This document shows, in pieces, positions 1-52,344 of a DNA stretch of 52,344 nucleotides. The position numbers and the translations under genes are program-made. The notes under the pieces are model-generated. The model did not search any database. It was not told the origin of the DNA and was given only the letters and a program-made list of their open reading frames with translations. Position 1 is the stretch's first letter. The number at the start of each line of letters is the position of its first letter. This DNA is from Actinomycetota bacterium (GTDB lineage Bacteria; Actinomycetota; Acidimicrobiia; Acidimicrobiales; Ilumatobacteraceae), in contig SYAZ01000046.1 in the NCBI GenBank assembly GCA_005788815.1, positions 1 through 52,344 of the forward strand. The letters are read 5' to 3'.

Positions 1-1
1 G

Positions 2-442
2 AAGTGTGAGGGCGGTTTCGTGAGGTCATTTTATAACTTTGACGGCGACGTCCAGTCCGACACTGTTGCTCAAGGTTTTGGCTCACTTGGTCTGATGACA
101 TCGGTTTTGATGACACCAGACGGTCGCACGGTTGAAGCAGAAGCAGCACACGGCACAGTCACACGTCATTACCGCGAGCATCAAAAGGGCAACAAGACTT
201 CAACGAACCCTGTTGCATCTATTTATGCATGGACAGGCGGACTTAAGCACCGAGGCAAGCTCGATAACAATGCAAAGCTCAGTGAATTTGCTGAGAAGCT
301 CGAACAAGTGTGTGTTGAGTGCATCGAGGCTGGCGAGATGACAAAAGACCTTTCGCTTCTCATCTCTAAAGATCAACCATGGCTTACGACTGAAGATTTC
401 CTAGCTGCAATCGATCGTCGTCTACAAGCAAAGATGGCCTGA
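2..442 (+). CDS. icd: NADP-type isocitrate dehydrogenase, C-terminal part
   Basis: Converts isocitrate to 2-oxoglutarate and CO2 in the TCA cycle. The reading frame is open from the first bases of the window, so the gene starts upstream and only about the last 146 residues are present. The visible part matches the homodimeric (eukaryotic/mycobacterial ICD1) family: the metal-binding DGDVQSD block, the long [13 protein letters not shown] segment, the [13 protein letters not shown] coenzyme loop and the TSTNPVASI motif. Just before DGDVQSD the usual WACKNY stretch is replaced by RSFYNF, so the lysine that contacts coenzyme in relatives is a tyrosine here. The stop lies 2 bp before the next start, implying co-transcription with the quinone oxidoreductase. 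The family call is firm. Confidence 0.93.
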
Positions 443-444
443 AC

Positions 445-1425
445 ATGAAAGCAGTGGTTCTTCGCGACCACGGCGGACCAGAAGTTCTGCAATTCGAAGA
501 TGTCCCTACGCCCGTATTTGGTTCCGAAGAAATTCTTGTAAATATTGCAGCTACGGCGCTGAACCGTGCTGACTTGCTTCAACGTTTGGGCTTTTATCCG
601 AACCCATTTCCTTCTGGTCCTGAAATTCCAGGTCTTGAGTTTGCCGGAACAGTGGCGGCAGTGGGCGAGCGTGTCACCGCTTGGAAAGTGGGCGACCACG
701 TTATGGGTATCACTAGTGGTGGTGCGTATGCAGAACAGCTGGTCACTCACGAGAGACAAGCAATGGCTGTTCCAGCAGGCATGTCGCTACACGATGCGGC
801 TGCAATTCCCGAAGTATTCATTACTGCTTGGGATGCTCTTGTCGTACAGGGTGGACTCACGTCTGGCCGGTGGGCAATGGTGCATGCTGGTGCATCTGGC
901 GTTGGCACAGCCGCAATACAGATTGTTAAAGCAATTGGTGCGCGCATCGTTGTCACGTGTTCGTCTGGCAAAGTGCAATCATGTCTCGATCTTGGTGCAG
1001 ATGTTGTTGTTGATTACGGTTCGCAGGACTTCGTAGAGGAAGCGCAGAAAGCAACCGGTGGGAATGGCGTTGATGTCATCCTTGATGTCATTGGCGGTGA
1101 CTATGTGGAACGCAATGTTGCTTCACTCGCAGTCAAGGGTCGCATTATTCAAGTGGGAGTGATGGCGGGTAAGCCAGTGCCATTCAATGTGGGAGCTTTG
1201 TTGGCAAAACGAGCCACCATTACGGGCACCGTGTTACGCGCTCGTCCACTTGAAGAAAAAGTTGCAATTTCTCAGCGATTCGCTGCAGAGATGTTGCCAT
1301 TGTTCTCTACTGGTCAGTTACGACCAGTCATTGACTCGCGTTACAACTTTGCAGACATTGCTGCAGCGCAGGAATACATGGCTTCCAACGGCAACGTTGG
1401 CAAAATAGTTATCTCAGTGGCGTAG
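445..1425 (+). CDS. NADPH:quinone oxidoreductase, MDR superfamily (PIG3-like)
   Basis: A 326-residue zinc-independent medium-chain dehydrogenase/reductase expected to reduce quinones or other activated carbonyls with NADPH in the cytoplasm. The N-terminal GroES-like fold covers about residues 1-125. The Rossmann fold starts near 145 with the nucleotide loop AGASGVGTAAIQ (148-159). The segment IPEVFITAWDAL (121-132) is characteristic of the PIG3/TIGR02824 group, and the structural zinc cysteines of alcohol dehydrogenases are absent. The ATG follows the icd stop by 2 bp, so translation is probably coupled. It converges on gltA, with 12 bp between the two stops. The real substrate cannot be read from sequence. 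Confidence 0.85.
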   Translation: MKAVVLRDHGGPEVLQFEDVPTPVFGSEEILVNIAATALNRADLLQRLGFYPNPFPSGPEIPGLEFAGTVAAVGERVTAWKVGDHVMGITSGGAYAEQLVTHERQAMAVPAGMSLHDAAAIPEVFITAWDALVVQGGLTSGRWAMVHAGASGVGTAAIQIVKAIGARIVVTCSSGKVQSCLDLGADVVVDYGSQDFVEEAQKATGGNGVDVILDVIGGDYVERNVASLAVKGRIIQVGVMAGKPVPFNVGALLAKRATITGTVLRARPLEEKVAISQRFAAEMLPLFSTGQLRPVIDSRYNFADIAAAQEYMASNGNVGKIVISVA

Positions 1426-1432
1426 ACGCCAC
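1417..1432. terminator. Hairpin between convergent genes
   Basis: Perfect 6-bp inverted repeat (GTGGCG / CGCCAC) with a TAGA loop. The loop contains the TAG stop of the quinone oxidoreductase, and the repeat ends 6 bp before the gltA stop on the other strand. No T-run follows on either side, so it is at most a weak bidirectional terminator or 3'-end stabiliser. Confidence 0.4.
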
Positions 1433-1437
1433 GTTGA

Positions 1438-2706
1438 TTATCGCGCAGCGATTGCTGTGTAGTTGCGCTCGTCAGAGCCGGTGTACCACTGACGTGGGCG
1501 ACTGATCTTTTGATCTTTATCTGCAAGAAGTTCTTGCATGTGTGACAACCAGCCCACTGTGCGCGGAATGGCGAACAACACGGTGAACATGTCGACCGGG
1601 AAACCGAGTGCTTGATAGATGAGACCAGAGTAGAAGTCCACGTTCGGGTACAGCTTGCGCTTGATGAAGTAGTCATCGCTGAGCGCAGCCTTCTCAAGTG
1701 CAATAGCGACTTCGAGAAGCGGGTTCATACCAGTCACTTCAAAGACGTCGTACGCAGTCTGCTTGATGATGGTGGCACGTGGATCAAAGTTCTTATAGAC
1801 GCGGTGACCGAATCCCATGAGTCGGCCTTCGCCTGACTTCACGCTTTCAATAAATGCAGGAACGTTCTTCACGTCGCCGATTTCAGCGAGCATGCGAATT
1901 ACTGCTTCGTTGGCTCCACCATGCAGTGGACCGTACAGGGCTGCGGCTGCTGCTGCGGTGGCTGTGTACGGATCTGAGTTGGCTGAACTGACTACGCGCA
2001 TTGCTGTGGTGCCACAGTTCTGCTCGTGGTCTGCGTGCAAGATGAACAAGACGTCCATCGCACGAGCCAAGACTGGGTTAACGGTGTAGTCATCGCCAAT
2101 GCGAAACATCATGTTTAGGAAGTTTTCACCGTATGACAAGGCATTGTTTGGAGACACAAAGGGGAGTCCTTGGCTGAATCGGTAACACATGGCTGCAATG
2201 GTCGGCACTTTTGCAACAAGACGAAGCACTTGCTTGTCGAATGATTCTGAATCAAAAATGTCTTTTGCGTCGACGTAGAAAGTGCCGAGTGCTGCAGTGG
2301 CGGAAATGAACATGCCCATTGGGTGTGCGTCGTAATGGAAGCCATCAACGAATCGCTTACGCATGTTTTCGTGAATCATGGTGTGGCGAGTCACGTTGAA
2401 CTGCCACTGTTCTAATTCGGCCGCATTGGGGAGTTCACCTTTGAGAAGCAAGTATGCAACTTCGAGGAACGAAGATTTGTCAGCGAGTTGTTCGATGGGG
2501 TAGCCGCGGTAACGCAAGATGCCTGCTTCTCCGTCAAGGTAGGTGATGGAAGATGCACAAGCTGCCGTGGAGAGATACGCAGGGTCGTACATGAAGAGGT
2601 TCGGATCAAGTTCCCGCAGTGCGGATGAGTTGAAGACCCCGCCCGTGATGGGCACTGTGACGGACTTTCCCGTCCGGTCATCAGTGATAGTGATTGTGTC
2701 AGTCAT
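1438..2706 (-). CDS. gltA: Citrate synthase
   Basis: Condenses oxaloacetate and acetyl-CoA to citrate, the entry step of the TCA cycle. The 422-residue type II enzyme has the conserved ligands: HADHEQN (His 227), LHGGANEAV (His 262), GFGHRVYK (His 301) and the catalytic Asp in VDFYSG (357). I place the start at 2706 because a GAGGGG ribosome-binding site lies about 8 nt upstream. A longer open frame to 2793 exists, but its extra residues do not resemble the family. The product begins MTDTITITDD and then reads into the usual beta-rich N-terminus of hexameric citrate synthases. It lies beside icd and within 5 kb of aconitase. Confidence 0.96.
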   Translation of the reverse strand: MTDTITITDDRTGKSVTVPITGGVFNSSALRELDPNLFMYDPAYLSTAACASSITYLDGEAGILRYRGYPIEQLADKSSFLEVAYLLLKGELPNAAELEQWQFNVTRHTMIHENMRKRFVDGFHYDAHPMGMFISATAALGTFYVDAKDIFDSESFDKQVLRLVAKVPTIAAMCYRFSQGLPFVSPNNALSYGENFLNMMFRIGDDYTVNPVLARAMDVLFILHADHEQNCGTTAMRVVSSANSDPYTATAAAAAALYGPLHGGANEAVIRMLAEIGDVKNVPAFIESVKSGEGRLMGFGHRVYKNFDPRATIIKQTAYDVFEVTGMNPLLEVAIALEKAALSDDYFIKRKLYPNVDFYSGLIYQALGFPVDMFTVLFAIPRTVGWLSHMQELLADKDQKISRPRQWYTGSDERNYTAIAAR

Positions 2707-2739
2707 TTGGGATCCCCTCGACAGTGACGAATTGTGTGC

Positions 2740-2768
2740 GGGGGCTTTCTCCCCCATGAGACAGATTA
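2740..2768 (-). promoter_or_regulatory. gltA promoter and 5'-terminal hairpin
   Basis: On the minus strand a TAATCT -10 hexamer occupies 2768-2763. Seven nucleotides downstream, near the expected transcription start, is a perfect GGGGG / CCCCC hairpin with a 6-nt AGAAAG loop (2755-2740). The gltA mRNA would therefore begin in or just before a strong stem, followed by about 33 nt to the ATG. No clear -35 is visible. Confidence 0.4.
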
Positions 2769-2813
2769 GGCGAACCGGAGTGCTGCATTCCACTTACGTG
2801 GCTTGATAATTGC

Positions 2814-4205
2814 TTAAAGAGGCGTGTTGTCATGTTTACGAGACACGAGTTTTTCACGTTTATCTCGCAACATGTGCAGAGCAGCACAAATCTCGCGCCG
2901 AGTATCGGCTGGATCAATCACGGCGTCCACGTAGCCACGTTCTGCGGCTATGTACGGATTCAAAAGTCGCTCTGAATAATCTGCCTCAAAGGCGGCCCGT
3001 TCATTGTCGGTCGCGCGCCTCTGGAGAATGGCAGCGGCTTGCCCCGCGCCCATAACGGCCAGTTCAGCCCACGGCCATGCAAGGCATAGGTCGTTGCCCA
3101 TCTCTTTTGAGTCCATCACGATGTATGCACCGCCATATGACTTGCGCAAGATGACACAGATACGTGGAACCGTTGCTCGTGCATACGCAAAAACCAGTTG
3201 CGCGCCGTGACGAATCATGCCGCGCCACTCCAAGTCTTTTCCTGGATAAAAACCAGGAGTGTCGACCAAGGTGAGAACTGGAATATTGAATGCATCACAG
3301 AATGAAACGAAACGCGCAGCTTTTTGTGATGCGGGAATGTCGAGTGTGCCAGCAAGTGAAATGGGTTGGTTGGCCACAATGCCGATGGAGTAGCCCGCCA
3401 TGTTTGCAAAAGCAGTGATCACGTTGCCGGCCCATCGTGCACGAATCTCCATGTAATGACCGTCGTCAACAATGGATGCGATCACGTCACGGACGTCGTA
3501 GCTACCAGTGGAGGTTTCTGGAATGAGAGCACCAGCTTCAGGTGTGAGCCGATCGTCAGCGTCATCGGTCTCTGTGATTGGTGCCAGTTGGTCAACATTG
3601 GAGGGCAAAAATTCAAGGAGTTCTTCGACCCACGCAATTGCTCCAGCAATATCGGGCACCACCACAGAGCTTGCGCCACTATGACGAGCATGTGTTCCTG
3701 CGCCACCCAGTTCATCGGTTGAAACTTCAATGCCGGTGAACTCAGCAACCATTGTTGGTCCACTAACAAATGCATACGAGTCATCTGTCATCACAACAAA
3801 ATCAGAAAGTCCGATGAGTAGTGCAGGGCCAGACACTGCCGGACCAGTCACAATACTGATGGTGGGAACAACGCCTGAACAATCCGCCAATGCTTTTGCT
3901 GCCGTGCCCCAACCATGCAGTGCAGCGATGCCTTCAAGAATGTCTGCACCAGATGATTCCATTTGCGTAACGAGGGGGAGTCCCTTCGAACGTGCAGTCT
4001 GAGCAGCAGTTGCGATGATGTGTGAAGCAGCAGCAGAGAGCGCGCCTTTATGAACTTCACCATCAACGGTGAGCCAGACTGCTTCTCGACCATTTGAAAA
4101 GCGCACGACTGCGGCAGAAGCGGCGCCAGGAACACTGTGCTGTAGTTCAACCACAACGTCAAAAGTATTGATGTGGGTAGCGCTCACTCTGTACAGACTA
4201 GACAC
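2814..4205 (-). CDS. Acyl-CoA carboxylase carboxyltransferase (beta) subunit
   Basis: Transfers CO2 from carboxybiotin to an acyl-CoA such as acetyl- or propionyl-CoA. Both crotonase-fold halves are present. The N-half carries the G-A-D-I-L-E-G and TGPAVSGPALLIGLSDFVVM blocks, a LGGAGTHARHSG motif, and the C-half has VDTPGFYPGKDLEWRG and KSYGGAYIVMDSK with an MGAGQAAAIL oxyanion segment. At 463 residues it is about 50 shorter than typical PccB/AccD5 proteins: the N-terminal ARERI region is missing. The GTG start lies inside the LysR gene, an 8-bp overlap, which suggests the short form is real and coupled to the regulator. No biotin carboxylase/BCCP subunit lies nearby. The exact acyl substrate is unknown. 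Confidence 0.85.
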   Translation of the reverse strand: MSSLYRVSATHINTFDVVVELQHSVPGAASAAVVRFSNGREAVWLTVDGEVHKGALSAAASHIIATAAQTARSKGLPLVTQMESSGADILEGIAALHGWGTAAKALADCSGVVPTISIVTGPAVSGPALLIGLSDFVVMTDDSYAFVSGPTMVAEFTGIEVSTDELGGAGTHARHSGASSVVVPDIAGAIAWVEELLEFLPSNVDQLAPITETDDADDRLTPEAGALIPETSTGSYDVRDVIASIVDDGHYMEIRARWAGNVITAFANMAGYSIGIVANQPISLAGTLDIPASQKAARFVSFCDAFNIPVLTLVDTPGFYPGKDLEWRGMIRHGAQLVFAYARATVPRICVILRKSYGGAYIVMDSKEMGNDLCLAWPWAELAVMGAGQAAAILQRRATDNERAAFEADYSERLLNPYIAAERGYVDAVIDPADTRREICAALHMLRDKREKLVSRKHDNTPL

Positions 4206-5151
4206 TGAGCGATGGACGAGGTCCTTTGGCAGGTTTCACGCCTATTTCTAGGGTGATTCCGGGTTGTCGTGGGGCATGGCGTTGCACAGTCTCTATGGCA
4301 CGCTCGCGTACCGCCAATGTGGCCCTGTTGGGTCGTGGTCGCGGGCGTTGCACCCAGCCCACGACTCTGCGTGGCATCTCTTCAATAGGGATACGTACAA
4401 AGTTGCCCTTTAGCCACCCGGGTACGGCACTTGCTGGAACGATTGCGGCACCGAAACCTTCGAAAACGAGTGACGCCATGAGGCGAACGCCATCGATTTC
4501 GGCGAGCGACTGCAATACAACTCCGTGGTTTGCTGCAGCTCGATCAACAATGCGGCGCTGTGCAGTTCCTCGCGGAGCAAGCATGATGGGATGCTCTGCG
4601 AGTTCTTCCAATGTGATGGATGTGTGCGTGGCCAAGACATGCTGCGTTGGTGCAACAAGGAATAGTTCCTCTGCAAATAATTCACGAACATCGAGGGTGG
4701 TATCTGCAATGGGAAGGTGAACAATTGCCGCGTCAATTTCACCATTTGCGAGTCGAAGCAACAATGAAGAGGTAGCGCCTTCAACAATGGTGGTCCGAAC
4801 ACCTGGATGGTGTCGCGACAATGACGAAAGAAGTGGTGGCATCAGCCAGCGTGCTGTTGTGCCAATGGTGCCAACTCGGCAATCTCCTGTTGCTGTGTCT
4901 CCCAATGAATGAATATCTGCATCAATGTCTTCCACTTCGTGCAAAATGCGCCGTGCGCGAGTGAGCACTAAGTCGCCTTCGTCGGTGAGAGCGCCGGTGG
5001 AACGGTCGATGAGTGTGGTGCCCAGTGCCGCTTCAAGTCGTCCAATGTGAGCAGACACGTTCGACTGCACCGTGTCGAGGTATTTGGCGGCTGCCGAGAA
5101 CGACCCATGATCGGCTATGGCGACGAGGCTCTGAAGTTGCTTGATTTCCAT
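4198..5151 (-). CDS. LysR-family transcriptional regulator
   Basis: A 317-residue DNA-binding regulator. The N-terminal winged helix (about 1-60) shows the standard LysR signature, including SFSAAAKYL and QSNVSAHIGRLEAALG. A linker helix is followed by a periplasmic-binding-protein-like effector domain (about 90-295) with a GEIDAAIVHLP segment. Its 3' end overlaps the start of the carboxyltransferase by 8 bp, so the two form one operon and the regulator may sense an intermediate of that pathway. A good LysR box (5183-5201) lies about 32 bp upstream of its ATG, consistent with autoregulation. No strong Shine-Dalgarno sequence is seen. The ligand cannot be deduced. Confidence 0.92.
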   Translation of the reverse strand: MEIKQLQSLVAIADHGSFSAAAKYLDTVQSNVSAHIGRLEAALGTTLIDRSTGALTDEGDLVLTRARRILHEVEDIDADIHSLGDTATGDCRVGTIGTTARWLMPPLLSSLSRHHPGVRTTIVEGATSSLLLRLANGEIDAAIVHLPIADTTLDVRELFAEELFLVAPTQHVLATHTSITLEELAEHPIMLAPRGTAQRRIVDRAAANHGVVLQSLAEIDGVRLMASLVFEGFGAAIVPASAVPGWLKGNFVRIPIEEMPRRVVGWVQRPRPRPNRATLAVRERAIETVQRHAPRQPGITLEIGVKPAKGPRPSLSV

Positions 5152-5182
5152 GGCTCAGACTGCTTTCTGGGTCGGAAGTGAC

Positions 5183-5201
5183 CTATCACTAAAAACGATA
5201 G
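5183..5201. promoter_or_regulatory. LysR-type operator (T-N11-A box)
   Basis: CTATC and GATAG arms are perfectly complementary around a 9-bp A-rich spacer. This contains the ATC-N9-GAT (T-N11-A) geometry typical of LysR regulator sites. It lies between the lysR start (5151) and the promoter of the 6C RNA (-35 at 5222). LysR autoregulation is the natural reading; control of the small RNA is possible. Confidence 0.6.
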
Positions 5202-5213
5202 CAAGTATCTTGC
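5201..5213. repeat. Short inverted repeat next to LysR box
   Basis: Perfect 5-bp arms, GCAAG and CTTGC, around TAT, directly abutting the LysR box. It may be a second half of the LysR regulatory region (activation site) or chance. The GCAAGTA half also occurs in the palindrome upstream of aconitase (9126-9144). Confidence 0.3.
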
Positions 5214-5221
5214 CGTTCGAC

Positions 5222-5250
5222 TTGAGTGTTCACGCATTCACGTGCATACT
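5222..5250 (+). promoter_or_regulatory. Promoter of the 6C RNA
   Basis: TTGAGT (5222-5227) and CATACT (5245-5250), separated by 17 bp, match sigma-70-type -35 and -10 elements. Initiation would fall near 5257, just before the first hairpin of the 6C RNA. Confidence 0.6.
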
Positions 5251-5256
5251 TTCACT

Positions 5257-5365
5257 AATAAATCGCGCCGGACATCCCCCTTTTAGTCCGGCCGAAAGAA
5301 CCCATCAGATGGTCCCCCCACCATCGGGTTTCGGTAGAGAGGTCCCGCCTAGTGCGGGGCCTTTC
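5257..5365 (+). ncRNA. 6C small regulatory RNA
   Basis: Three consecutive hairpins are visible. The first is a 7-bp stem (5267-5273 with 5286-5292) whose 12-nt loop contains five Cs. The second is a long stem with two left-side bulges: CCGAAA, CCC and GATGGT pair with 5320-5334, closed by a loop of exactly six Cs (5314-5319). The third is a terminator hairpin (5341-5348 with 5354-5361, one G-U pair) followed by TTT. Two hairpins with C-rich loops define the actinobacterial 6C RNA family (B11/ncRv13660c in Mycobacterium), whose loops are known to pair with G-rich ribosome-binding sites. As in mycobacteria, it sits directly upstream of a HAD phosphatase gene. End points are inferred from promoter and terminator positions. 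Confidence 0.88.
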
Positions 5366-5401
5366 CCATTTCTCCCCATATACAACGCCCCAATTCAGGC
5401 G

Positions 5402-5407
5402 TAGTGT
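5402..5407 (+). promoter_or_regulatory. -10 hexamer of leaderless HAD-PlsC gene
   Basis: TAGTGT stands exactly 6 nt before the GTG at 5414, so the mRNA is expected to begin at the start codon. No Shine-Dalgarno sequence is seen. The gene would thus have a promoter separate from the 6C RNA. Confidence 0.5.
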
Positions 5408-5413
5408 GCCCGC

Positions 5414-6838
5414 GTGGGGCACGCAGCTTTTTTTGATCTTGATCGGACACTTCTTTCGGGCGCATCTGCTCATGTTGTGAGTCGTGTGTTGCGCGAAACA
5501 GGAGTCGTGAACAGAAACATTCCTGGCGAATCTCTCATGTATCAAGTCTTTGAAACGTTCGGTGAGAATCTTCCGTCCATGGTGTTGGGTCGTCAAGCAG
5601 TCATTGCGATGCGTGGTCATTCACGTGAGGAAGTGCGCGCAGCATCGCGTACAGCAGCGCCCGACATTCTTGCAATGGTGCAGCCATATGCAAAACAAGT
5701 TATTGACGGACATCGTGCGGAAGGAAGAAAAGTTGTTTTGGCAACTACAACTCCGCGCGACCTCATTGAACCATTTGCAGAGCTCATGGGTTTTGACGAT
5801 GTGATTGCAACTACTTATGCAGTTGACGCAGACGGTTGTTACACCGGCGAGTTAGACGGTCAATATGTCTGGTCGCGCGGAAAACGCGATGCTGTGAAGC
5901 GTTGGGCTGAAGAAAACGGAGTTGATCTCGCTGGTTCGTATGCCTATAGCGACAGTGTTTTTGATGAGCCATTACTCACTTCTGTGGGTAATCCATTTTG
6001 CGTGAACCCAGATTGGCGTTTACGCCTCATGGCTGCAGCACGTCGTTGGCCGGTTATGCATCTTGATGTACCCCTAGGTGTTGCAAAGGTACCCGTAGTT
6101 GGTCTTGAAGCACAACAAGTACTGATGAAGTTTGCTCGTCCTGAAGTATTCCCGTATGCACGATTCAAAATCTCGGGCACAGAAAATATCCCAACAGATG
6201 GCGCAGCGATTATTTGTGGCAATCATCGCAGTTATTTCGATATTGCTGCCGTTTCACTAGCTGTTGCAAAAACTGGGCGAGCAGTGCGGTTCCTCGGCAA
6301 AAAAGAAGTCTTTGATGCGCCAGTGATTGGCCCACTCGCGGCTGCACTCGGCGGCATTCGTGTAGAGCGCGGAACTGGCAGTGATGAACCATTGAGGGCA
6401 GCAACAGAATCGTTAGTCGCTGGTGACCTTGTTGCGTTAATGCCGCAAGGAACGATCCCTCGTGGCCGGGCATTCTTTGATCCCATATTGAAGGGGCGTT
6501 GGGGTGCAGCAAAACTGGCAGCACAGACAAAAGCGCCAGTCATTCCAATTGGTATTTGGGGAACGGAAAAAGTGTGGCCACGCAACGCAAAGTTGCCGAA
6601 CATCACGAACGTGACATCACCACCAGAAGTCATCATTGTTGTTGGTGCGCCAGTGTCGTTGTCTTACACAGATGCAGACGCAGATACCGCAGCAATCATG
6701 GCTGCCATTAGCGCATTGTTGCCACCAGAGGGACGCGAATATTACGAGCCCACTGAAGATGAACTGCGACGGTCGTACCCGTCGAACTACAAGGGTGACC
6801 CTAACGCCGAAGATGATCGGCGCCCAGGTACCGATTAG
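5414..6838 (+). CDS. HAD-IB phosphatase fused to PlsC-type acyltransferase
   Basis: A 474-residue two-domain protein. The N-terminal SerB-like HAD domain (about 1-225) has DLDRT (8-12, nucleophile Asp 8), the TTT motif near 111 and the metal-binding SDSVFDEP (179-186). The C-terminal glycerolipid acyltransferase domain (about 245-450) has NHRSYFD (270-276, the HX4D box), RVERG (316-320), PQGTIPRG (344-351) and PVIPIG. The likely role is in phospholipid synthesis or remodelling at the membrane: acyl transfer to lysophosphatidate plus removal of a phosphate. Such fusions are known in actinobacteria. The GTG start gives an immediate FFDLDRT N-terminus typical of the HAD family. Its stop abuts that of aconitase with no spacer. 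Confidence 0.88.
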   Translation: MGHAAFFDLDRTLLSGASAHVVSRVLRETGVVNRNIPGESLMYQVFETFGENLPSMVLGRQAVIAMRGHSREEVRAASRTAAPDILAMVQPYAKQVIDGHRAEGRKVVLATTTPRDLIEPFAELMGFDDVIATTYAVDADGCYTGELDGQYVWSRGKRDAVKRWAEENGVDLAGSYAYSDSVFDEPLLTSVGNPFCVNPDWRLRLMAAARRWPVMHLDVPLGVAKVPVVGLEAQQVLMKFARPEVFPYARFKISGTENIPTDGAAIICGNHRSYFDIAAVSLAVAKTGRAVRFLGKKEVFDAPVIGPLAAALGGIRVERGTGSDEPLRAATESLVAGDLVALMPQGTIPRGRAFFDPILKGRWGAAKLAAQTKAPVIPIGIWGTEKVWPRNAKLPNITNVTSPPEVIIVVGAPVSLSYTDADADTAAIMAAISALLPPEGREYYEPTEDELRRSYPSNYKGDPNAEDDRRPGTD

Positions 6839-9106
6839 TTATTTCTGGCTGGCAACTTTTGCGCGAACAATATTGAGCGCAGAACCGGCTTTGAACCATT
6901 CCACTTGTTCAGGACTAAATGTGTGCTTTGCCTCGAAGTCGATGGTGGAACCATCTGCCTTGGTGATGCGGCACTGCATTGGTTTGTCGGGAACAGGAGG
7001 AAGATTTAACACGCTGATGCGGTCTGTCTCTTCGATCTGGTTATAAGTGTCGGGATTGGCAAAAGTAAGTGGAACTAGCCCTTGCTTCTTCAAGTTGGTT
7101 TCGTGAATACGAGCAAAAGAGCGGGCAAAGATAACGACGCCGCCACGGAAGCGTGGCTCCATCGCTGCATGCTCACGTGAAGAACCTTCGCCGTAGTTCT
7201 GGTCTCCGATTGCGCACCACTGCACACCGGACTCGCCGTAGTGCTTGGCAATGTCTGGGTAACTGCGCCGTGAACCGTCGATCACGTCGAGGCCTTCGCC
7301 CACTGCGCCACCGAATGCATTGACAGCACCAATGAACAAGTTGCCCGAGATGTTCTCAAGGTGGCCACGATACTTAAGCCACTTCCCGGCTGCAGAAATG
7401 TGGTCTGTCGTGCACTTTCCTTGTGCCTTCATCAAGATTGGTAACTCGATGTAGTCGTTGCCGTCCCACGCAGTGAACGGTTGCAAAAGTTGCAAACGAT
7501 CAGAGGTAGGGCTCACTTCCACAGCAACACCGCTTCCATCTACTGGTGGAGCAGTGAAGGTGTCAACGCCGGGGTCGTAGCCCTTTGCGGGAAGAATGTC
7601 GCCACGTGGTGCATCGAGTGTTACTTCGGTGCCATCTGCAGCTGTGATGGTGTCGACAGTCGGATCAAAGTCGAGACGACCGGAGAGTGCAATGGCCATC
7701 ACGGTGTCTGGGCTTGTTACAAATGACAACGTATTTGCTGAGCCGTCTGCGCGCTTTGGAAAGTTGCGGTTGAAAGAGTTCACAATGCTGTTGGGCTTTG
7801 CAGTTTTATCTGCTGCGCGCTCCCATTGTCCGATGCAGGGACCACATGCGTTGGCCAACACTGTTGCGCCAATTGCTTCAAGGTCTGCAAGAAGTCCGTC
7901 GCGCTCGATGGTTGCACGAATTTGTTCACTTCCCGGTGAGATCAGGAGTTCAACCTTAGCCTTGAGGCCTTTGGCGAGTGCTTGACGTGCAATTGATGCT
8001 GCACGGGTGATGTCTTCGTATGACGAGTTCGTGCAAGAACCAATAAGTGCTGCCGAGATGTTCAGTGGCCAATCGTTTTCGCGTGCTGCAGCACCTACGC
8101 CTTGTGCGCCAATTTTGTGGGCTCGGTCAGGCGAGTGTGGGCCGTTGATAAGTGGCGTCAGGGTGCTGAGGTCAATCTCAATGATTTGGTCGTATTGCGC
8201 ACCATCGTCAGGACGAAGGTCGTCGGCTACAGCATCTGCGGCGGCAGCGATTGCTTCGCGACCTGTTGCGCGCAAGTAGTCACTCATGTTGCTGTCGTAT
8301 CCGAACACTGAACATGTGGCACCAATTTCTGCACCCATGTTGCAGATAGTTGCTTTTCCTGTTGCAGAAATGCTGTCTGCGCCTGAGCCGAAGTATTCAG
8401 CGATGGCTCCGGTGCCACCTTCGACGGTGAGTTGGCGTGCAACTTCCAAGATGACATCTTTTGGACTGGCCCAACCAGAAAGTGTTCCGGTGAGTTTGAT
8501 GCCAATAACTTTTGGCCAACGCACGTTGAACGGAAAGCCAGTCATGACGTCGACAGCATCTGCACCGCCAACACCAATTGCCACCATGCCCAGACCACCA
8601 GCGTTTGGTGTGTGGCTATCGGTACCAATCATCATTCCGCCAGGGAATGCGTAGTTTTCGAGAACTACTTGGTGAATGATGCCGCTACCTGGACCCCAGA
8701 AACCAACGCCGTACTTTGCAGAGACACTGCGCAAGAAGTCGTACACCTCGCGGTTGACATCGTTTGCGTCACGCAAGTCGAGTTTGGCGCCGACCTTTGC
8801 AAGAATGAGGTGGTCGCAATGCACTGTGGATGGCACGGCAGTTGTGGGAAGACCTGCTGTCATGAACTGCAATAACGCCATTTGGGCTGTTGCATCTTGC
8901 ATGGCGACGCGATCGGGATGGAAGTCCGCGTAACTGCGACCGCGTTCCATTTCTTGTGAAGCGGGGTCAGAAAGATGGTTGATGAGAATTTTCTCAGCCA
9001 ATGTGAGTGGACGACCAAGGCGCTTGCGTCCCAGTGCGGCATGAGCGGGGAGCGTTGCGTACACGCCTTGCACAAGTTCAATCGGGGTGCCAGCAGAAAC
9101 GGCCAT
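6839..9106 (-). CDS. acn: Aconitate hydratase (mitochondrial-type aconitase)
   Basis: Isomerises citrate to isocitrate in the TCA cycle with a [4Fe-4S] cluster. The 755-residue protein follows mitochondrial aconitase almost block by block: [34 protein letters not shown], and NMGAEIGAT. The cluster cysteines are Cys 358 (GSCTNSS), Cys 421 and Cys 424 (CGPCIGQ), and the swivel domain has [15 protein letters not shown] and [14 protein letters not shown]. It is therefore the ACO2 type, not bacterial AcnA or AcnB. The ATG at 9106 is preceded by an AAAGG ribosome-binding site. The divergent GntR regulator and the palindromes in the 70-bp gap make it the probable target of that regulator. Confidence 0.97.
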
Positions 9107-9125
9107 GGTGGTTACCTTTCGGTGG

Positions 9126-9144
9126 GCAAGTAATTAGTACTTGC
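9126..9144. promoter_or_regulatory. Palindromic operator candidate, acn/gntR gap
   Basis: GCAAGTA and TACTTGC form perfect 7-bp arms around a 5-bp ATTAG centre. The site lies about 20 bp upstream of the acn start and within the divergent promoter region, a position suited to repression of acn by the neighbouring GntR protein. Confidence 0.5.
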
Positions 9145-9156
9145 GTTTTGTTCAGA

Positions 9157-9172
9157 TGTATACAACTATAAT
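9157..9172 (+). promoter_or_regulatory. gntR -10 element and TGTATACA palindrome
   Basis: An 8-bp perfect palindrome (9157-9164) sits just before a consensus TATAAT (9167-9172) that ends 4 nt before the GTG at 9177. The palindrome has the GT...AC ends common in GntR-family operators and would block the promoter if bound, suggesting autoregulation. The 4-nt distance to the start is shorter than usual for a leaderless transcript. Confidence 0.5.
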
Positions 9173-9176
9173 ACAA

Positions 9177-9908
9177 GTGAGAACCATTCGCTATCACCAG
9201 ATCGCCGAAGAACTTCGAGGCCGAATTCTCTCGGGTTCGTATGCGGCTGGGCGTTTGCTGCCGAGTGAATCTGATTTGTCCGCTGAATTTGAAGTCAGTC
9301 GCGTGACTATTCGCAAAGCCCTTGAGTTGTTGCGCGACGGTGACCTCGTTGATTCGCGCCAGGGATTCGGATGGTTTGTTGCCGGCGAAACAGTTCGTCA
9401 ACCTCTCGCACGGTTGGCCACATTGGAAGACCAACTGCGCAACTCTGGAGCAACGCCTGAGCGGCGAGTGTTGGAGTTTGCATTTGAAAAAGCACCCAAA
9501 GATGTTGCGCTGGCATTGGGTACTTCCCAAGCATTGCGAGTGCGTCGTGTGAATCTCGCTGATGGTGAGCCGTTTGCAATTGTCACGGTGTGGTGTCCCG
9601 GTGATTTGGGTCAACACTTGTCTCGTGCAGATGTTGAACGTTCTCCGTTTTATGAACTGCTCGACATTCCATTTGCAGGGGCAACACAAACAATTGGTGC
9701 AGATGCCGCCTCGGCAGATGAAGCTGCATTGTTGAAGGTGCCTATCGGTTCACCCGTGTTGCGGTGTGAACGAACAACCCAGAGCGTTGAAGGCAAGACT
9801 GTGTTGGTCTCGCGTCACGTTTTCCCTGCGCATCGCACAGAATTCGTGGTTGATTTACCGTTTGTCGATCAGTCGATTGCACCAAGCGGCTTGCGCTTGG
9901 TGGATTAA
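9177..9908 (+). CDS. GntR/HutC-family transcriptional regulator
   Basis: A 243-residue repressor-type protein. The N-terminal winged helix (about 1-72) reads IRYHQIAEELRGRI, PSESDLSAEFEVSRVTIRKAL and ends in a wing with RQGFGWFV. The UTRA ligand domain (about 85-240) classifies it in the HutC subfamily. I choose GTG 9177, because a consensus TATAAT lies immediately upstream and the family usually starts a few residues before YHQIA. Upstream in-frame starts at 9141 and 9156 would lie in or before the promoter. It is divergent from aconitase, so control of acn and of itself is likely. The effector is unknown. Its stop interlocks with that of the next gene by 4 bp. Confidence 0.9.
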   Translation: MRTIRYHQIAEELRGRILSGSYAAGRLLPSESDLSAEFEVSRVTIRKALELLRDGDLVDSRQGFGWFVAGETVRQPLARLATLEDQLRNSGATPERRVLEFAFEKAPKDVALALGTSQALRVRRVNLADGEPFAIVTVWCPGDLGQHLSRADVERSPFYELLDIPFAGATQTIGADAASADEAALLKVPIGSPVLRCERTTQSVEGKTVLVSRHVFPAHRTEFVVDLPFVDQSIAPSGLRLVD

Positions 9909-10612
9909 AGGAACTGCTTCTTCCAGCCGTCGTAGTCCTTTACAAGGCCTTCACGAATAGCGGTGATCACATCTGCACGCAAGCGCTTCTTGCTGTGAGT
10001 GTGCGCATCTGCATTGAGTGAGGACGTGGAATTGGCAAACTCAATTGCAGTGGTCATTAGTTCTGACTCATCAACAACGAGGTCGAGGAATCCTGTTTCC
10101 ACCGCATTGTCTGGAGTGAAAATCTCCGCGAGTAAAACTGAACGTGTGAGGGCTGCAGGCGTCACACGTTGGCGAAGAATTTCGATCGTGGAAAAAGGCA
10201 TTGTCATGCCGATGGCAACTTCATTCGCGGTGTAACGGAAATTGCCACGGACACCAATGCGGTAATCACCACACAACAGGATGAACACACCCATTGCAAT
10301 GGCGTGGCCACCACAAGCAATCACAACAGGATGAGGGAACGACAACAAGCGAATAGCGAGTTCAAGTCCGCCATTCAGCATGTCGACTGCTGGTTGACCA
10401 CTTGCTGCAAGTGTTTTGAGGTCGAAGCCTGCAGACAAGATGCCAGGGCGTCCAGCCAGAACCACAGGTGCTGCGTCTCGTTCTGCTTGATCAAGCGCTG
10501 CGTGAATTGCCTGTTGCAGTGCAAGTGACATTGCATTGGCTTTGCCGTCATCCATCGTGATGACAGCAACGCCATCAGTCAGCACATACGTGACAATGTC
10601 AGCCACTACCAC
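9905..10612 (-). CDS. Crotonase / enoyl-CoA hydratase-like protein (short form)
   Basis: A 235-residue crotonase-fold protein acting on an acyl-CoA thioester. The oxyanion-hole segments are SAGFDLK and CGGHAIAMGVF. NEVAIGM aligns with the PEILIG acid (Glu 144 of rat hydratase), but I find no match for the second acid (Glu 164). It is therefore either a specialised isomerase or hydrolase or an inactive relative, not an assured hydratase. It resembles the short crotonases catalogued as PRK06213. Its GTG start overlaps the end of the nitroreductase gene by 7 bp, so the two are translationally coupled. A second GTG at 10606 is possible. It converges with gntR through interlocked stops. Confidence 0.8.
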   Translation of the reverse strand: MVVADIVTYVLTDGVAVITMDDGKANAMSLALQQAIHAALDQAERDAAPVVLAGRPGILSAGFDLKTLAASGQPAVDMLNGGLELAIRLLSFPHPVVIACGGHAIAMGVFILLCGDYRIGVRGNFRYTANEVAIGMTMPFSTIEILRQRVTPAALTRSVLLAEIFTPDNAVETGFLDLVVDESELMTTAIEFANSTSSLNADAHTHSKKRLRADVITAIREGLVKDYDGWKKQFL

Positions 10613-11262
10613 TTATCCCAATGAAGGACTTTGCTCAGAGGCTCGCGCTTTGCAGGCTTGAAGTCTGTACCGATTGTGTAAGCAATAGGGAAGAGGCCCG
10701 CTTGGCTAATGCGATCGTGTGGGATGCCAAGCAAGTTGGCTGCTTCTTCTTCGCCACCGTTCATGAGGTGGATGGTGGTCCATGCAGAACCCATTCCACG
10801 TTCGCGTAGGGCAAGCATGAAACTCCATACGGCCGGCAACAGTGAACCCCACTGGCTTGCAGTGGCAAATGAAGGAAGGTTGTCGAGACGACCGTCGATT
10901 GCTGGGATGAGTAGAAGTGGTGCCTTCTCAAAGTTTTCAGCAAGAAATGCTGCAGAGTCACGAACGAGTGGCATGCGCTCTCCGCGTGTGTCGCCTTCAG
11001 CGAATTGGCGAGCAGGTGCATTGGAGTACAGGTCCCAGTTCTTGCGATAGATGTCAGCAAGTGCCTTCTTCTTTGCCGCATCTTCCACGACGATCCAATG
11101 CCAGCCTTGGCTGTTTGAACCTGTGGGTGCTTGCAAGGCGATTTCAAGGCATTCCTCGACAATCTCGCGCTCTACTGGCTTATCGAAATCGAGGCGCTTG
11201 CGCACGCTGCGGGTGGTCTTGAGTACTTCATCGGCGGAAAGGTTTAAATGCATGAGTCGCAT
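10606..11262 (-). CDS. Nitroreductase-family flavoprotein
   Basis: A 218-residue FMN-dependent oxidoreductase of the nitroreductase fold. Evidence is the N-terminal TRSVRKRLDFDKPVEREIVEE segment, the FMN-contacting APTGSNSQGWHW motif (about 47-58) and the C-terminal GIPHDRISQAGLFPIAYTIG stretch. The natural substrate is not identifiable. Two ATG codons (11262 and 11253) are in frame; a weak AAGG lies before the first. It is the upstream member of a two-gene unit with the crotonase, so it may reduce or oxidise a metabolite processed as a CoA ester, but this is inference. It is divergent from the second crotonase gene. Confidence 0.85.
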   Translation of the reverse strand: MRLMHLNLSADEVLKTTRSVRKRLDFDKPVEREIVEECLEIALQAPTGSNSQGWHWIVVEDAAKKKALADIYRKNWDLYSNAPARQFAEGDTRGERMPLVRDSAAFLAENFEKAPLLLIPAIDGRLDNLPSFATASQWGSLLPAVWSFMLALRERGMGSAWTTIHLMNGGEEEAANLLGIPHDRISQAGLFPIAYTIGTDFKPAKREPLSKVLHWDKW

Positions 11263-11315
11263 TCTGCCACGCCTTCACTGACAACTGACGAGTGGGACCG
11301 TGCCAAACTGGGGAC

Positions 11316-12134
11316 ATGAGCGACAGAGTCACTATTTCTATATCCGACGGCATCGCCGATGTTCGTTTTAACCGTGCCGATAAGCGCAACGCCCTTGACG
11401 GTGAGCAGTTCCAAGCGATTGTGGACGCCGGCGAATCATTGAAGACCAATAAAAAGATTCGTGTTGTTGTGCTCTCTGGGGAGGGTCCGTCGTTCTGTGC
11501 CGGCCTCGACCTTGCATCGATGGGTGCCATGGCCGGTGGTGGTGACCGAGATACAACGCAAAAACAACCAGCAGCTAGCGACATGGAAGAGGGACGCATC
11601 ACTCATCTGGGACAACAATCAGCATGGGTATGGCAAGAAGTGCCAGTGCCGGTTGTTGCTGCAGTGCATGGTCATGCTCTTGGTGGCGGTTGCCAGATTG
11701 CTCTCGGTGCCGACATTCGTATTGCTCATCCAGATACAAAGTTCAGTGTTCGCGAAACATATTGGGGCTTAGTGCCCGACATGTCAGGCACGGTTCTCTT
11801 GCAGGGCCTCGTGCGCCCCGACGTGATGAAAGACATCGTGTTGTCTGCTCGTATCTTTGATGGTCGTGAAGCACACGAAATTGGTGTTGTTACTCGCTTA
11901 TCAGATAATCCTCGTGAAGATGCATTTGCCTATGCCGAAGAGATCTGCAAGCGCAGCCCAGATGCGGTGCGTGGTGCAAAAGAGTTGTTGAACCGTCTCA
12001 CCATGGATTTTGCCGCTGCCCAATTTGCTGCAGAACGTCGCATCATTGGAAGCCTCATCGGCGGACACAACCAACGTGAAGCAGTAATGAGCGACTTCGA
12101 GAAGCGCGCACCTGCCTACATCGACCCCAAATAG
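11316..12134 (+). CDS. Crotonase-family protein, dienoyl-CoA isomerase-like
   Basis: A 272-residue crotonase. RFNRADKRNAL is the usual N-terminal block. FCAGLDL and GHALGGGCQIALGADIRI build the CoA site and oxyanion hole. The active-site loop reads RETYWGLVPD: an acid with a second acid eight residues on, the spacing of Glu 196 and Asp 204 in delta3,5-delta2,4-dienoyl-CoA isomerase, rather than the two glutamates of hydratases. It may therefore isomerise unsaturated fatty acyl-CoA during beta-oxidation. I start at ATG 11316; CAAACT lies 6 nt before it (leaderless-like), and a GTG at 11292 adds eight unconvincing residues. It stands alone before gltB. Confidence 0.85.
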   Translation: MSDRVTISISDGIADVRFNRADKRNALDGEQFQAIVDAGESLKTNKKIRVVVLSGEGPSFCAGLDLASMGAMAGGGDRDTTQKQPAASDMEEGRITHLGQQSAWVWQEVPVPVVAAVHGHALGGGCQIALGADIRIAHPDTKFSVRETYWGLVPDMSGTVLLQGLVRPDVMKDIVLSARIFDGREAHEIGVVTRLSDNPREDAFAYAEEICKRSPDAVRGAKELLNRLTMDFAAAQFAAERRIIGSLIGGHNQREAVMSDFEKRAPAYIDPK

Positions 12135-12147
12135 GCACCTAAATCCC

Positions 12148-12177
12148 TTGGCATCAGGGCATCAGCCTGGGTAGCCT
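12148..12177 (+). promoter_or_regulatory. Candidate gltB promoter
   Basis: TTGGCA (12148-12153) and TAGCCT (12172-12177) are separated by 18 bp. Initiation near 12184 would give a leader of about 80 nt before the gltB ATG at 12264. Confidence 0.4.
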
Positions 12178-12203
12178 TATCCTTGCTCGGGCCAGCGTCG
12201 TCC

Positions 12204-12222
12204 CGGGTGGACAATCCACCTG
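12204..12222 (+). promoter_or_regulatory. Hairpin in gltB leader
   Basis: GGTGGA and TCCACC pair perfectly around a 3-nt CAA loop, extendable by a G-U and a C-G pair. It lies about 40 nt before the gltB start. No T-run follows, so it is not an intrinsic terminator. It could act in mRNA stability or control; no known riboswitch is recognised in the 129-bp gap. Confidence 0.35.
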
Positions 12223-12263
12223 ATTACCCCTGCTCTCGTAGCAGATGTAAGGACTCGACGCAC

Positions 12264-15200
12264 ATGAACCCAGATCTCCCCATTGCCCACGGCCTGTACG
12301 ACCCACGCTTTGAACACGACGCATGTGGCGTTTCGTTCGTTGCCAATATCAAAGGCGTTCGCAGTCGCGAGATAGTGACGCTTGGTATTACCGCGCTATG
12401 CAACATGGAGCATCGCGGAGCTACGGGAGCAGAAGCAGACACGGGCGATGGCGCTGGAATTCTGATTCAGGTACCCGATGTATTTTTGAGAGCAGTTGCA
12501 GGTTTTGCACTTCCTGCCATAGGCAAATACGCCGTAGGCATCGCATTCCTTCCGGCTGATCCAGTACGCACAGCAACGGCAATTGAAACTGTTGAGCGCA
12601 TCATTGTTGAAGAAGGGCTTCGACCACTTGGTTGGCGTGTTGTTCCGTCGAACCCAGATTGCCTAGGTGCGTCCGCGCGTGCCGTCATGCCAGCAATTCA
12701 GCAGTTCTTCCTCGATGACCCTGCAGGTGCAGAGGGCATAGATCTTGACCGCAAGATTTTCGTGGCGCGTAAGCGCATCGAGCGTGAACTCATTGGTGAC
12801 ATGCGTACCTACTTCTCGTCGTTGTCGGCGCGCACACTCGTGTACAAGGGAATGTTTACGACTCCCGAGTTGGGTGACTTCTTCCCAGACCTGTGGGACG
12901 ACCGTATGGAGTCTTCGCTTGCACTCGTGCATAGTCGTTTCTCTACAAACACATTTCCTTCGTGGCCTTTAGCTCATCCGTATCGCTACATCGCTCACAA
13001 TGGTGAGATCAACACGGTGCAGGGAAACAGAAACTGGATGCGCACTCGCGAAGCGTTGTTGGCTAGCGACACGATTCATGGTCTTGAACGCGCGTTCCCA
13101 ATCTGCACACCAGGTATGAGTGACTCTGCAAGTTTCGACGAAGTGTTGGAGTTGTTGCATCTTTCAGGTCGTTCGTTGCCGCATGCATTGTTAATGATGA
13201 TTCCAGAAGCCTGGGAAAACAATGACCGCATGGATCCACGCAAGCGTGCGTTCTACGAGTTCCATTCTTCGCTGATGGAGCCGTGGGATGGACCAGCAGA
13301 CGTTGCATTTACCGATGGCACACTCATTGGCGCAGTGCTTGACCGTAACGGTCTGCGCCCTGGACGCTATTGGATCACGAAAGATGATCTTGTCGTGCTT
13401 GCATCAGAGGCTGGAGTTCTCGATATTGAACCTTCACGCGTAGTGAAAAAAGGTCGTTTGCAGCCAGGCAAGATGTTCCTTATCGACACCGCTCAAGGTC
13501 GCATCATTGATGATGAAGAAATCAAAATGCAACTTGCGTCGGAGCTTCCGTATGCAGAATGGCTTGAACAAGGCCTCACGCACTTGGCCGACCTGCCAGA
13601 TAGAGAACACATTGTTCACAGCCACGACAGTGTGATGCGCCGGCAACAGATGTTTGGATACACCGAAGAAGAACTGAAAGTCATTCTTGCTCCAACTGCC
13701 CGTACAGGTACTGAACCACTTGGGTCAATGGGTACAGACACTCCGATTGCTGTTCTTTCGGATCGACCTCGCTTGTTGTTTGACTACTTCCAGCAGCTCT
13801 TCGCACAAGTAACGAACCCGCCGTTGGATGCCATACGTGAAGAAGTGGTAACAGCAGTTGGTACAAGTGTTGGCCCAGAAGGAAACCTTTTGGCACCAGG
13901 TCCAGATAGTTGTCGCCAGTTGGTGTTGCCATTTCCAATTATCGATAACGACGACCTTGCAAAGATCATCCACATCAACGACGAGAACACACATCCACAT
14001 TTGGCTGCTGTTGTCATTAGTGGCTTGTATCGAGTTGCAGAGGGTGGCGAAGGTCTTCGTTCCGCTTTAGACAAGATTCGTCAAGATGTCAGCGAAGCAA
14101 TTGTTCAAGGCGCGCGAATCATCGTGTTGTCTGACCGCAATTCCGATGAGGTGTTTGCACCGATTCCTTCGTTGTTGTTGACAAGCGCGGTGCATCACCA
14201 CCTCATTCGTGAGAAGCGTCGCACAAACGTTGGATTGGTTGTGGAATGCGGCGATGCGCGCGAAGTGCATCACATGGCATTGCTTGTTGGTTTTGGCGCC
14301 GGTGCCATTAACCCGTATTTAGCATTTGAAACCATTGAAGACATCATTTCGAATGACATGTACATGTTGGGAAGCATGGAGCCATATCAGGCTGTGAAGA
14401 ACTACATCAAGGCATCGGGTAAGGGTGTTTTGAAAGTGATGTCAAAGATGGGTGTCTCAACGGTGGCCTCGTATACCGGAGCGCAAATTTTTGAAGCGAT
14501 TGGTTTAGCAACAGACCTTGTCGACGAATTCTTCACAGGCACAGTGTCTCGCCTCGGTGGAATCGGCCTTGAAGAGATTGCGCGCGAAGTGGCTTCGCGC
14601 CATGCAACTGCGCATCCGAAGCGCCCCGATCTTCGTGCGCATCGCCGTATTGAACTTGGTGGCGAATATCAGTGGCGTCGCGAAGGCGAATATCACTTAT
14701 TCAACCCAGACACTGTGTACCGCTTGCAGCACTCCACTCGTGCGGGGCGGTATGACTTGTTCAAGCAGTACACCAAAGATGTTGACGACCAGTCGCAACG
14801 TTTGGCAACGTTGCGCGGGTTGTTTGAGTTGCGTACGAGCGAAAGTGGACCAATTTCTATCGATGAGGTTGAACCAGTCTCTGAAATTGTGAAGCGATTC
14901 TCAACAGGTGCAATGAGCTACGGCTCAATTTCTGCCGAAGCGCACGAGACGCTCGCCATCGCAATGAACCGCATTGGTGCAAAGAGCAATACTGGCGAAG
15001 GTGGGGAAGACCCAGAACGCTTTACACCGATGGCAAATGGTGATTCAAAGCGTTCATCCATCAAGCAAGTGGCATCGGGGCGCTTTGGTGTTACTAGCGA
15101 ATACCTGGTGAATGCCGACGACTTGCAGATCAAGATGGCTCAGGGGGCAAAGCCTGGCGAAGGCGGCCAGCTACCTGGGTACAAGGTGTATCCGTCGATA

Positions 15201-16823
15201 GCAAAAACGCGTCACTCCACACCAGGAGTTGGCTTGATTAGTCCACCACCGCATCACGACATCTATTCCATTGAAGACTTGAAGCAATTGATTCACGACT
15301 TGAAGAACTCGAACCCATTGGCGAGAGTTCACGTGAAGTTGGTTGCTGAAGTGGGAGTGGGCACTGTTGCTGCCGGCGTGAGCAAAGCAAAAGCAGACGT
15401 CGTTCTTATTTCTGGACACGATGGTGGCACTGGAGCATCTCCACTCACATCTCTGAAGCATGCAGGAGCCCCATGGGAACTCGGACTTGCCGAAGCCCAA
15501 CAAACCCTGATGCTGAACGGATTGCGCGACCGCATTGTTGTGCAGGCCGACGGTCAGATGAAGACTGGACGCGACGTTGTGATTGCCGCCTTGCTTGGTG
15601 CTGAGGAATTTGGTTTTGCTACTGCACCACTAGTGGTGAGTGGTTGCATCATGATGCGCGTCTGTCATCTCGACACATGCCCTGTGGGCATTGCAACTCA
15701 GAACCCGACGCTTCGTTCACGTTTCTCTGGTAAGCCCGAGTTTGTTGTGAACTTCTTTGAGTACATCGCCGAAGAAGTGCGGGAGTATCTCGCACAACTT
15801 GGTTTCCGTACTTTGAAAGAAGCCGTTGGTCATGTGGAAATGATTGATGCTCGAAAGGCTGTCGATCACTGGAAGGCTAAGGGTCTCGACATTTCTCCGA
15901 TGTTGGAAGTTCCACATAACCCGTACAACCAAACTCCGTTTATGTCCGTCGCTCAAGATCATGGTTTGAGTGAAGCACTTGATAACGAATTGATTGCACA
16001 GTCCCAAACTGCAATTGCGGACGCTCGTCCGGTGAACATCTCCGTTCCGATTCGAAATGTGAATCGCACAGTAGGAACAATGCTTGGATACGAAGTCACG
16101 AAAGCTTGGGGTGGTGCAGGTCTGCCTGACGGAACTATCAAGATTCATTTCACGGGCTCTGCTGGCCAAAGCTTCGGTGCGTTTGTTCCTGCAGGAATTG
16201 AAATGCGACTAGAAGGTGACAGTAATGACTACCTCGGAAAAGGTTTGTCTGGCGGTCGCATCATCTTGCATCCACATCGTGAGTCCACATTTGTTGCGGA
16301 AGAAAACGTGATTGCTGGCAACGTCATTGGGTACGGCGCAACTAGTGGTGAAATCTTCATTCGTGGAACCGTTGGTGAGCGTTTCTGTGTTCGTAACTCG
16401 GGAGCGACAGCGGTCGTTGAAGGTGTTGGCGATCATGGTTGTGAGTACATGACAGGCGGTCGCGTGGTGGTGCTTGGCGCTACTGGTCGAAATTTTGCTG
16501 CTGGTATGTCTGGTGGCATTGCATATGTGTATGACCCAGATGGTCAGTTCCCAAGCAATGTGAACTACGAGATGGTGGACCTTGAACACGTTGGTGGCGA
16601 AGATGAGGAATGGCTCCGTGCCACAATCGCTCGACACGGTTCGTTTACTGAATCAGCCATTGCTGAGCGCATCTTGGGAGCATGGACTGTGGAAGTGTCA
16701 CGCTTTCGCAAAGTAATGCCACGTGATTACAAACGAGTTCTTACTGTGCAAGCAGAATCAGCAGCCGAAGGGTTGACACAAGAACAAACAGATGACCGAG
16801 TGATGGAGGCAGCACGTGGGTGA
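12264..16823 (+). CDS. gltB: Glutamate synthase (NADPH) large subunit
   Basis: Makes glutamate from glutamine and 2-oxoglutarate. Starting at ATG 12264 (AAGGA ribosome-binding site about 10 nt upstream) gives 1519 residues, the normal length. The N-terminal glutaminase domain becomes active by cleavage before Cys 21 in DACGVSF, leaving a 20-residue propeptide. The central domain is followed by the FMN/synthase barrel with GGEDPERF, and [10 protein letters not shown]. The 3Fe-4S cysteines are 1128, 1134 and 1139 ([12 protein letters not shown]). The C-terminal glycine-rich beta-helix has GGRIILHP, and GGRVVVLG. A longer frame from 12183 adds 27 residues unlike the family. It overlaps gltD by 8 bp. 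Confidence 0.97.
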
Positions 16824-18267
16824 GACAACCGGATTTTTGAAGTGGGGCCGTAGCGGTCCGACGCGTCGTCCAGTGGAACTGCGATTGAAAGACTGGAAAG
16901 AGGTGTACGAACCATTTGATGGTTCCATCTTGAAGAGCCAAGCAGGTCGCTGCATGGACTGTGGTATCCCGTTCTGCAACAACGGTTGCCCACTTGGCAA
17001 CCTCATTCCTGACTGGAACGATTTGGTGTACCGCGAACATTGGCAAGATGCCATAGAGCGACTGCATGCCACCAACAACTTCCCTGAGTTCACCGGGCGT
17101 CTGTGTCCTGCGCCATGTGAATCTGCGTGTGTCTTGGGAATCAACCAAGATCCCGTGTCGATCAAGCAGGTGGAAGTCACCATCATCGATCACGCATGGA
17201 ATGAAGGATGGGTGACGCCACAAATTCCAACATTGCAAACAGGAAAGCGCGTCGCAATTATCGGCAGTGGTCCTGCTGGTCTTGCAGTAGCCCAACAACT
17301 CACGCGTGCTGGTCACGAAGTGGTTGTGTTGGAACGCGCAGACCGAATCGGTGGGTTGCTTCGTTATGGCATTCCTGAGTTCAAGATGGAAAAGAGTCAT
17401 CTCGATCGTCGTTTAGATCAAATGCGTGCAGAAGGTACAGAGTTCCGTACCAACGCAGATGTTGGTGGGGCAGTAGACGTAGAGATTCTTCTCGCTTCTC
17501 ATGACGCAATTGTGATGGCGTGTGGTGCAACAGCATGGCGTGACCTAGATGTGCCTGGTAGGGAACTCGCAGGTATTCATCAAGCGATGGAGTACTTGCC
17601 AATTGCAAACAAAGTGCAAGAAGGCGATTTTTCAGATGCATCAATCGATGCAAAAGGAAAGAACGTTGTCATTATCGGTGGCGGAGACACTGGAGCTGAT
17701 TGTTTGGGCACATCGCTTCGTCAAGGTGCAAAGCAAGTTATTCAATTGGAAATCATGCCGCGACCACCTGAAGAGCGTGCTGCAGATAACCCGTGGCCAC
17801 AGTGGAGCATGATTTATCGCACTTCGTCTGCACATGAAGAAGGCGGCGAGCGATTGTTCAGTGTGAATACTGAAAAGTTCATTGATGATGGAAATGGAAA
17901 TGTGCGCGCACTGTTGCTGAATGAAGTCGAGATGGTGAACGGTCGGTTCGAAAAGAAGGAAGGCTCAGAGATTGAAATTCCTGCCGACCTTGTTTTCTTG
18001 GCAATGGGTTTTGTTGGTCCTGAAAAAGGTTCGTGGATAGAACAGTTGGGCGTGGCACTCGATGAACGCGGCAATGTGGCTCGCGGTGCCGACTATCAGA
18101 CCAACGTTCCTGGCATCTTTGTGGCAGGCGACATGGGTCGTGGTCAGAGTCTTATTGTGTGGGCAATTGCTGAAGGTCGATCATGTGCAGCAGGCGTGGA
18201 TACATACCTGATGGGAGAGACTTCTTTGCCATCTCCAGTTCTCCCGACAGCTCGTCCGCTGCTGTAA
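16816..18267 (+). CDS. gltD: Glutamate synthase (NADPH) small subunit
   Basis: Supplies electrons from NADPH via FAD and two [4Fe-4S] clusters to GltB. The 483-residue protein has N-terminal cluster cysteines 46, 49, 54 and 58 ([13 protein letters not shown]) and 97, 101 and 105 ([13 protein letters not shown]). The FAD Rossmann loop is GSGPAG (150-155), with a second nucleotide loop [11 protein letters not shown] near 287-297 and the C-terminal [21 protein letters not shown]. The GTG start is preceded by GGAGG 6 nt upstream and lies inside gltB, so the two subunits are translationally coupled for equal synthesis. Confidence 0.97.
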
Positions 18268-18337
18268 TCGCCCAATTATTGCCCGTGACCACGATGCGCC
18301 ACCTTTTGGGGTGCTTCAGGCTCTACTGTTGATGGTC

Positions 18338-18952
18338 GTGTTGTTGCAACGTATTGGTCATCTCAAAAGCAGAACTGCAGTTGCAGTTTCTTTGGTGTCC
18401 ATCTCGCTCTTAACTATGTCGGCGTGCGGTGGTGACACCTTGGGGGTTGCAACCACGGTTGTCAATGTCACTCCTACTAACTTTGCCACCATTCCACCCG
18501 TTGCAAGTACTTTGCCAGGCACCACAACCACGCTTCCTTCTGGTGCTGTTGGGCAAGAAACCATTTACACCGTGAAAGCTGGTGACACTCCAATTGGTGT
18601 TGCGAATAAGTACGGAATCTCTCTCAATACTTTGCTTGCCTACAACGCAATGGTGAGTCCAGCTCAGTTTCCATATCCCGGTCAGACGCTGCGAATTCCA
18701 GCTGCTGCTGTGGTTAACCCAGATACGGGCACAACGCTTCCTGGTACAAGTGGCGGTACTGGCCCAGTATCGGCAGGATGCGGTACACGACCTGCTGGCA
18801 CCTATGCCATTGAGAGGGGCGACTCATTCTTTGCCATCCAAAAGAAGTTCTGCGTAACTCTCGGCGGACTTCTCACGGCGAATAACTGGGCAGATAGCTC
18901 GCAGATATTGTTGCCGGGTGAAGTCATCAACATTCCAGCAGCTGGTAGTTAA
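18338..18952 (+). CDS. LysM-repeat lipoprotein
   Basis: A secreted cell-wall protein of about 204 residues. The N-terminus is a lipoprotein signal peptide: a basic segment, a hydrophobic stretch (AVAVSLVSISLL) and a TMSAC lipobox with Cys 30 as the lipidated residue. A Thr/Pro-rich linker follows. Two LysM domains (about 76-121 and 155-200) begin with YTVKAGDTPIGVA and YAIERGDSFFAIQ, and bind peptidoglycan. Three cysteines in the second half (CGTR and FCVTL included) may form a disulfide. The start is uncertain: TACTGT at 18324-18329 suggests a short-leader GTG at 18338, while GTG 18311 and ATG 18332 are in frame. It converges on ddl with a 4-bp stop overlap. Confidence 0.8.
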   Translation: MLLQRIGHLKSRTAVAVSLVSISLLTMSACGGDTLGVATTVVNVTPTNFATIPPVASTLPGTTTTLPSGAVGQETIYTVKAGDTPIGVANKYGISLNTLLAYNAMVSPAQFPYPGQTLRIPAAAVVNPDTGTTLPGTSGGTGPVSAGCGTRPAGTYAIERGDSFFAIQKKFCVTLGGLLTANNWADSSQILLPGEVINIPAAGS

Positions 18953-20022
18953 CGCGACGTAGTCCTTTTGCGGCGAGCGTGCCGTTCGATGGCTAACTCA
19001 ATGAGTTCATCAATTAATTGCGAGTATGGCACACCTGTTGCATTCCATAGCTTTGGATACATGGAGATAGGTGTAAACCCGGGAATGGTATTGATTTCGT
19101 TACACAAGAAGCCGCGACCATTTTCTTCGTAAAAGAAGTCGACGCGCGCCATTCCTTCACAGTGCAGTGCGTTGTAAGCACGGAGGGCTAACTCTCGAAC
19201 CGTAGTGCTCTCTTGTTCGTTCAGTAGTGCCGGAATCATGAGCGTTGCGGAATCGGTGACGTACTTGTCTTCGTAGTCGTAGAACTCATTGCCAGGAATG
19301 ATTTCGCCTGCGACAGAAGCGCGTGGTGATCGATTGCCTATGACTGCAACTTCTATCTCGCGCCCGCTAATGCATTCTTCACAGATAATCCACTCGTCGT
19401 ATGTGGCAGCATGCTGTGCGGCGGCCTGAAACTCTTCGATGGTGTGCGCTTTAGTGACGCCTACAGATGAACCCATATTGGCGGGCTTCACGAAAAGTGG
19501 AAGTCCCAACTGAGACGCAGCATCTTGCAAGACAGCAGGAGTAATCATGTCTTCGCGCAATGTGATGTGGCGCGCTTGAGGAATGTTGTGTTGAGCAAAA
19601 AGAGATTTTGAAACTCCCTTGTCCATCGCAACGGCGCTAGCCAACACGGCACTACCTACGTATGGAAGATTCAACAATTCCAATAAACCCTGGATGGTGC
19701 CGTCTTCGCCCAGTGGTCCGTGAAGCAATGGCATGACGACCGTGTTGGTGCCAAGAGCAGAAAGCGCTGCCGATGTGGTGGCTGGGCCAGTCGCAGCGAG
19801 GGTGTCAGAAATGGCTTCCGGATTAGTTGTCCCGTCGGCGTGAACAGGCAGTGCAGGAAGTGACCATTGGCCGTCTTTGCTAATCGCAATTGCAGTGGTC
19901 CTGTATTTCTTGGGGTCGACTGCTTTCAGCACATGTGCCGCGGTCACGCAACTGACGTCGTGTTCGGCAGATTGGCCCCCATAGATGACCACAAGATTGA
20001 GGAGGGGGGAGACGCTGTCCAT
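18949..20022 (-). CDS. ddl: D-alanine--D-alanine ligase
   Basis: ATP-grasp enzyme that joins two D-alanines for peptidoglycan. The 357-residue form begins a few residues before the first strand (LNLVVIYGGQSAEHDVSC). Other hallmarks are HGPLGEDGTIQGLLE, the VKPANMGSSVGVTK nucleotide lid and the metal-binding RVDFFYEE and FLCNEINTIPGFTPISMYPKLW at the C-terminus. I start at ATG 20022, because TACCGT stands 7 nt upstream as a leaderless-type -10; a GTG at 20055 would add 11 residues. It is divergent from murF, the gene for the enzyme that uses its product, so the two are probably expressed together. Confidence 0.95.
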   Translation of the reverse strand: MDSVSPLLNLVVIYGGQSAEHDVSCVTAAHVLKAVDPKKYRTTAIAISKDGQWSLPALPVHADGTTNPEAISDTLAATGPATTSAALSALGTNTVVMPLLHGPLGEDGTIQGLLELLNLPYVGSAVLASAVAMDKGVSKSLFAQHNIPQARHITLREDMITPAVLQDAASQLGLPLFVKPANMGSSVGVTKAHTIEEFQAAAQHAATYDEWIICEECISGREIEVAVIGNRSPRASVAGEIIPGNEFYDYEDKYVTDSATLMIPALLNEQESTTVRELALRAYNALHCEGMARVDFFYEENGRGFLCNEINTIPGFTPISMYPKLWNATGVPYSQLIDELIELAIERHARRKRTTSR

Positions 20023-20029
20023 CGTCACG

Positions 20030-20049
20030 ACGGTACTCGCCACTAGGGT
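20030..20049. promoter_or_regulatory. Divergent leaderless promoters of ddl and murF
   Basis: On the minus strand TACCGT (20035-20030) lies 7 nt before the ddl ATG. On the plus strand TAGGGT (20044-20049) lies 6 nt before the murF ATG. Only 33 bp separate the two start codons, leaving no room for leaders with ribosome-binding sites. Confidence 0.5.
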
Positions 20050-20055
20050 CTGCAC

Positions 20056-21375
20056 ATGCGCATGACGGCTTCAGAAGTGGCGTTTGCTGCCCATGGAACC
20101 CTGATAGGGCCAGACGTTGAGGCCAATGGCATCTCATTTGACAGTCGAACTTTGGCAGTCGGACAAGTCTTTGTGGCAGTGGGTGCCGAGCGCGATGGGC
20201 ATGAGTTTTGTCAGGATGCCATTGCAGGTGGGGCTGCGTTCTTGCTCGTCAATCACGGGAGACGAATCGACGGGGCCACCTGCGTCGAAGTAGAGAACAC
20301 TCTTGATGCACTTGCATCAATCGGCGCGTACTTGCGTCAGAAGTTGAGTGCACAACTTCAACATCGTGTCGTAGGCATTACGGGCTCTGTAGGAAAGACC
20401 AGCACAAAAGATTTAGTGCGCGCAGTTCTCTCGGGCGGCTTTGTGCATGTACATGGCCCTGAGAAATCCTTGAACAATGACATAGGCGTTCCAATAACAA
20501 TCGCCAACGCTCCCGATGAGTGTGACGCGTTGGTGCTTGAGATGGGCATGCGCGGGTTCGGCGAAATTGGTCGACTCTGTGCAATCGGTCAGCCCCTCAT
20601 TGGGGTTATTACGGAAGTGGGTGACGCTCACAGTTCTCGCGTTGGCGGAATAGATGGCGTGGTGCGAGCTAAAGCAGAACTTGTGCAGTCGCTTCCAGCC
20701 GACGGAGTTGCAATCGTGAATGCTGACTCCGTCAATGCAATGCGCACTGTCAATGGCATTGCCGCACGAGTCATCACGTTTGGGTCACATGACGGCGCCG
20801 ATGTCGTGTGGTCAACTCGCTCCGTTGACGAATTCGGTCGTCACCTCACTGTTTTTCGATGTGGCACAGATGAGGCGTCTGGGTTAGTGCCCCTTCCGGG
20901 AACACACATGGTTTCAAACGCGGCCGCGGCCATTGCAGTGGGTATCCACTGCGGTATGTCATTACAAGACGCAGTGAGTGCTTTGGCATCCGTCGCAGGA
21001 GCACCACAACGAATGCAGTGGGTTGCTACAAAAGCAGGACTTCGTATCTTGGACGACTCGTATAACGCGAATTCGTTATCAGTGATTGCCGCACTGCACA
21101 CGCTTGCTCAAGTGAAGGCTTCATTGAGGTTTGCGGTACTGGGTCAGATGGCCGAAGTGGATGATGAAGTCAACGCTCACCTTTCGGTCGCTGCAACATG
21201 TCGTGATCTAGGAATCGAAATTCTTCCTCTTGAAACTGACTTGTATGGAGTTGCGGCACTGTCTGTCGAAGAGATTGTGCAGCGATTGTCGAGCGGGGAT
21301 ATTGACTCAGTCGTTCTCGTGAAAGGTTCACGTGTCGCAGCAACTGAGCGCGTTGTTCAAGCGCTAAAGCACTAG
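20056..21375 (+). CDS. murF: UDP-MurNAc-tripeptide--D-Ala-D-Ala ligase
   Basis: Adds D-Ala-D-Ala to the UDP-MurNAc-tripeptide, the last cytoplasmic step of the pentapeptide. The 439-residue protein has the Mur ligase plan: an N-terminal UDP-binding domain (GISFDSRTLAVGQVFVAV), the central ATPase with P-loop GITGSVGKTST (107-117) and EMGMRGFGEI, and a C-terminal domain with LDDSYNANSLS. The ATG at 20056 is preceded by TAGGGT at 6 nt, suggesting a leaderless mRNA. ATG 20062 is an alternative. Genomically it is separated from a mur/dcw cluster but paired head-to-head with ddl, which makes its substrate. It converges on the MFS gene with interlocked stops (CTAG). Confidence 0.95.
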   Translation: MRMTASEVAFAAHGTLIGPDVEANGISFDSRTLAVGQVFVAVGAERDGHEFCQDAIAGGAAFLLVNHGRRIDGATCVEVENTLDALASIGAYLRQKLSAQLQHRVVGITGSVGKTSTKDLVRAVLSGGFVHVHGPEKSLNNDIGVPITIANAPDECDALVLEMGMRGFGEIGRLCAIGQPLIGVITEVGDAHSSRVGGIDGVVRAKAELVQSLPADGVAIVNADSVNAMRTVNGIAARVITFGSHDGADVVWSTRSVDEFGRHLTVFRCGTDEASGLVPLPGTHMVSNAAAAIAVGIHCGMSLQDAVSALASVAGAPQRMQWVATKAGLRILDDSYNANSLSVIAALHTLAQVKASLRFAVLGQMAEVDDEVNAHLSVAATCRDLGIEILPLETDLYGVAALSVEEIVQRLSSGDIDSVVLVKGSRVAATERVVQALKH

Positions 21376-22640
21376 AGAGATTGCGGTTTCGAATCTAATT
21401 TGCGGTCAAGTTTCTCAATGTCGCACCACCAAGCCAAAAACAGTGCCCATGCTGCGCCCAAGTACAAAACGGGACGAGCACCGATGGCGTCCATGACTGG
21501 GCCAAAGATTGCATTACCTATTGGAATGGTTCCACCAAAAGCCATAAACCACAGAGCCATGACTCGAGCGCGAATCTCTATTTCGAGTCTGCTCTGAAAC
21601 ACAGTCATCATTGATGTAGTTGTTCCGAAGTATGCAACGCCGAGGAAGAAACCTGTGATGAATGCAAGTGGGGTTCCACGCACTGATGCAAAGGCGATCA
21701 TTGTCACGGCAAACGCAAGAAATCCATGGCGTGTCAGAGTTCGCTTATCAAATGGTGCAAGAACGGTTCCAATAGCGAGCGCACCGACAAGTGCTCCGGT
21801 GCCCCATGTTGCATACAGCCATTTATACGTGACAGTTTTTGGTTCAATACCAAATGCCAAGTCTGCAACTGCGGGGAATAGTCCAACAAACGGCAAGCAG
21901 AGCAGTGAGAACGAGCTCATAGAGAGCAACATTCTTCCGATGGTCTTTCTGTCGCGAGCAATGCGGAATCCGGCGGTGAATGATTTAAGGCCGTGTTCTT
22001 TGCGAGGAAGCGTTGCGGGGATTTTGATACGCAGAACGGCCCACGTAACGAACAGATATGTCGTTGCGTTGAAGATGAATACTTGTCCGGCAGTAACGCC
22101 CCAGCTCATCATTAGCGCTACCAAGATGGGTCCAGTAACTCTCGACCCATTAATGGAAGCTGAATTCAGACTGATGGAGCCGCCTAAGTCTTCTGGGCGT
22201 ACGAGGCTTGGAAGCACTGCAGAGAAGGCAGGCGCGTTACATGCATTGCCTATTCCAACGCAGAGCTGTGCGATGAAAAGTGCATAGATCGGGGAGTGGG
22301 CGATGGTGAAAATGCCGAGCAATACGGACCCGCCCATCTGGATGGATTGAGCAAACACCAACCACTTTCGTTTGTCAAAACGGTCTGCCATTACTCCTGC
22401 GGGGATGGAGAGCAGCAGCAACGGTCCCAGTTGAGCGAATACAAAAATGCCTACTGCCGAGGCGCGTTGAGTGCGTTGGTAGATGTATGCCGGCAAGACA
22501 ACGTTTTGCATCCACGTTCCAATGTTTGATGCAAAGTTTGAGTAAAACATGATGCGAAAGTCGCGGTACCCGAATGCGGCACGTGCAGTTCCTGGCCGAG
22601 GTGGCGTGCGGCGTGATGCCTTGTGCGGGTTATCTGTCAT
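21372..22640 (-). CDS. MFS transporter (MFS_3 / EntS-like exporter)
   Basis: A 422-residue inner-membrane protein with about 12 hydrophobic segments in two sets of six. Typical features are FASNIGTWMQNVVLPAYIY in helix 1, AGVMADRFDKRKWL in the loop after helix 2 (motif A) and SSLxxN-like PAFSAVLPSLV after helix 4, as in the transmembrane-secretion-effector/EntS group. These mostly export small hydrophobic molecules; the substrate here is unknown. ATG 22640 is preceded by GGAG 8 nt upstream. A longer frame to 22703 has no support. It is divergent from the zinc-ribbon gene and convergent with murF. Confidence 0.87.
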   Translation of the reverse strand: MTDNPHKASRRTPPRPGTARAAFGYRDFRIMFYSNFASNIGTWMQNVVLPAYIYQRTQRASAVGIFVFAQLGPLLLLSIPAGVMADRFDKRKWLVFAQSIQMGGSVLLGIFTIAHSPIYALFIAQLCVGIGNACNAPAFSAVLPSLVRPEDLGGSISLNSASINGSRVTGPILVALMMSWGVTAGQVFIFNATTYLFVTWAVLRIKIPATLPRKEHGLKSFTAGFRIARDRKTIGRMLLSMSSFSLLCLPFVGLFPAVADLAFGIEPKTVTYKWLYATWGTGALVGALAIGTVLAPFDKRTLTRHGFLAFAVTMIAFASVRGTPLAFITGFFLGVAYFGTTTSMMTVFQSRLEIEIRARVMALWFMAFGGTIPIGNAIFGPVMDAIGARPVLYLGAAWALFLAWWCDIEKLDRKLDSKPQSL

Positions 22641-22726
22641 AGGGGTCGCTCCGACGCTAGTTCCTCCGCTGTGGCGCAGGGTTGTTGGTCCCCACGCCGG
22701 CACTCACTAGAGGTAAGAATGTGTCT

Positions 22727-22900
22727 ATGAGTGCGTACGAACCACCGAGTGTTATTCCAGGTGCACGTCCCAAAGATGAATCGTGTCGAACACGGTACGG
22801 AACTTTTCCTGAGTGCCCGCACTGTGGCGGAGATTTACAGCCCGAGCATGCACATTTCAAGTGCTTCTCGTGTGGCTGGCGCGATAGTTGCTGCGACTAG
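22727..22900 (+). CDS. Small zinc-ribbon protein
   Basis: A 57-residue cytoplasmic protein of unknown function. Two knuckles, CPHC (30-33) and CFSC (46-49), form a classical zinc ribbon; three further cysteines (20, 55, 56) flank it. The N-terminal 19 residues are proline-rich and probably unstructured. The start is ambiguous: ATG 22727 has AAGAAT 6 nt upstream (leaderless-like), whereas GTG 22721 has AGAGG 7 nt upstream and would add two residues. The dense cysteine pattern and sense codon usage argue for a real gene. It lies alone between divergent mfs and convergent P450 genes. Confidence 0.7.
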   Translation: MSAYEPPSVIPGARPKDESCRTRYGTFPECPHCGGDLQPEHAHFKCFSCGWRDSCCD

Positions 22901-22924
22901 TCATTAGTTCGCACGGTTCGGGTT

Positions 22925-24145
22925 TTACGACTGTGCAGTGAAAGCAATTGGCAGCGACGATGGACCAAAGATTCCAACACCGGTTGATTTGTATTCCACT
23001 GGGCCATCAAGGCGAAGTTGAGGCATGCGTTCTGACAGAACAGTAAATGCTTCTTGAAGTTCGGCGCGTGCAAGTGAAGCTCCCAGGCAATAGTGAATAC
23101 CAGCGCCCAAAGACAAGTGCGGTTGCCCAACGGGTGGCCGCAAGATATTGAAAGTATTTGGCTCGGGAAAGACCGAAGCATCGAAGTTGCCAGTGGCCAT
23201 CGAAGTACTCATGAACGTTCCTTTGGGAAATAGAACGCCGTTGTATTCAATGTCTTCCGACGCAAATCGAATTGTTCCACCAACGGCGCCGTTGTAGCGC
23301 ATTACTTCTTCAACTGCACGGGGAGCAAGTGAAGGGTCGTTACGCAAAAGTTCCCACTGGTCAGGATGCTCAGCGAATAACGCCAAAGCAAGTCCTAATT
23401 GATTGCGTGTGGTGTCAGTGCCGCCAACAATGACTGCCTCCACCATCATCACGAGTTCTTCGTTGCTTAATTTGTCGCCAGCTTCTTCAGCAGAAATAAG
23501 GTCGGTCAGCAAGTCGTCGAGGGGCACTGATCGGCGCTCGGCGATGAGTCCTCGTGTGTAATGGTCGAGTTCTTCTTGCGCCGCCATGATTGTTGGTAAT
23601 TCAGTTGCTAAATCTGAGCCGAAAATGCGAAGCACATCTGTAGCGAGACGACTAAACAATTTCCAGTCTTCTTTTGGTGCGCCGAGAAGTTCACAGATGA
23701 TGGGAATGGGGTAGGGCTCACAAATGTCGCGCACCACTTCTGCCCGTCCAGTTTGTGCCACGTCATCAATGAGGCCATTCACGACATCGCGCATGAATGG
23801 GCGAAGCCGGTCGGCACTACGTGGAGAAAATGCTGGCGCCACAAGCCGACGAAGGCGAACATGCACTTCTCCTTCAGCACTGAGAATGGACTCGCGGCGT
23901 CGGCTCATAAATGCTTCATTTGTGATGCCTTGTAATTGTGCAATGAAGCCAATGGCGGATTGCCAACGCTTGTCTCGCAAGATGCCCATAACGGATTCAT
24001 ATGTCAAGACGCTGTAGCCAATCTCGGTCTTGGCAAGCCAACTCTGACTAGCAACATCGCGAAGAAACTGATGACGATCCGTTCTGGACTGGTCCATGAT
24101 GACTGGAATTTCAGGGAGGGATAGTTCGGAAGCCAAAGTTGCCAT
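22925..24145 (-). CDS. Cytochrome P450
   Basis: A 406-residue soluble heme monooxygenase. The heme-binding loop is LGAGIHYCLG with thiolate Cys 353. The I-helix oxygen-activation motif is GGTDTTRNQL, and the K-helix ExxR is EEVMR. Membrane anchor and fused reductase domains are absent, so it needs separate ferredoxin and reductase partners, which are not in this window. The substrate is not identifiable. Nothing nearby suggests a natural-product cluster, so a catabolic or sterol/lipid role is equally likely. TAAGTT lies 6 nt before the ATG, and no Shine-Dalgarno is visible. Confidence 0.93.
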   Translation of the reverse strand: MATLASELSLPEIPVIMDQSRTDRHQFLRDVASQSWLAKTEIGYSVLTYESVMGILRDKRWQSAIGFIAQLQGITNEAFMSRRRESILSAEGEVHVRLRRLVAPAFSPRSADRLRPFMRDVVNGLIDDVAQTGRAEVVRDICEPYPIPIICELLGAPKEDWKLFSRLATDVLRIFGSDLATELPTIMAAQEELDHYTRGLIAERRSVPLDDLLTDLISAEEAGDKLSNEELVMMVEAVIVGGTDTTRNQLGLALALFAEHPDQWELLRNDPSLAPRAVEEVMRYNGAVGGTIRFASEDIEYNGVLFPKGTFMSTSMATGNFDASVFPEPNTFNILRPPVGQPHLSLGAGIHYCLGASLARAELQEAFTVLSERMPQLRLDGPVEYKSTGVGIFGPSSLPIAFTAQS

Positions 24146-24151
24146 GGCTAT

Positions 24152-24220
24152 AACTTATGGGTTCACAGGGCGCTGGGGCTCAACGGAGGGCTAGCAACAG
24201 GCTGCTGAATGTGGAATCCT
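24152..24220. promoter_or_regulatory. Divergent promoters of P450 and aldehyde dehydrogenase
   Basis: On the minus strand TAAGTT (24157-24152) lies 6 nt before the P450 ATG. On the plus strand AATCCT (24215-24220) lies 6 nt before the dehydrogenase ATG. Both fit the leaderless spacing seen elsewhere in the window, the second with a weaker hexamer. Confidence 0.4.
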
Positions 24221-24226
24221 TGTCAC

Positions 24227-25654
24227 ATGAGCACTTTCAAGAACTTCATTAATGGCCAATTTGTAGAAGCGGCCGATGGTCAGACAACTGCGGTCATAGA
24301 TCCGTCCACCGGCGAGGTGTATGCGCAGGCCTCTCTCAGTGGTGCAGCAGATGTTGACGCTGCAATGAAAGCAGCGGGAAAGGCATTCACATCGTGGAGC
24401 CAAACCACTCCATCTGAAAGGTCGCTCGCGTTGTATCGGATTGCAGATGCAATTGAAGCGCGTGCAGACGAAATTGTTGCTGCCGAGGTAAAGAACACTG
24501 GTAAGCCCATTGCATTGACCTCTAGTGAAGAGATTCCGCCAATGGTCGATCAAATTCGATTCTTCGCAGGTGCGGCACGCATGTTGGAAGGAAAGGCAAC
24601 GGCTGAGTACATGGCAAACATGACTTCAATGATTCGTCGTGAACCTGTCGGTGTTTGTGCTCAGGTTGCGCCGTGGAATTACCCCATGATGATGGCGGTG
24701 TGGAAGTTTGCACCGGCAATTGCTGCAGGTAACACGGTTGTGTTGAAGCCATCTGATACAACTCCGGCCTCTACAACGTTGCTCGCAGAGATTGCAGCTG
24801 AGTTCTTGCCGCCCGGCGTACTCAATGTCATTTGCGGTGACCGCGACACAGGTCGAGCCATGGTTACTCACGACATTCCTGCCATGGTCTCTGTCACGGG
24901 TTCTGTGCGTGCAGGCATGGAGGTTGCCGAGGCTGCAGCAAAGAGCCTGAAGCGAGTGCATCTCGAATTGGGAGGAAAAGCGCCTGTCATTGTGTTTGAC
25001 GATGCAGATATTGAAGCTGCTGCCGCCGGTATTGCTGCTGCGGGATATTTCAACGCAGGTCAAGACTGCACAGCAGCAACACGAGTTGTGTGTGGGCCAA
25101 AGATTTACTCAGAGTTCGTAGCGGCGCTTGCAGAGCAAGCATCTGCAACTCGTACGGGTGCGCCATCAGATTTGGAAGCGGCGTTTGGTCCTTTGAACAA
25201 CCAAAGTCAACTAGCTCGCGTTGCTGGTTTTGTTGATCGCACGCCAAGCCATGCTCGTGTTGTGACCGGTGGTGAGCGCCAAGGCGCAGACGGTTACTTC
25301 TTTACTCCGACAGTCATTGCAGACCTTCGTCAAGAAGACGAAATGATTCAAAACGAAATCTTTGGGCCAGTCATTACCGTGCAGAGATTCTCAGATGAAG
25401 ACGAAGCGTTGCGTTGGGCAAATGGTGTTGACTACGGACTGGCATCATCCGTTTGGACACGCGATTTTGGACGTGCGATGCGTATGGCAAAGCATTTAGA
25501 TTTTGGCTGCGTGTGGATCAATACTCACATTCCTGTGGTGGCTGAAATGCCACATGGCGGTTACAAGAAGTCCGGATACGGCAAAGACTTGTCTGCCTAC
25601 GCACTCGATGACTACACGCGTATTAAGCACGTGATGGCCAACCTCGATAGTTGA
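24227..25654 (+). CDS. Aldehyde dehydrogenase, gamma-aminobutyraldehyde type
   Basis: Oxidises an aldehyde to an acid with NAD(P)+. The 475-residue protein has [12 protein letters not shown], the cofactor loop VTGSVRAG, general base Glu 247 in LELGGKAP and nucleophile Cys 281. The context FNAGQDCTA around Cys 281 is characteristic of the PatD/YdcW gamma-aminobutyraldehyde dehydrogenases, which turn the putrescine-derived aldehyde into GABA. The polyamine importer and aminotransferase next door support this. ATG 24227 is chosen over 24209, which adds six residues. Its TGA directly abuts the stop of the convergent aminotransferase gene. Confidence 0.85.
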
Positions 25655-25662
25655 TTATCGAG
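25643..25662. terminator. Hairpin spanning two convergent stop codons
   Basis: CTCGATA and TATCGAG pair perfectly (7 bp) around a 6-nt loop. The structure covers the TGA of the dehydrogenase (25652-25654) and the TAA of the aminotransferase (25655-25657 on the minus strand). It could act on both transcripts, though neither side has a T-run. Confidence 0.45.
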
Positions 25663-27037
25663 AGCAGTACTGCTTCCATGCTTCAGTAAACACTGAAGTC
25701 AAAGTTGTGCGAATGAATTCGAGTTCTTGTTCGCCACAGATAAGGGTGGGCGAGAGCACCACTACAGGGTCTGCGCGGTCGTCTGCACGACAAATAAGGC
25801 CCGCGTCGTAGAGCATGGGCGACACGACGGTTCGCAACAGCCATTCACTTTCATTGTCGGTGAACGTTTGGCGTGTTTCTTTATTGCTCACTAATTCGGC
25901 GACACGGAAATAGCCACAGCCGCGTACGTCACCCACGATTGGTAGTTGCGACAGCGACGCCATGACATCGTCAAACAATTCCTCGTGACGAAGAACGTTT
26001 CCACAGATGTCATCATTTTCCATGACGTCAAGGTTGGCTAAAGCCACAGCACAACTCACGGGGTGGCCACCAAATGTCAGTCCGTGCATGAATACACGGT
26101 TGCTTTCCTCTAGGAACGGTCCGGCAATGCGGTCGCTCACCATGACGCCACCAAGTGGTGCGTATCCGCTGGTAACCCCTTTGGCAAACGTGATCATGTC
26201 TGGTTGATAACCGAATCGATCTGATGCGAACATGTGGCCCAGTCGACCGAATGCACAAATGACTTCGTCTGAGACAAGGAGTACGCCGTACTTGTCGCAG
26301 GTCTCGCGTACTTTTCTCCAGTAGCCATCGGGAGGAACCAAAGTTCCACCTGTATTTTGCACTGGCTCCATGATGACCATAGCGACAGTCTCTGGACCTT
26401 CTGCCAAGATGCGACGTTCTAAGTCATCGGCACAATCAAGAGTGCACGCCGGCAACTGAGAGCAAGTGGCACATCGGTAACTGTTTGTGTTTCGAATCTT
26501 TACGGCGTTCGGTAGCAGTGGTTCAAATGGTTCTCGTAATGCAGGAATGCCGGTGATGGACAAAGCACCAAGAGATGTTCCGTGATACGCGTAGTCGCGG
26601 CTAATCACTTTTCGTCGAGAAGGTTGTCCGATAGCGGCGAAGTATTGGATTGCAAGTTTCCAAGCAGACTCCACAGCCTCGCCGCCACCAGTAGTGAAGA
26701 ACACTCTGTTGAGGTCGCCAGGTGCAAGCTCGGCGAGTCGACCAGCAAGACGTGCAGCAGGTTCAGTGGTGTAACTCCAAAGGGGGAAGTAGGCGAGTTT
26801 TTCGGTTTGAGCGCGGGCTGCTTCAGCGAGTTCGGTGCGACCATGTCCAATGTTGACGGTGAACAATCCACTGAGGCCATCGAGAAACTTTCGTCCTGCG
26901 GCGTCGAACACATATGCGCCCTCACCACGTTCGATGATGGGCAATCCGTCTCGCTGAGCTCCAGCAAGTCGGGTGAAGTGACCCCAAATATGTCTTCGCG
27001 ATAACGCGTCTACTTGGTCAAGGTCCTCAGGGGTCAT
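25655..27037 (-). CDS. Class III (omega) aminotransferase, probable polyamine/diamine type
   Basis: PLP-dependent transaminase of 460 residues. The PLP lysine is Lys 286 (FAKGVTSGYAPLGG), with the upstream Asp in VSDEVICAFGRLG and the phosphate-binding TTGGGEAVESAWK. The family uses omega-amino groups, with pyruvate or 2-oxoglutarate as acceptor. Placed between an aminobutyraldehyde dehydrogenase and a polyamine importer, a putrescine aminotransferase (SpuC-like) role is the best inference. An insertion with four cysteines (189, 192, 198 and 202; C-X2-C-X5-C-X3-C) could bind a metal. The mRNA is probably leaderless: TATTGT is 6 nt before the ATG. Confidence 0.85.
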   Translation of the reverse strand: MTPEDLDQVDALSRRHIWGHFTRLAGAQRDGLPIIERGEGAYVFDAAGRKFLDGLSGLFTVNIGHGRTELAEAARAQTEKLAYFPLWSYTTEPAARLAGRLAELAPGDLNRVFFTTGGGEAVESAWKLAIQYFAAIGQPSRRKVISRDYAYHGTSLGALSITGIPALREPFEPLLPNAVKIRNTNSYRCATCSQLPACTLDCADDLERRILAEGPETVAMVIMEPVQNTGGTLVPPDGYWRKVRETCDKYGVLLVSDEVICAFGRLGHMFASDRFGYQPDMITFAKGVTSGYAPLGGVMVSDRIAGPFLEESNRVFMHGLTFGGHPVSCAVALANLDVMENDDICGNVLRHEELFDDVMASLSQLPIVGDVRGCGYFRVAELVSNKETRQTFTDNESEWLLRTVVSPMLYDAGLICRADDRADPVVVLSPTLICGEQELEFIRTTLTSVFTEAWKQYCSR

Positions 27038-27043
27038 ATATGA

Positions 27044-27049
27044 ACAATA
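27044..27049 (-). promoter_or_regulatory. -10 hexamer of leaderless aminotransferase gene
   Basis: TATTGT on the minus strand, 6 nt upstream of the ATG at 27037. No ribosome-binding site is seen between them. Confidence 0.5.
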
Positions 27050-27069
27050 GGTTGCGAGTCTGTAATTGC

Positions 27070-27097
27070 TTGTCCTGAGGCTCTGAGTGCCTATGCT
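27070..27097 (+). promoter_or_regulatory. Promoter of the polyamine ABC operon
   Basis: TTGTCC (27070-27075) and TATGCT (27092-27097) with a 16-bp spacer. Initiation near 27104 leaves a short leader carrying GGGGAGG just before the GTG at 27128, a conventional leadered arrangement. Confidence 0.55.
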
Positions 27098-27127
27098 TTG
27101 CTACAGGCACACCAATGGGGAGGTCCA

Positions 27128-28237
27128 GTGGCCAGTGAGCGGGGATCAGTCGAACTTGTCAATGTGACAAAGATGTTTGGCGACATGGTTGCAGTTGATT
27201 CGATGAATTTGTCGATCGAACCAGGTGAATTTCTCTCTCTCCTTGGGCCAAGTGGCTGCGGAAAAACAACAACACTGCGAATGTTGGCAGGGTTTGAACA
27301 GCCAGATGCAGGTCATATTCGGGTCAATGGTCAAGAAGTGCAAAACGTGCCGTCGTACAAGCGTGAAGTAAACACAGTTTTTCAGCACTACGCATTGTTT
27401 CCACACATGACAGTTGCAGAGAACGTTGCGTATGGGCTTAAGCAGTCGGGTACTCCAAAGTCAGAAATTGCAACACGAGTGGCTGAAGCTCTTGACATGG
27501 TGCAGATGTCAAAGTTGGCTGAAAGACGACCACGACAAATGTCTGGTGGCCAGCAACAACGTGTCGCTGTTGCGCGGGCTTTAGTGAATCGCCCAAGTGT
27601 TCTTTTGTTAGACGAGCCACTTGGCGCACTCGATCGCAAGCTGCGCGAAGAAATGCAGATTGAACTCAAGTTATTGCAGAGCCGTTTGGGCATCACATTT
27701 GTGTTTGTTACTCACGACCAAGAAGAAGCAATGTCAATGTCAGATCGCATCGCCATCATGCTCGACGGACATATCGAGCAGTTGGGTGACCCAGAGACTG
27801 TGTACGAGCATCCATCGTCTGCATTCGTTGCTGGATTCATCGGTCGTAACAATTTCTGGCAAGGAACCGCCACCGACAATGGTGCAGTGGCAGATGACGG
27901 CACTGTGTTCGTGGCTACTCGACCCGAAGAACACGTACCCACAGGCCAGGATGCACTCGCGGCTGTGCGTCCAGAGAGTATTCACCTCTCGCATGAGCAG
28001 CCTCAACAGGGCAGCAACATCGTGAGGGCACGGGTGTCGGGTATCTCGCATTTCGGTGATGTCTTGCAATATGTAGTCACAGTCGGAGAGCGCGACCTTT
28101 TGGTCTTGTCGCCCCGGTCTTTGGCTCTGCGCCCTGCCTTGGGCGACGAAGTGTGGTGCTCGTGGGCTCCTGAAGAGGTGTATCTCTTCTCGGCTCGACA
28201 GGCAGACGTCGTTATGGCGGAAGCGCATCTTGACTAG
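27128..28237 (+). CDS. potA: Polyamine-type ABC transporter ATP-binding protein
   Basis: Energises import by the fused permease encoded downstream. The 369-residue ATPase has Walker [10 protein letters not shown] (40-48), a Q-loop in [14 protein letters not shown], signature MSGGQQQR (138-145), Walker B LLLDEP (159-164) and the H-loop [10 protein letters not shown]-terminal TOBE-type domain (about 285-355) is typical of PotA/MalK-like subunits. GTG 27128 is chosen because GGGGAGG lies 5 nt upstream; a TTG-initiated extension to 27098 overlaps the promoter. Spermidine/putrescine specificity is inferred from the operon. Confidence 0.9.
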
Positions 28238-28291
28238 TTGCAGACGCACTATGTTTAGAACACAGATCTCATACAACAAAGGGGAAATCAA

Positions 28292-29518
28292 ATGACACAG
28301 GAACTTCGAATTCTTGCACCGGACAGTTTTCGGGAAAAGCTGAATCGACGCGCTTTCATTAAAGCTGGTACGGCTACTGCAGGTATGGCAGTGGTGTTGA
28401 TGGCTTGTGGTGGCAGTGATTCTTCAAGTCCAGACACCACCGCAGCAGGTGTAGCCGGCGAGGCTTCTGGCGACTGGAGTCGCGTCATCAATCAGGCAAG
28501 TGGCACATTGGCGATGTACACCTGGGGTGACTACGACGATCCAGAACTTGTCGGTGCACTCGCAGAGTCGAGCCTCGGCGTCAAGATGAAAGTTGATTAC
28601 TTTCCAAGTAACGAAGACCTGATTACAAAGTTGTCTGCAGGTGGCGGCACAAGTAGTGGCTTCGACATTGTTGTTCCGACTGGTCCGTACATCGTGCAAA
28701 TGGTGGAAAAAGGTCTCATTCAGAAATTCGACAAGACCCTTCTTCCGAACATGGTGAATGTTGACCCTGCATTCCTCGGGCAAGCATGGGATAAGGACAA
28801 TGAATACTCAGTGTGCAAGAACTGGGGCACTACTGGTTTCTTCTACGACACCACAAAGATCACTAAAGAGCTCAATACGTGGCAAGACTTCCTAGATGCG
28901 TGTATGGGTGAAGCAAGTGGACAGTGTGCAGTCATTGATGCTCCGCCAAACTTCGTAGGCCCATATTTTTGGGCAAACGGAATTGACTGGAACACAGAAG
29001 ACAAAGCCAGCATCGACGCTGCAGAAGATTTCTTGGTGAACAAACTTGCGCCACACATCAAGGCATTCGATAGCTATCCAAGTTCAAAGCTTGCTGAAGG
29101 TGCGTACTCCTTGGCGATGGCCTGGAACGGTGACGCGCGTCAGGCGTATTCCCGAATCGAAGACGCTGGCGGCACTCCAGAAAATTGGCGCTGGGTTCTC
29201 GGAGCTCCAGACACCGAACTTTTCATGGATACCTTCTGTGTCGCAGCAGGGGCGCCAAACGCAGAAGCTGCACATGCGTGGATCAACTGGATTCTGATTC
29301 CTGAGAACTCCATCAAGGATCTTGAATATCACGGCTATAACACCGGCCTGAAGAACATGGAAGGTCTTATTAGTGAGCTTGCTCCTGACCTCGTCAAGGG
29401 CGACATGATCTTCTTCTCTGATGAGCAAGTCAAGACGATGCACACTCAAGTGCTTAACTCCTCGATTGACCGTTTCGTGGACATCTTGAACAAGGCAAAA
29501 GCTAAGGCTGGAGCTTGA
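28292..29518 (+). CDS. potD: Polyamine-type extracellular solute-binding lipoprotein
   Basis: Captures substrate outside the membrane and delivers it to the permease. The 408-residue precursor has a twin-arginine motif LNRRAFIK (17-24), a hydrophobic stretch and a VLMAC lipobox with Cys 39, so it is probably exported folded by Tat and lipidated. A Ser/Thr linker precedes the PotD-like fold: TLAMYTWGDYDDPELV, the FDIVVPTGPYIVQMVEKGL segment and the C-terminal DRFVDILNKAK. AAAGGGGA lies 6 nt before the ATG. It is separated from potA by 54 bp, and its coding end lies just 4 bp before the permease start. Confidence 0.9.
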   Translation: MTQELRILAPDSFREKLNRRAFIKAGTATAGMAVVLMACGGSDSSSPDTTAAGVAGEASGDWSRVINQASGTLAMYTWGDYDDPELVGALAESSLGVKMKVDYFPSNEDLITKLSAGGGTSSGFDIVVPTGPYIVQMVEKGLIQKFDKTLLPNMVNVDPAFLGQAWDKDNEYSVCKNWGTTGFFYDTTKITKELNTWQDFLDACMGEASGQCAVIDAPPNFVGPYFWANGIDWNTEDKASIDAAEDFLVNKLAPHIKAFDSYPSSKLAEGAYSLAMAWNGDARQAYSRIEDAGGTPENWRWVLGAPDTELFMDTFCVAAGAPNAEAAHAWINWILIPENSIKDLEYHGYNTGLKNMEGLISELAPDLVKGDMIFFSDEQVKTMHTQVLNSSIDRFVDILNKAKAKAGA

Positions 29519-29522
29519 TTCG

Positions 29523-29543
29523 GTGACCGCTTCGGTCACTTTT
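29523..29543 (+). promoter_or_regulatory. Hairpin at the permease start codon
   Basis: GTGACCG (29523-29529) and CGGTCAC (29533-29539) pair perfectly around a 3-nt loop, followed by TTTT. The GTG start codon is the first triplet of the stem. The shape is that of an intrinsic terminator or attenuator and would also hide the start, so it may lower permease synthesis relative to the binding protein. Confidence 0.5.
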
Positions 29544-31553
29544 AAACAACGACGGAAGTTGCGAGCGCCAAAGTATGCGCTCGCGCTTCCATCGATGATT
29601 TGGTACACGCTTTTTTTTGTCGTACCAATCGCGTTCATCGTGGTGTACAGCTTTGGGGCCAAGGACGGATCCAAACTGTTGCCAGTAGATCTCTCCAATC
29701 TTTCTGGCGCTAATTACGCAAACGTTTTTGATGAGACTTTCTTCAAGGTATTCAGATCTACCTTAAGGATCTCCACAATTGCCACCATCGGGTGTTTGTT
29801 GATTGGGCTGCCCGTTGCGTATCTGGCGGCATTTAAAGTTTCTGAAAAATGGAAGGGGTTCATTCTTGCCCTAGTCGTCGTTCCGAGCTTCACCAGTTTC
29901 CTGATTCGAACGGTTGCTTGGCGAATTCCACTGGCACCAAATGGTTTCTTCTCAAAGTGGCTCGTGGATATGTCATGGATCGGACCTCAAGGAATTCAGG
30001 TTCTTGAGACACCCATGGCTGTACAAATCGCAATCATCTATAACTATCTCGGATTTATGATTCTGCCCTTGTTTGTTGCTCTCGACCGCATTGACGTGCG
30101 AATGAGAGAAGCAAGTAAAGATCTTGGTGCCGGGCGCCTCTCCACGTTTTTCGGCATCACGCTCCCATTGGCGGGTCCGGGAATTATCGCTGGTGTGCTG
30201 CTTACATTCATTCCCATGTGTGGCGACTTCGTCACCGCCACCATCTTGGGTGGAGCAAAAGGCAACATGATCGGCTCAATGATTGCATCGCAATTTAGCG
30301 GAGCTCAAAACTGGCCACTTGGTTCTGCGATGGCAGTGCTGATGATCGGTGCCGTGTTGTCATCGATGGTCGTTGGTGCAGCAATCGTGTGGTTGGTGTC
30401 ATGGATTGTCGCACACCCAACACCTCTTTCAATTTCATTGAAGCGTCGAATGTTTGAGCAATCTCTTGTTCGTTCGCGCGCTGGCAAAGGTTCGCTTCTT
30501 AAGGTCGACATCCTTCCGTACGCGCTGTGGACATGGACAGCACTGGTAATTCTTTTCTTGTTTATTCCAATCATGCTTGTGGTGTTGCACTCGTTCAATG
30601 GAGGTTCTTCCTTCACGATTTGGTCGGGAGAGCCAGGCGTGAAATGGTGGGGTGAACTTTTCGATGGGACTGCAGCGTGGGCGGTTGTAGTGCGGTTTGC
30701 AGTGATTGTTGCAATTGCTCTTGTGGGTCGAGAAGTTTTATCGCGAAAGACTTTAATTTCGAAGCGTTCACTGAATTGGGCTGGTCCTGGTGCATTCTTT
30801 CTTGCATTCATCGTTAACGGCGCACTCACAGATTCGTATCGGGGCATCTTCGACTTTGCAGGAGTTGGTGATGCGATTCGTAACTCGTTCATTGCGGCCT
30901 TTGGTGCCACAGTGATTGCCGTAGTTATTGGCGGTTTTGCTGGTGTCTCTTTGGCGCGCCGACCTGGCATCTGGACAAAATTCTTTATGGCAACAGTGTT
31001 CCTTATTTTGGTAACACCAGAAATCATGGATGCAATTGCTCTTGCAACGTGGTTTCCTCGCATCGCAGAATTTCCGATCATCGGTTACCCATTCAAGAAC
31101 GGATGGGGGCCATTCAACGGCGGCATGAACAAGTTGTGGGTTGGGCAATCCCTCTATGCAAGTGCCGTGGTCACACTCATTGTTCGCGCCAGACTTGCTG
31201 GGCTTGATGAGTCATTGGAAGAAGCGGCCGCAGATCTAGGCGCCACTCCGGCGCGTGCGTTTCGCCAAATCACCTTGCCACTCATTTCATCTGCGCTTGT
31301 TGCGGGCGGGCTGTTGTCCTTCGCTCTGTGTCTAGACAACGCCGTCATCTCAACGTTGGTGAGCGAAGCTGGTTCCACTACCTTCCCAGTCGCTCTCATC
31401 GGTGCAACACGTAGCACCATCAAACCATTCTGGGGTGTGGGTGCAGTGTTGCTCTTCACTGTCACTCTGGGTGCCTTGTGGTTTGTCACTGTTGTATTGA
31501 GACGATCGGGTAGTTCCTCATCGGAAATTGCCGCCACTTTGGCAGGCAACTAA
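29523..31553 (+). CDS. Fused polyamine-type ABC permease (PotB-PotC)
   Basis: One 676-residue chain carries both membrane halves of the importer. The PotB-like half (about 20-295) has a coupling EAA loop at 196-221 (EASKDLGAGRL...). The PotC-like half (about 335-660) has its EAA loop at 567-592 (EAAADLGATPARAF...). In most relatives these are two proteins. The second half also has an insertion of about 65-70 residues (about 382-450), with two further hydrophobic stretches, between its first helix and the usual NS-initiated segment. The GTG start lies inside a strong hairpin. Its stop overlaps the next ATG by one base (TAATG). The substrate is inferred from potA/potD and the catabolic genes. 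Confidence 0.88.
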   Translation: MTASVTFKQRRKLRAPKYALALPSMIWYTLFFVVPIAFIVVYSFGAKDGSKLLPVDLSNLSGANYANVFDETFFKVFRSTLRISTIATIGCLLIGLPVAYLAAFKVSEKWKGFILALVVVPSFTSFLIRTVAWRIPLAPNGFFSKWLVDMSWIGPQGIQVLETPMAVQIAIIYNYLGFMILPLFVALDRIDVRMREASKDLGAGRLSTFFGITLPLAGPGIIAGVLLTFIPMCGDFVTATILGGAKGNMIGSMIASQFSGAQNWPLGSAMAVLMIGAVLSSMVVGAAIVWLVSWIVAHPTPLSISLKRRMFEQSLVRSRAGKGSLLKVDILPYALWTWTALVILFLFIPIMLVVLHSFNGGSSFTIWSGEPGVKWWGELFDGTAAWAVVVRFAVIVAIALVGREVLSRKTLISKRSLNWAGPGAFFLAFIVNGALTDSYRGIFDFAGVGDAIRNSFIAAFGATVIAVVIGGFAGVSLARRPGIWTKFFMATVFLILVTPEIMDAIALATWFPRIAEFPIIGYPFKNGWGPFNGGMNKLWVGQSLYASAVVTLIVRARLAGLDESLEEAAADLGATPARAFRQITLPLISSALVAGGLLSFALCLDNAVISTLVSEAGSTTFPVALIGATRSTIKPFWGVGAVLLFTVTLGALWFVTVVLRRSGSSSSEIAATLAGN

Positions 31554-32476
31554 TGGATCCTCCGAGTAGTCGCTCGATAACTATTCAGCCCCCAGGTTCG
31601 CCTCAGTGGGTTCACGACGCGGTGGTTGCAGGTGGTGGCAATATTGTGCAACCGCAACATTCCACAGCCGCAGTGTGGACAGCGGCAAAAGATGTTGAAG
31701 GTCTCCGTTCGTTACTTCGTGATCATCCCCATCTTGAATGGGTGCAAGTTCCATTTGCGGGCATCGAAAATTTCTTGCCAGTCATTGATGACAATCGAGT
31801 GTGGACATGTGGCAAGGGTGTGTATGCCGAACCAGTAGCAGAACATGCATTGGGATTAGCACTTGCGGGCATGAGAAATATTGGTGACTATGGACGAGCA
31901 TCACAGTGGACAGGTCCGGTTGGTCGCAACCTCTTGGGAGCAGCAGTCACCATCGTTGGTGGTGGCGGCATCACAGAATCTCTGATTCGTCTCCTTGTGC
32001 CGTTTCAGTGCACAATCACTGTGGTGCGAAGGAGTGTCGAACACATAGACGGTGCAGACACCGTGGTTGGCCAAGAAAACTTGGTTGACGCTCTCGTCGG
32101 CGCTGATGTTGTGTTCTTAGCCTTGTCGCTAACAAGCGAGACACAAGGTCTCATTGGGCGTCCTGAGTTTGAGGTGATGGAGCCACATGCATGGATAGTG
32201 AATGTGGCGCGTGGTGGCCACATAGTGACTGAGGATTTGGTGTGGGCGTTAGAGAACAACATCATTGGGGGAGCTGCCCTTGACGTGACAGACCCCGAGC
32301 CGCTGCCTCCACAACATCCGTTATGGTCATTGCCCAATTGCATCATTACTCCACATGTAGGAAATACTCCTGAGATGGCGATTCCATTGTTGTCGACACG
32401 TATTCAGGAAAATGTTCGCCGATACATGCGAGATGAAGAACTCATTGGATTAGTCGACGTGCGTCATGGGTATTAA
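31553..32476 (+). CDS. D-isomer-specific 2-hydroxyacid dehydrogenase family protein
   Basis: A 307-residue NAD(P)-dependent oxidoreductase. The catalytic Arg lies in VARGGHIV, the Glu in DVTDPEPLP and the His in ITPHVGNT, the triad of the family. The nucleotide loop reads VGGGGITESL, slightly divergent from GxGxxG. The N-terminal catalytic domain is short. Its ATG overlaps the permease stop by one base, so it is translated with the importer operon; a role in the fate of the imported compound is possible but not shown. Glyoxylate/hydroxypyruvate-like substrates are typical. The last 11 bp overlap the next gene. Confidence 0.85.
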   Translation: MDPPSSRSITIQPPGSPQWVHDAVVAGGGNIVQPQHSTAAVWTAAKDVEGLRSLLRDHPHLEWVQVPFAGIENFLPVIDDNRVWTCGKGVYAEPVAEHALGLALAGMRNIGDYGRASQWTGPVGRNLLGAAVTIVGGGGITESLIRLLVPFQCTITVVRRSVEHIDGADTVVGQENLVDALVGADVVFLALSLTSETQGLIGRPEFEVMEPHAWIVNVARGGHIVTEDLVWALENNIIGGAALDVTDPEPLPPQHPLWSLPNCIITPHVGNTPEMAIPLLSTRIQENVRRYMRDEELIGLVDVRHGY

Positions 32477-33032
32477 CAAATCTCATTACGACGAACTGGG
32501 AGTGGCCGCCACTGCTTCACATGCAGAGATACGTCGTGCATATCGACATCTCATGCGCACACTGCACCCCGATAGCAACGACGGCAGAGTTGATGCGGTA
32601 CGAATAACGCGCGTCAATCAAGCGTGGAATGTGTTGTCACAGAGTTCTTCACGAGCCGCTTACGATAAGTCGCGAGCGAGCACCACCAAGAACTCCGTCA
32701 GCGAACCACCCGAAACGCAGTTCATTCCGTCCTATGCGCCTGCTCGGTTCCCGTGGAGAGGAATGTTGTTGTGCATTGGTATAGGAATTGTCGTCGTGCT
32801 CTTCATGCATGCAACGGCACAGCCGTCGGTACCTGGAAAACCAGATCAGTTGCTTTCTGGTGGTTCGTGCGTAAAGATTGACGCTCAACTTGCGGTGTAT
32901 GAAGTCTCGTGTAGCGAGGCGCACGACGGGGTAGTTCGTCAACTAGTAGCCACCGACCGTACGTGTCCGACAGGAAGTGAGCCATATCGAGATCGCCAAG
33001 GTATGGGAGTCGCCTGCGTCATCAAGAAATGA
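32466..33032 (+). CDS. Membrane-anchored J-domain protein with cysteine-rich C-terminal domain
   Basis: A 188-residue protein of three parts. The J-domain (about 6-68) has SHYDELGV, the HPD motif (34-36) needed to stimulate an Hsp70 and NQAWNVLS. A linker leads to one transmembrane helix (about 99-115). The C-terminal 70 residues carry four cysteines (135, 149, 167, 184) in a pattern like small secreted actinobacterial domains (VSCSEAHD, CPTGSEPYRD), probably two disulfides outside the cell. The J-domain would be cytoplasmic, recruiting DnaK to the membrane. Neither zinc-finger nor substrate domains of true DnaJ are present. Its function is unknown. It overlaps the previous gene by 11 bp. Confidence 0.8.
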   Translation: MGINKSHYDELGVAATASHAEIRRAYRHLMRTLHPDSNDGRVDAVRITRVNQAWNVLSQSSSRAAYDKSRASTTKNSVSEPPETQFIPSYAPARFPWRGMLLCIGIGIVVVLFMHATAQPSVPGKPDQLLSGGSCVKIDAQLAVYEVSCSEAHDGVVRQLVATDRTCPTGSEPYRDRQGMGVACVIKK

Positions 33033-33080
33033 CGAATTATTGGCAGTGTGGCCGCCGTTGGTCGGTCCGTCATCGCCCTG

Positions 33081-33112
33081 AGGAGGCGAGGGTGGTCAAG
33101 TCGCGGGCGTAA
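33081..33112 (+). other. Strong Shine-Dalgarno with six-codon mini-ORF
   Basis: AGGAGG (33081-33086) stands 5 nt before a GTG (33092) that opens a frame of only six codons ending at TAA 33112. It lies 20 nt upstream of the DUF3499 start and is out of frame with it. It may be a short upstream ORF or coincidence. Confidence 0.3.
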
Positions 33113-33118
33113 CAGAAC

Positions 33119-33124
33119 TAGCGT
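33119..33124 (+). promoter_or_regulatory. -10 hexamer before DUF3499 gene
   Basis: TAGCGT, 7 nt upstream of the GTG at 33132, the same leaderless geometry as at other genes in the window. Confidence 0.45.
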
Positions 33125-33131
33125 TCACTCT

Positions 33132-33677
33132 GTGCGGAGATTGTGTGAACGTCCCGGATGCGCTGGTCAAGCAGAAGTGTCCTATGGAATCGATCATTCC
33201 ACCCTTGTTGTTTGGGTGGATAACAAAGCCGTCTCTGAACGCGACCACGCAGGGCGCCTCTGTCGGCGTCATGCCAATGCACTGAGTGTGCCACGTGGAT
33301 GGACAATCGATGATCGCCGCGAACTGGTGCCGAAATTGTTTGTCGTGAGAATTGCTGACGAAGATGAAGCGCCCCCAGTAAAGAAAAAGAGAGTTGCTTC
33401 TGCAGAGAAGAAGCCAAAGAAGGCGGCCAGCCGACCTCGTCCTTCTTTGTTTGAGGCAAACGACGCACAACGTGCTGCGGAGAATCAAGAGGCAGATCAA
33501 GAACAAGTTTTGTCTGTTGACCAACATATTGAAGACCCTGATGAAACCCGTGCTATCCCGTGGTCGCCACGCCTTGCCGCAACTGCAACTATTCCCGACG
33601 AAGCAGAAGAAGGTGAGGCACCCGTGTTCGGGCGACTAATGGGTCGTGCATTTGGGCAACGTGGGCCAGAAGAATAA
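33132..33677 (+). CDS. DUF3499 family protein
   Basis: An actinobacterial protein of unknown function. The N-terminal 65 residues match DUF3499: RRLCERPGC (Cys 5 and 10), a beta segment, then LCRRHANAL (Cys 44, His 47) and VPRGWTI, which together look like a small zinc site. A Lys-rich linker (KKKRVASAEKKPKK) and an acidic, disordered C-terminal half follow. GTG 33132 is chosen because the family begins just before the first cysteine and a TAGCGT -10 lies 7 nt upstream. A frame open to 33048 adds 28 Arg-rich residues that look like translated non-coding DNA. Confidence 0.8.
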   Translation: MRRLCERPGCAGQAEVSYGIDHSTLVVWVDNKAVSERDHAGRLCRRHANALSVPRGWTIDDRRELVPKLFVVRIADEDEAPPVKKKRVASAEKKPKKAASRPRPSLFEANDAQRAAENQEADQEQVLSVDQHIEDPDETRAIPWSPRLAATATIPDEAEEGEAPVFGRLMGRAFGQRGPEE

Positions 33678-33680
33678 TTC

Positions 33681-34106
33681 GTGAAGCATTCTTCAGAAGT
33701 TCTTATCGCTGCACCGATTGAGGTTGTCATTCCGTTGGTCAGTGATCTTTCTGTGTATCCACAGTGGATGCCGCTGGTACATTCAGCAGAACTAATGGGC
33801 GACGACTCGTGGGCTGTGGAACTGCGGGCAAAGGTAGGAGTTTTTGCGCGTTCAAAGCGGTTGCGTATGTGTCGAACGCATCACGATGCAACTCGCATTG
33901 TGTTTGAACGAAAAGAACTCGACGGTCGCAAGCACTCGGAATGGATTCTCGAGATCGAACTGCAGCAAGAAGGTAGTGGTTGTCGAGTGGCGATGCACAT
34001 GGCATACGGCGGAAATCTGTGGACTGCGGGTGTATTAGATCGCGTACTCGCATCACATGTTGATGCCGGAAAATCGGGCTTGGCGCGGTTGGTCTGCGGG
34101 GCGTGA
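33681..34106 (+). CDS. SRPBCC / polyketide-cyclase-like protein
   Basis: A 141-residue START-like (SRPBCC) fold protein that should bind a hydrophobic ligand in a helix-grip cavity. Evidence is the opening strand EVLIAAPIEVVIPLVSDLSVYPQWMPLV, which matches the polyketide_cyc family (CoQ10-binding/RatA-like), and the C-terminal amphipathic helix VLDRVLASHVDAGKSGLARL. The ligand is unknown. The GTG comes 3 bp after the DUF3499 stop, so translation is probably by reinitiation; an AGAAGA is the only possible ribosome-binding site. Confidence 0.78.
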   Translation: MKHSSEVLIAAPIEVVIPLVSDLSVYPQWMPLVHSAELMGDDSWAVELRAKVGVFARSKRLRMCRTHHDATRIVFERKELDGRKHSEWILEIELQQEGSGCRVAMHMAYGGNLWTAGVLDRVLASHVDAGKSGLARLVCGA

Positions 34107-34118
34107 CAGAGTAGAGAG

Positions 34119-35069
34119 ATGGCAAACGATGCAGAGGAACTAGCGAGCGGGATTCGTGTGGTGATGAATGCCACTGATGTCTCAGGCTTACGACGTCTCA
34201 CGGGTGGTGCCTCACGTGAGACCTGGCGATTCAATGCCGACGGTCAAGATTTTGTCTTGCAGCGTGTTCGCAAGGGAACCCCTGGTGGATTGCGCACCGA
34301 GCCGGCTGTGTTGGCCGCAGCGCATCGTGGTGGCGTGCCAGTACCAGAACTCGTTGTGGATGGTTCTCGTCGAGAAGAACTAGAGCGTCCATTCATGATT
34401 GTGCGAGCAGTACAAGGAGAAACAATTGCTCGAAAAATTCTGCGCGATGATGAGTTTGCCGGTGCCCGCCAGGCGCTTCCAGCACAATTAGGGAAAGCTG
34501 CTGCTTCGCTTCATCGCATTAGTGCCTCAGAAGTTGAAGGTCTTGTGAACGAAGACCAGATTGATCGCTACAAGCAAGTGCTGGACGATCTGGGAGAACC
34601 ACACCCAGTGTTCGAGGTGGCATTCCGTTGGCTAGAGATGAATAGGCCAGTCACCACACATCAATGCATTGTGCATGGCGATTTTCGTTTGGGAAACATG
34701 ATGGTGAACGATCAAGGTTTATCAGCAGTTTTGGATTGGGAACTCGCTCATGTAGGAGACCCCATGGAGGACCTTGGTTGGCTCTGTGTGCGTGCATGGA
34801 GATTTGGTGGGCCACATCCTGTTGCAGGTATTGGAACGTACGAATCATTGTTTGATGCATACGAAGAAGAATCTGGCATTCGTCCCGATGGTCACATTGT
34901 GCGGTGGTGGGAAACGCTCGGCACTTTGAAGTGGGGAATTATGTGCATTACTCAGGCGTCAGCGCACCTCAGTGGTATGGCGCGCAGTCATGAACTGGCT
35001 GCTATAGGTCGTCGCGTGTGTGAAAACGAATATGACTTACTGGAATTACTGACATTGGAGAACTCATGA
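34119..35069 (+). CDS. APH-fold phosphotransferase family protein
   Basis: A 316-residue kinase-fold protein. The catalytic loop is HGDFRLGNMM and the metal-binding loop LDWELAHVGDPMEDLGWL. The N-lobe has FVLQRVRKG with the ATP-binding Lys/Arg region. It belongs to the group found beside acyl-CoA dehydrogenases in actinobacteria (ACAD10/FadE-linked kinases), thought to phosphorylate hydroxyacyl-CoA or related small molecules, not to give aminoglycoside resistance. CAGAGT is 6 nt before the ATG. The 3' end overlaps the DUF6285 gene by 4 bp (ATGA), the standard partnership for this family. Confidence 0.85.
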   Translation: MANDAEELASGIRVVMNATDVSGLRRLTGGASRETWRFNADGQDFVLQRVRKGTPGGLRTEPAVLAAAHRGGVPVPELVVDGSRREELERPFMIVRAVQGETIARKILRDDEFAGARQALPAQLGKAAASLHRISASEVEGLVNEDQIDRYKQVLDDLGEPHPVFEVAFRWLEMNRPVTTHQCIVHGDFRLGNMMVNDQGLSAVLDWELAHVGDPMEDLGWLCVRAWRFGGPHPVAGIGTYESLFDAYEEESGIRPDGHIVRWWETLGTLKWGIMCITQASAHLSGMARSHELAAIGRRVCENEYDLLELLTLENS

Positions 35070-35407
35070 CAGCCCCACATGATCGTCCAAGTGCTGTTGA
35101 GTTGCTCGAAGCTGTCCGTGAGTGGATGGAAAAAGACCTCATGGGTGGAATTGAACCGCGCCTGCAGTTTCATACCCGCGTCGCAATGAATGTTTTAGAC
35201 ATTGTTTCTCGCGAAATCGCAATGGGCGCAGACCAATTGGAATCACACACCGCACTTCTCGCGTCCCTTGGTGTGGATTCAGACGCTGAATTATCTCAAC
35301 AGATTCGCAATGGCGAGTATGACACCAGATTGTTAGAGGTGTTGGAGCGTTTGCGTCCAGTCATTGAAGACAAAGTGCGAGTGGCGAACCCAAAATATCT
35401 GCGTTAG
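35066..35407 (+). CDS. DUF6285 family protein
   Basis: A 113-residue, mostly helical cytoplasmic protein. PHDRPSAVELLEAVREWMEKDL and FHTRVAMNVLDIVSREI match DUF6285, a family consistently encoded with APH-fold kinases and acyl-CoA dehydrogenases. The biochemical role is unknown; a partner of the kinase is likely because the ATG overlaps the kinase stop (ATGA). It lacks cysteines and membrane segments. It converges on rlmN with a 4-bp interlocked stop (TTAG). Confidence 0.8.
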   Translation: MTAPHDRPSAVELLEAVREWMEKDLMGGIEPRLQFHTRVAMNVLDIVSREIAMGADQLESHTALLASLGVDSDAELSQQIRNGEYDTRLLEVLERLRPVIEDKVRVANPKYLR

Positions 35408-36462
35408 CGCGGTTGGCGCGTCTTTTTCATCTCGATAGTTACTGGTTGACCTGCAGCCAATTGGCCACAAGCCGCAGCAATTTCCGTGCCACGGTTTTGG
35501 CGTGTCGTTGCGTTGACTCCTAAGTCGCGAAGTAGTCGCTGGAATGCAGCCACGCGTCCTGGGGAGCTTCCCACGGTGGGCCACCCTGGGGTGGGATTGA
35601 GGGGGATGAGATTCACATGCGCAGGTGGAGACAATTGCAAACACAGTTCTGCCAATTCGTGGGCATCGCGGTCGGTGTCGTTCACTGAATCGATGAGTGC
35701 CCATTCAAAGGTCACTCGACGACGCTTTTCGAAGAGGTAATCGCGACACGTATCCATGAGCATCTGAATGGGATAGCGAGTGTTGATTGGTACTAGTTCA
35801 TCGCGCAATGTGTCACGAGCTGCGTGCAATGACACTGCCAAGTTCACGGGGAGTGGGCGTTGTGTCAAAGCGCGGATGCCAGGAACAATGCCGACAGTTG
35901 AAATAGTGAGATGCCGTGCTGAGATTCCGATATCTGCATGTATGCGTTCGACGGCGCCCCACACGTTTGGTTCATTGGCAAGTGGCTCACCCATTCCCAT
36001 GAAAACAATGTTGTCGATGCGGCGATCTTTCGTAGCGGCCTCGCGGGCACTACGAATGACTTGTTCGACTATCTCGCCAATTGATAAGTGACGGTTGAAT
36101 CCGGCTTGTCCGGTTGCACAGAACCCACACGCCATGGCACAACCTGCTTGTGTGCTAACACAGACTGTGGCGCGATCGTCGTAATACATGAGGACAGTTT
36201 CAATTGGGTGGTTTCCCTCCACGAGATGCCAAAGAAACTTCACTGTGTCGCCATCTTCAGAAGTAGACCGTTGAACTTCAATCAGGCTTTCGGGTAGTTC
36301 GGCATCAATTTTTTTGCGCAGTGCTGCTGGCAAGTTGGAGATATCTGCAGGCTTCTTGAAATGTGTGTAGAGCCCACTCCACAATTGATTCAGTCGATAC
36401 GACGGCTCTCCTTCGAGAATCGCAGAGATCTCCTCACGTGTTGGGTCATACAGCGATGTCAT
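35404..36462 (-). CDS. rlmN: 23S rRNA (adenine-2503-C2)-methyltransferase
   Basis: Radical-SAM enzyme that methylates C2 of A2503 in 23S rRNA and of A37 in some tRNAs. The cluster motif is Cys 108, 112 and 115 (CAMACGFC). The second mechanistic cysteine is Cys 332 in the C-terminal GTEIAAACGQL motif. MGMGEPLANEPNV and VSLHAARDTLRDELVPIN are characteristic of RlmN. It is 352 residues long, normal for the family. The ATG overlaps the mshD stop by 4 bp (ATGA), so it is the second gene of the mshD unit. It ends against DUF6285. Confidence 0.95.
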   Translation of the reverse strand: MTSLYDPTREEISAILEGEPSYRLNQLWSGLYTHFKKPADISNLPAALRKKIDAELPESLIEVQRSTSEDGDTVKFLWHLVEGNHPIETVLMYYDDRATVCVSTQAGCAMACGFCATGQAGFNRHLSIGEIVEQVIRSAREAATKDRRIDNIVFMGMGEPLANEPNVWGAVERIHADIGISARHLTISTVGIVPGIRALTQRPLPVNLAVSLHAARDTLRDELVPINTRYPIQMLMDTCRDYLFEKRRRVTFEWALIDSVNDTDRDAHELAELCLQLSPPAHVNLIPLNPTPGWPTVGSSPGRVAAFQRLLRDLGVNATTRQNRGTEIAAACGQLAAGQPVTIEMKKTRQPR

Positions 36463-37388
36463 GGTTGTGACGCCTCAATGTCGCCAACAAAAGCGTGTTC
36501 TCTGTGGTGAATCTCGAAACCGAGCGCCGAGTAGATAGAAATTGCCTGAGTGTTGTCGGCGTCGACATACAACATGGCTACTGGTGCGCCTTGCTGCGCA
36601 AGATGATGCAAGCCGGCAACGGTGAGTTTGTACCCGAGGCCTTTTCCTGCAGCTGATGGGTGCACAGCAACAACGTAAATTTCGCCCATTGTTGTTTCAG
36701 TGTCTGTATGCAGTTTTGTCCAGCAAAAGCCGCTAAGAGATTCCTTGTCCCAGTGCATGAGGAAACCGTTCGGGTCGAACCATGACTCTTTTTGTCGCGA
36801 TGCAATTGTCTCGTGTGTCCACCCGCCTTGTTCGGGGTGATGTGCAAATGCTGCGTTGTTCACAGTGAGCCACGCGTCTTCGTCGGTGGCGGGCCGAAAG
36901 GGCAACGTCGTGAATGATGCGATAGATGCAGTGACATCTTCAGGTAGCGGTAGTGCGCGACGCATCTGCAGCAACTGTCGACCTGGGTGAAGATGTGCAG
37001 TGTGGGCGAGTTGGCGATGAACATTGTTTGGCTCAAAGACCCACCAGTGCACATGGCCTCCGCCCTCGGTGGCCACGATGTCGAGTGCTTCACGCAGAAG
37101 GTCGGGTGCGATCTCCATGGAGTCGTAACGGTGATGTGGATGAACAATAAGGTCAAGTGACCACGATTCATGTCCACGTGAAATCTGGCAGTACCCCACG
37201 ATGTGAGAGTGGCTATCGTCTCGTGCAATTATTCCGGCAAACCCTGTGCGGCCGCCTTCACGTAAATCGAGCCATAGATGATCATTCAGTGGGCGTGCGC
37301 CATCGGCTCTCCACGCATCAGCAATGAGATCAGAGACCTCATCCATGCTGGCGGCGTCCATTTGACGCTTAATTTCGAGTGATCGCAC
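36459..37388 (-). CDS. mshD: Mycothiol synthase (acetyltransferase)
   Basis: Acetylates the cysteine amine of Cys-GlcN-Ins to complete mycothiol, the main thiol of actinobacteria. Two GNAT domains are visible, as in all MshD proteins. The second has FDPNGFLMHWDKESLSGFCWTKLH, EIYVVAVHPSAAGKGLG (acetyl-CoA loop) and MLYVDADNTQAISIYSALGF. I start at GTG 37388, giving 309 residues, because TACCCT lies 7 nt upstream. The frame is open to 37457, but that would run through the divergent nth start. It is co-transcribed with rlmN and divergent from nth. Confidence 0.9.
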   Translation of the reverse strand: MRSLEIKRQMDAASMDEVSDLIADAWRADGARPLNDHLWLDLREGGRTGFAGIIARDDSHSHIVGYCQISRGHESWSLDLIVHPHHRYDSMEIAPDLLREALDIVATEGGGHVHWWVFEPNNVHRQLAHTAHLHPGRQLLQMRRALPLPEDVTASIASFTTLPFRPATDEDAWLTVNNAAFAHHPEQGGWTHETIASRQKESWFDPNGFLMHWDKESLSGFCWTKLHTDTETTMGEIYVVAVHPSAAGKGLGYKLTVAGLHHLAQQGAPVAMLYVDADNTQAISIYSALGFEIHHREHAFVGDIEASQP

Positions 37389-37395
37389 GTCGGTC

Positions 37396-37405
37396 AGGGT
37401 ACCTT
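37396..37405. promoter_or_regulatory. Fused back-to-back -10 elements of mshD and nth
   Basis: TACCTT on the plus strand (37400-37405) is 6 nt before the nth ATG. TACCCT on the minus strand (37401-37396) is 7 nt before the mshD GTG. The two hexamers share the TA at 37400-37401, so RNA polymerase can use only one direction at a time. Confidence 0.5.
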
Positions 37406-37411
37406 CGTGCC

Positions 37412-38074
37412 ATGGGAAAGCCGAGAACACCAGCGGGTCGGGCCAAAGAGGTCGCATCCAGGCTGGCTGTTCTGTACCCCGAGGCTGAATGCGAACTCAC
37501 ACACAAGAACCCTTTTGAGTTACTGGCAGCCACCATCTTGTCTGCGCAATGCACTGACGTTCGCGTGAACATGGTGACGCCACAATTGTTCGCGAAGTAT
37601 CCCACTCCAACTGCGTTGGCGGCAGCAAACCCCTCCGAACTGGAAGAGATCATCCGTTCAACTGGCTTTTTTCAGACGAAGGCACGCAACCTCATTGGAA
37701 TGGCACAAAACGTTTTGGATCGATACAACGGCGAGATACCAAGTGACCTCGAGGATCTAGTGACATTGCCTGGAGTCGGTCGAAAGACAGGCAACGTTTT
37801 GCGCAGTGTGGTGTTTGGCCTTCCAGGTCTTGCTGTCGACACTCACGTGGGGCGCTTGTCGCGCCGGCTTGGCCTCACTGTGGAAGAAGATCCAGTGAAG
37901 GTCGAGAAAGTTTTGAATGCTTTCTTGCCTCCCGAGGAATGGGGAAGCTTTGGGTTGCGACTCATCTTGCATGGTCGTCGTGTGTGTGACGCCAAGAAAC
38001 CAGCCTGCGATCGCTGCGAGTTTGATGACATCTGCCCGTCCTCGCTTATGCCCACAAAAGCCAAGAAGAAATAG
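37412..38074 (+). CDS. nth: Endonuclease III
   Basis: Base-excision repair glycosylase/AP lyase for oxidised pyrimidines. The 220-residue enzyme has the helix-hairpin-helix LPGVGRKTGNVL with the catalytic Lys, the catalytic Asp in AVDTHVGRLSRRLGL, and the C-terminal [4Fe-4S] loop C-X6-C-X2-C-X5-C (Cys 192, 199, 202, 208). A Lys-rich tail follows. ATG 37412 is chosen: TACCTT lies 6 nt upstream, and the protein begins close to the conserved AKEVASRLAVLYP. An upstream ATG at 37379 would overlap the promoter. Confidence 0.95.
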   Translation: MGKPRTPAGRAKEVASRLAVLYPEAECELTHKNPFELLAATILSAQCTDVRVNMVTPQLFAKYPTPTALAAANPSELEEIIRSTGFFQTKARNLIGMAQNVLDRYNGEIPSDLEDLVTLPGVGRKTGNVLRSVVFGLPGLAVDTHVGRLSRRLGLTVEEDPVKVEKVLNAFLPPEEWGSFGLRLILHGRRVCDAKKPACDRCEFDDICPSSLMPTKAKKK

Positions 38075-38103
38075 CAACTATCGCTCTTGCCGCGCCCGTG
38101 AAG

Positions 38104-38109
38104 TAGCGT
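38104..38109 (+). promoter_or_regulatory. -10 hexamer before small helical gene
   Basis: TAGCGT, 7 nt upstream of the ATG at 38117; identical in sequence and spacing to the one before DUF3499. Confidence 0.45.
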
Positions 38110-38116
38110 TTCGGCA

Positions 38117-38308
38117 ATGACAGCAACTATCCGAGCCGAACTTGGCGCCGCCGCAGATGCAATTGGTCGCTATCGCAGTCGCGTTGCGGGCCTTATCGAA
38201 AACGTCGGAGCCAATCACGAAGACCTCGTGAGTGCCATGTACGAAGCCGAACGTGCATTGTTGTCAGCAGAACGCCTGCTGATTCGTGCTGAAAAAATAG
38301 CCCGATAA
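38117..38308 (+). CDS. Small helical protein, unknown
   Basis: A 63-residue protein I do not recognise. It is rich in Ala, Glu, Arg and Leu with no Cys, Pro or membrane segment. Heptad-like spacing of Ala/Leu (for example YEAERALLSAERLLIRAEKIA) suggests two amphipathic helices or a coiled coil. Support for a real gene comes from the well-placed TAGCGT element 7 nt before its ATG and from the clean fit between nth and hisC. It could be a DNA-binding or partner protein, but no function is assigned. Confidence 0.65.
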   Translation: MTATIRAELGAAADAIGRYRSRVAGLIENVGANHEDLVSAMYEAERALLSAERLLIRAEKIAR

Positions 38309-38324
38309 TTCAACGTAGTGTGAC

Positions 38325-38330
38325 TAGGTT
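38325..38330 (+). promoter_or_regulatory. -10 hexamer of leaderless hisC
   Basis: TAGGTT, 6 nt upstream of the hisC GTG at 38337. There is no ribosome-binding site between them. Confidence 0.5.
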
Positions 38331-38336
38331 CTTGTA

Positions 38337-39398
38337 GTGGCCATCTTCGAACCCCGAGATCAAATACGTGCAATGAGTGGATACCACTCGCCACAAGTCG
38401 ATGTCCCCATTCGTCTCAACACAAACGAATCTCCATTTGCGCCGCCTGAAGGGTGGCTGCGTCAATTAGAGGCGATTGTTTCTGAGATTGAATGGAACCG
38501 GTATCCCGATAGGGCGGCAACGGAATTGCGCCGAACTATTGCGCAGCGACATGGTGTGCGCCCAGAACAAGTATTTGTTGCCAATGGTTCCAATGAAGTG
38601 ATTCAGACCATCCTGCTTGCATACGGCGGTGCGGGCCGAAAAGTTGCAACGTTTGAGCCCACGTATCAGATGTATGCACAAATCGCTCGCGTGACCGGGG
38701 CACAAGTGGTTGAGGGCGAACGACAACCAGACCTCACGCTTGATGTTGCCGAAATCGAACGAGTAGTAAAAGAGCATCAACCAGCGGTGACGTTTTTATG
38801 TAATCCGAATAACCCCACGGGGCTCGTGGAGCCGGCACAAAACCTGCGAGCTCTTCTTGAGATTGCCACAGGCATTGTGGTGGTAGATGAAGCGTATGCA
38901 GAGTTCTCCGATTGGTCGGCAATGGATCTTGTGTCTGATGATGTGCCACTTGCCGTGACACGTACTTTCTCTAAGACCCTTTCGATGGCGGCACTACGCG
39001 TGGGGTATGTGGTGGCGCCCGAATGGATTATCAAAAATTTAGAAATTGCTGTATTGCCGTATCACCTTGACGCGTTCAAACAGGCCGCCACTATTGCTGC
39101 GCTGTCGTTTACAGACGAAATGGAAGAACGCGTGGCCACCATCAAGGCTGAGCGTTCACGTATTCAGACAGCACTGCGAGAGTTGAAATTAGAAGTGTGG
39201 GAGAGCGGTTCAAACTTCATTTTGTTCAGAGCGCCGAGTAAGCCCGCAACCGACGTATGGCAGTCACTTCTTGACCAAGGGGTGTTGGTGCGCGATTGCA
39301 GCTCATGGCCTCGCTTGGCGGGATGCCTGCGGGTCACAGTGGGTACAGCAGAAGAGAACTCGGCTTTTCTGCAAGCAATTCGCACTGCAGTGTCCTGA
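38337..39398 (+). CDS. hisC: Histidinol-phosphate aminotransferase
   Basis: PLP enzyme that transaminates imidazole-acetol phosphate to histidinol phosphate. The 353-residue fold type I protein has RLNTNESPFAPP at the N-terminus, the CNPNNPTG block (155-162), Asp 184 and Tyr 187 (VVVDEAYAEF) and the PLP lysine Lys 213 (TRTFSKTLSMAALRVGY). GTG start with a leaderless-type promoter. It precedes hisB by 62 bp and opens the histidine region, although hisG, hisE and hisD are not in this window. Aromatic aminotransferase activity is a known side role of relatives. Confidence 0.93.
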   Translation: MAIFEPRDQIRAMSGYHSPQVDVPIRLNTNESPFAPPEGWLRQLEAIVSEIEWNRYPDRAATELRRTIAQRHGVRPEQVFVANGSNEVIQTILLAYGGAGRKVATFEPTYQMYAQIARVTGAQVVEGERQPDLTLDVAEIERVVKEHQPAVTFLCNPNNPTGLVEPAQNLRALLEIATGIVVVDEAYAEFSDWSAMDLVSDDVPLAVTRTFSKTLSMAALRVGYVVAPEWIIKNLEIAVLPYHLDAFKQAATIAALSFTDEMEERVATIKAERSRIQTALRELKLEVWESGSNFILFRAPSKPATDVWQSLLDQGVLVRDCSSWPRLAGCLRVTVGTAEENSAFLQAIRTAVS

Positions 39399-39460
39399 TT
39401 CTTCGGACAAATCGTCAAATTGACAGCATTCTTGGCACTCCGAGCGGCGAGAATAGATGC

Positions 39461-40054
39461 ATGGCACGTACAGCCCAAGTAAAGCGAAATACAAAAGAGA
39501 CCACGATTGAAGTCTCCATCAATCTTGATGGTTCAGGAATTGCATCTATCTCTACGGGAATCCCGTTCTATGACCACATGCTCGAGCAGTTGGCACGACA
39601 TGGTGGATTCGATCTCACAGTAAAAGCGGTTGGCGATTTACATATCGACACCCATCACACGGTGGAAGACGTTGCTATCTGTGTTGGCGAAGCATTGCGA
39701 GATGCTTTAGGTGACAAAGCAGGTGTACGTCGGTTTGCTAGCGGAGCCTTTCCTCTCGACGAAGCACTTATTGAGATTTCGCTTGACCTCAGTGGACGGC
39801 CGTTTGTTGCGTGGAATGTGGAGTTGCCAGAATGCTTACCGTTAGGTTCGCCGGCTTTTGATCCATCTTTGGCTGAGCATGCCATCTCTTCACTTGCAAC
39901 AAGTGCCGCTATCACATTGCATGTGAACTTGCGTGCCGGACGCAACGTGCACCACATTATTGAGGCAAGCTTTAAGGGTCTTGCTCGTTGTCTACGAGAT
40001 GCAGTTCGAATCGAGTCATCGGGGGTTCCCTCCACCAAGGGTGTGCTTTCATGA
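39461..40054 (+). CDS. hisB: Imidazoleglycerol-phosphate dehydratase
   Basis: Dehydrates imidazole-glycerol phosphate. The 197-residue monofunctional enzyme contains the manganese-binding repeats: FYDHMLEQLARHGGFDL and DTHHTVEDVAICVGEAL in the first half, and SLAEHAISSLA and NVHHIIEASFKGLARCLRDA in the second. The phosphatase domain of the enterobacterial HisB is absent. I start at ATG 39461, where GAGAAT lies 6 nt upstream. The frame is open into hisC, but the upstream part does not match. The stop overlaps the hisH ATG (ATGA), so B-H-A-F form one coupled operon. Confidence 0.95.
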   Translation: MARTAQVKRNTKETTIEVSINLDGSGIASISTGIPFYDHMLEQLARHGGFDLTVKAVGDLHIDTHHTVEDVAICVGEALRDALGDKAGVRRFASGAFPLDEALIEISLDLSGRPFVAWNVELPECLPLGSPAFDPSLAEHAISSLATSAAITLHVNLRAGRNVHHIIEASFKGLARCLRDAVRIESSGVPSTKGVLS

Positions 40055-40677
40055 CCTCACGCCTGCGCGTGGCGGTTCTTGATTACGGCATTGGCAATTT
40101 GCGGTCAGCGCAGAAGGCTCTTGAACGGGTCGGGGCAGATGCTGTCCTTACCTCGTCTGCTGCAGAAGTGGGCGCAGCAGATGCAGTAGTGCTTCCAGGT
40201 GTTGGGGCATTTGGTGCGTGCATGAACGCACTGCGTGCAGTCGGGCTTGAAGACGTTGCACACAATGCTGTGGTCAGCAAGAAACCATTTTTAGGTATCT
40301 GTGTCGGAATGCAGATGTTGTTCGATTCGAGTGAAGAAGATGCCGGGGTTTCGGGTCTTGGCATCATTCCAGGTTCTGTTCAATGGCTACCAGAAACAGT
40401 GCAGCGGCCTCAGATGCAATGGAATCAACTAACGATTACGAATAATGATCATTTATTTGACGGCCTCGGACATCATCCGTGGATGTACTTTGTGCACTCG
40501 CTACACGGAGTCCCTATTAATTCCTCTGATACGGCAGCAACAGTGCAATACGGATGCACAGTCAACGTTGCGTTTCGACGTGACAATGTATTTGCTACTC
40601 AATTTCACCCAGAGAAATCTGCAGAGAGCGGCTTGAAGCTCCTTGCGAACTTTGTACAACAAGCCGGTGCTTCATGA
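40051..40677 (+). CDS. hisH: Imidazole glycerol phosphate synthase, glutaminase subunit
   Basis: Supplies ammonia from glutamine to HisF. The 208-residue class I amidotransferase has VLPGVGAFGACM, nucleophile Cys 84 in LGICVGMQ and the His 186/Glu 188 pair in FHPEKS. The start overlaps hisB by 4 bp and the end overlaps hisA by 4 bp. It forms a heterodimer with HisF, encoded two genes downstream. Confidence 0.95.
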   Translation: MTSRLRVAVLDYGIGNLRSAQKALERVGADAVLTSSAAEVGAADAVVLPGVGAFGACMNALRAVGLEDVAHNAVVSKKPFLGICVGMQMLFDSSEEDAGVSGLGIIPGSVQWLPETVQRPQMQWNQLTITNNDHLFDGLGHHPWMYFVHSLHGVPINSSDTAATVQYGCTVNVAFRRDNVFATQFHPEKSAESGLKLLANFVQQAGAS

Positions 40678-41384
40678 TCTTGTATCCCGCAATTGATGTA
40701 TTCGGTGGTCGCGTTGTGCGACTTCGACAAGGTGAATACGACGACAGCACGGTGTATGGCGATGATCCGGTTGCTGTTGCTTTGTCTTTTGTTGAACAGG
40801 GCGCCGAATGGGTGCACATGGTTGACCTAGACGCTGCTCGAAGTGCCGAACCAGTAAACCGACCACTGATTGCTCGGGTGGCTGCTGCACTGCAGGGTTC
40901 TGCATCACTTCAAGTTGGCGGTGGTGTGCGCACGGTGGCAGACGCACAAGAACTAGCAACCGCTGGAGTCACTCGTGTTGTCATGGGTTCAGCAGCCGTA
41001 GCGCAACCGTCAATCGTGGAATCTGTCGCGCAAGTTGTTCAAGTCGCTGTGGGTCTCGATCACCGAGAAGGCATTGCAGCAACACACGGTTGGACTGAAA
41101 CATCTGGTGTTTCTGTCGCCGAATTGCTTCCACAGTTTCCCAGTGCATCTGCATTTGTGATTACAGATATTTCACGCGATGGCATGTTGGTGGGGTCAGA
41201 TATTGAAGGGCTCACAGCGGCTGTGGCGTCTACCTCCATTCCTGTCATTGCTAGCGGTGGTGTTGGTGAACTGAATCATCTTGTGGATCTTTCGCGTGTT
41301 GGTGGTTTGCATGGCGTCATCGTGGGCAAGGCCCTGTATGAGGGCAGATTCACTGTGAGAGAAGCCGTAGAGGTTTTACGGTGA
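40674..41384 (+). CDS. hisA: ProFAR isomerase (HisA; PriA-type possible)
   Basis: Isomerises the aminoaldose ProFAR to the aminoketose PRFAR. The 236-residue (beta/alpha)8 barrel has catalytic Asp 8 in [13 protein letters not shown], the phosphate loops VGGGVRT and ASGGVGE, and the second catalytic Asp in [10 protein letters not shown]. In many actinobacteria the same protein (PriA) also replaces TrpF. With trpE present but no trpF visible this is possible, but the window is too short to decide. It overlaps both neighbours by 4 bp. Confidence 0.93.
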
Positions 41385-42160
41385 ATCAAGACATTGTCGC
41401 GCGCGTGATTCCATGCCTTGATGTCACGAATGGCCGGGTTGTGAAGGGAATTAACTTCGTGGATCTGCGTGATGCAGGTGACCCTGTAGAACTTGCCGCT
41501 CGGTATGACGCGCAAGGTGCCGATGAATTGGTGTTTCTTGACATCACTGCATCATCAGATGGTCGTGCAACCATGGTTGATGTTGTGTCACGCACAGCAG
41601 AAGAAGTCTTCATTCCTTTCACAGTGGGTGGCGGAATTCGGCAACTTGCTGATGCTCGTTCCATGTTGCGCGCTGGTGCCGACAAAGTCAGTGTGAATAC
41701 GGCTGCTGTTGAGAGGCCAGGCGTTATCGCAGAGATTGCAGCAGAGTTTGGTGCGCAATGTGTTGTGTGCGCAATCGATGCAAAGTGGCATGCAGATGAG
41801 AATCGATGGGTTGTCTATCTACATGGTGGTCGCACCGCTACAGATATCAATGCTGTGGCATGGGCCGAGCAGGCAGTGGCGCTCGGCGCGGGAGAGATTT
41901 TGCTCACGTCGATGGACAGAGATGGCACCCGTGATGGTTTCGATATCGCCTTGACTCATGCTGTGTCTTCAACAGTTGGCGTTCCAGTTATTGCAAGTGG
42001 TGGCGTGGGAACTCTTGACCATTTAGCGGAAGGCGTATTGCACGGCGGTGCTACCGGGGTTCTTGCGGCGTCTATCTTCCACTTCGGGGAACACACGATT
42101 GCCGAAGCAAAGTCTGTGATGTCTTCACGTGGCGTTCGCGTTCGCCCAGTGACCTCTTAG
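41381..42160 (+). CDS. hisF: Imidazole glycerol phosphate synthase, cyclase subunit
   Basis: Closes the imidazole ring using ammonia from HisH and releases AICAR. The 259-residue barrel has catalytic Asp 14 in [35 protein letters not shown], and the second catalytic Asp in [15 protein letters not shown]. The GTG start overlaps the hisA stop (GTGA). Its own stop interlocks with that of the convergent hydrolase (TTAG). It is the last gene of the B-H-A-F unit. Confidence 0.96.
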
Positions 42161-42783
42161 ATTTCTGAAAGTGCGCACTGAAGCGCCTTAGTGGAAATAG
42201 CTAACGCGTCAACTGCAAAGAAATGATCGACGCCTGGTGCTTCGATGAAGTGAACATTGTCCCACCCGCTCATCGCTTCTCGCATTGCATCTGGCGTAGT
42301 GATCTGGTCATGTTCGGCCATCACAATGATTTTTGGTCGATGATTGTTTGCAGCAACAGATGATGACGTCATCAGTGATGTTGGTGGCGCAATGCTCAAC
42401 CACGCAGCAATCCATGGATTGCTCACATTCATTGCCACAACCGAACCAAACGAATAGCCAGACATGATGATGGGGCACTCAGGCTCGATCATGTCTGCGA
42501 GTTCGCATGCTGCGGCGAGGTCTAGTCGTTCCGAGTCGCCATCGTCGTGAAAGCCCCCGGAGTTCCCAACGCCCCGAAAATCAATGGCAATGGAATGGCA
42601 GTCGGCCTGTGATGCAGCTTCTTGTAGTGCACGCACCACATGGCTGTGGCGGTCGCCGCCATAGAGGGGGTGGGGGTGGCCAATAATGACGACAGCGCGG
42701 GGTGTCACAGCGTCGGTACGGATGATGTCGGCTTCAATTTCAACACCATCAATGGTTTGAATAAAAACAGTTTCAACTACCAC
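42157..42783 (-). CDS. Alpha/beta hydrolase
   Basis: A 208-residue cytoplasmic hydrolase of the small dienelactone/CocE-like type. [16 protein letters not shown] resembles the oxyanion segment of its group, GYSFGS carries the nucleophilic Ser, and the acid and histidine lie in [10 protein letters not shown] and GVDHFF. The substrate is unknown. GTG 42783 is used; TACCGT lies 8 nt upstream on the minus strand. It interrupts the his genes in reverse orientation: it converges on hisF and is divergent from hisI, with a shared -10 region. Confidence 0.82.
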
Positions 42784-42791
42784 AGGTCAAG

Positions 42792-42801
42792 ACGGTACCG
42801 T
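42792..42801. promoter_or_regulatory. Palindromic double -10 of hydrolase and hisI
   Basis: ACGGTACCGT is a perfect 10-bp palindrome that presents TACCGT on both strands, overlapping at the central TA (42796-42797). It stands 7 nt before the hisI GTG (42809) and 8 nt before the hydrolase GTG (42783). Confidence 0.5.
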
Positions 42802-42808
42802 GCTTCTG

Positions 42809-43195
42809 GTGAGTAATCAGGACCAGACCCCCAGTAGCGCCGAAGGTCGTGTCATCGTGGCAACGCCCGAGCAGTTGGCAGCGGTGACTTTCAATTCCGA
42901 TGGTTTGGTCCCCGCGATCGCACAATGCGCTGAGACCGGGAAAATTTTGATGATGGCGTGGATGAATGCAGAGTCGTTGTCGATGACTTTTGCCGAGGGA
43001 CGCATGGTGTACTGGAGTCGTAGCCGTCAAGAATTGTGGCGCAAAGGCGACACAAGTGGCGACAGACAGTTCGTGCGTGAGGCTCACTACGACTGCGATG
43101 GCGACACATTGCTTTTTGTGGTCGAACAAGAAGGACGCGGCGCGTGCCACACGGGTGAGTTCACTTGTTTCTATCGCTCGTTTGGTAGCGAGTAA
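42809..43195 (+). CDS. hisI: Phosphoribosyl-AMP cyclohydrolase
   Basis: Opens the adenine ring of PR-AMP in histidine synthesis. The 128-residue monofunctional enzyme has LVPAIAQCAETGKILMMAWMN, YWSRSRQELWRKGDTSG, the metal site YDCDGDTLL and the zinc Cys motif ACHTGEFTCFYR. GTG 42809 follows TACCGT by 7 nt; GTG 42800 overlaps that hexamer and is less likely. It is followed by trpE with 3 bp between, so histidine and tryptophan genes share a transcript here. No fused HisE domain is present. Confidence 0.93.
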   Translation: MSNQDQTPSSAEGRVIVATPEQLAAVTFNSDGLVPAIAQCAETGKILMMAWMNAESLSMTFAEGRMVYWSRSRQELWRKGDTSGDRQFVREAHYDCDGDTLLFVVEQEGRGACHTGEFTCFYRSFGSE

Positions 43196-43198
43196 TTC

Positions 43199-44725
43199 GT
43201 GTCCACTGTTATTACGCCTTCGCGCGAAGAGTTTGTTGCGCTTGCCCGCGAGTACACCGTTGTTCCAGTGTGGACACAGATCCTTGCCGACCTTGAGACT
43301 CCGGTCGCTGCATTCATCAAATTAGTGGGTGACGGCGACGGCTTCTTGCTGGAATCGGTGGAACATGGTGAGCGATGGAGCCGGTACTCATTTGTAGGCA
43401 GAAACCCGCGCGGCACGTTGACATTGCGTGATGGCGTGTTGCACGCAACGGGCACTATTCCCGACAGCGTTCCGCTTGACAAAGGCATGCTGGCTGCAAT
43501 GGAAGAACTTTTGCGCATTTATCGCGCTCCATTGTTCCCAGATTTACCCCCACTACAAGGTGGCCTCATGGGTCATTTGGGTTACGACGTGGTACGCGAG
43601 ATAGAAGTGCTTCCGAATATTCCCCATGACGATCGCGATCTACCCGACGCGAGCATCAGCGTCATTGGGTCATTGGCAGCGTTTGATCATTGGCGTCAGC
43701 GTGTGTATCTGCTGGAGAGCGTTCCAGTTGCTGGTCTCACAGATGATGAGATCAATCAGGCATACGATGCAGCCGTTGAGCGTGTCCATGAAGCAGTTGC
43801 GGATATTTCTCGTCCACTTGCCTATGTTGCAGTAGAGCCACCAGTGGCTGGAGATGTATTGCCAGAGACTCGTTCGTCGATGCCAAACGGTCGATACCAA
43901 AACGCTGTTGAAGTCGCAAAGGAATACATTCGCGCCGGAGACATCTTCCAAGTGGTGCTGTCGCAACGTTTCGATATCGATCTCTCTGCCGATCCAATTG
44001 ATGTGTATCGAGTATTGCGACAAGTGAACCCAAGCCCGTACATGTATTTTTTGCGCCAACCAGATCTCACCATTGTTGGTGGCTCACCAGAACCCATGGT
44101 GCAATTGCTGAACGGCAAAGTCATTTCTCGCCCAATTGCGGGAACACGAAAGCGTGGGGAAAACGACGAGCACGATAGACGCCTTGCTGGAGAACTTCGA
44201 GAAAATCCAAAGGAAGTCGCTGAGCACATCATGTTGGTTGACTTAGCACGCAACGATGTTGGTCGCGTGGCGTCATATGGTTCAGTCACCATGGATGAAC
44301 TCATGACACTCGAGCGTTACAGCCACGTCATGCATCTCACTTCGCAAGTATCGGGAGACCTCAAGCCTGGTCTTGGGCCTATCGATGTGTTGCGCGCAAC
44401 GTTGCCTGCAGGAACAGTCAGTGGTGCACCCAAAGTGCGTGCCATGGAGATCATTGATGAACTTGAACCAGTGAAACGCGGACCGTATGCGGGTGTAGTT
44501 GGCTACGTGGATTTCTCCGGAAACCTCGACACTGCCATTGCAATTCGCACCATGTTTGTTGGGCCGAAGTTCGCAAGCTTGCAGGCCGGGGCTGGAATCG
44601 TGGCAGACAGTGACCCTGCCGATGAAGACTTGGAGTGCCACAACAAGGCTCGCGCATTGTTAGCAACGGTGCCTGCAGCTGAGCGCATGACGCAACGTCG
44701 AAAGGCAGCGGGTACACAAGCATGA
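43199..44725 (+). CDS. trpE: Anthranilate synthase component I
   Basis: Converts chorismate to anthranilate with ammonia or with glutamine via TrpG, which is not nearby. The 508-residue protein has the N-terminal feedback region LLESVEHGERWSRYSFVG, in which LLES is the usual tryptophan-binding motif, and the chorismate-binding core: GDIFQVVLSQRF, IAGTRKRGENDEHD, LVDLARNDVGRV, and LPAGTVSGAPKVRAMEIIDELE. GTG start 3 bp after the hisI stop, probably by reinitiation. The stop overlaps ygfZ (ATGA). No attenuator leader peptide is visible upstream. Confidence 0.95.
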   Translation: MSTVITPSREEFVALAREYTVVPVWTQILADLETPVAAFIKLVGDGDGFLLESVEHGERWSRYSFVGRNPRGTLTLRDGVLHATGTIPDSVPLDKGMLAAMEELLRIYRAPLFPDLPPLQGGLMGHLGYDVVREIEVLPNIPHDDRDLPDASISVIGSLAAFDHWRQRVYLLESVPVAGLTDDEINQAYDAAVERVHEAVADISRPLAYVAVEPPVAGDVLPETRSSMPNGRYQNAVEVAKEYIRAGDIFQVVLSQRFDIDLSADPIDVYRVLRQVNPSPYMYFLRQPDLTIVGGSPEPMVQLLNGKVISRPIAGTRKRGENDEHDRRLAGELRENPKEVAEHIMLVDLARNDVGRVASYGSVTMDELMTLERYSHVMHLTSQVSGDLKPGLGPIDVLRATLPAGTVSGAPKVRAMEIIDELEPVKRGPYAGVVGYVDFSGNLDTAIAIRTMFVGPKFASLQAGAGIVADSDPADEDLECHNKARALLATVPAAERMTQRRKAAGTQA

Positions 44726-45516
44726 GCAACAATGCAATCGTGTGGGCTGACCTCGAAAGAGACGTCGTCATCGTTCAAGGAGATGACGCCGAAGAGTTTC
44801 TGCACTCTCAACTGGCAAATGACATCGCATCTCTTGCTGTTGGCTCGAGTATCTACAGTTTGTTGCTTGAACCAACAGGCGACATCTGTGCGATTTTGAG
44901 AGTTGTACGCCATGACGAGACTGTCTTTACACTCGACGTAGAAGCAGGCTATGGGCAGGTCATCATCACGCGACTGCAGAGATTTGTATTGCGAGCAAAA
45001 GTTGTAATGCGCACAAGTGACTGGGTTGTGCGTGCTTTTCGTGGGCCGGATGCAAATGCTTCACTCGGATTAGTTGCAGGCCGTGCAGAGGTGTACTGGG
45101 GGAGCGACAATGCCATTGACGTAGTGGCCGATGCTTCTCAGTTGCCAGCATTAGGCGAAAACGTCGACGTTGAATTGGTGGACTACTTGCGAGCAGATGC
45201 ACGATGGCCAAAACTCGGTGTCGATGTTTTAGCTGGTGACATTCCAGCAACATCGGGCATCTTGGATGTTGCGGTGAGTTTCACAAAGGGCTGCTATCCG
45301 GGCCAAGAATTGGTAGAGCGCATGGCATCGCGTGGTGCAAGTGCTCCTGTTGAAGTACGTGTTGTTTCGCGTGAAGGTCTCGGTGTAGGTGCACGAATCG
45401 ACAAAGACGGAGTCACAATTGGCACCGTTACTTCGATCGGCCCCACACTTGCTCTGGTACGGGTGGCGCGAGGCTCTGAGGTGGGCGAACCACTCTCAAT
45501 TGCTAGTAATTCCTAA
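44722..45516 (+). CDS. ygfZ: Folate-binding YgfZ/GcvT-like iron-sulfur protein
   Basis: A 264-residue protein of the YgfZ (IBA57) family, which uses tetrahydrofolate to help repair or mature Fe-S enzymes. The signature KGCYPGQELVERM includes the conserved Cys 191. The N-terminal GcvT-like fold has VIVQGDDAEEFLHSQLANDI. It is co-translated with trpE through an ATGA overlap. Several Fe-S enzymes (aconitase, GltB/D, RlmN, Nth) are encoded in this window, but no regulatory link is seen. Confidence 0.9.
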   Translation: MSNNAIVWADLERDVVIVQGDDAEEFLHSQLANDIASLAVGSSIYSLLLEPTGDICAILRVVRHDETVFTLDVEAGYGQVIITRLQRFVLRAKVVMRTSDWVVRAFRGPDANASLGLVAGRAEVYWGSDNAIDVVADASQLPALGENVDVELVDYLRADARWPKLGVDVLAGDIPATSGILDVAVSFTKGCYPGQELVERMASRGASAPVEVRVVSREGLGVGARIDKDGVTIGTVTSIGPTLALVRVARGSEVGEPLSIASNS

Positions 45517-45527
45517 CCAGTCAATTC

Positions 45528-45543
45528 TGTCTCAACCGAGACA
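45528..45543 (+). terminator. Hairpin after ygfZ
   Basis: TGTCTC and GAGACA pair perfectly around an AACC loop, 12 bp after the ygfZ stop and 20 bp before the ppdK -10. There is no T-run, so it is only a candidate terminator for the hisI-trpE-ygfZ transcript. Confidence 0.35.
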
Positions 45544-45562
45544 TCCGTTCGTCAGATACACC

Positions 45563-45568
45563 TAGACT
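45563..45568 (+). promoter_or_regulatory. -10 hexamer of leaderless ppdK
   Basis: TAGACT, exactly 6 nt upstream of the ppdK GTG at 45575, without a ribosome-binding site. Confidence 0.5.
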
Positions 45569-45574
45569 TTTCTC

Positions 45575-48259
45575 GTGCCATACGTTTTTGCCTTCGACCA
45601 TAAGCATCGTCGCCCACCAATGGAGTTGAAAGATTTGCTGGGCGGCAAGGGTGCAAACCTTGCCGAAATGATGAGTGTGTTACAACTGCCAGTGCCTCAT
45701 GGTTTCACCATTACTACTGATGCGTGTCGTGCATACATGCACGGCGGATGGCCGAAAGCTCTTGATGATGAAATGTCTCGACAGGTGGCGTCTCTTGAAA
45801 AAAAGATGGGGCGCAAACTGGGTGATGCCGATGATCCATTGCTCGTCTCAGTACGGTCAGGCGCAAAGTTTTCAATGCCAGGAATGATGGACACGGTCTT
45901 GAACCTGGGTCTGAATGACAAGAGTGTTGAAGGTCTAGCTCGGTCAACGGGAAATGACAGATTCGCATACGACTCGTATCGACGTTTTATTTCTATGTAT
46001 GGCCGCATTGTCCTTGGTCTAGACGGTGAAGTGTTTGAACACGAACTTGAAAAGGCTAAGACGAACGCAAATGTGCAAAATGATGCTGAGATTCCCGCAG
46101 AAGTCCTGAAGCAGCTGTGCCAGGTGTACAAATCGGCGATTGCTCAACAGACAGGTAAACCCTTCCCACAAGATCCGGCAAAGCAGTTGCGTGGAGCAGT
46201 GGAGGCGGTATTTCGCTCATGGAATGGCCCGCGTGCCATTGCGTATCGAGTTCGCGAAAAAATCAGTCATGAACTTGGCACTGCAGTCAATGTGCAGGCC
46301 ATGGTGTTTGGAAATAGGGATGACAATTCAGGTACCGGAGTCGGATTCACGCGCAACGCTGCAACAGGTGATGCCAAACCATATGGAGATTTTCTCGTTA
46401 ACGCTCAGGGTGAAGATGTTGTAGCGGGTATTCGTAATACAGAAGACCTCAATGCATTGAAACGGAAATTCCCAGTAATACACGCTGAGTTGCTGGGGAT
46501 ATTTGCACGACTTGAACGCCACTACAAAGATATGTGCGACACCGAGTTCACCATTGAGCAGGGAAAACTGTGGATGCTGCAGACACGCGTTGGTAAAAGA
46601 ACTGGTGCTGCTGCATTAAAGATGGCAGTCGACATGGTGTCGCCTACAGGTACTGGCCGTTCTGCATGGAAGATTTCAAAGAACGAAGCAATCATGCGTG
46701 TCGCAGCAGATCACCTCGATCAGGTGTTGCATCCACAATTTGCTAAGAAGATTCCTGCGCTTACAAAAGGACTTGCAGCGTCTCCAGGTGCCGCCGTTGG
46801 GCAAGTGTTTTTTACAGCAGACGATGCTGCGCTAGCAGCAGTAAAGGGTCTCGATGTCATCTTGGTGCGGTCTGAAACAAGTCCCGAAGATGTGCACGGC
46901 ATGATGATTGCCAAGGGAATTCTCACATCACGTGGTGGACTAGTGAGTCATGCAGCAGTGGTTGCGCGCGGGTGGGGAACACCAGCTATCGTTGGAGCAG
47001 ATGCGGTTAAGATTGACGGTGCATCATTTTCAGTTGGTGATGTTGTCGTGCGCGAGGGCGACTGGCTCTCGCTCGATGGCACCACGGGCGAAGTGATGCT
47101 TGGTCAGTTAACACTGACTGCGTCAAAGCCTCCAAAGGAGTTCAACACAATCCTGGAATGGTCTGATGTTGTCCGTAAAGGCAAACTCGCAGTGCGGGCG
47201 AATGCTGATACGGATGAAGATGCACGCAAGGCTCGCGAGCTAGGTGCTGAAGGCATTGGGCTTTGTCGCACAGAGCACATGTTCTTGGCTGCTGACCGTT
47301 TGCCGGTTGTGCGTCGCATGATTCTTGCCAGCACTCCTGAAGAAGAATATGCAGCGTTTGAAGAGTTGCGCACAGTACAGAAGAAAGACTTTGCAGCAAT
47401 TCTGAAAGAGATGTCGGGGCTACCTGTCACGGTGCGCCTGCTCGACCCTCCACTTCACGAGTTCTTGCCACGTATAGATGAGTTAGAGATTGAAAAGGCC
47501 ACAAAGGGTTTGTCTAAAGAAGACGAAGATCTATTGAGGGCCGCGCATGTATGGGCCGAAGTAAACCCAATGCTTGGAACTCGTGGTGTTCGTCTTGGCG
47601 TTGTAAAGCCTGGGTTGTACGCCATGCAGGTGCGTGCGCTCATGGAAGCCGCCGACGAGGTGTCATCCAAAGGGTATGAACCCATTGTTGAAATCATGAT
47701 TCCATTAACCGTGACACGCGAGGAACTAGCACTGGCTCGCAGTTGGGTAGAAGCGGTTCTTTCGGACATCAACTCACGGCCCGTACCTAAAGCAAAAAAG
47801 GGTCAGAAAGTTGTAAAGCGCCCAAAGATTTCTATTGGCACCATGATTGAAACTCCACGTGCAGCACTGCGTGCAGATGAACTAGCGGAGTACGCAGACT
47901 TCTTTAGTTTCGGAACAAACGATCTCACTCAGATGACATTTGGTTTCAGTCGTGATGACGTAGAGAGTCGCCTCATGCCTGCCTACTTAGAGGCGGGACT
48001 CTTGAAGCGCAATCCATTTGAGACCATCGACCAAAACGGAGTTGGTGAGTTGGTGTTTCTGGCAGCCCAGAGAGGTCGCAAAGTAAAACGCTCACTCAAG
48101 TTGGGAGTTTGTGGTGAACACGGTGGCGACCCAGAGTCCATCGACATGTTCTACAGAGCAGGTCTGAATTACGTCAGTTGTTCCCCGTACCGGGTACCTA
48201 TCGCAAGGCTCTCTGCGGCCCAGGCAGTCATCGGTACTGCCAAGACAGAGACCAAGTAG
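45575..48259 (+). CDS. ppdK: Pyruvate, phosphate dikinase
   Basis: Interconverts pyruvate, ATP and phosphate with PEP, AMP and pyrophosphate. The 894-residue protein has the full domain order: the ATP-grasp domain (about 1-340) with LLGGKGANLAEM and SVRSGAKFSMPGMMDT; the swivelling phosphohistidine domain with His 459 (GGLVSHAAVVARGWG); and the PEP/pyruvate barrel with GLCRTEHMF, and the proton-donor Cys 869 (SCSPYRVPIARL). It may act in gluconeogenesis or in PPi-linked glycolysis. The N-terminus YVFAFDHKHR fits GTG 45575. Confidence 0.96.
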   Translation: MPYVFAFDHKHRRPPMELKDLLGGKGANLAEMMSVLQLPVPHGFTITTDACRAYMHGGWPKALDDEMSRQVASLEKKMGRKLGDADDPLLVSVRSGAKFSMPGMMDTVLNLGLNDKSVEGLARSTGNDRFAYDSYRRFISMYGRIVLGLDGEVFEHELEKAKTNANVQNDAEIPAEVLKQLCQVYKSAIAQQTGKPFPQDPAKQLRGAVEAVFRSWNGPRAIAYRVREKISHELGTAVNVQAMVFGNRDDNSGTGVGFTRNAATGDAKPYGDFLVNAQGEDVVAGIRNTEDLNALKRKFPVIHAELLGIFARLERHYKDMCDTEFTIEQGKLWMLQTRVGKRTGAAALKMAVDMVSPTGTGRSAWKISKNEAIMRVAADHLDQVLHPQFAKKIPALTKGLAASPGAAVGQVFFTADDAALAAVKGLDVILVRSETSPEDVHGMMIAKGILTSRGGLVSHAAVVARGWGTPAIVGADAVKIDGASFSVGDVVVREGDWLSLDGTTGEVMLGQLTLTASKPPKEFNTILEWSDVVRKGKLAVRANADTDEDARKARELGAEGIGLCRTEHMFLAADRLPVVRRMILASTPEEEYAAFEELRTVQKKDFAAILKEMSGLPVTVRLLDPPLHEFLPRIDELEIEKATKGLSKEDEDLLRAAHVWAEVNPMLGTRGVRLGVVKPGLYAMQVRALMEAADEVSSKGYEPIVEIMIPLTVTREELALARSWVEAVLSDINSRPVPKAKKGQKVVKRPKISIGTMIETPRAALRADELAEYADFFSFGTNDLTQMTFGFSRDDVESRLMPAYLEAGLLKRNPFETIDQNGVGELVFLAAQRGRKVKRSLKLGVCGEHGGDPESIDMFYRAGLNYVSCSPYRVPIARLSAAQAVIGTAKTETK

Positions 48260-48264
48260 TCAAC

Positions 48265-48270
48265 TAGATT
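48265..48270 (+). promoter_or_regulatory. -10 hexamer of leaderless terC-like gene
   Basis: TAGATT, 7 nt upstream of the GTG at 48278. Confidence 0.5.
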
Positions 48271-48277
48271 AGGTGCC

Positions 48278-49273
48278 GTGATACCCCCACTACCGATGCT
48301 TGCATCTCAACTTGTCTCTGCCGGTTCCTCAAGTTCAGGAAAAGTCGATCTCACTATCGAGGGGTGGCACTGGCCAGTTCTTATCGGCGTGCTTGGTGTC
48401 TTGCTTCTCGTAGACATTCTGGTTATTCACCGAGAAGCCCATGAGGTGCACACACGTGAAGCTGCCATCGAGTCAGCAGTGTGGATCAGTATCGGTCTTT
48501 TGTTTGGTCTTGTCATTTTGTGGGAATTCGGTGCTGCTGCAGGTGGCGAGTACTACGGCGGATATCTCATTGAAAAGAGTTTGAGCGTCGACAACGTGTT
48601 CGTATGGGCAGTTCTGTTCTCTCACTTCCAGGTGCCTAAGCAATATCAGCACCGTGTGTTGTTCTGGGGCATTTTTGGCGCTCTTGCGATGAGGCTTGGC
48701 TTCATTTTTGCTGGTGTCGCACTTATTAATAACTTCAAGTTCACCCTGATTTTATTCGGACTTTTCTTGCTGTATTCCGGAATCAAGTTGTTGCAAACGC
48801 ACGACGAAGGTTTCGATCCGGCAAAGAGCAAGGCAATGAAGGTTTTCCATCGTTTTGTACCGTCAACGGACAAACTTGATGGTCAGAAACTCTGGACTGT
48901 GAACGAACTTGGTAAGCACGTTGCGACACCACTTTTGGCAGTGCTTGTCTTGGTTGAGATTACAGATGTGATCTTCGCTGTGGACTCGGTACCAGCTGTT
49001 CTGGCTGTCACTAACGAGCAGTACATTGCCTTTGCCTCAAATGCTTTCGCCATCTTGGGTCTTCGTGCCTTGTACTTCCTTTTGGCTGATATGCGCGACC
49101 GTTTCAAGTATTTACAGACCGGTCTCGGTGTCATCTTGGCTTTCGTTGGCATCAAGATGACCTTGTCCTACTGGTGGCACATGCCCATCGTTGCGTCTTT
49201 GTCGGTGATTACCATGATTCTGGTCGTCTCCATCTTTGCCTCAATTCGAAGCGGCTCAGACGCTCAGCACTAG
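48278..49273 (+). CDS. TerC-family integral membrane protein
   Basis: A 331-residue inner-membrane protein with about eight or nine hydrophobic segments. The family's charged intramembrane motifs are present: LLVDILVIHREAHEV early, EKSLSVDNVFVWAVLFSHFQVP, and EITDVIFAVDSVPAVLAVT. TerC proteins are now linked to manganese export and metallation of secreted proteins; tellurite resistance is a historical label and there are no other ter genes here. It is probably a monocistronic leaderless gene between ppdK and dnaG. Signal peptide: none. Confidence 0.9.
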   Translation: MIPPLPMLASQLVSAGSSSSGKVDLTIEGWHWPVLIGVLGVLLLVDILVIHREAHEVHTREAAIESAVWISIGLLFGLVILWEFGAAAGGEYYGGYLIEKSLSVDNVFVWAVLFSHFQVPKQYQHRVLFWGIFGALAMRLGFIFAGVALINNFKFTLILFGLFLLYSGIKLLQTHDEGFDPAKSKAMKVFHRFVPSTDKLDGQKLWTVNELGKHVATPLLAVLVLVEITDVIFAVDSVPAVLAVTNEQYIAFASNAFAILGLRALYFLLADMRDRFKYLQTGLGVILAFVGIKMTLSYWWHMPIVASLSVITMILVVSIFASIRSGSDAQH

Positions 49274-49290
49274 TTGACTCTCCATGGCAC

Positions 49291-49296
49291 TAATGT
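49291..49296 (+). promoter_or_regulatory. -10 hexamer of leaderless dnaG
   Basis: TAATGT, 6 nt upstream of the dnaG ATG at 49303, within a 29-bp gap. A TTGACT lies 11 bp before it, too close to serve as the -35 for this hexamer. Confidence 0.5.
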
Positions 49297-49302
49297 CGTG
49301 GC

Positions 49303-51042
49303 ATGGGGATTGCGGAGGATGATATTCAGAAGGTGCGCTCCGCCGTCACCTTGTCTGACATCGTCGCTCCGTATTCGCAATTACGTCGCACGGGTCGCAC
49401 CCAAGTAGGACTCTGCCCCTTCCATTCCGAACGGACAGCCTCTTTCAATGTCAATGACGAAACGGGCCGATACATGTGTTTCGGTTGCGGTGCCAAAGGA
49501 GATGTCTTTACCTTCGTCCAGCAGATGGAGCATCTTGATTTTGCGGCGTCTGTAGAAAAACTGGCCAGCAAGTGTGGTGTTGAACTGCACTACACGTCTG
49601 GTGCTGCCACTGGAGAGCGTAAGCACCGCAAGGAGTTGCAGGAACTCATGGAAAAAGCGGTGGAGTGGTACCACCACCGACTTTTGGAATCGCCCGATGC
49701 CCGAACTGCTCGTGAGTACCTGCGCAACCGTGGTTTAGCCGGTGATGTTGCTCGGTCGTTCAAGATCGGTTGGGCCCCCGATGATTGGGATGTTCTGTGT
49801 CAGGCCCTCGGTGCGCCAGCTGCCATGCTGCAAGAGGTGGGTCTTGGTTTTGTCAACAAAGCTGGTCGACTCCAAGATTCTTTTCGTGCTCGAGTGATGT
49901 TTCCCATCTTCGATGAGAATGGAGCAGCAGTCGCCTTTGGTGGTCGCATCCTTCCCGGCTCCACAGACCCGGCGAAATACAAGAACTCAACAGAGACTCC
50001 TATTTATTTGAAATCACGCACGTTGTATGGCCTGAACTGGGCCAAGGGAAATGTGGTGAAAGAAGATCGGGTCATTGTGTGTGAGGGCTACACCGATGTC
50101 ATCGGGTTTCATCGCAGTGGCCTGGCAACGGCAGTTGCAACATGCGGAACCGCACTCACCGAAGAACACGTGAAACTCATGAAGAGGTATGCGCGCAATG
50201 TGGTGCTTGCGTTTGACGCTGACTCTGCCGGGCAAGGTGCGGCAGACAAGTTCTACGCATGGGAAAAGAAATACGACATCTCAGTGTCGGTGGCACAATT
50301 TCCAGCCGGACAAGATCCTGGCGAACTTGCCGATACAAACCCTGCGGCGCTCACTGCAGCAATAGATGATGCAATGCCATTCTTGGGTTTTCGTTTGAAG
50401 CGGTTATTCGATGCAAATCCGTTACGGTCGCCCGAATCGCGTGCGCGACTTGCAAGTAAAGCTATGGAAGTTGTGAACGAGCATCCTGACTCCAATGTGC
50501 GTCGCCTATATGCAGGCCAGGTGGCTAGTCACACAGGTGTCTCTGCAGGTGAATTGGTCAAGATTGCCGACAAGGGCGGTTCTGCTCCTGTTGTTGTGTC
50601 TTCCCCCACGCAACACGCATCTGAAGGTGCTGGCTTCGTTGCGTTGTCGTTGCTCATTCATGAATGGGACTCCATTGCGCCGTGGTTGATTGAAGAACTA
50701 TTCGCGGACGACGCATCACGCGAAGCATTTCGCGCACTCGCCGATGCCGATGGAGATGTCCATGTGGCTTTGCAATCTGTTCTTCCCGACGCCGCGTCAA
50801 TTATTGAGCGGGCCTCGGTGTATGACGTCACTGCAGATGCCAAGGTTGAGTCGCGGGCGTTGATTTCTGCCGCCGTACGGCGCGAACTAACTCGCCGGCA
50901 ATCGGCGGCTGATATTGAACAGATTCAGCAGGACCGTGTTGTTCGCATCTTGCTCGAAGATCTCAACAAACCAGACAAAGCCGACACCGCTGCCGTGCAG
51001 TTACTGCAGTGGCTTTCCCAGGCTGCGGGTGACCCCGCATGA
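49303..51042 (+). CDS. dnaG: DNA primase
   Basis: Synthesises RNA primers at the replication fork. The 579-residue protein has an N-terminal CHC2 zinc site (Cys 38, His 41, Cys 59, Cys 62: LCPFHSERTASF and MCFGCGAKGD), the catalytic core with YKNSTETPIYLKSRTLYGL, and the TOPRIM acidic motifs VCEGYTDV and FDADSAGQGAA. A C-terminal helicase-binding region follows from about 430. Its TGA overlaps the rpoD ATG, giving the conserved primase-sigma pair. rpsU is absent upstream, as usual in actinobacteria. Confidence 0.96.
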   Translation: MGIAEDDIQKVRSAVTLSDIVAPYSQLRRTGRTQVGLCPFHSERTASFNVNDETGRYMCFGCGAKGDVFTFVQQMEHLDFAASVEKLASKCGVELHYTSGAATGERKHRKELQELMEKAVEWYHHRLLESPDARTAREYLRNRGLAGDVARSFKIGWAPDDWDVLCQALGAPAAMLQEVGLGFVNKAGRLQDSFRARVMFPIFDENGAAVAFGGRILPGSTDPAKYKNSTETPIYLKSRTLYGLNWAKGNVVKEDRVIVCEGYTDVIGFHRSGLATAVATCGTALTEEHVKLMKRYARNVVLAFDADSAGQGAADKFYAWEKKYDISVSVAQFPAGQDPGELADTNPAALTAAIDDAMPFLGFRLKRLFDANPLRSPESRARLASKAMEVVNEHPDSNVRRLYAGQVASHTGVSAGELVKIADKGGSAPVVVSSPTQHASEGAGFVALSLLIHEWDSIAPWLIEELFADDASREAFRALADADGDVHVALQSVLPDAASIIERASVYDVTADAKVESRALISAAVRRELTRRQSAADIEQIQQDRVVRILLEDLNKPDKADTAAVQLLQWLSQAAGDPA

Positions 51043-52235
51043 CACGTCGGCTTCGTCTCACGCCTCCGCACCCGGACGTAGATGTGGCCGAATGGGCCAC
51101 GCTGATTGCCTCGCGCTCAGATGAGGGCACGGTAGACCCCAACACAGTGGCACACGTCTTTAGAAACGTGGAACTAAATCCGGATCTGCTTCGTCAGATT
51201 GAATCAGTGTTGCAAGAACTCAATATCTCAATAGCCGCAGTCGAGCCTGATATTTCGGGGCCCATCGAAAGAGTGGCGCCACCCAAAAAGACAACTGCTA
51301 CCAAAACCGTCTCTGCTGACGCGGGCGACTCGACCCGCATGTATCTACAAGAGATAGGTCAAGTCGACTTATTGAATGCAGAAGGCGAGCGAACTCTTGG
51401 AAAAGCAATCAAGGACATGCAAGAAGCCAAGGTGGCCCTTGAGAAGTCAGATTTATCGGCAACACAGCGTCGCGAGCTACGCCTGAAGGTTCATGAAGGT
51501 GAAGATGCATTTAATAAGTTGATTGAGTCAAACCTTCGATTGGTTGTCTCAATCGCTCGAAAATATGACGGGCGCGAACTGCAACTCATGGATCTTGTTC
51601 AAGAGGGCAATATTGGTCTGATGCGCGCAGCAGAGAAATACGACTGGGAAAAAGGTTTCAAGTTCTCTACATATGCAACGTGGTGGATCCGCCAAGCAAT
51701 GATGCGTGCGATGGCTGATCAGGGTCGCACCATTCGAGTGCCAAGTCATGTGGTGGAATTAATCAACCGCCTCACCAAAGCAGATCGTGATCTCACAGTT
51801 GAACTAAAGCGCGGACCTACGATCGCTGAACTGTCCGAGCGCACCATGATTTCTCCAGAGAAGATTGAAGAGTTGCAACAGATTTCATCTGTGACGCGCA
51901 GTCTTGATGAGCCCACAAACTCTGAAGATGATTCAGCAACCGTTGGTGATAGAGCAGCTGACAAAAGCGATGATGCATCGCCGGATGCTGTCGTGCAGCG
52001 ACGCCAACTGATCGCGGCGATTTCGCTTGAACTTGAACATCTTCCCGAGAGGGATCGTCGCATCTTGGACAAGCGATTCGGCATCAGTAGCGGTGAACCG
52101 TTGACTCTCGATGATGTTGCTAAGCAAGAAGGCGTGACTCGTGAGCGCATCCGCCAAATAGAGCAAAAGACCCTTGCTCGTATGCGTCACCCCAATAACA
52201 GCCATCGTTTACGCAGTTACCTCGACGAGAACTAG
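51039..52235 (+). CDS. rpoD: RNA polymerase sigma factor, sigma-70 (RpoD/SigA group)
   Basis: Principal-type sigma factor of 398 residues. Region 1.2 ([11 protein letters not shown], about 99-109), region 2 ([39 protein letters not shown]... in pieces; the -10 helix ends in [18 protein letters not shown]), region 3 ([14 protein letters not shown]) and region 4 with the helix-turn-helix [31 protein letters not shown] are complete. The acidic N-terminal region 1.1 is short. The ATG overlaps the dnaG stop (ATGA). It would be the factor that reads the -10 elements listed here. A second group member cannot be excluded, but gene position argues for the housekeeping factor. Confidence 0.93.
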
Positions 52236-52245
52236 CGGTTTGCCC

Positions 52246-52275
52246 TTGGGGGCACAGCGTCTGCGCTGGTATCGT
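52246..52275 (+). promoter_or_regulatory. Candidate tRNA-Asn promoter
   Basis: TTGGGG (52246-52251) and TATCGT (52270-52275) with an 18-bp spacer. Initiation near 52282 would leave a 5' leader of about five nucleotides before the tRNA. Confidence 0.45.
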
Positions 52276-52286
52276 GTGGATTCCCT

Positions 52287-52344
52287 TCCGGGGTAGCTCA
52301 GTTGGCAGAGCAACGGACTGTTAATCCGTTTGTCGTGGGTTCGA
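52287..52344 (+). tRNA. tRNA-Asn (anticodon GUU), 5' part
   Basis: The acceptor 5' strand TCCGGGG, D-arm AGCTCAGTTGGCAGAGC, anticodon arm ACGGA-CTGTTAA-TCCGT with GTT at 52320-52322, and the start of the T-arm (GTGGGTTCGA) are present. The window ends inside the T-loop, so the last 15 or so bases and the 3' acceptor strand are missing. Confidence 0.95.

Follow-up and report, generated by a model that had tools for sequence, protein, structure and literature searches.

The locus and its features

The window analysed here is a stretch of 52,344 nt from a freshwater actinobacterium. The subject of this analysis is the gap at positions 5152–5413, which separates a LysR-type regulator gene on the minus strand from a HAD-PlsC gene on the plus strand, and which appears to hold a small RNA gene together with the elements expected for its control. 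The features are as follows:

4198–5151, minus strand: LysR-type regulator gene (PF00126 and PF03466), divergent, the proposed controller; at 79 of 80 loci
5184–5209, plus strand: operator-like TATC-N9-GATA-N5-TATC of the LysR type T-N11-A, from the family consensus; one per genome in the genus sample
5222–5250, plus strand: promoter-like −35 TTGAGT (5222–5227) and −10 CATACT (5245–5250), spacing 17, from the sequence; at 79 of 81 loci
5257–5371, plus strand: small RNA gene, from fold, model R1 (66.9 bits) and covariation; start placed 7 nt past the −10
5263–5295, plus strand: hairpin 1, with C5 in its loop AUCCCCCUUUUA, from fold and covariation
5298–5331, plus strand: hairpin 2, loop CCCCCC (C6), with a 4-nt bulge on the 5' side, from fold and covariation
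5333–5371, plus strand: hairpin 3, GC-rich and terminator-like, loop CUAGU, from fold, covariation and the loop count across relatives
5414–6838, plus strand: HAD-PlsC gene (PF12710 and PF01553), a variable neighbour outside the unit; at 56 of 78 loci

The RNA of 5257–5371 was found to fold with an energy of −53 kcal/mol, against −31.7 ± 3.2 kcal/mol in 200 shuffles (z −6.62), none of which folded as well as the native RNA, and the opposite strand of the same segment reached a z of only −1.79. The stem-loop of hairpin 3 occupies 5333–5367 and is followed by AUUUCU, a short U tail. A simple sigma-70 scan did not report the −35/−10 pair at 5222–5250, nor did a simple terminator scan report the hairpin at 5333–5367, so both calls rest on conservation: a −35/−10 pair 16–19 nt apart occurs in 79 of 81 loci (a loose pattern, counted with no shuffled control), and in the aligned matches of R1 97.5% of the hairpin 3 cells are paired. 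What the initial annotation had described at 5257–5365, two hairpins with C5 and C6 loops, promoter-like elements and a terminator-like hairpin in the gap before a HAD-PlsC gene, is borne out by sequence, fold and conservation, with the 3' end lying nearer 5371 than 5365. Taken together, 5257–5371 very probably represents a small RNA gene in its own right. A second terminator-like hairpin with a T7 run lies at 5404–5424 on the plus strand, where it overlaps the annotated HAD start (GTG at 5414).

Conservation and covariation among relatives

In the family sample, a DNA search with a 171-base query (E ≤ 0.01) found the RNA in 85 of 150 genomes, distributed over 20 of 27 genera. These 85 matches gave 84 loci for analysis, with G128 left out, and 82 that enter the counts; the two outside them, L052 and L067, do not match the terminator pattern, though both are found by R1, and L067 is cut by a contig end. 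No plasmid match was found for the RNA locus. When genomes are ranked by similarity of the LysR protein, the closest are MAGs whose labels read Ilumatobacteraceae, Acidimicrobiaceae or just Actinobacteria; a few of these labels look wrong.

R1 is a covariance model built from the 13-sequence alignment A4, with Rfam 6C not used in the building. Searched against 90 sources it gave 86 matches, comprising the window and all 84 family loci (one of them twice), and none in the 5 other sources, which are Rfam-6C loci from elsewhere. R1 also picks up genomes missed by the DNA search, two congeneric ones (G025 and G043) among them, and across the class sample it matches 29 of 296 genomes, 22 of which belong to Ilumatobacteraceae. 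When its matches are aligned (79 distinct rows), 94.5% of cells pair, a value that drops to 41–57% for slid structures. Both sides change in 35 of 41 pairs, with 561 two-sided cells against 136.5 in shuffles; the alignment was fitted to R1 and is therefore biased towards the model, and the effect is large nonetheless. The proposal that the RNA is functional is supported to this extent, that an RNA of 6C-like design is kept by selection.

The loop Cs and the bulge of hairpin 2 are conserved among relatives. At least two runs of C4 precede the terminator hairpin in 78 of 82 loci, the exceptions being L047, at a contig end, and L079–L081, three loci of one genus in which one run is kept. In this genus (g14) hairpin 2 is reduced to a small hairpin without a C loop while the C run of hairpin 1 is retained, a natural loop deletion. 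The terminator loop carries C4 or more in 52 of 82 loci, and the remaining 30 are all in genomes of at most 2.2 Mb; the window RNA, with two C loops and none in the terminator, is thus a reduced form. In two loci of genus g13 (L058 and L074) the −10 is separated from hairpin 1 by an insert of about 26 nt, which has an inverted repeat of its own, GAGCTTGTGAT...ATCACGAGC.

Gene neighbourhood and the LysR-type regulator

Wherever enough sequence was available, a divergent LysR gene preceded the RNA (79 of 80 loci), and 78 of 79 loci had a homologue of the carboxyltransferase gene at 2814–4205 of the window. The HAD-PlsC gene is downstream in 56 of 78 loci and missing from the other 22, which keep the RNA; in 19 of those 22 an aconitase gene is convergent with it. 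The HAD gene had been put forward as a downstream neighbour of the 6C type, and this is not supported: among the 29 Rfam-6C loci of the phylum sample a HAD homologue occurs in 20 (13 of the 14 over the cut-off), upstream and on the opposite strand, and the LysR gene occurs at none of the 29. Judged by gene order, the constant partner of the RNA is the divergent LysR gene, not HAD.

The linkage extends beyond the family. An orthologue of the LysR protein was detected at E ≤ 1e-50 in 35 of 129 class-sample genomes, all of the same order. Among the 28 gaps adjoining it, 23 of them outside the family, 26 hold at least two C5 runs within 235 nt, against 25 of 644 control windows taken on both strands from the same loci. 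A strict test for two hairpins with 6-bp stems was passed by 9 of 28 LysR gaps versus 0 of 282 controls, and with 4-bp stems, a count made with no control, two hairpins were seen in 20 of 28. R1 reaches 22 of 33 LysR loci of the order at E ≤ 1, those outside the family being mostly weak matches, and the genes beyond the RNA vary from family to family. Two loci of the order, L153 and L157, have the LysR gene with zero C5 runs in the gap and no such RNA; at L157 (genome G249) the LysR gene lies 94 nt from HAD, with neither operator box nor RNA in between.

LysR-type recognition sites usually lie near −65, and the first dyad of the operator is centred at about −65 from the proposed RNA start, so that both a divergent LysR gene and a T-N11-A site at the customary distance are found here. 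The family consensus of the operator is ATC-N9-GATA-N5-TATC. Its GAT-N5-ATC part was located by script in 78 of 81 loci, L047 having been removed for a spurious match at its contig end, and by eye in two more, L058 and L074, where the insert shifts the box. It is absent in L009, the RNA locus of genome G082, which keeps the RNA and lacks both the LysR gene and the operator. Within the genus, 26 of 31 genomes contain the exact pattern, with 33 sites in total, of which 26 are operator-like, one per genome, and 7 are unlike; when 30 of the exact-pattern sites were examined as loci, 24 had the RNA right beside them, and the 6 that did not were all unlike the family operator. Allowing up to 3 mismatches, exactly one site was found in 8 of 11 genus genomes and none in 3, one of the three being G082. 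This co-occurrence and the single site per genome indicate that the operator goes with the LysR gene, and the regulator appears to serve mainly the RNA gap, although weaker sites elsewhere would escape such a search.

The LysR protein reached no NCBIfam cut-off among its best 25 matches. Its nearest sequence matches in the PDB are OxyR chains, and many LysR families score alike. OxyR carries a redox cysteine pair; the protein here has one cysteine and scores 94.6 bits against a cut-off of 329 with the NCBIfam OxyR model, and an OxyR–OxyS pair was rejected on these grounds.

Relationship to the 6C RNA

The initial annotation named the RNA 6C (Rfam RF01066). The Rfam model gave no match in the window, none in the organism's own genome, and none for the RNA stretch even at E 10. 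Such a result had been set beforehand as counting against the identification; conservation still points to a real RNA. At E ≤ 0.01 the class sample has 6 matching genomes out of 296, with none over the cut-off, and a search of 20 LysR loci of the order at E up to 3 found no match. In the phylum sample 29 of 346 genomes match, 14 of them over the cut-off. The cut-off is a strict test, since the control C. glutamicum, in which 6C is described as established (PMC4046766), also falls below it. With only 14 of the 29 phylum matches above it, the gathering score of 47 seems to miss many likely 6C loci.

In its architecture the RNA resembles 6C/B11 in part. Two hairpins with loop runs of about six Cs are present (C5 and C6), and in the window the last C-loop hairpin is not the terminator, whose loop is CUAGU rather than C-rich; in 52 of 82 relatives it is. 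Where 20 of the 29 6C loci have HAD divergent upstream, here the upstream gene is LysR, and HAD-PlsC follows the RNA in the same orientation. L007, from the same genus, has an RNA that reaches 37.6 bits with Rfam 6C, below threshold, with 6C hairpins 1 and 2 falling on hairpins 2 and 3 of the RNA. In the other direction, R1 finds 12 of the 29 Rfam-6C loci at E < 0.01, every one overlapping its 6C match. Membership in 6C is unproven, given that the window RNA has no match and L007 only one below the cut-off; descent from 6C is possible. In another family of the order (f12), L085 and L086 carry a two-hairpin 6C-like RNA scoring 46.2 and 39.8 bits against the Rfam cut-off of 47; the stretches fetched for them hold no LysR or HAD homologue, and L086 has pyruvate dehydrogenase E1-like genes nearby.

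Candidate targets of the C loops

Four G-rich sites, before gltA, potA, potD and gltD, had been named as possible targets. The potA site is mostly kept, in 8 of 11 genus members, and those of gltA (4 of 22) and potD (3 of 12, leaving out L244, where the start is missing) are not. The loop pairing of all four is equalled by a sizeable share of random 40-mers from the window, 5.1% for potA, 7.7% for potD, 9.4% for gltA and 17.3% for gltD, and none stands out; for the HAD start the figure is 5.3%.

Some 50 nt ahead of gltA, 20 of 22 genus members keep a G5 run. At about this distance from the gltA start the window has a leader hairpin, GGGGGAGAAAGCCCCC, on the minus strand at about 2740–2770. Across 28 further family loci the element mostly takes the form of a purine-loop hairpin, often with no G run in its stem, and gltA was rejected as a conserved G-tract target for this reason. 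In most of the family loci read, the hairpin recurs directly after a −10-like element as a stem with a purine-rich loop (GGAGGAAGCC-like), and the stem sequence varies.

Genome-wide counts gave a mixed picture. In G253, which has the RNA, G5 is enriched 4.8-fold before starts over upstream sequence (20 of 330 genes), roughly on a par with Shine–Dalgarno words (2.6- to 4.7-fold), and GGGGGA is enriched 16.8-fold, a figure resting on few genes (9). G019 also has the RNA, and there G5 is enriched 1.4-fold (4 of 312). G249, with no RNA at its LysR locus, gives no conclusion owing to poor start prediction (203 of 236 starts are GTG, and Shine–Dalgarno words are hardly enriched). As it stands, G5 enrichment near starts seems neither to support nor to exclude G-tract targets.

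Alternative explanations

The position of the RNA, 43 nt before the HAD start and on the same strand, suggests a cis-acting leader or attenuator of the HAD-PlsC gene. Against this stand the terminator-like hairpin at its end and the retention of the RNA where HAD is missing (22 of 78 loci, 19 of which have the convergent aconitase gene); the leader was rejected on account of this retention, and we regard it as very improbable. It may also be conceived that the partner of the C loops is not the start of an mRNA but a protein or some other RNA, so that the RNA would act as a sponge or decoy. This would fit loop Cs and a bulged hairpin 2 that are kept although no conserved target was found, but the C-loop RNAs of such design that have been studied are reported to pair with mRNAs (PMC12395582; PMC3771888), and a sponge is considered unlikely.

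A further alternative concerns descent and not mechanism, as it would work in the same way: the RNA could be a diverged 6C/B11 RNA from an actinobacterial ancestor, its LysR linkage acquired later in this order. The L007 match over hairpins 2 and 3, the recovery of 12 of 29 Rfam-6C loci by a model made without 6C, the three stem-loops described for B11 as well (PMC12395582) and the HAD genes near 20 of 29 6C loci all speak in its favour. Yet no class genome among the 296 exceeds the cut-off, the 20 loci of the order have no 6C match, HAD sits on the other side and strand, LysR is at 0 of 29 6C loci, and three-stem C-loop RNAs are reported to arise elsewhere, as with sX13 (PMC3771888). Such an origin is given a little less than an even chance.

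Proposed reading and its significance

At the level of sequence, comparison establishes a conserved folded RNA with promoter-like elements and an operator, linked near-constantly to LysR and variably to HAD. We consider it probable that 5257–5371 is a LysR-controlled, 6C-like antisense small RNA gene with its own promoter and with C loops acting on G tracts. The RNA would be transcribed from this promoter, and the divergent LysR-type regulator would probably bind the operator near −65 and control it. The C5 and C6 loops would then probably pair with G tracts close to translation starts, preventing translation, by analogy with B11/6C in mycobacteria. That the ligand of the regulator is a metabolite of the citrate/acetyl-CoA node is a guess from the gene setting alone.

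In favour of a LysR-controlled C-loop RNA are the fold (z −6.62), the covariation, the LysR gene at 79 of 80 loci, the co-location of operator and RNA, and the joint loss in L009. Against it count the Rfam 6C non-match, the lack of a conserved target, and L153 and L157, which have LysR without the RNA. Against a B11-like action in particular, the terminator loop, described as the seed in M. marinum B11 (PMC12395582), is here without a C run.

A wider reading is offered tentatively, and we would put it at somewhat under even as a whole: in this order of Acidimicrobiia, one LysR regulator with one operator per genome would drive one C-loop RNA, converting a signal from a central-carbon metabolite into translational repression of G-tract mRNAs. 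This single-output arrangement would place the RNA inside a gene cluster of citrate synthase, carboxyltransferase and aconitase, with two or three C loops, the terminator loop having lost its Cs in several small-genome genera.

The 6C/B11 RNA regulates several mycobacterial mRNAs, and its inputs and reach are little understood. If the proposal is true, C-loop RNAs would extend to an order with no Rfam 6C match over the cut-off in the genomes sampled; the LysR regulator and its operator would provide a testable input for such an RNA; and natural losses of LysR, of the RNA or of single loops would show which parts depend on each other.

Comparison with known systems

Within the open-licence library searched, no paper mentions 6C RNA together with Acidimicrobiia, and the single one that combines 6C RNA with LysR does so only by way of LysRS; among the open-licence papers listed, no title dealt with a C-rich-loop small RNA paired with a LysR-type regulator in actinobacteria.

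OxyR–OxyS joins a LysR-type regulator to a divergent small RNA; the regulator here differs in its one cysteine and in scoring far under the NCBIfam OxyR cut-off.

With 6C/B11 the RNA shares stem-loops with C runs in their loops, a transcript of its own (here predicted) and a HAD gene often near (20 of 29 6C loci). M. marinum B11 is described with three stem-loops, as here; its C-rich loops are the second and the third, and the third, which belongs to the terminator hairpin, acts as the critical seed (PMC12395582); in M. abscessus either C loop is reported to suffice for one target (PMC10470900). In contrast, the C runs here are in loops 1 and 2 with none in the terminator loop, RF01066 is unmatched, LysR is at none of the 29 6C loci, and HAD is on the other side and strand. 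The Xanthomonas RNA sX13 likewise has three stems and C-rich loops, and is reported to act on G-rich motifs without Hfq (PMC3771888); B11 and sX13 are both described as acting through C loops on G tracts (PMC12395582; PMC3771888). sX13 belongs to a different phylum, and no sequence relation to it was found, the Rfam scan giving only sX14 (E 0.64).

The closest known layout is that of GcvA–GcvB, in which the small RNA is transcribed divergently from the gene of its LysR-type activator (PMC1557403), activation being, as described there, a feature of GcvA. The phylum and the RNA are different, and GcvA is reported to control gcvTHP as well, whereas here 8 of 11 genus genomes have one operator each.
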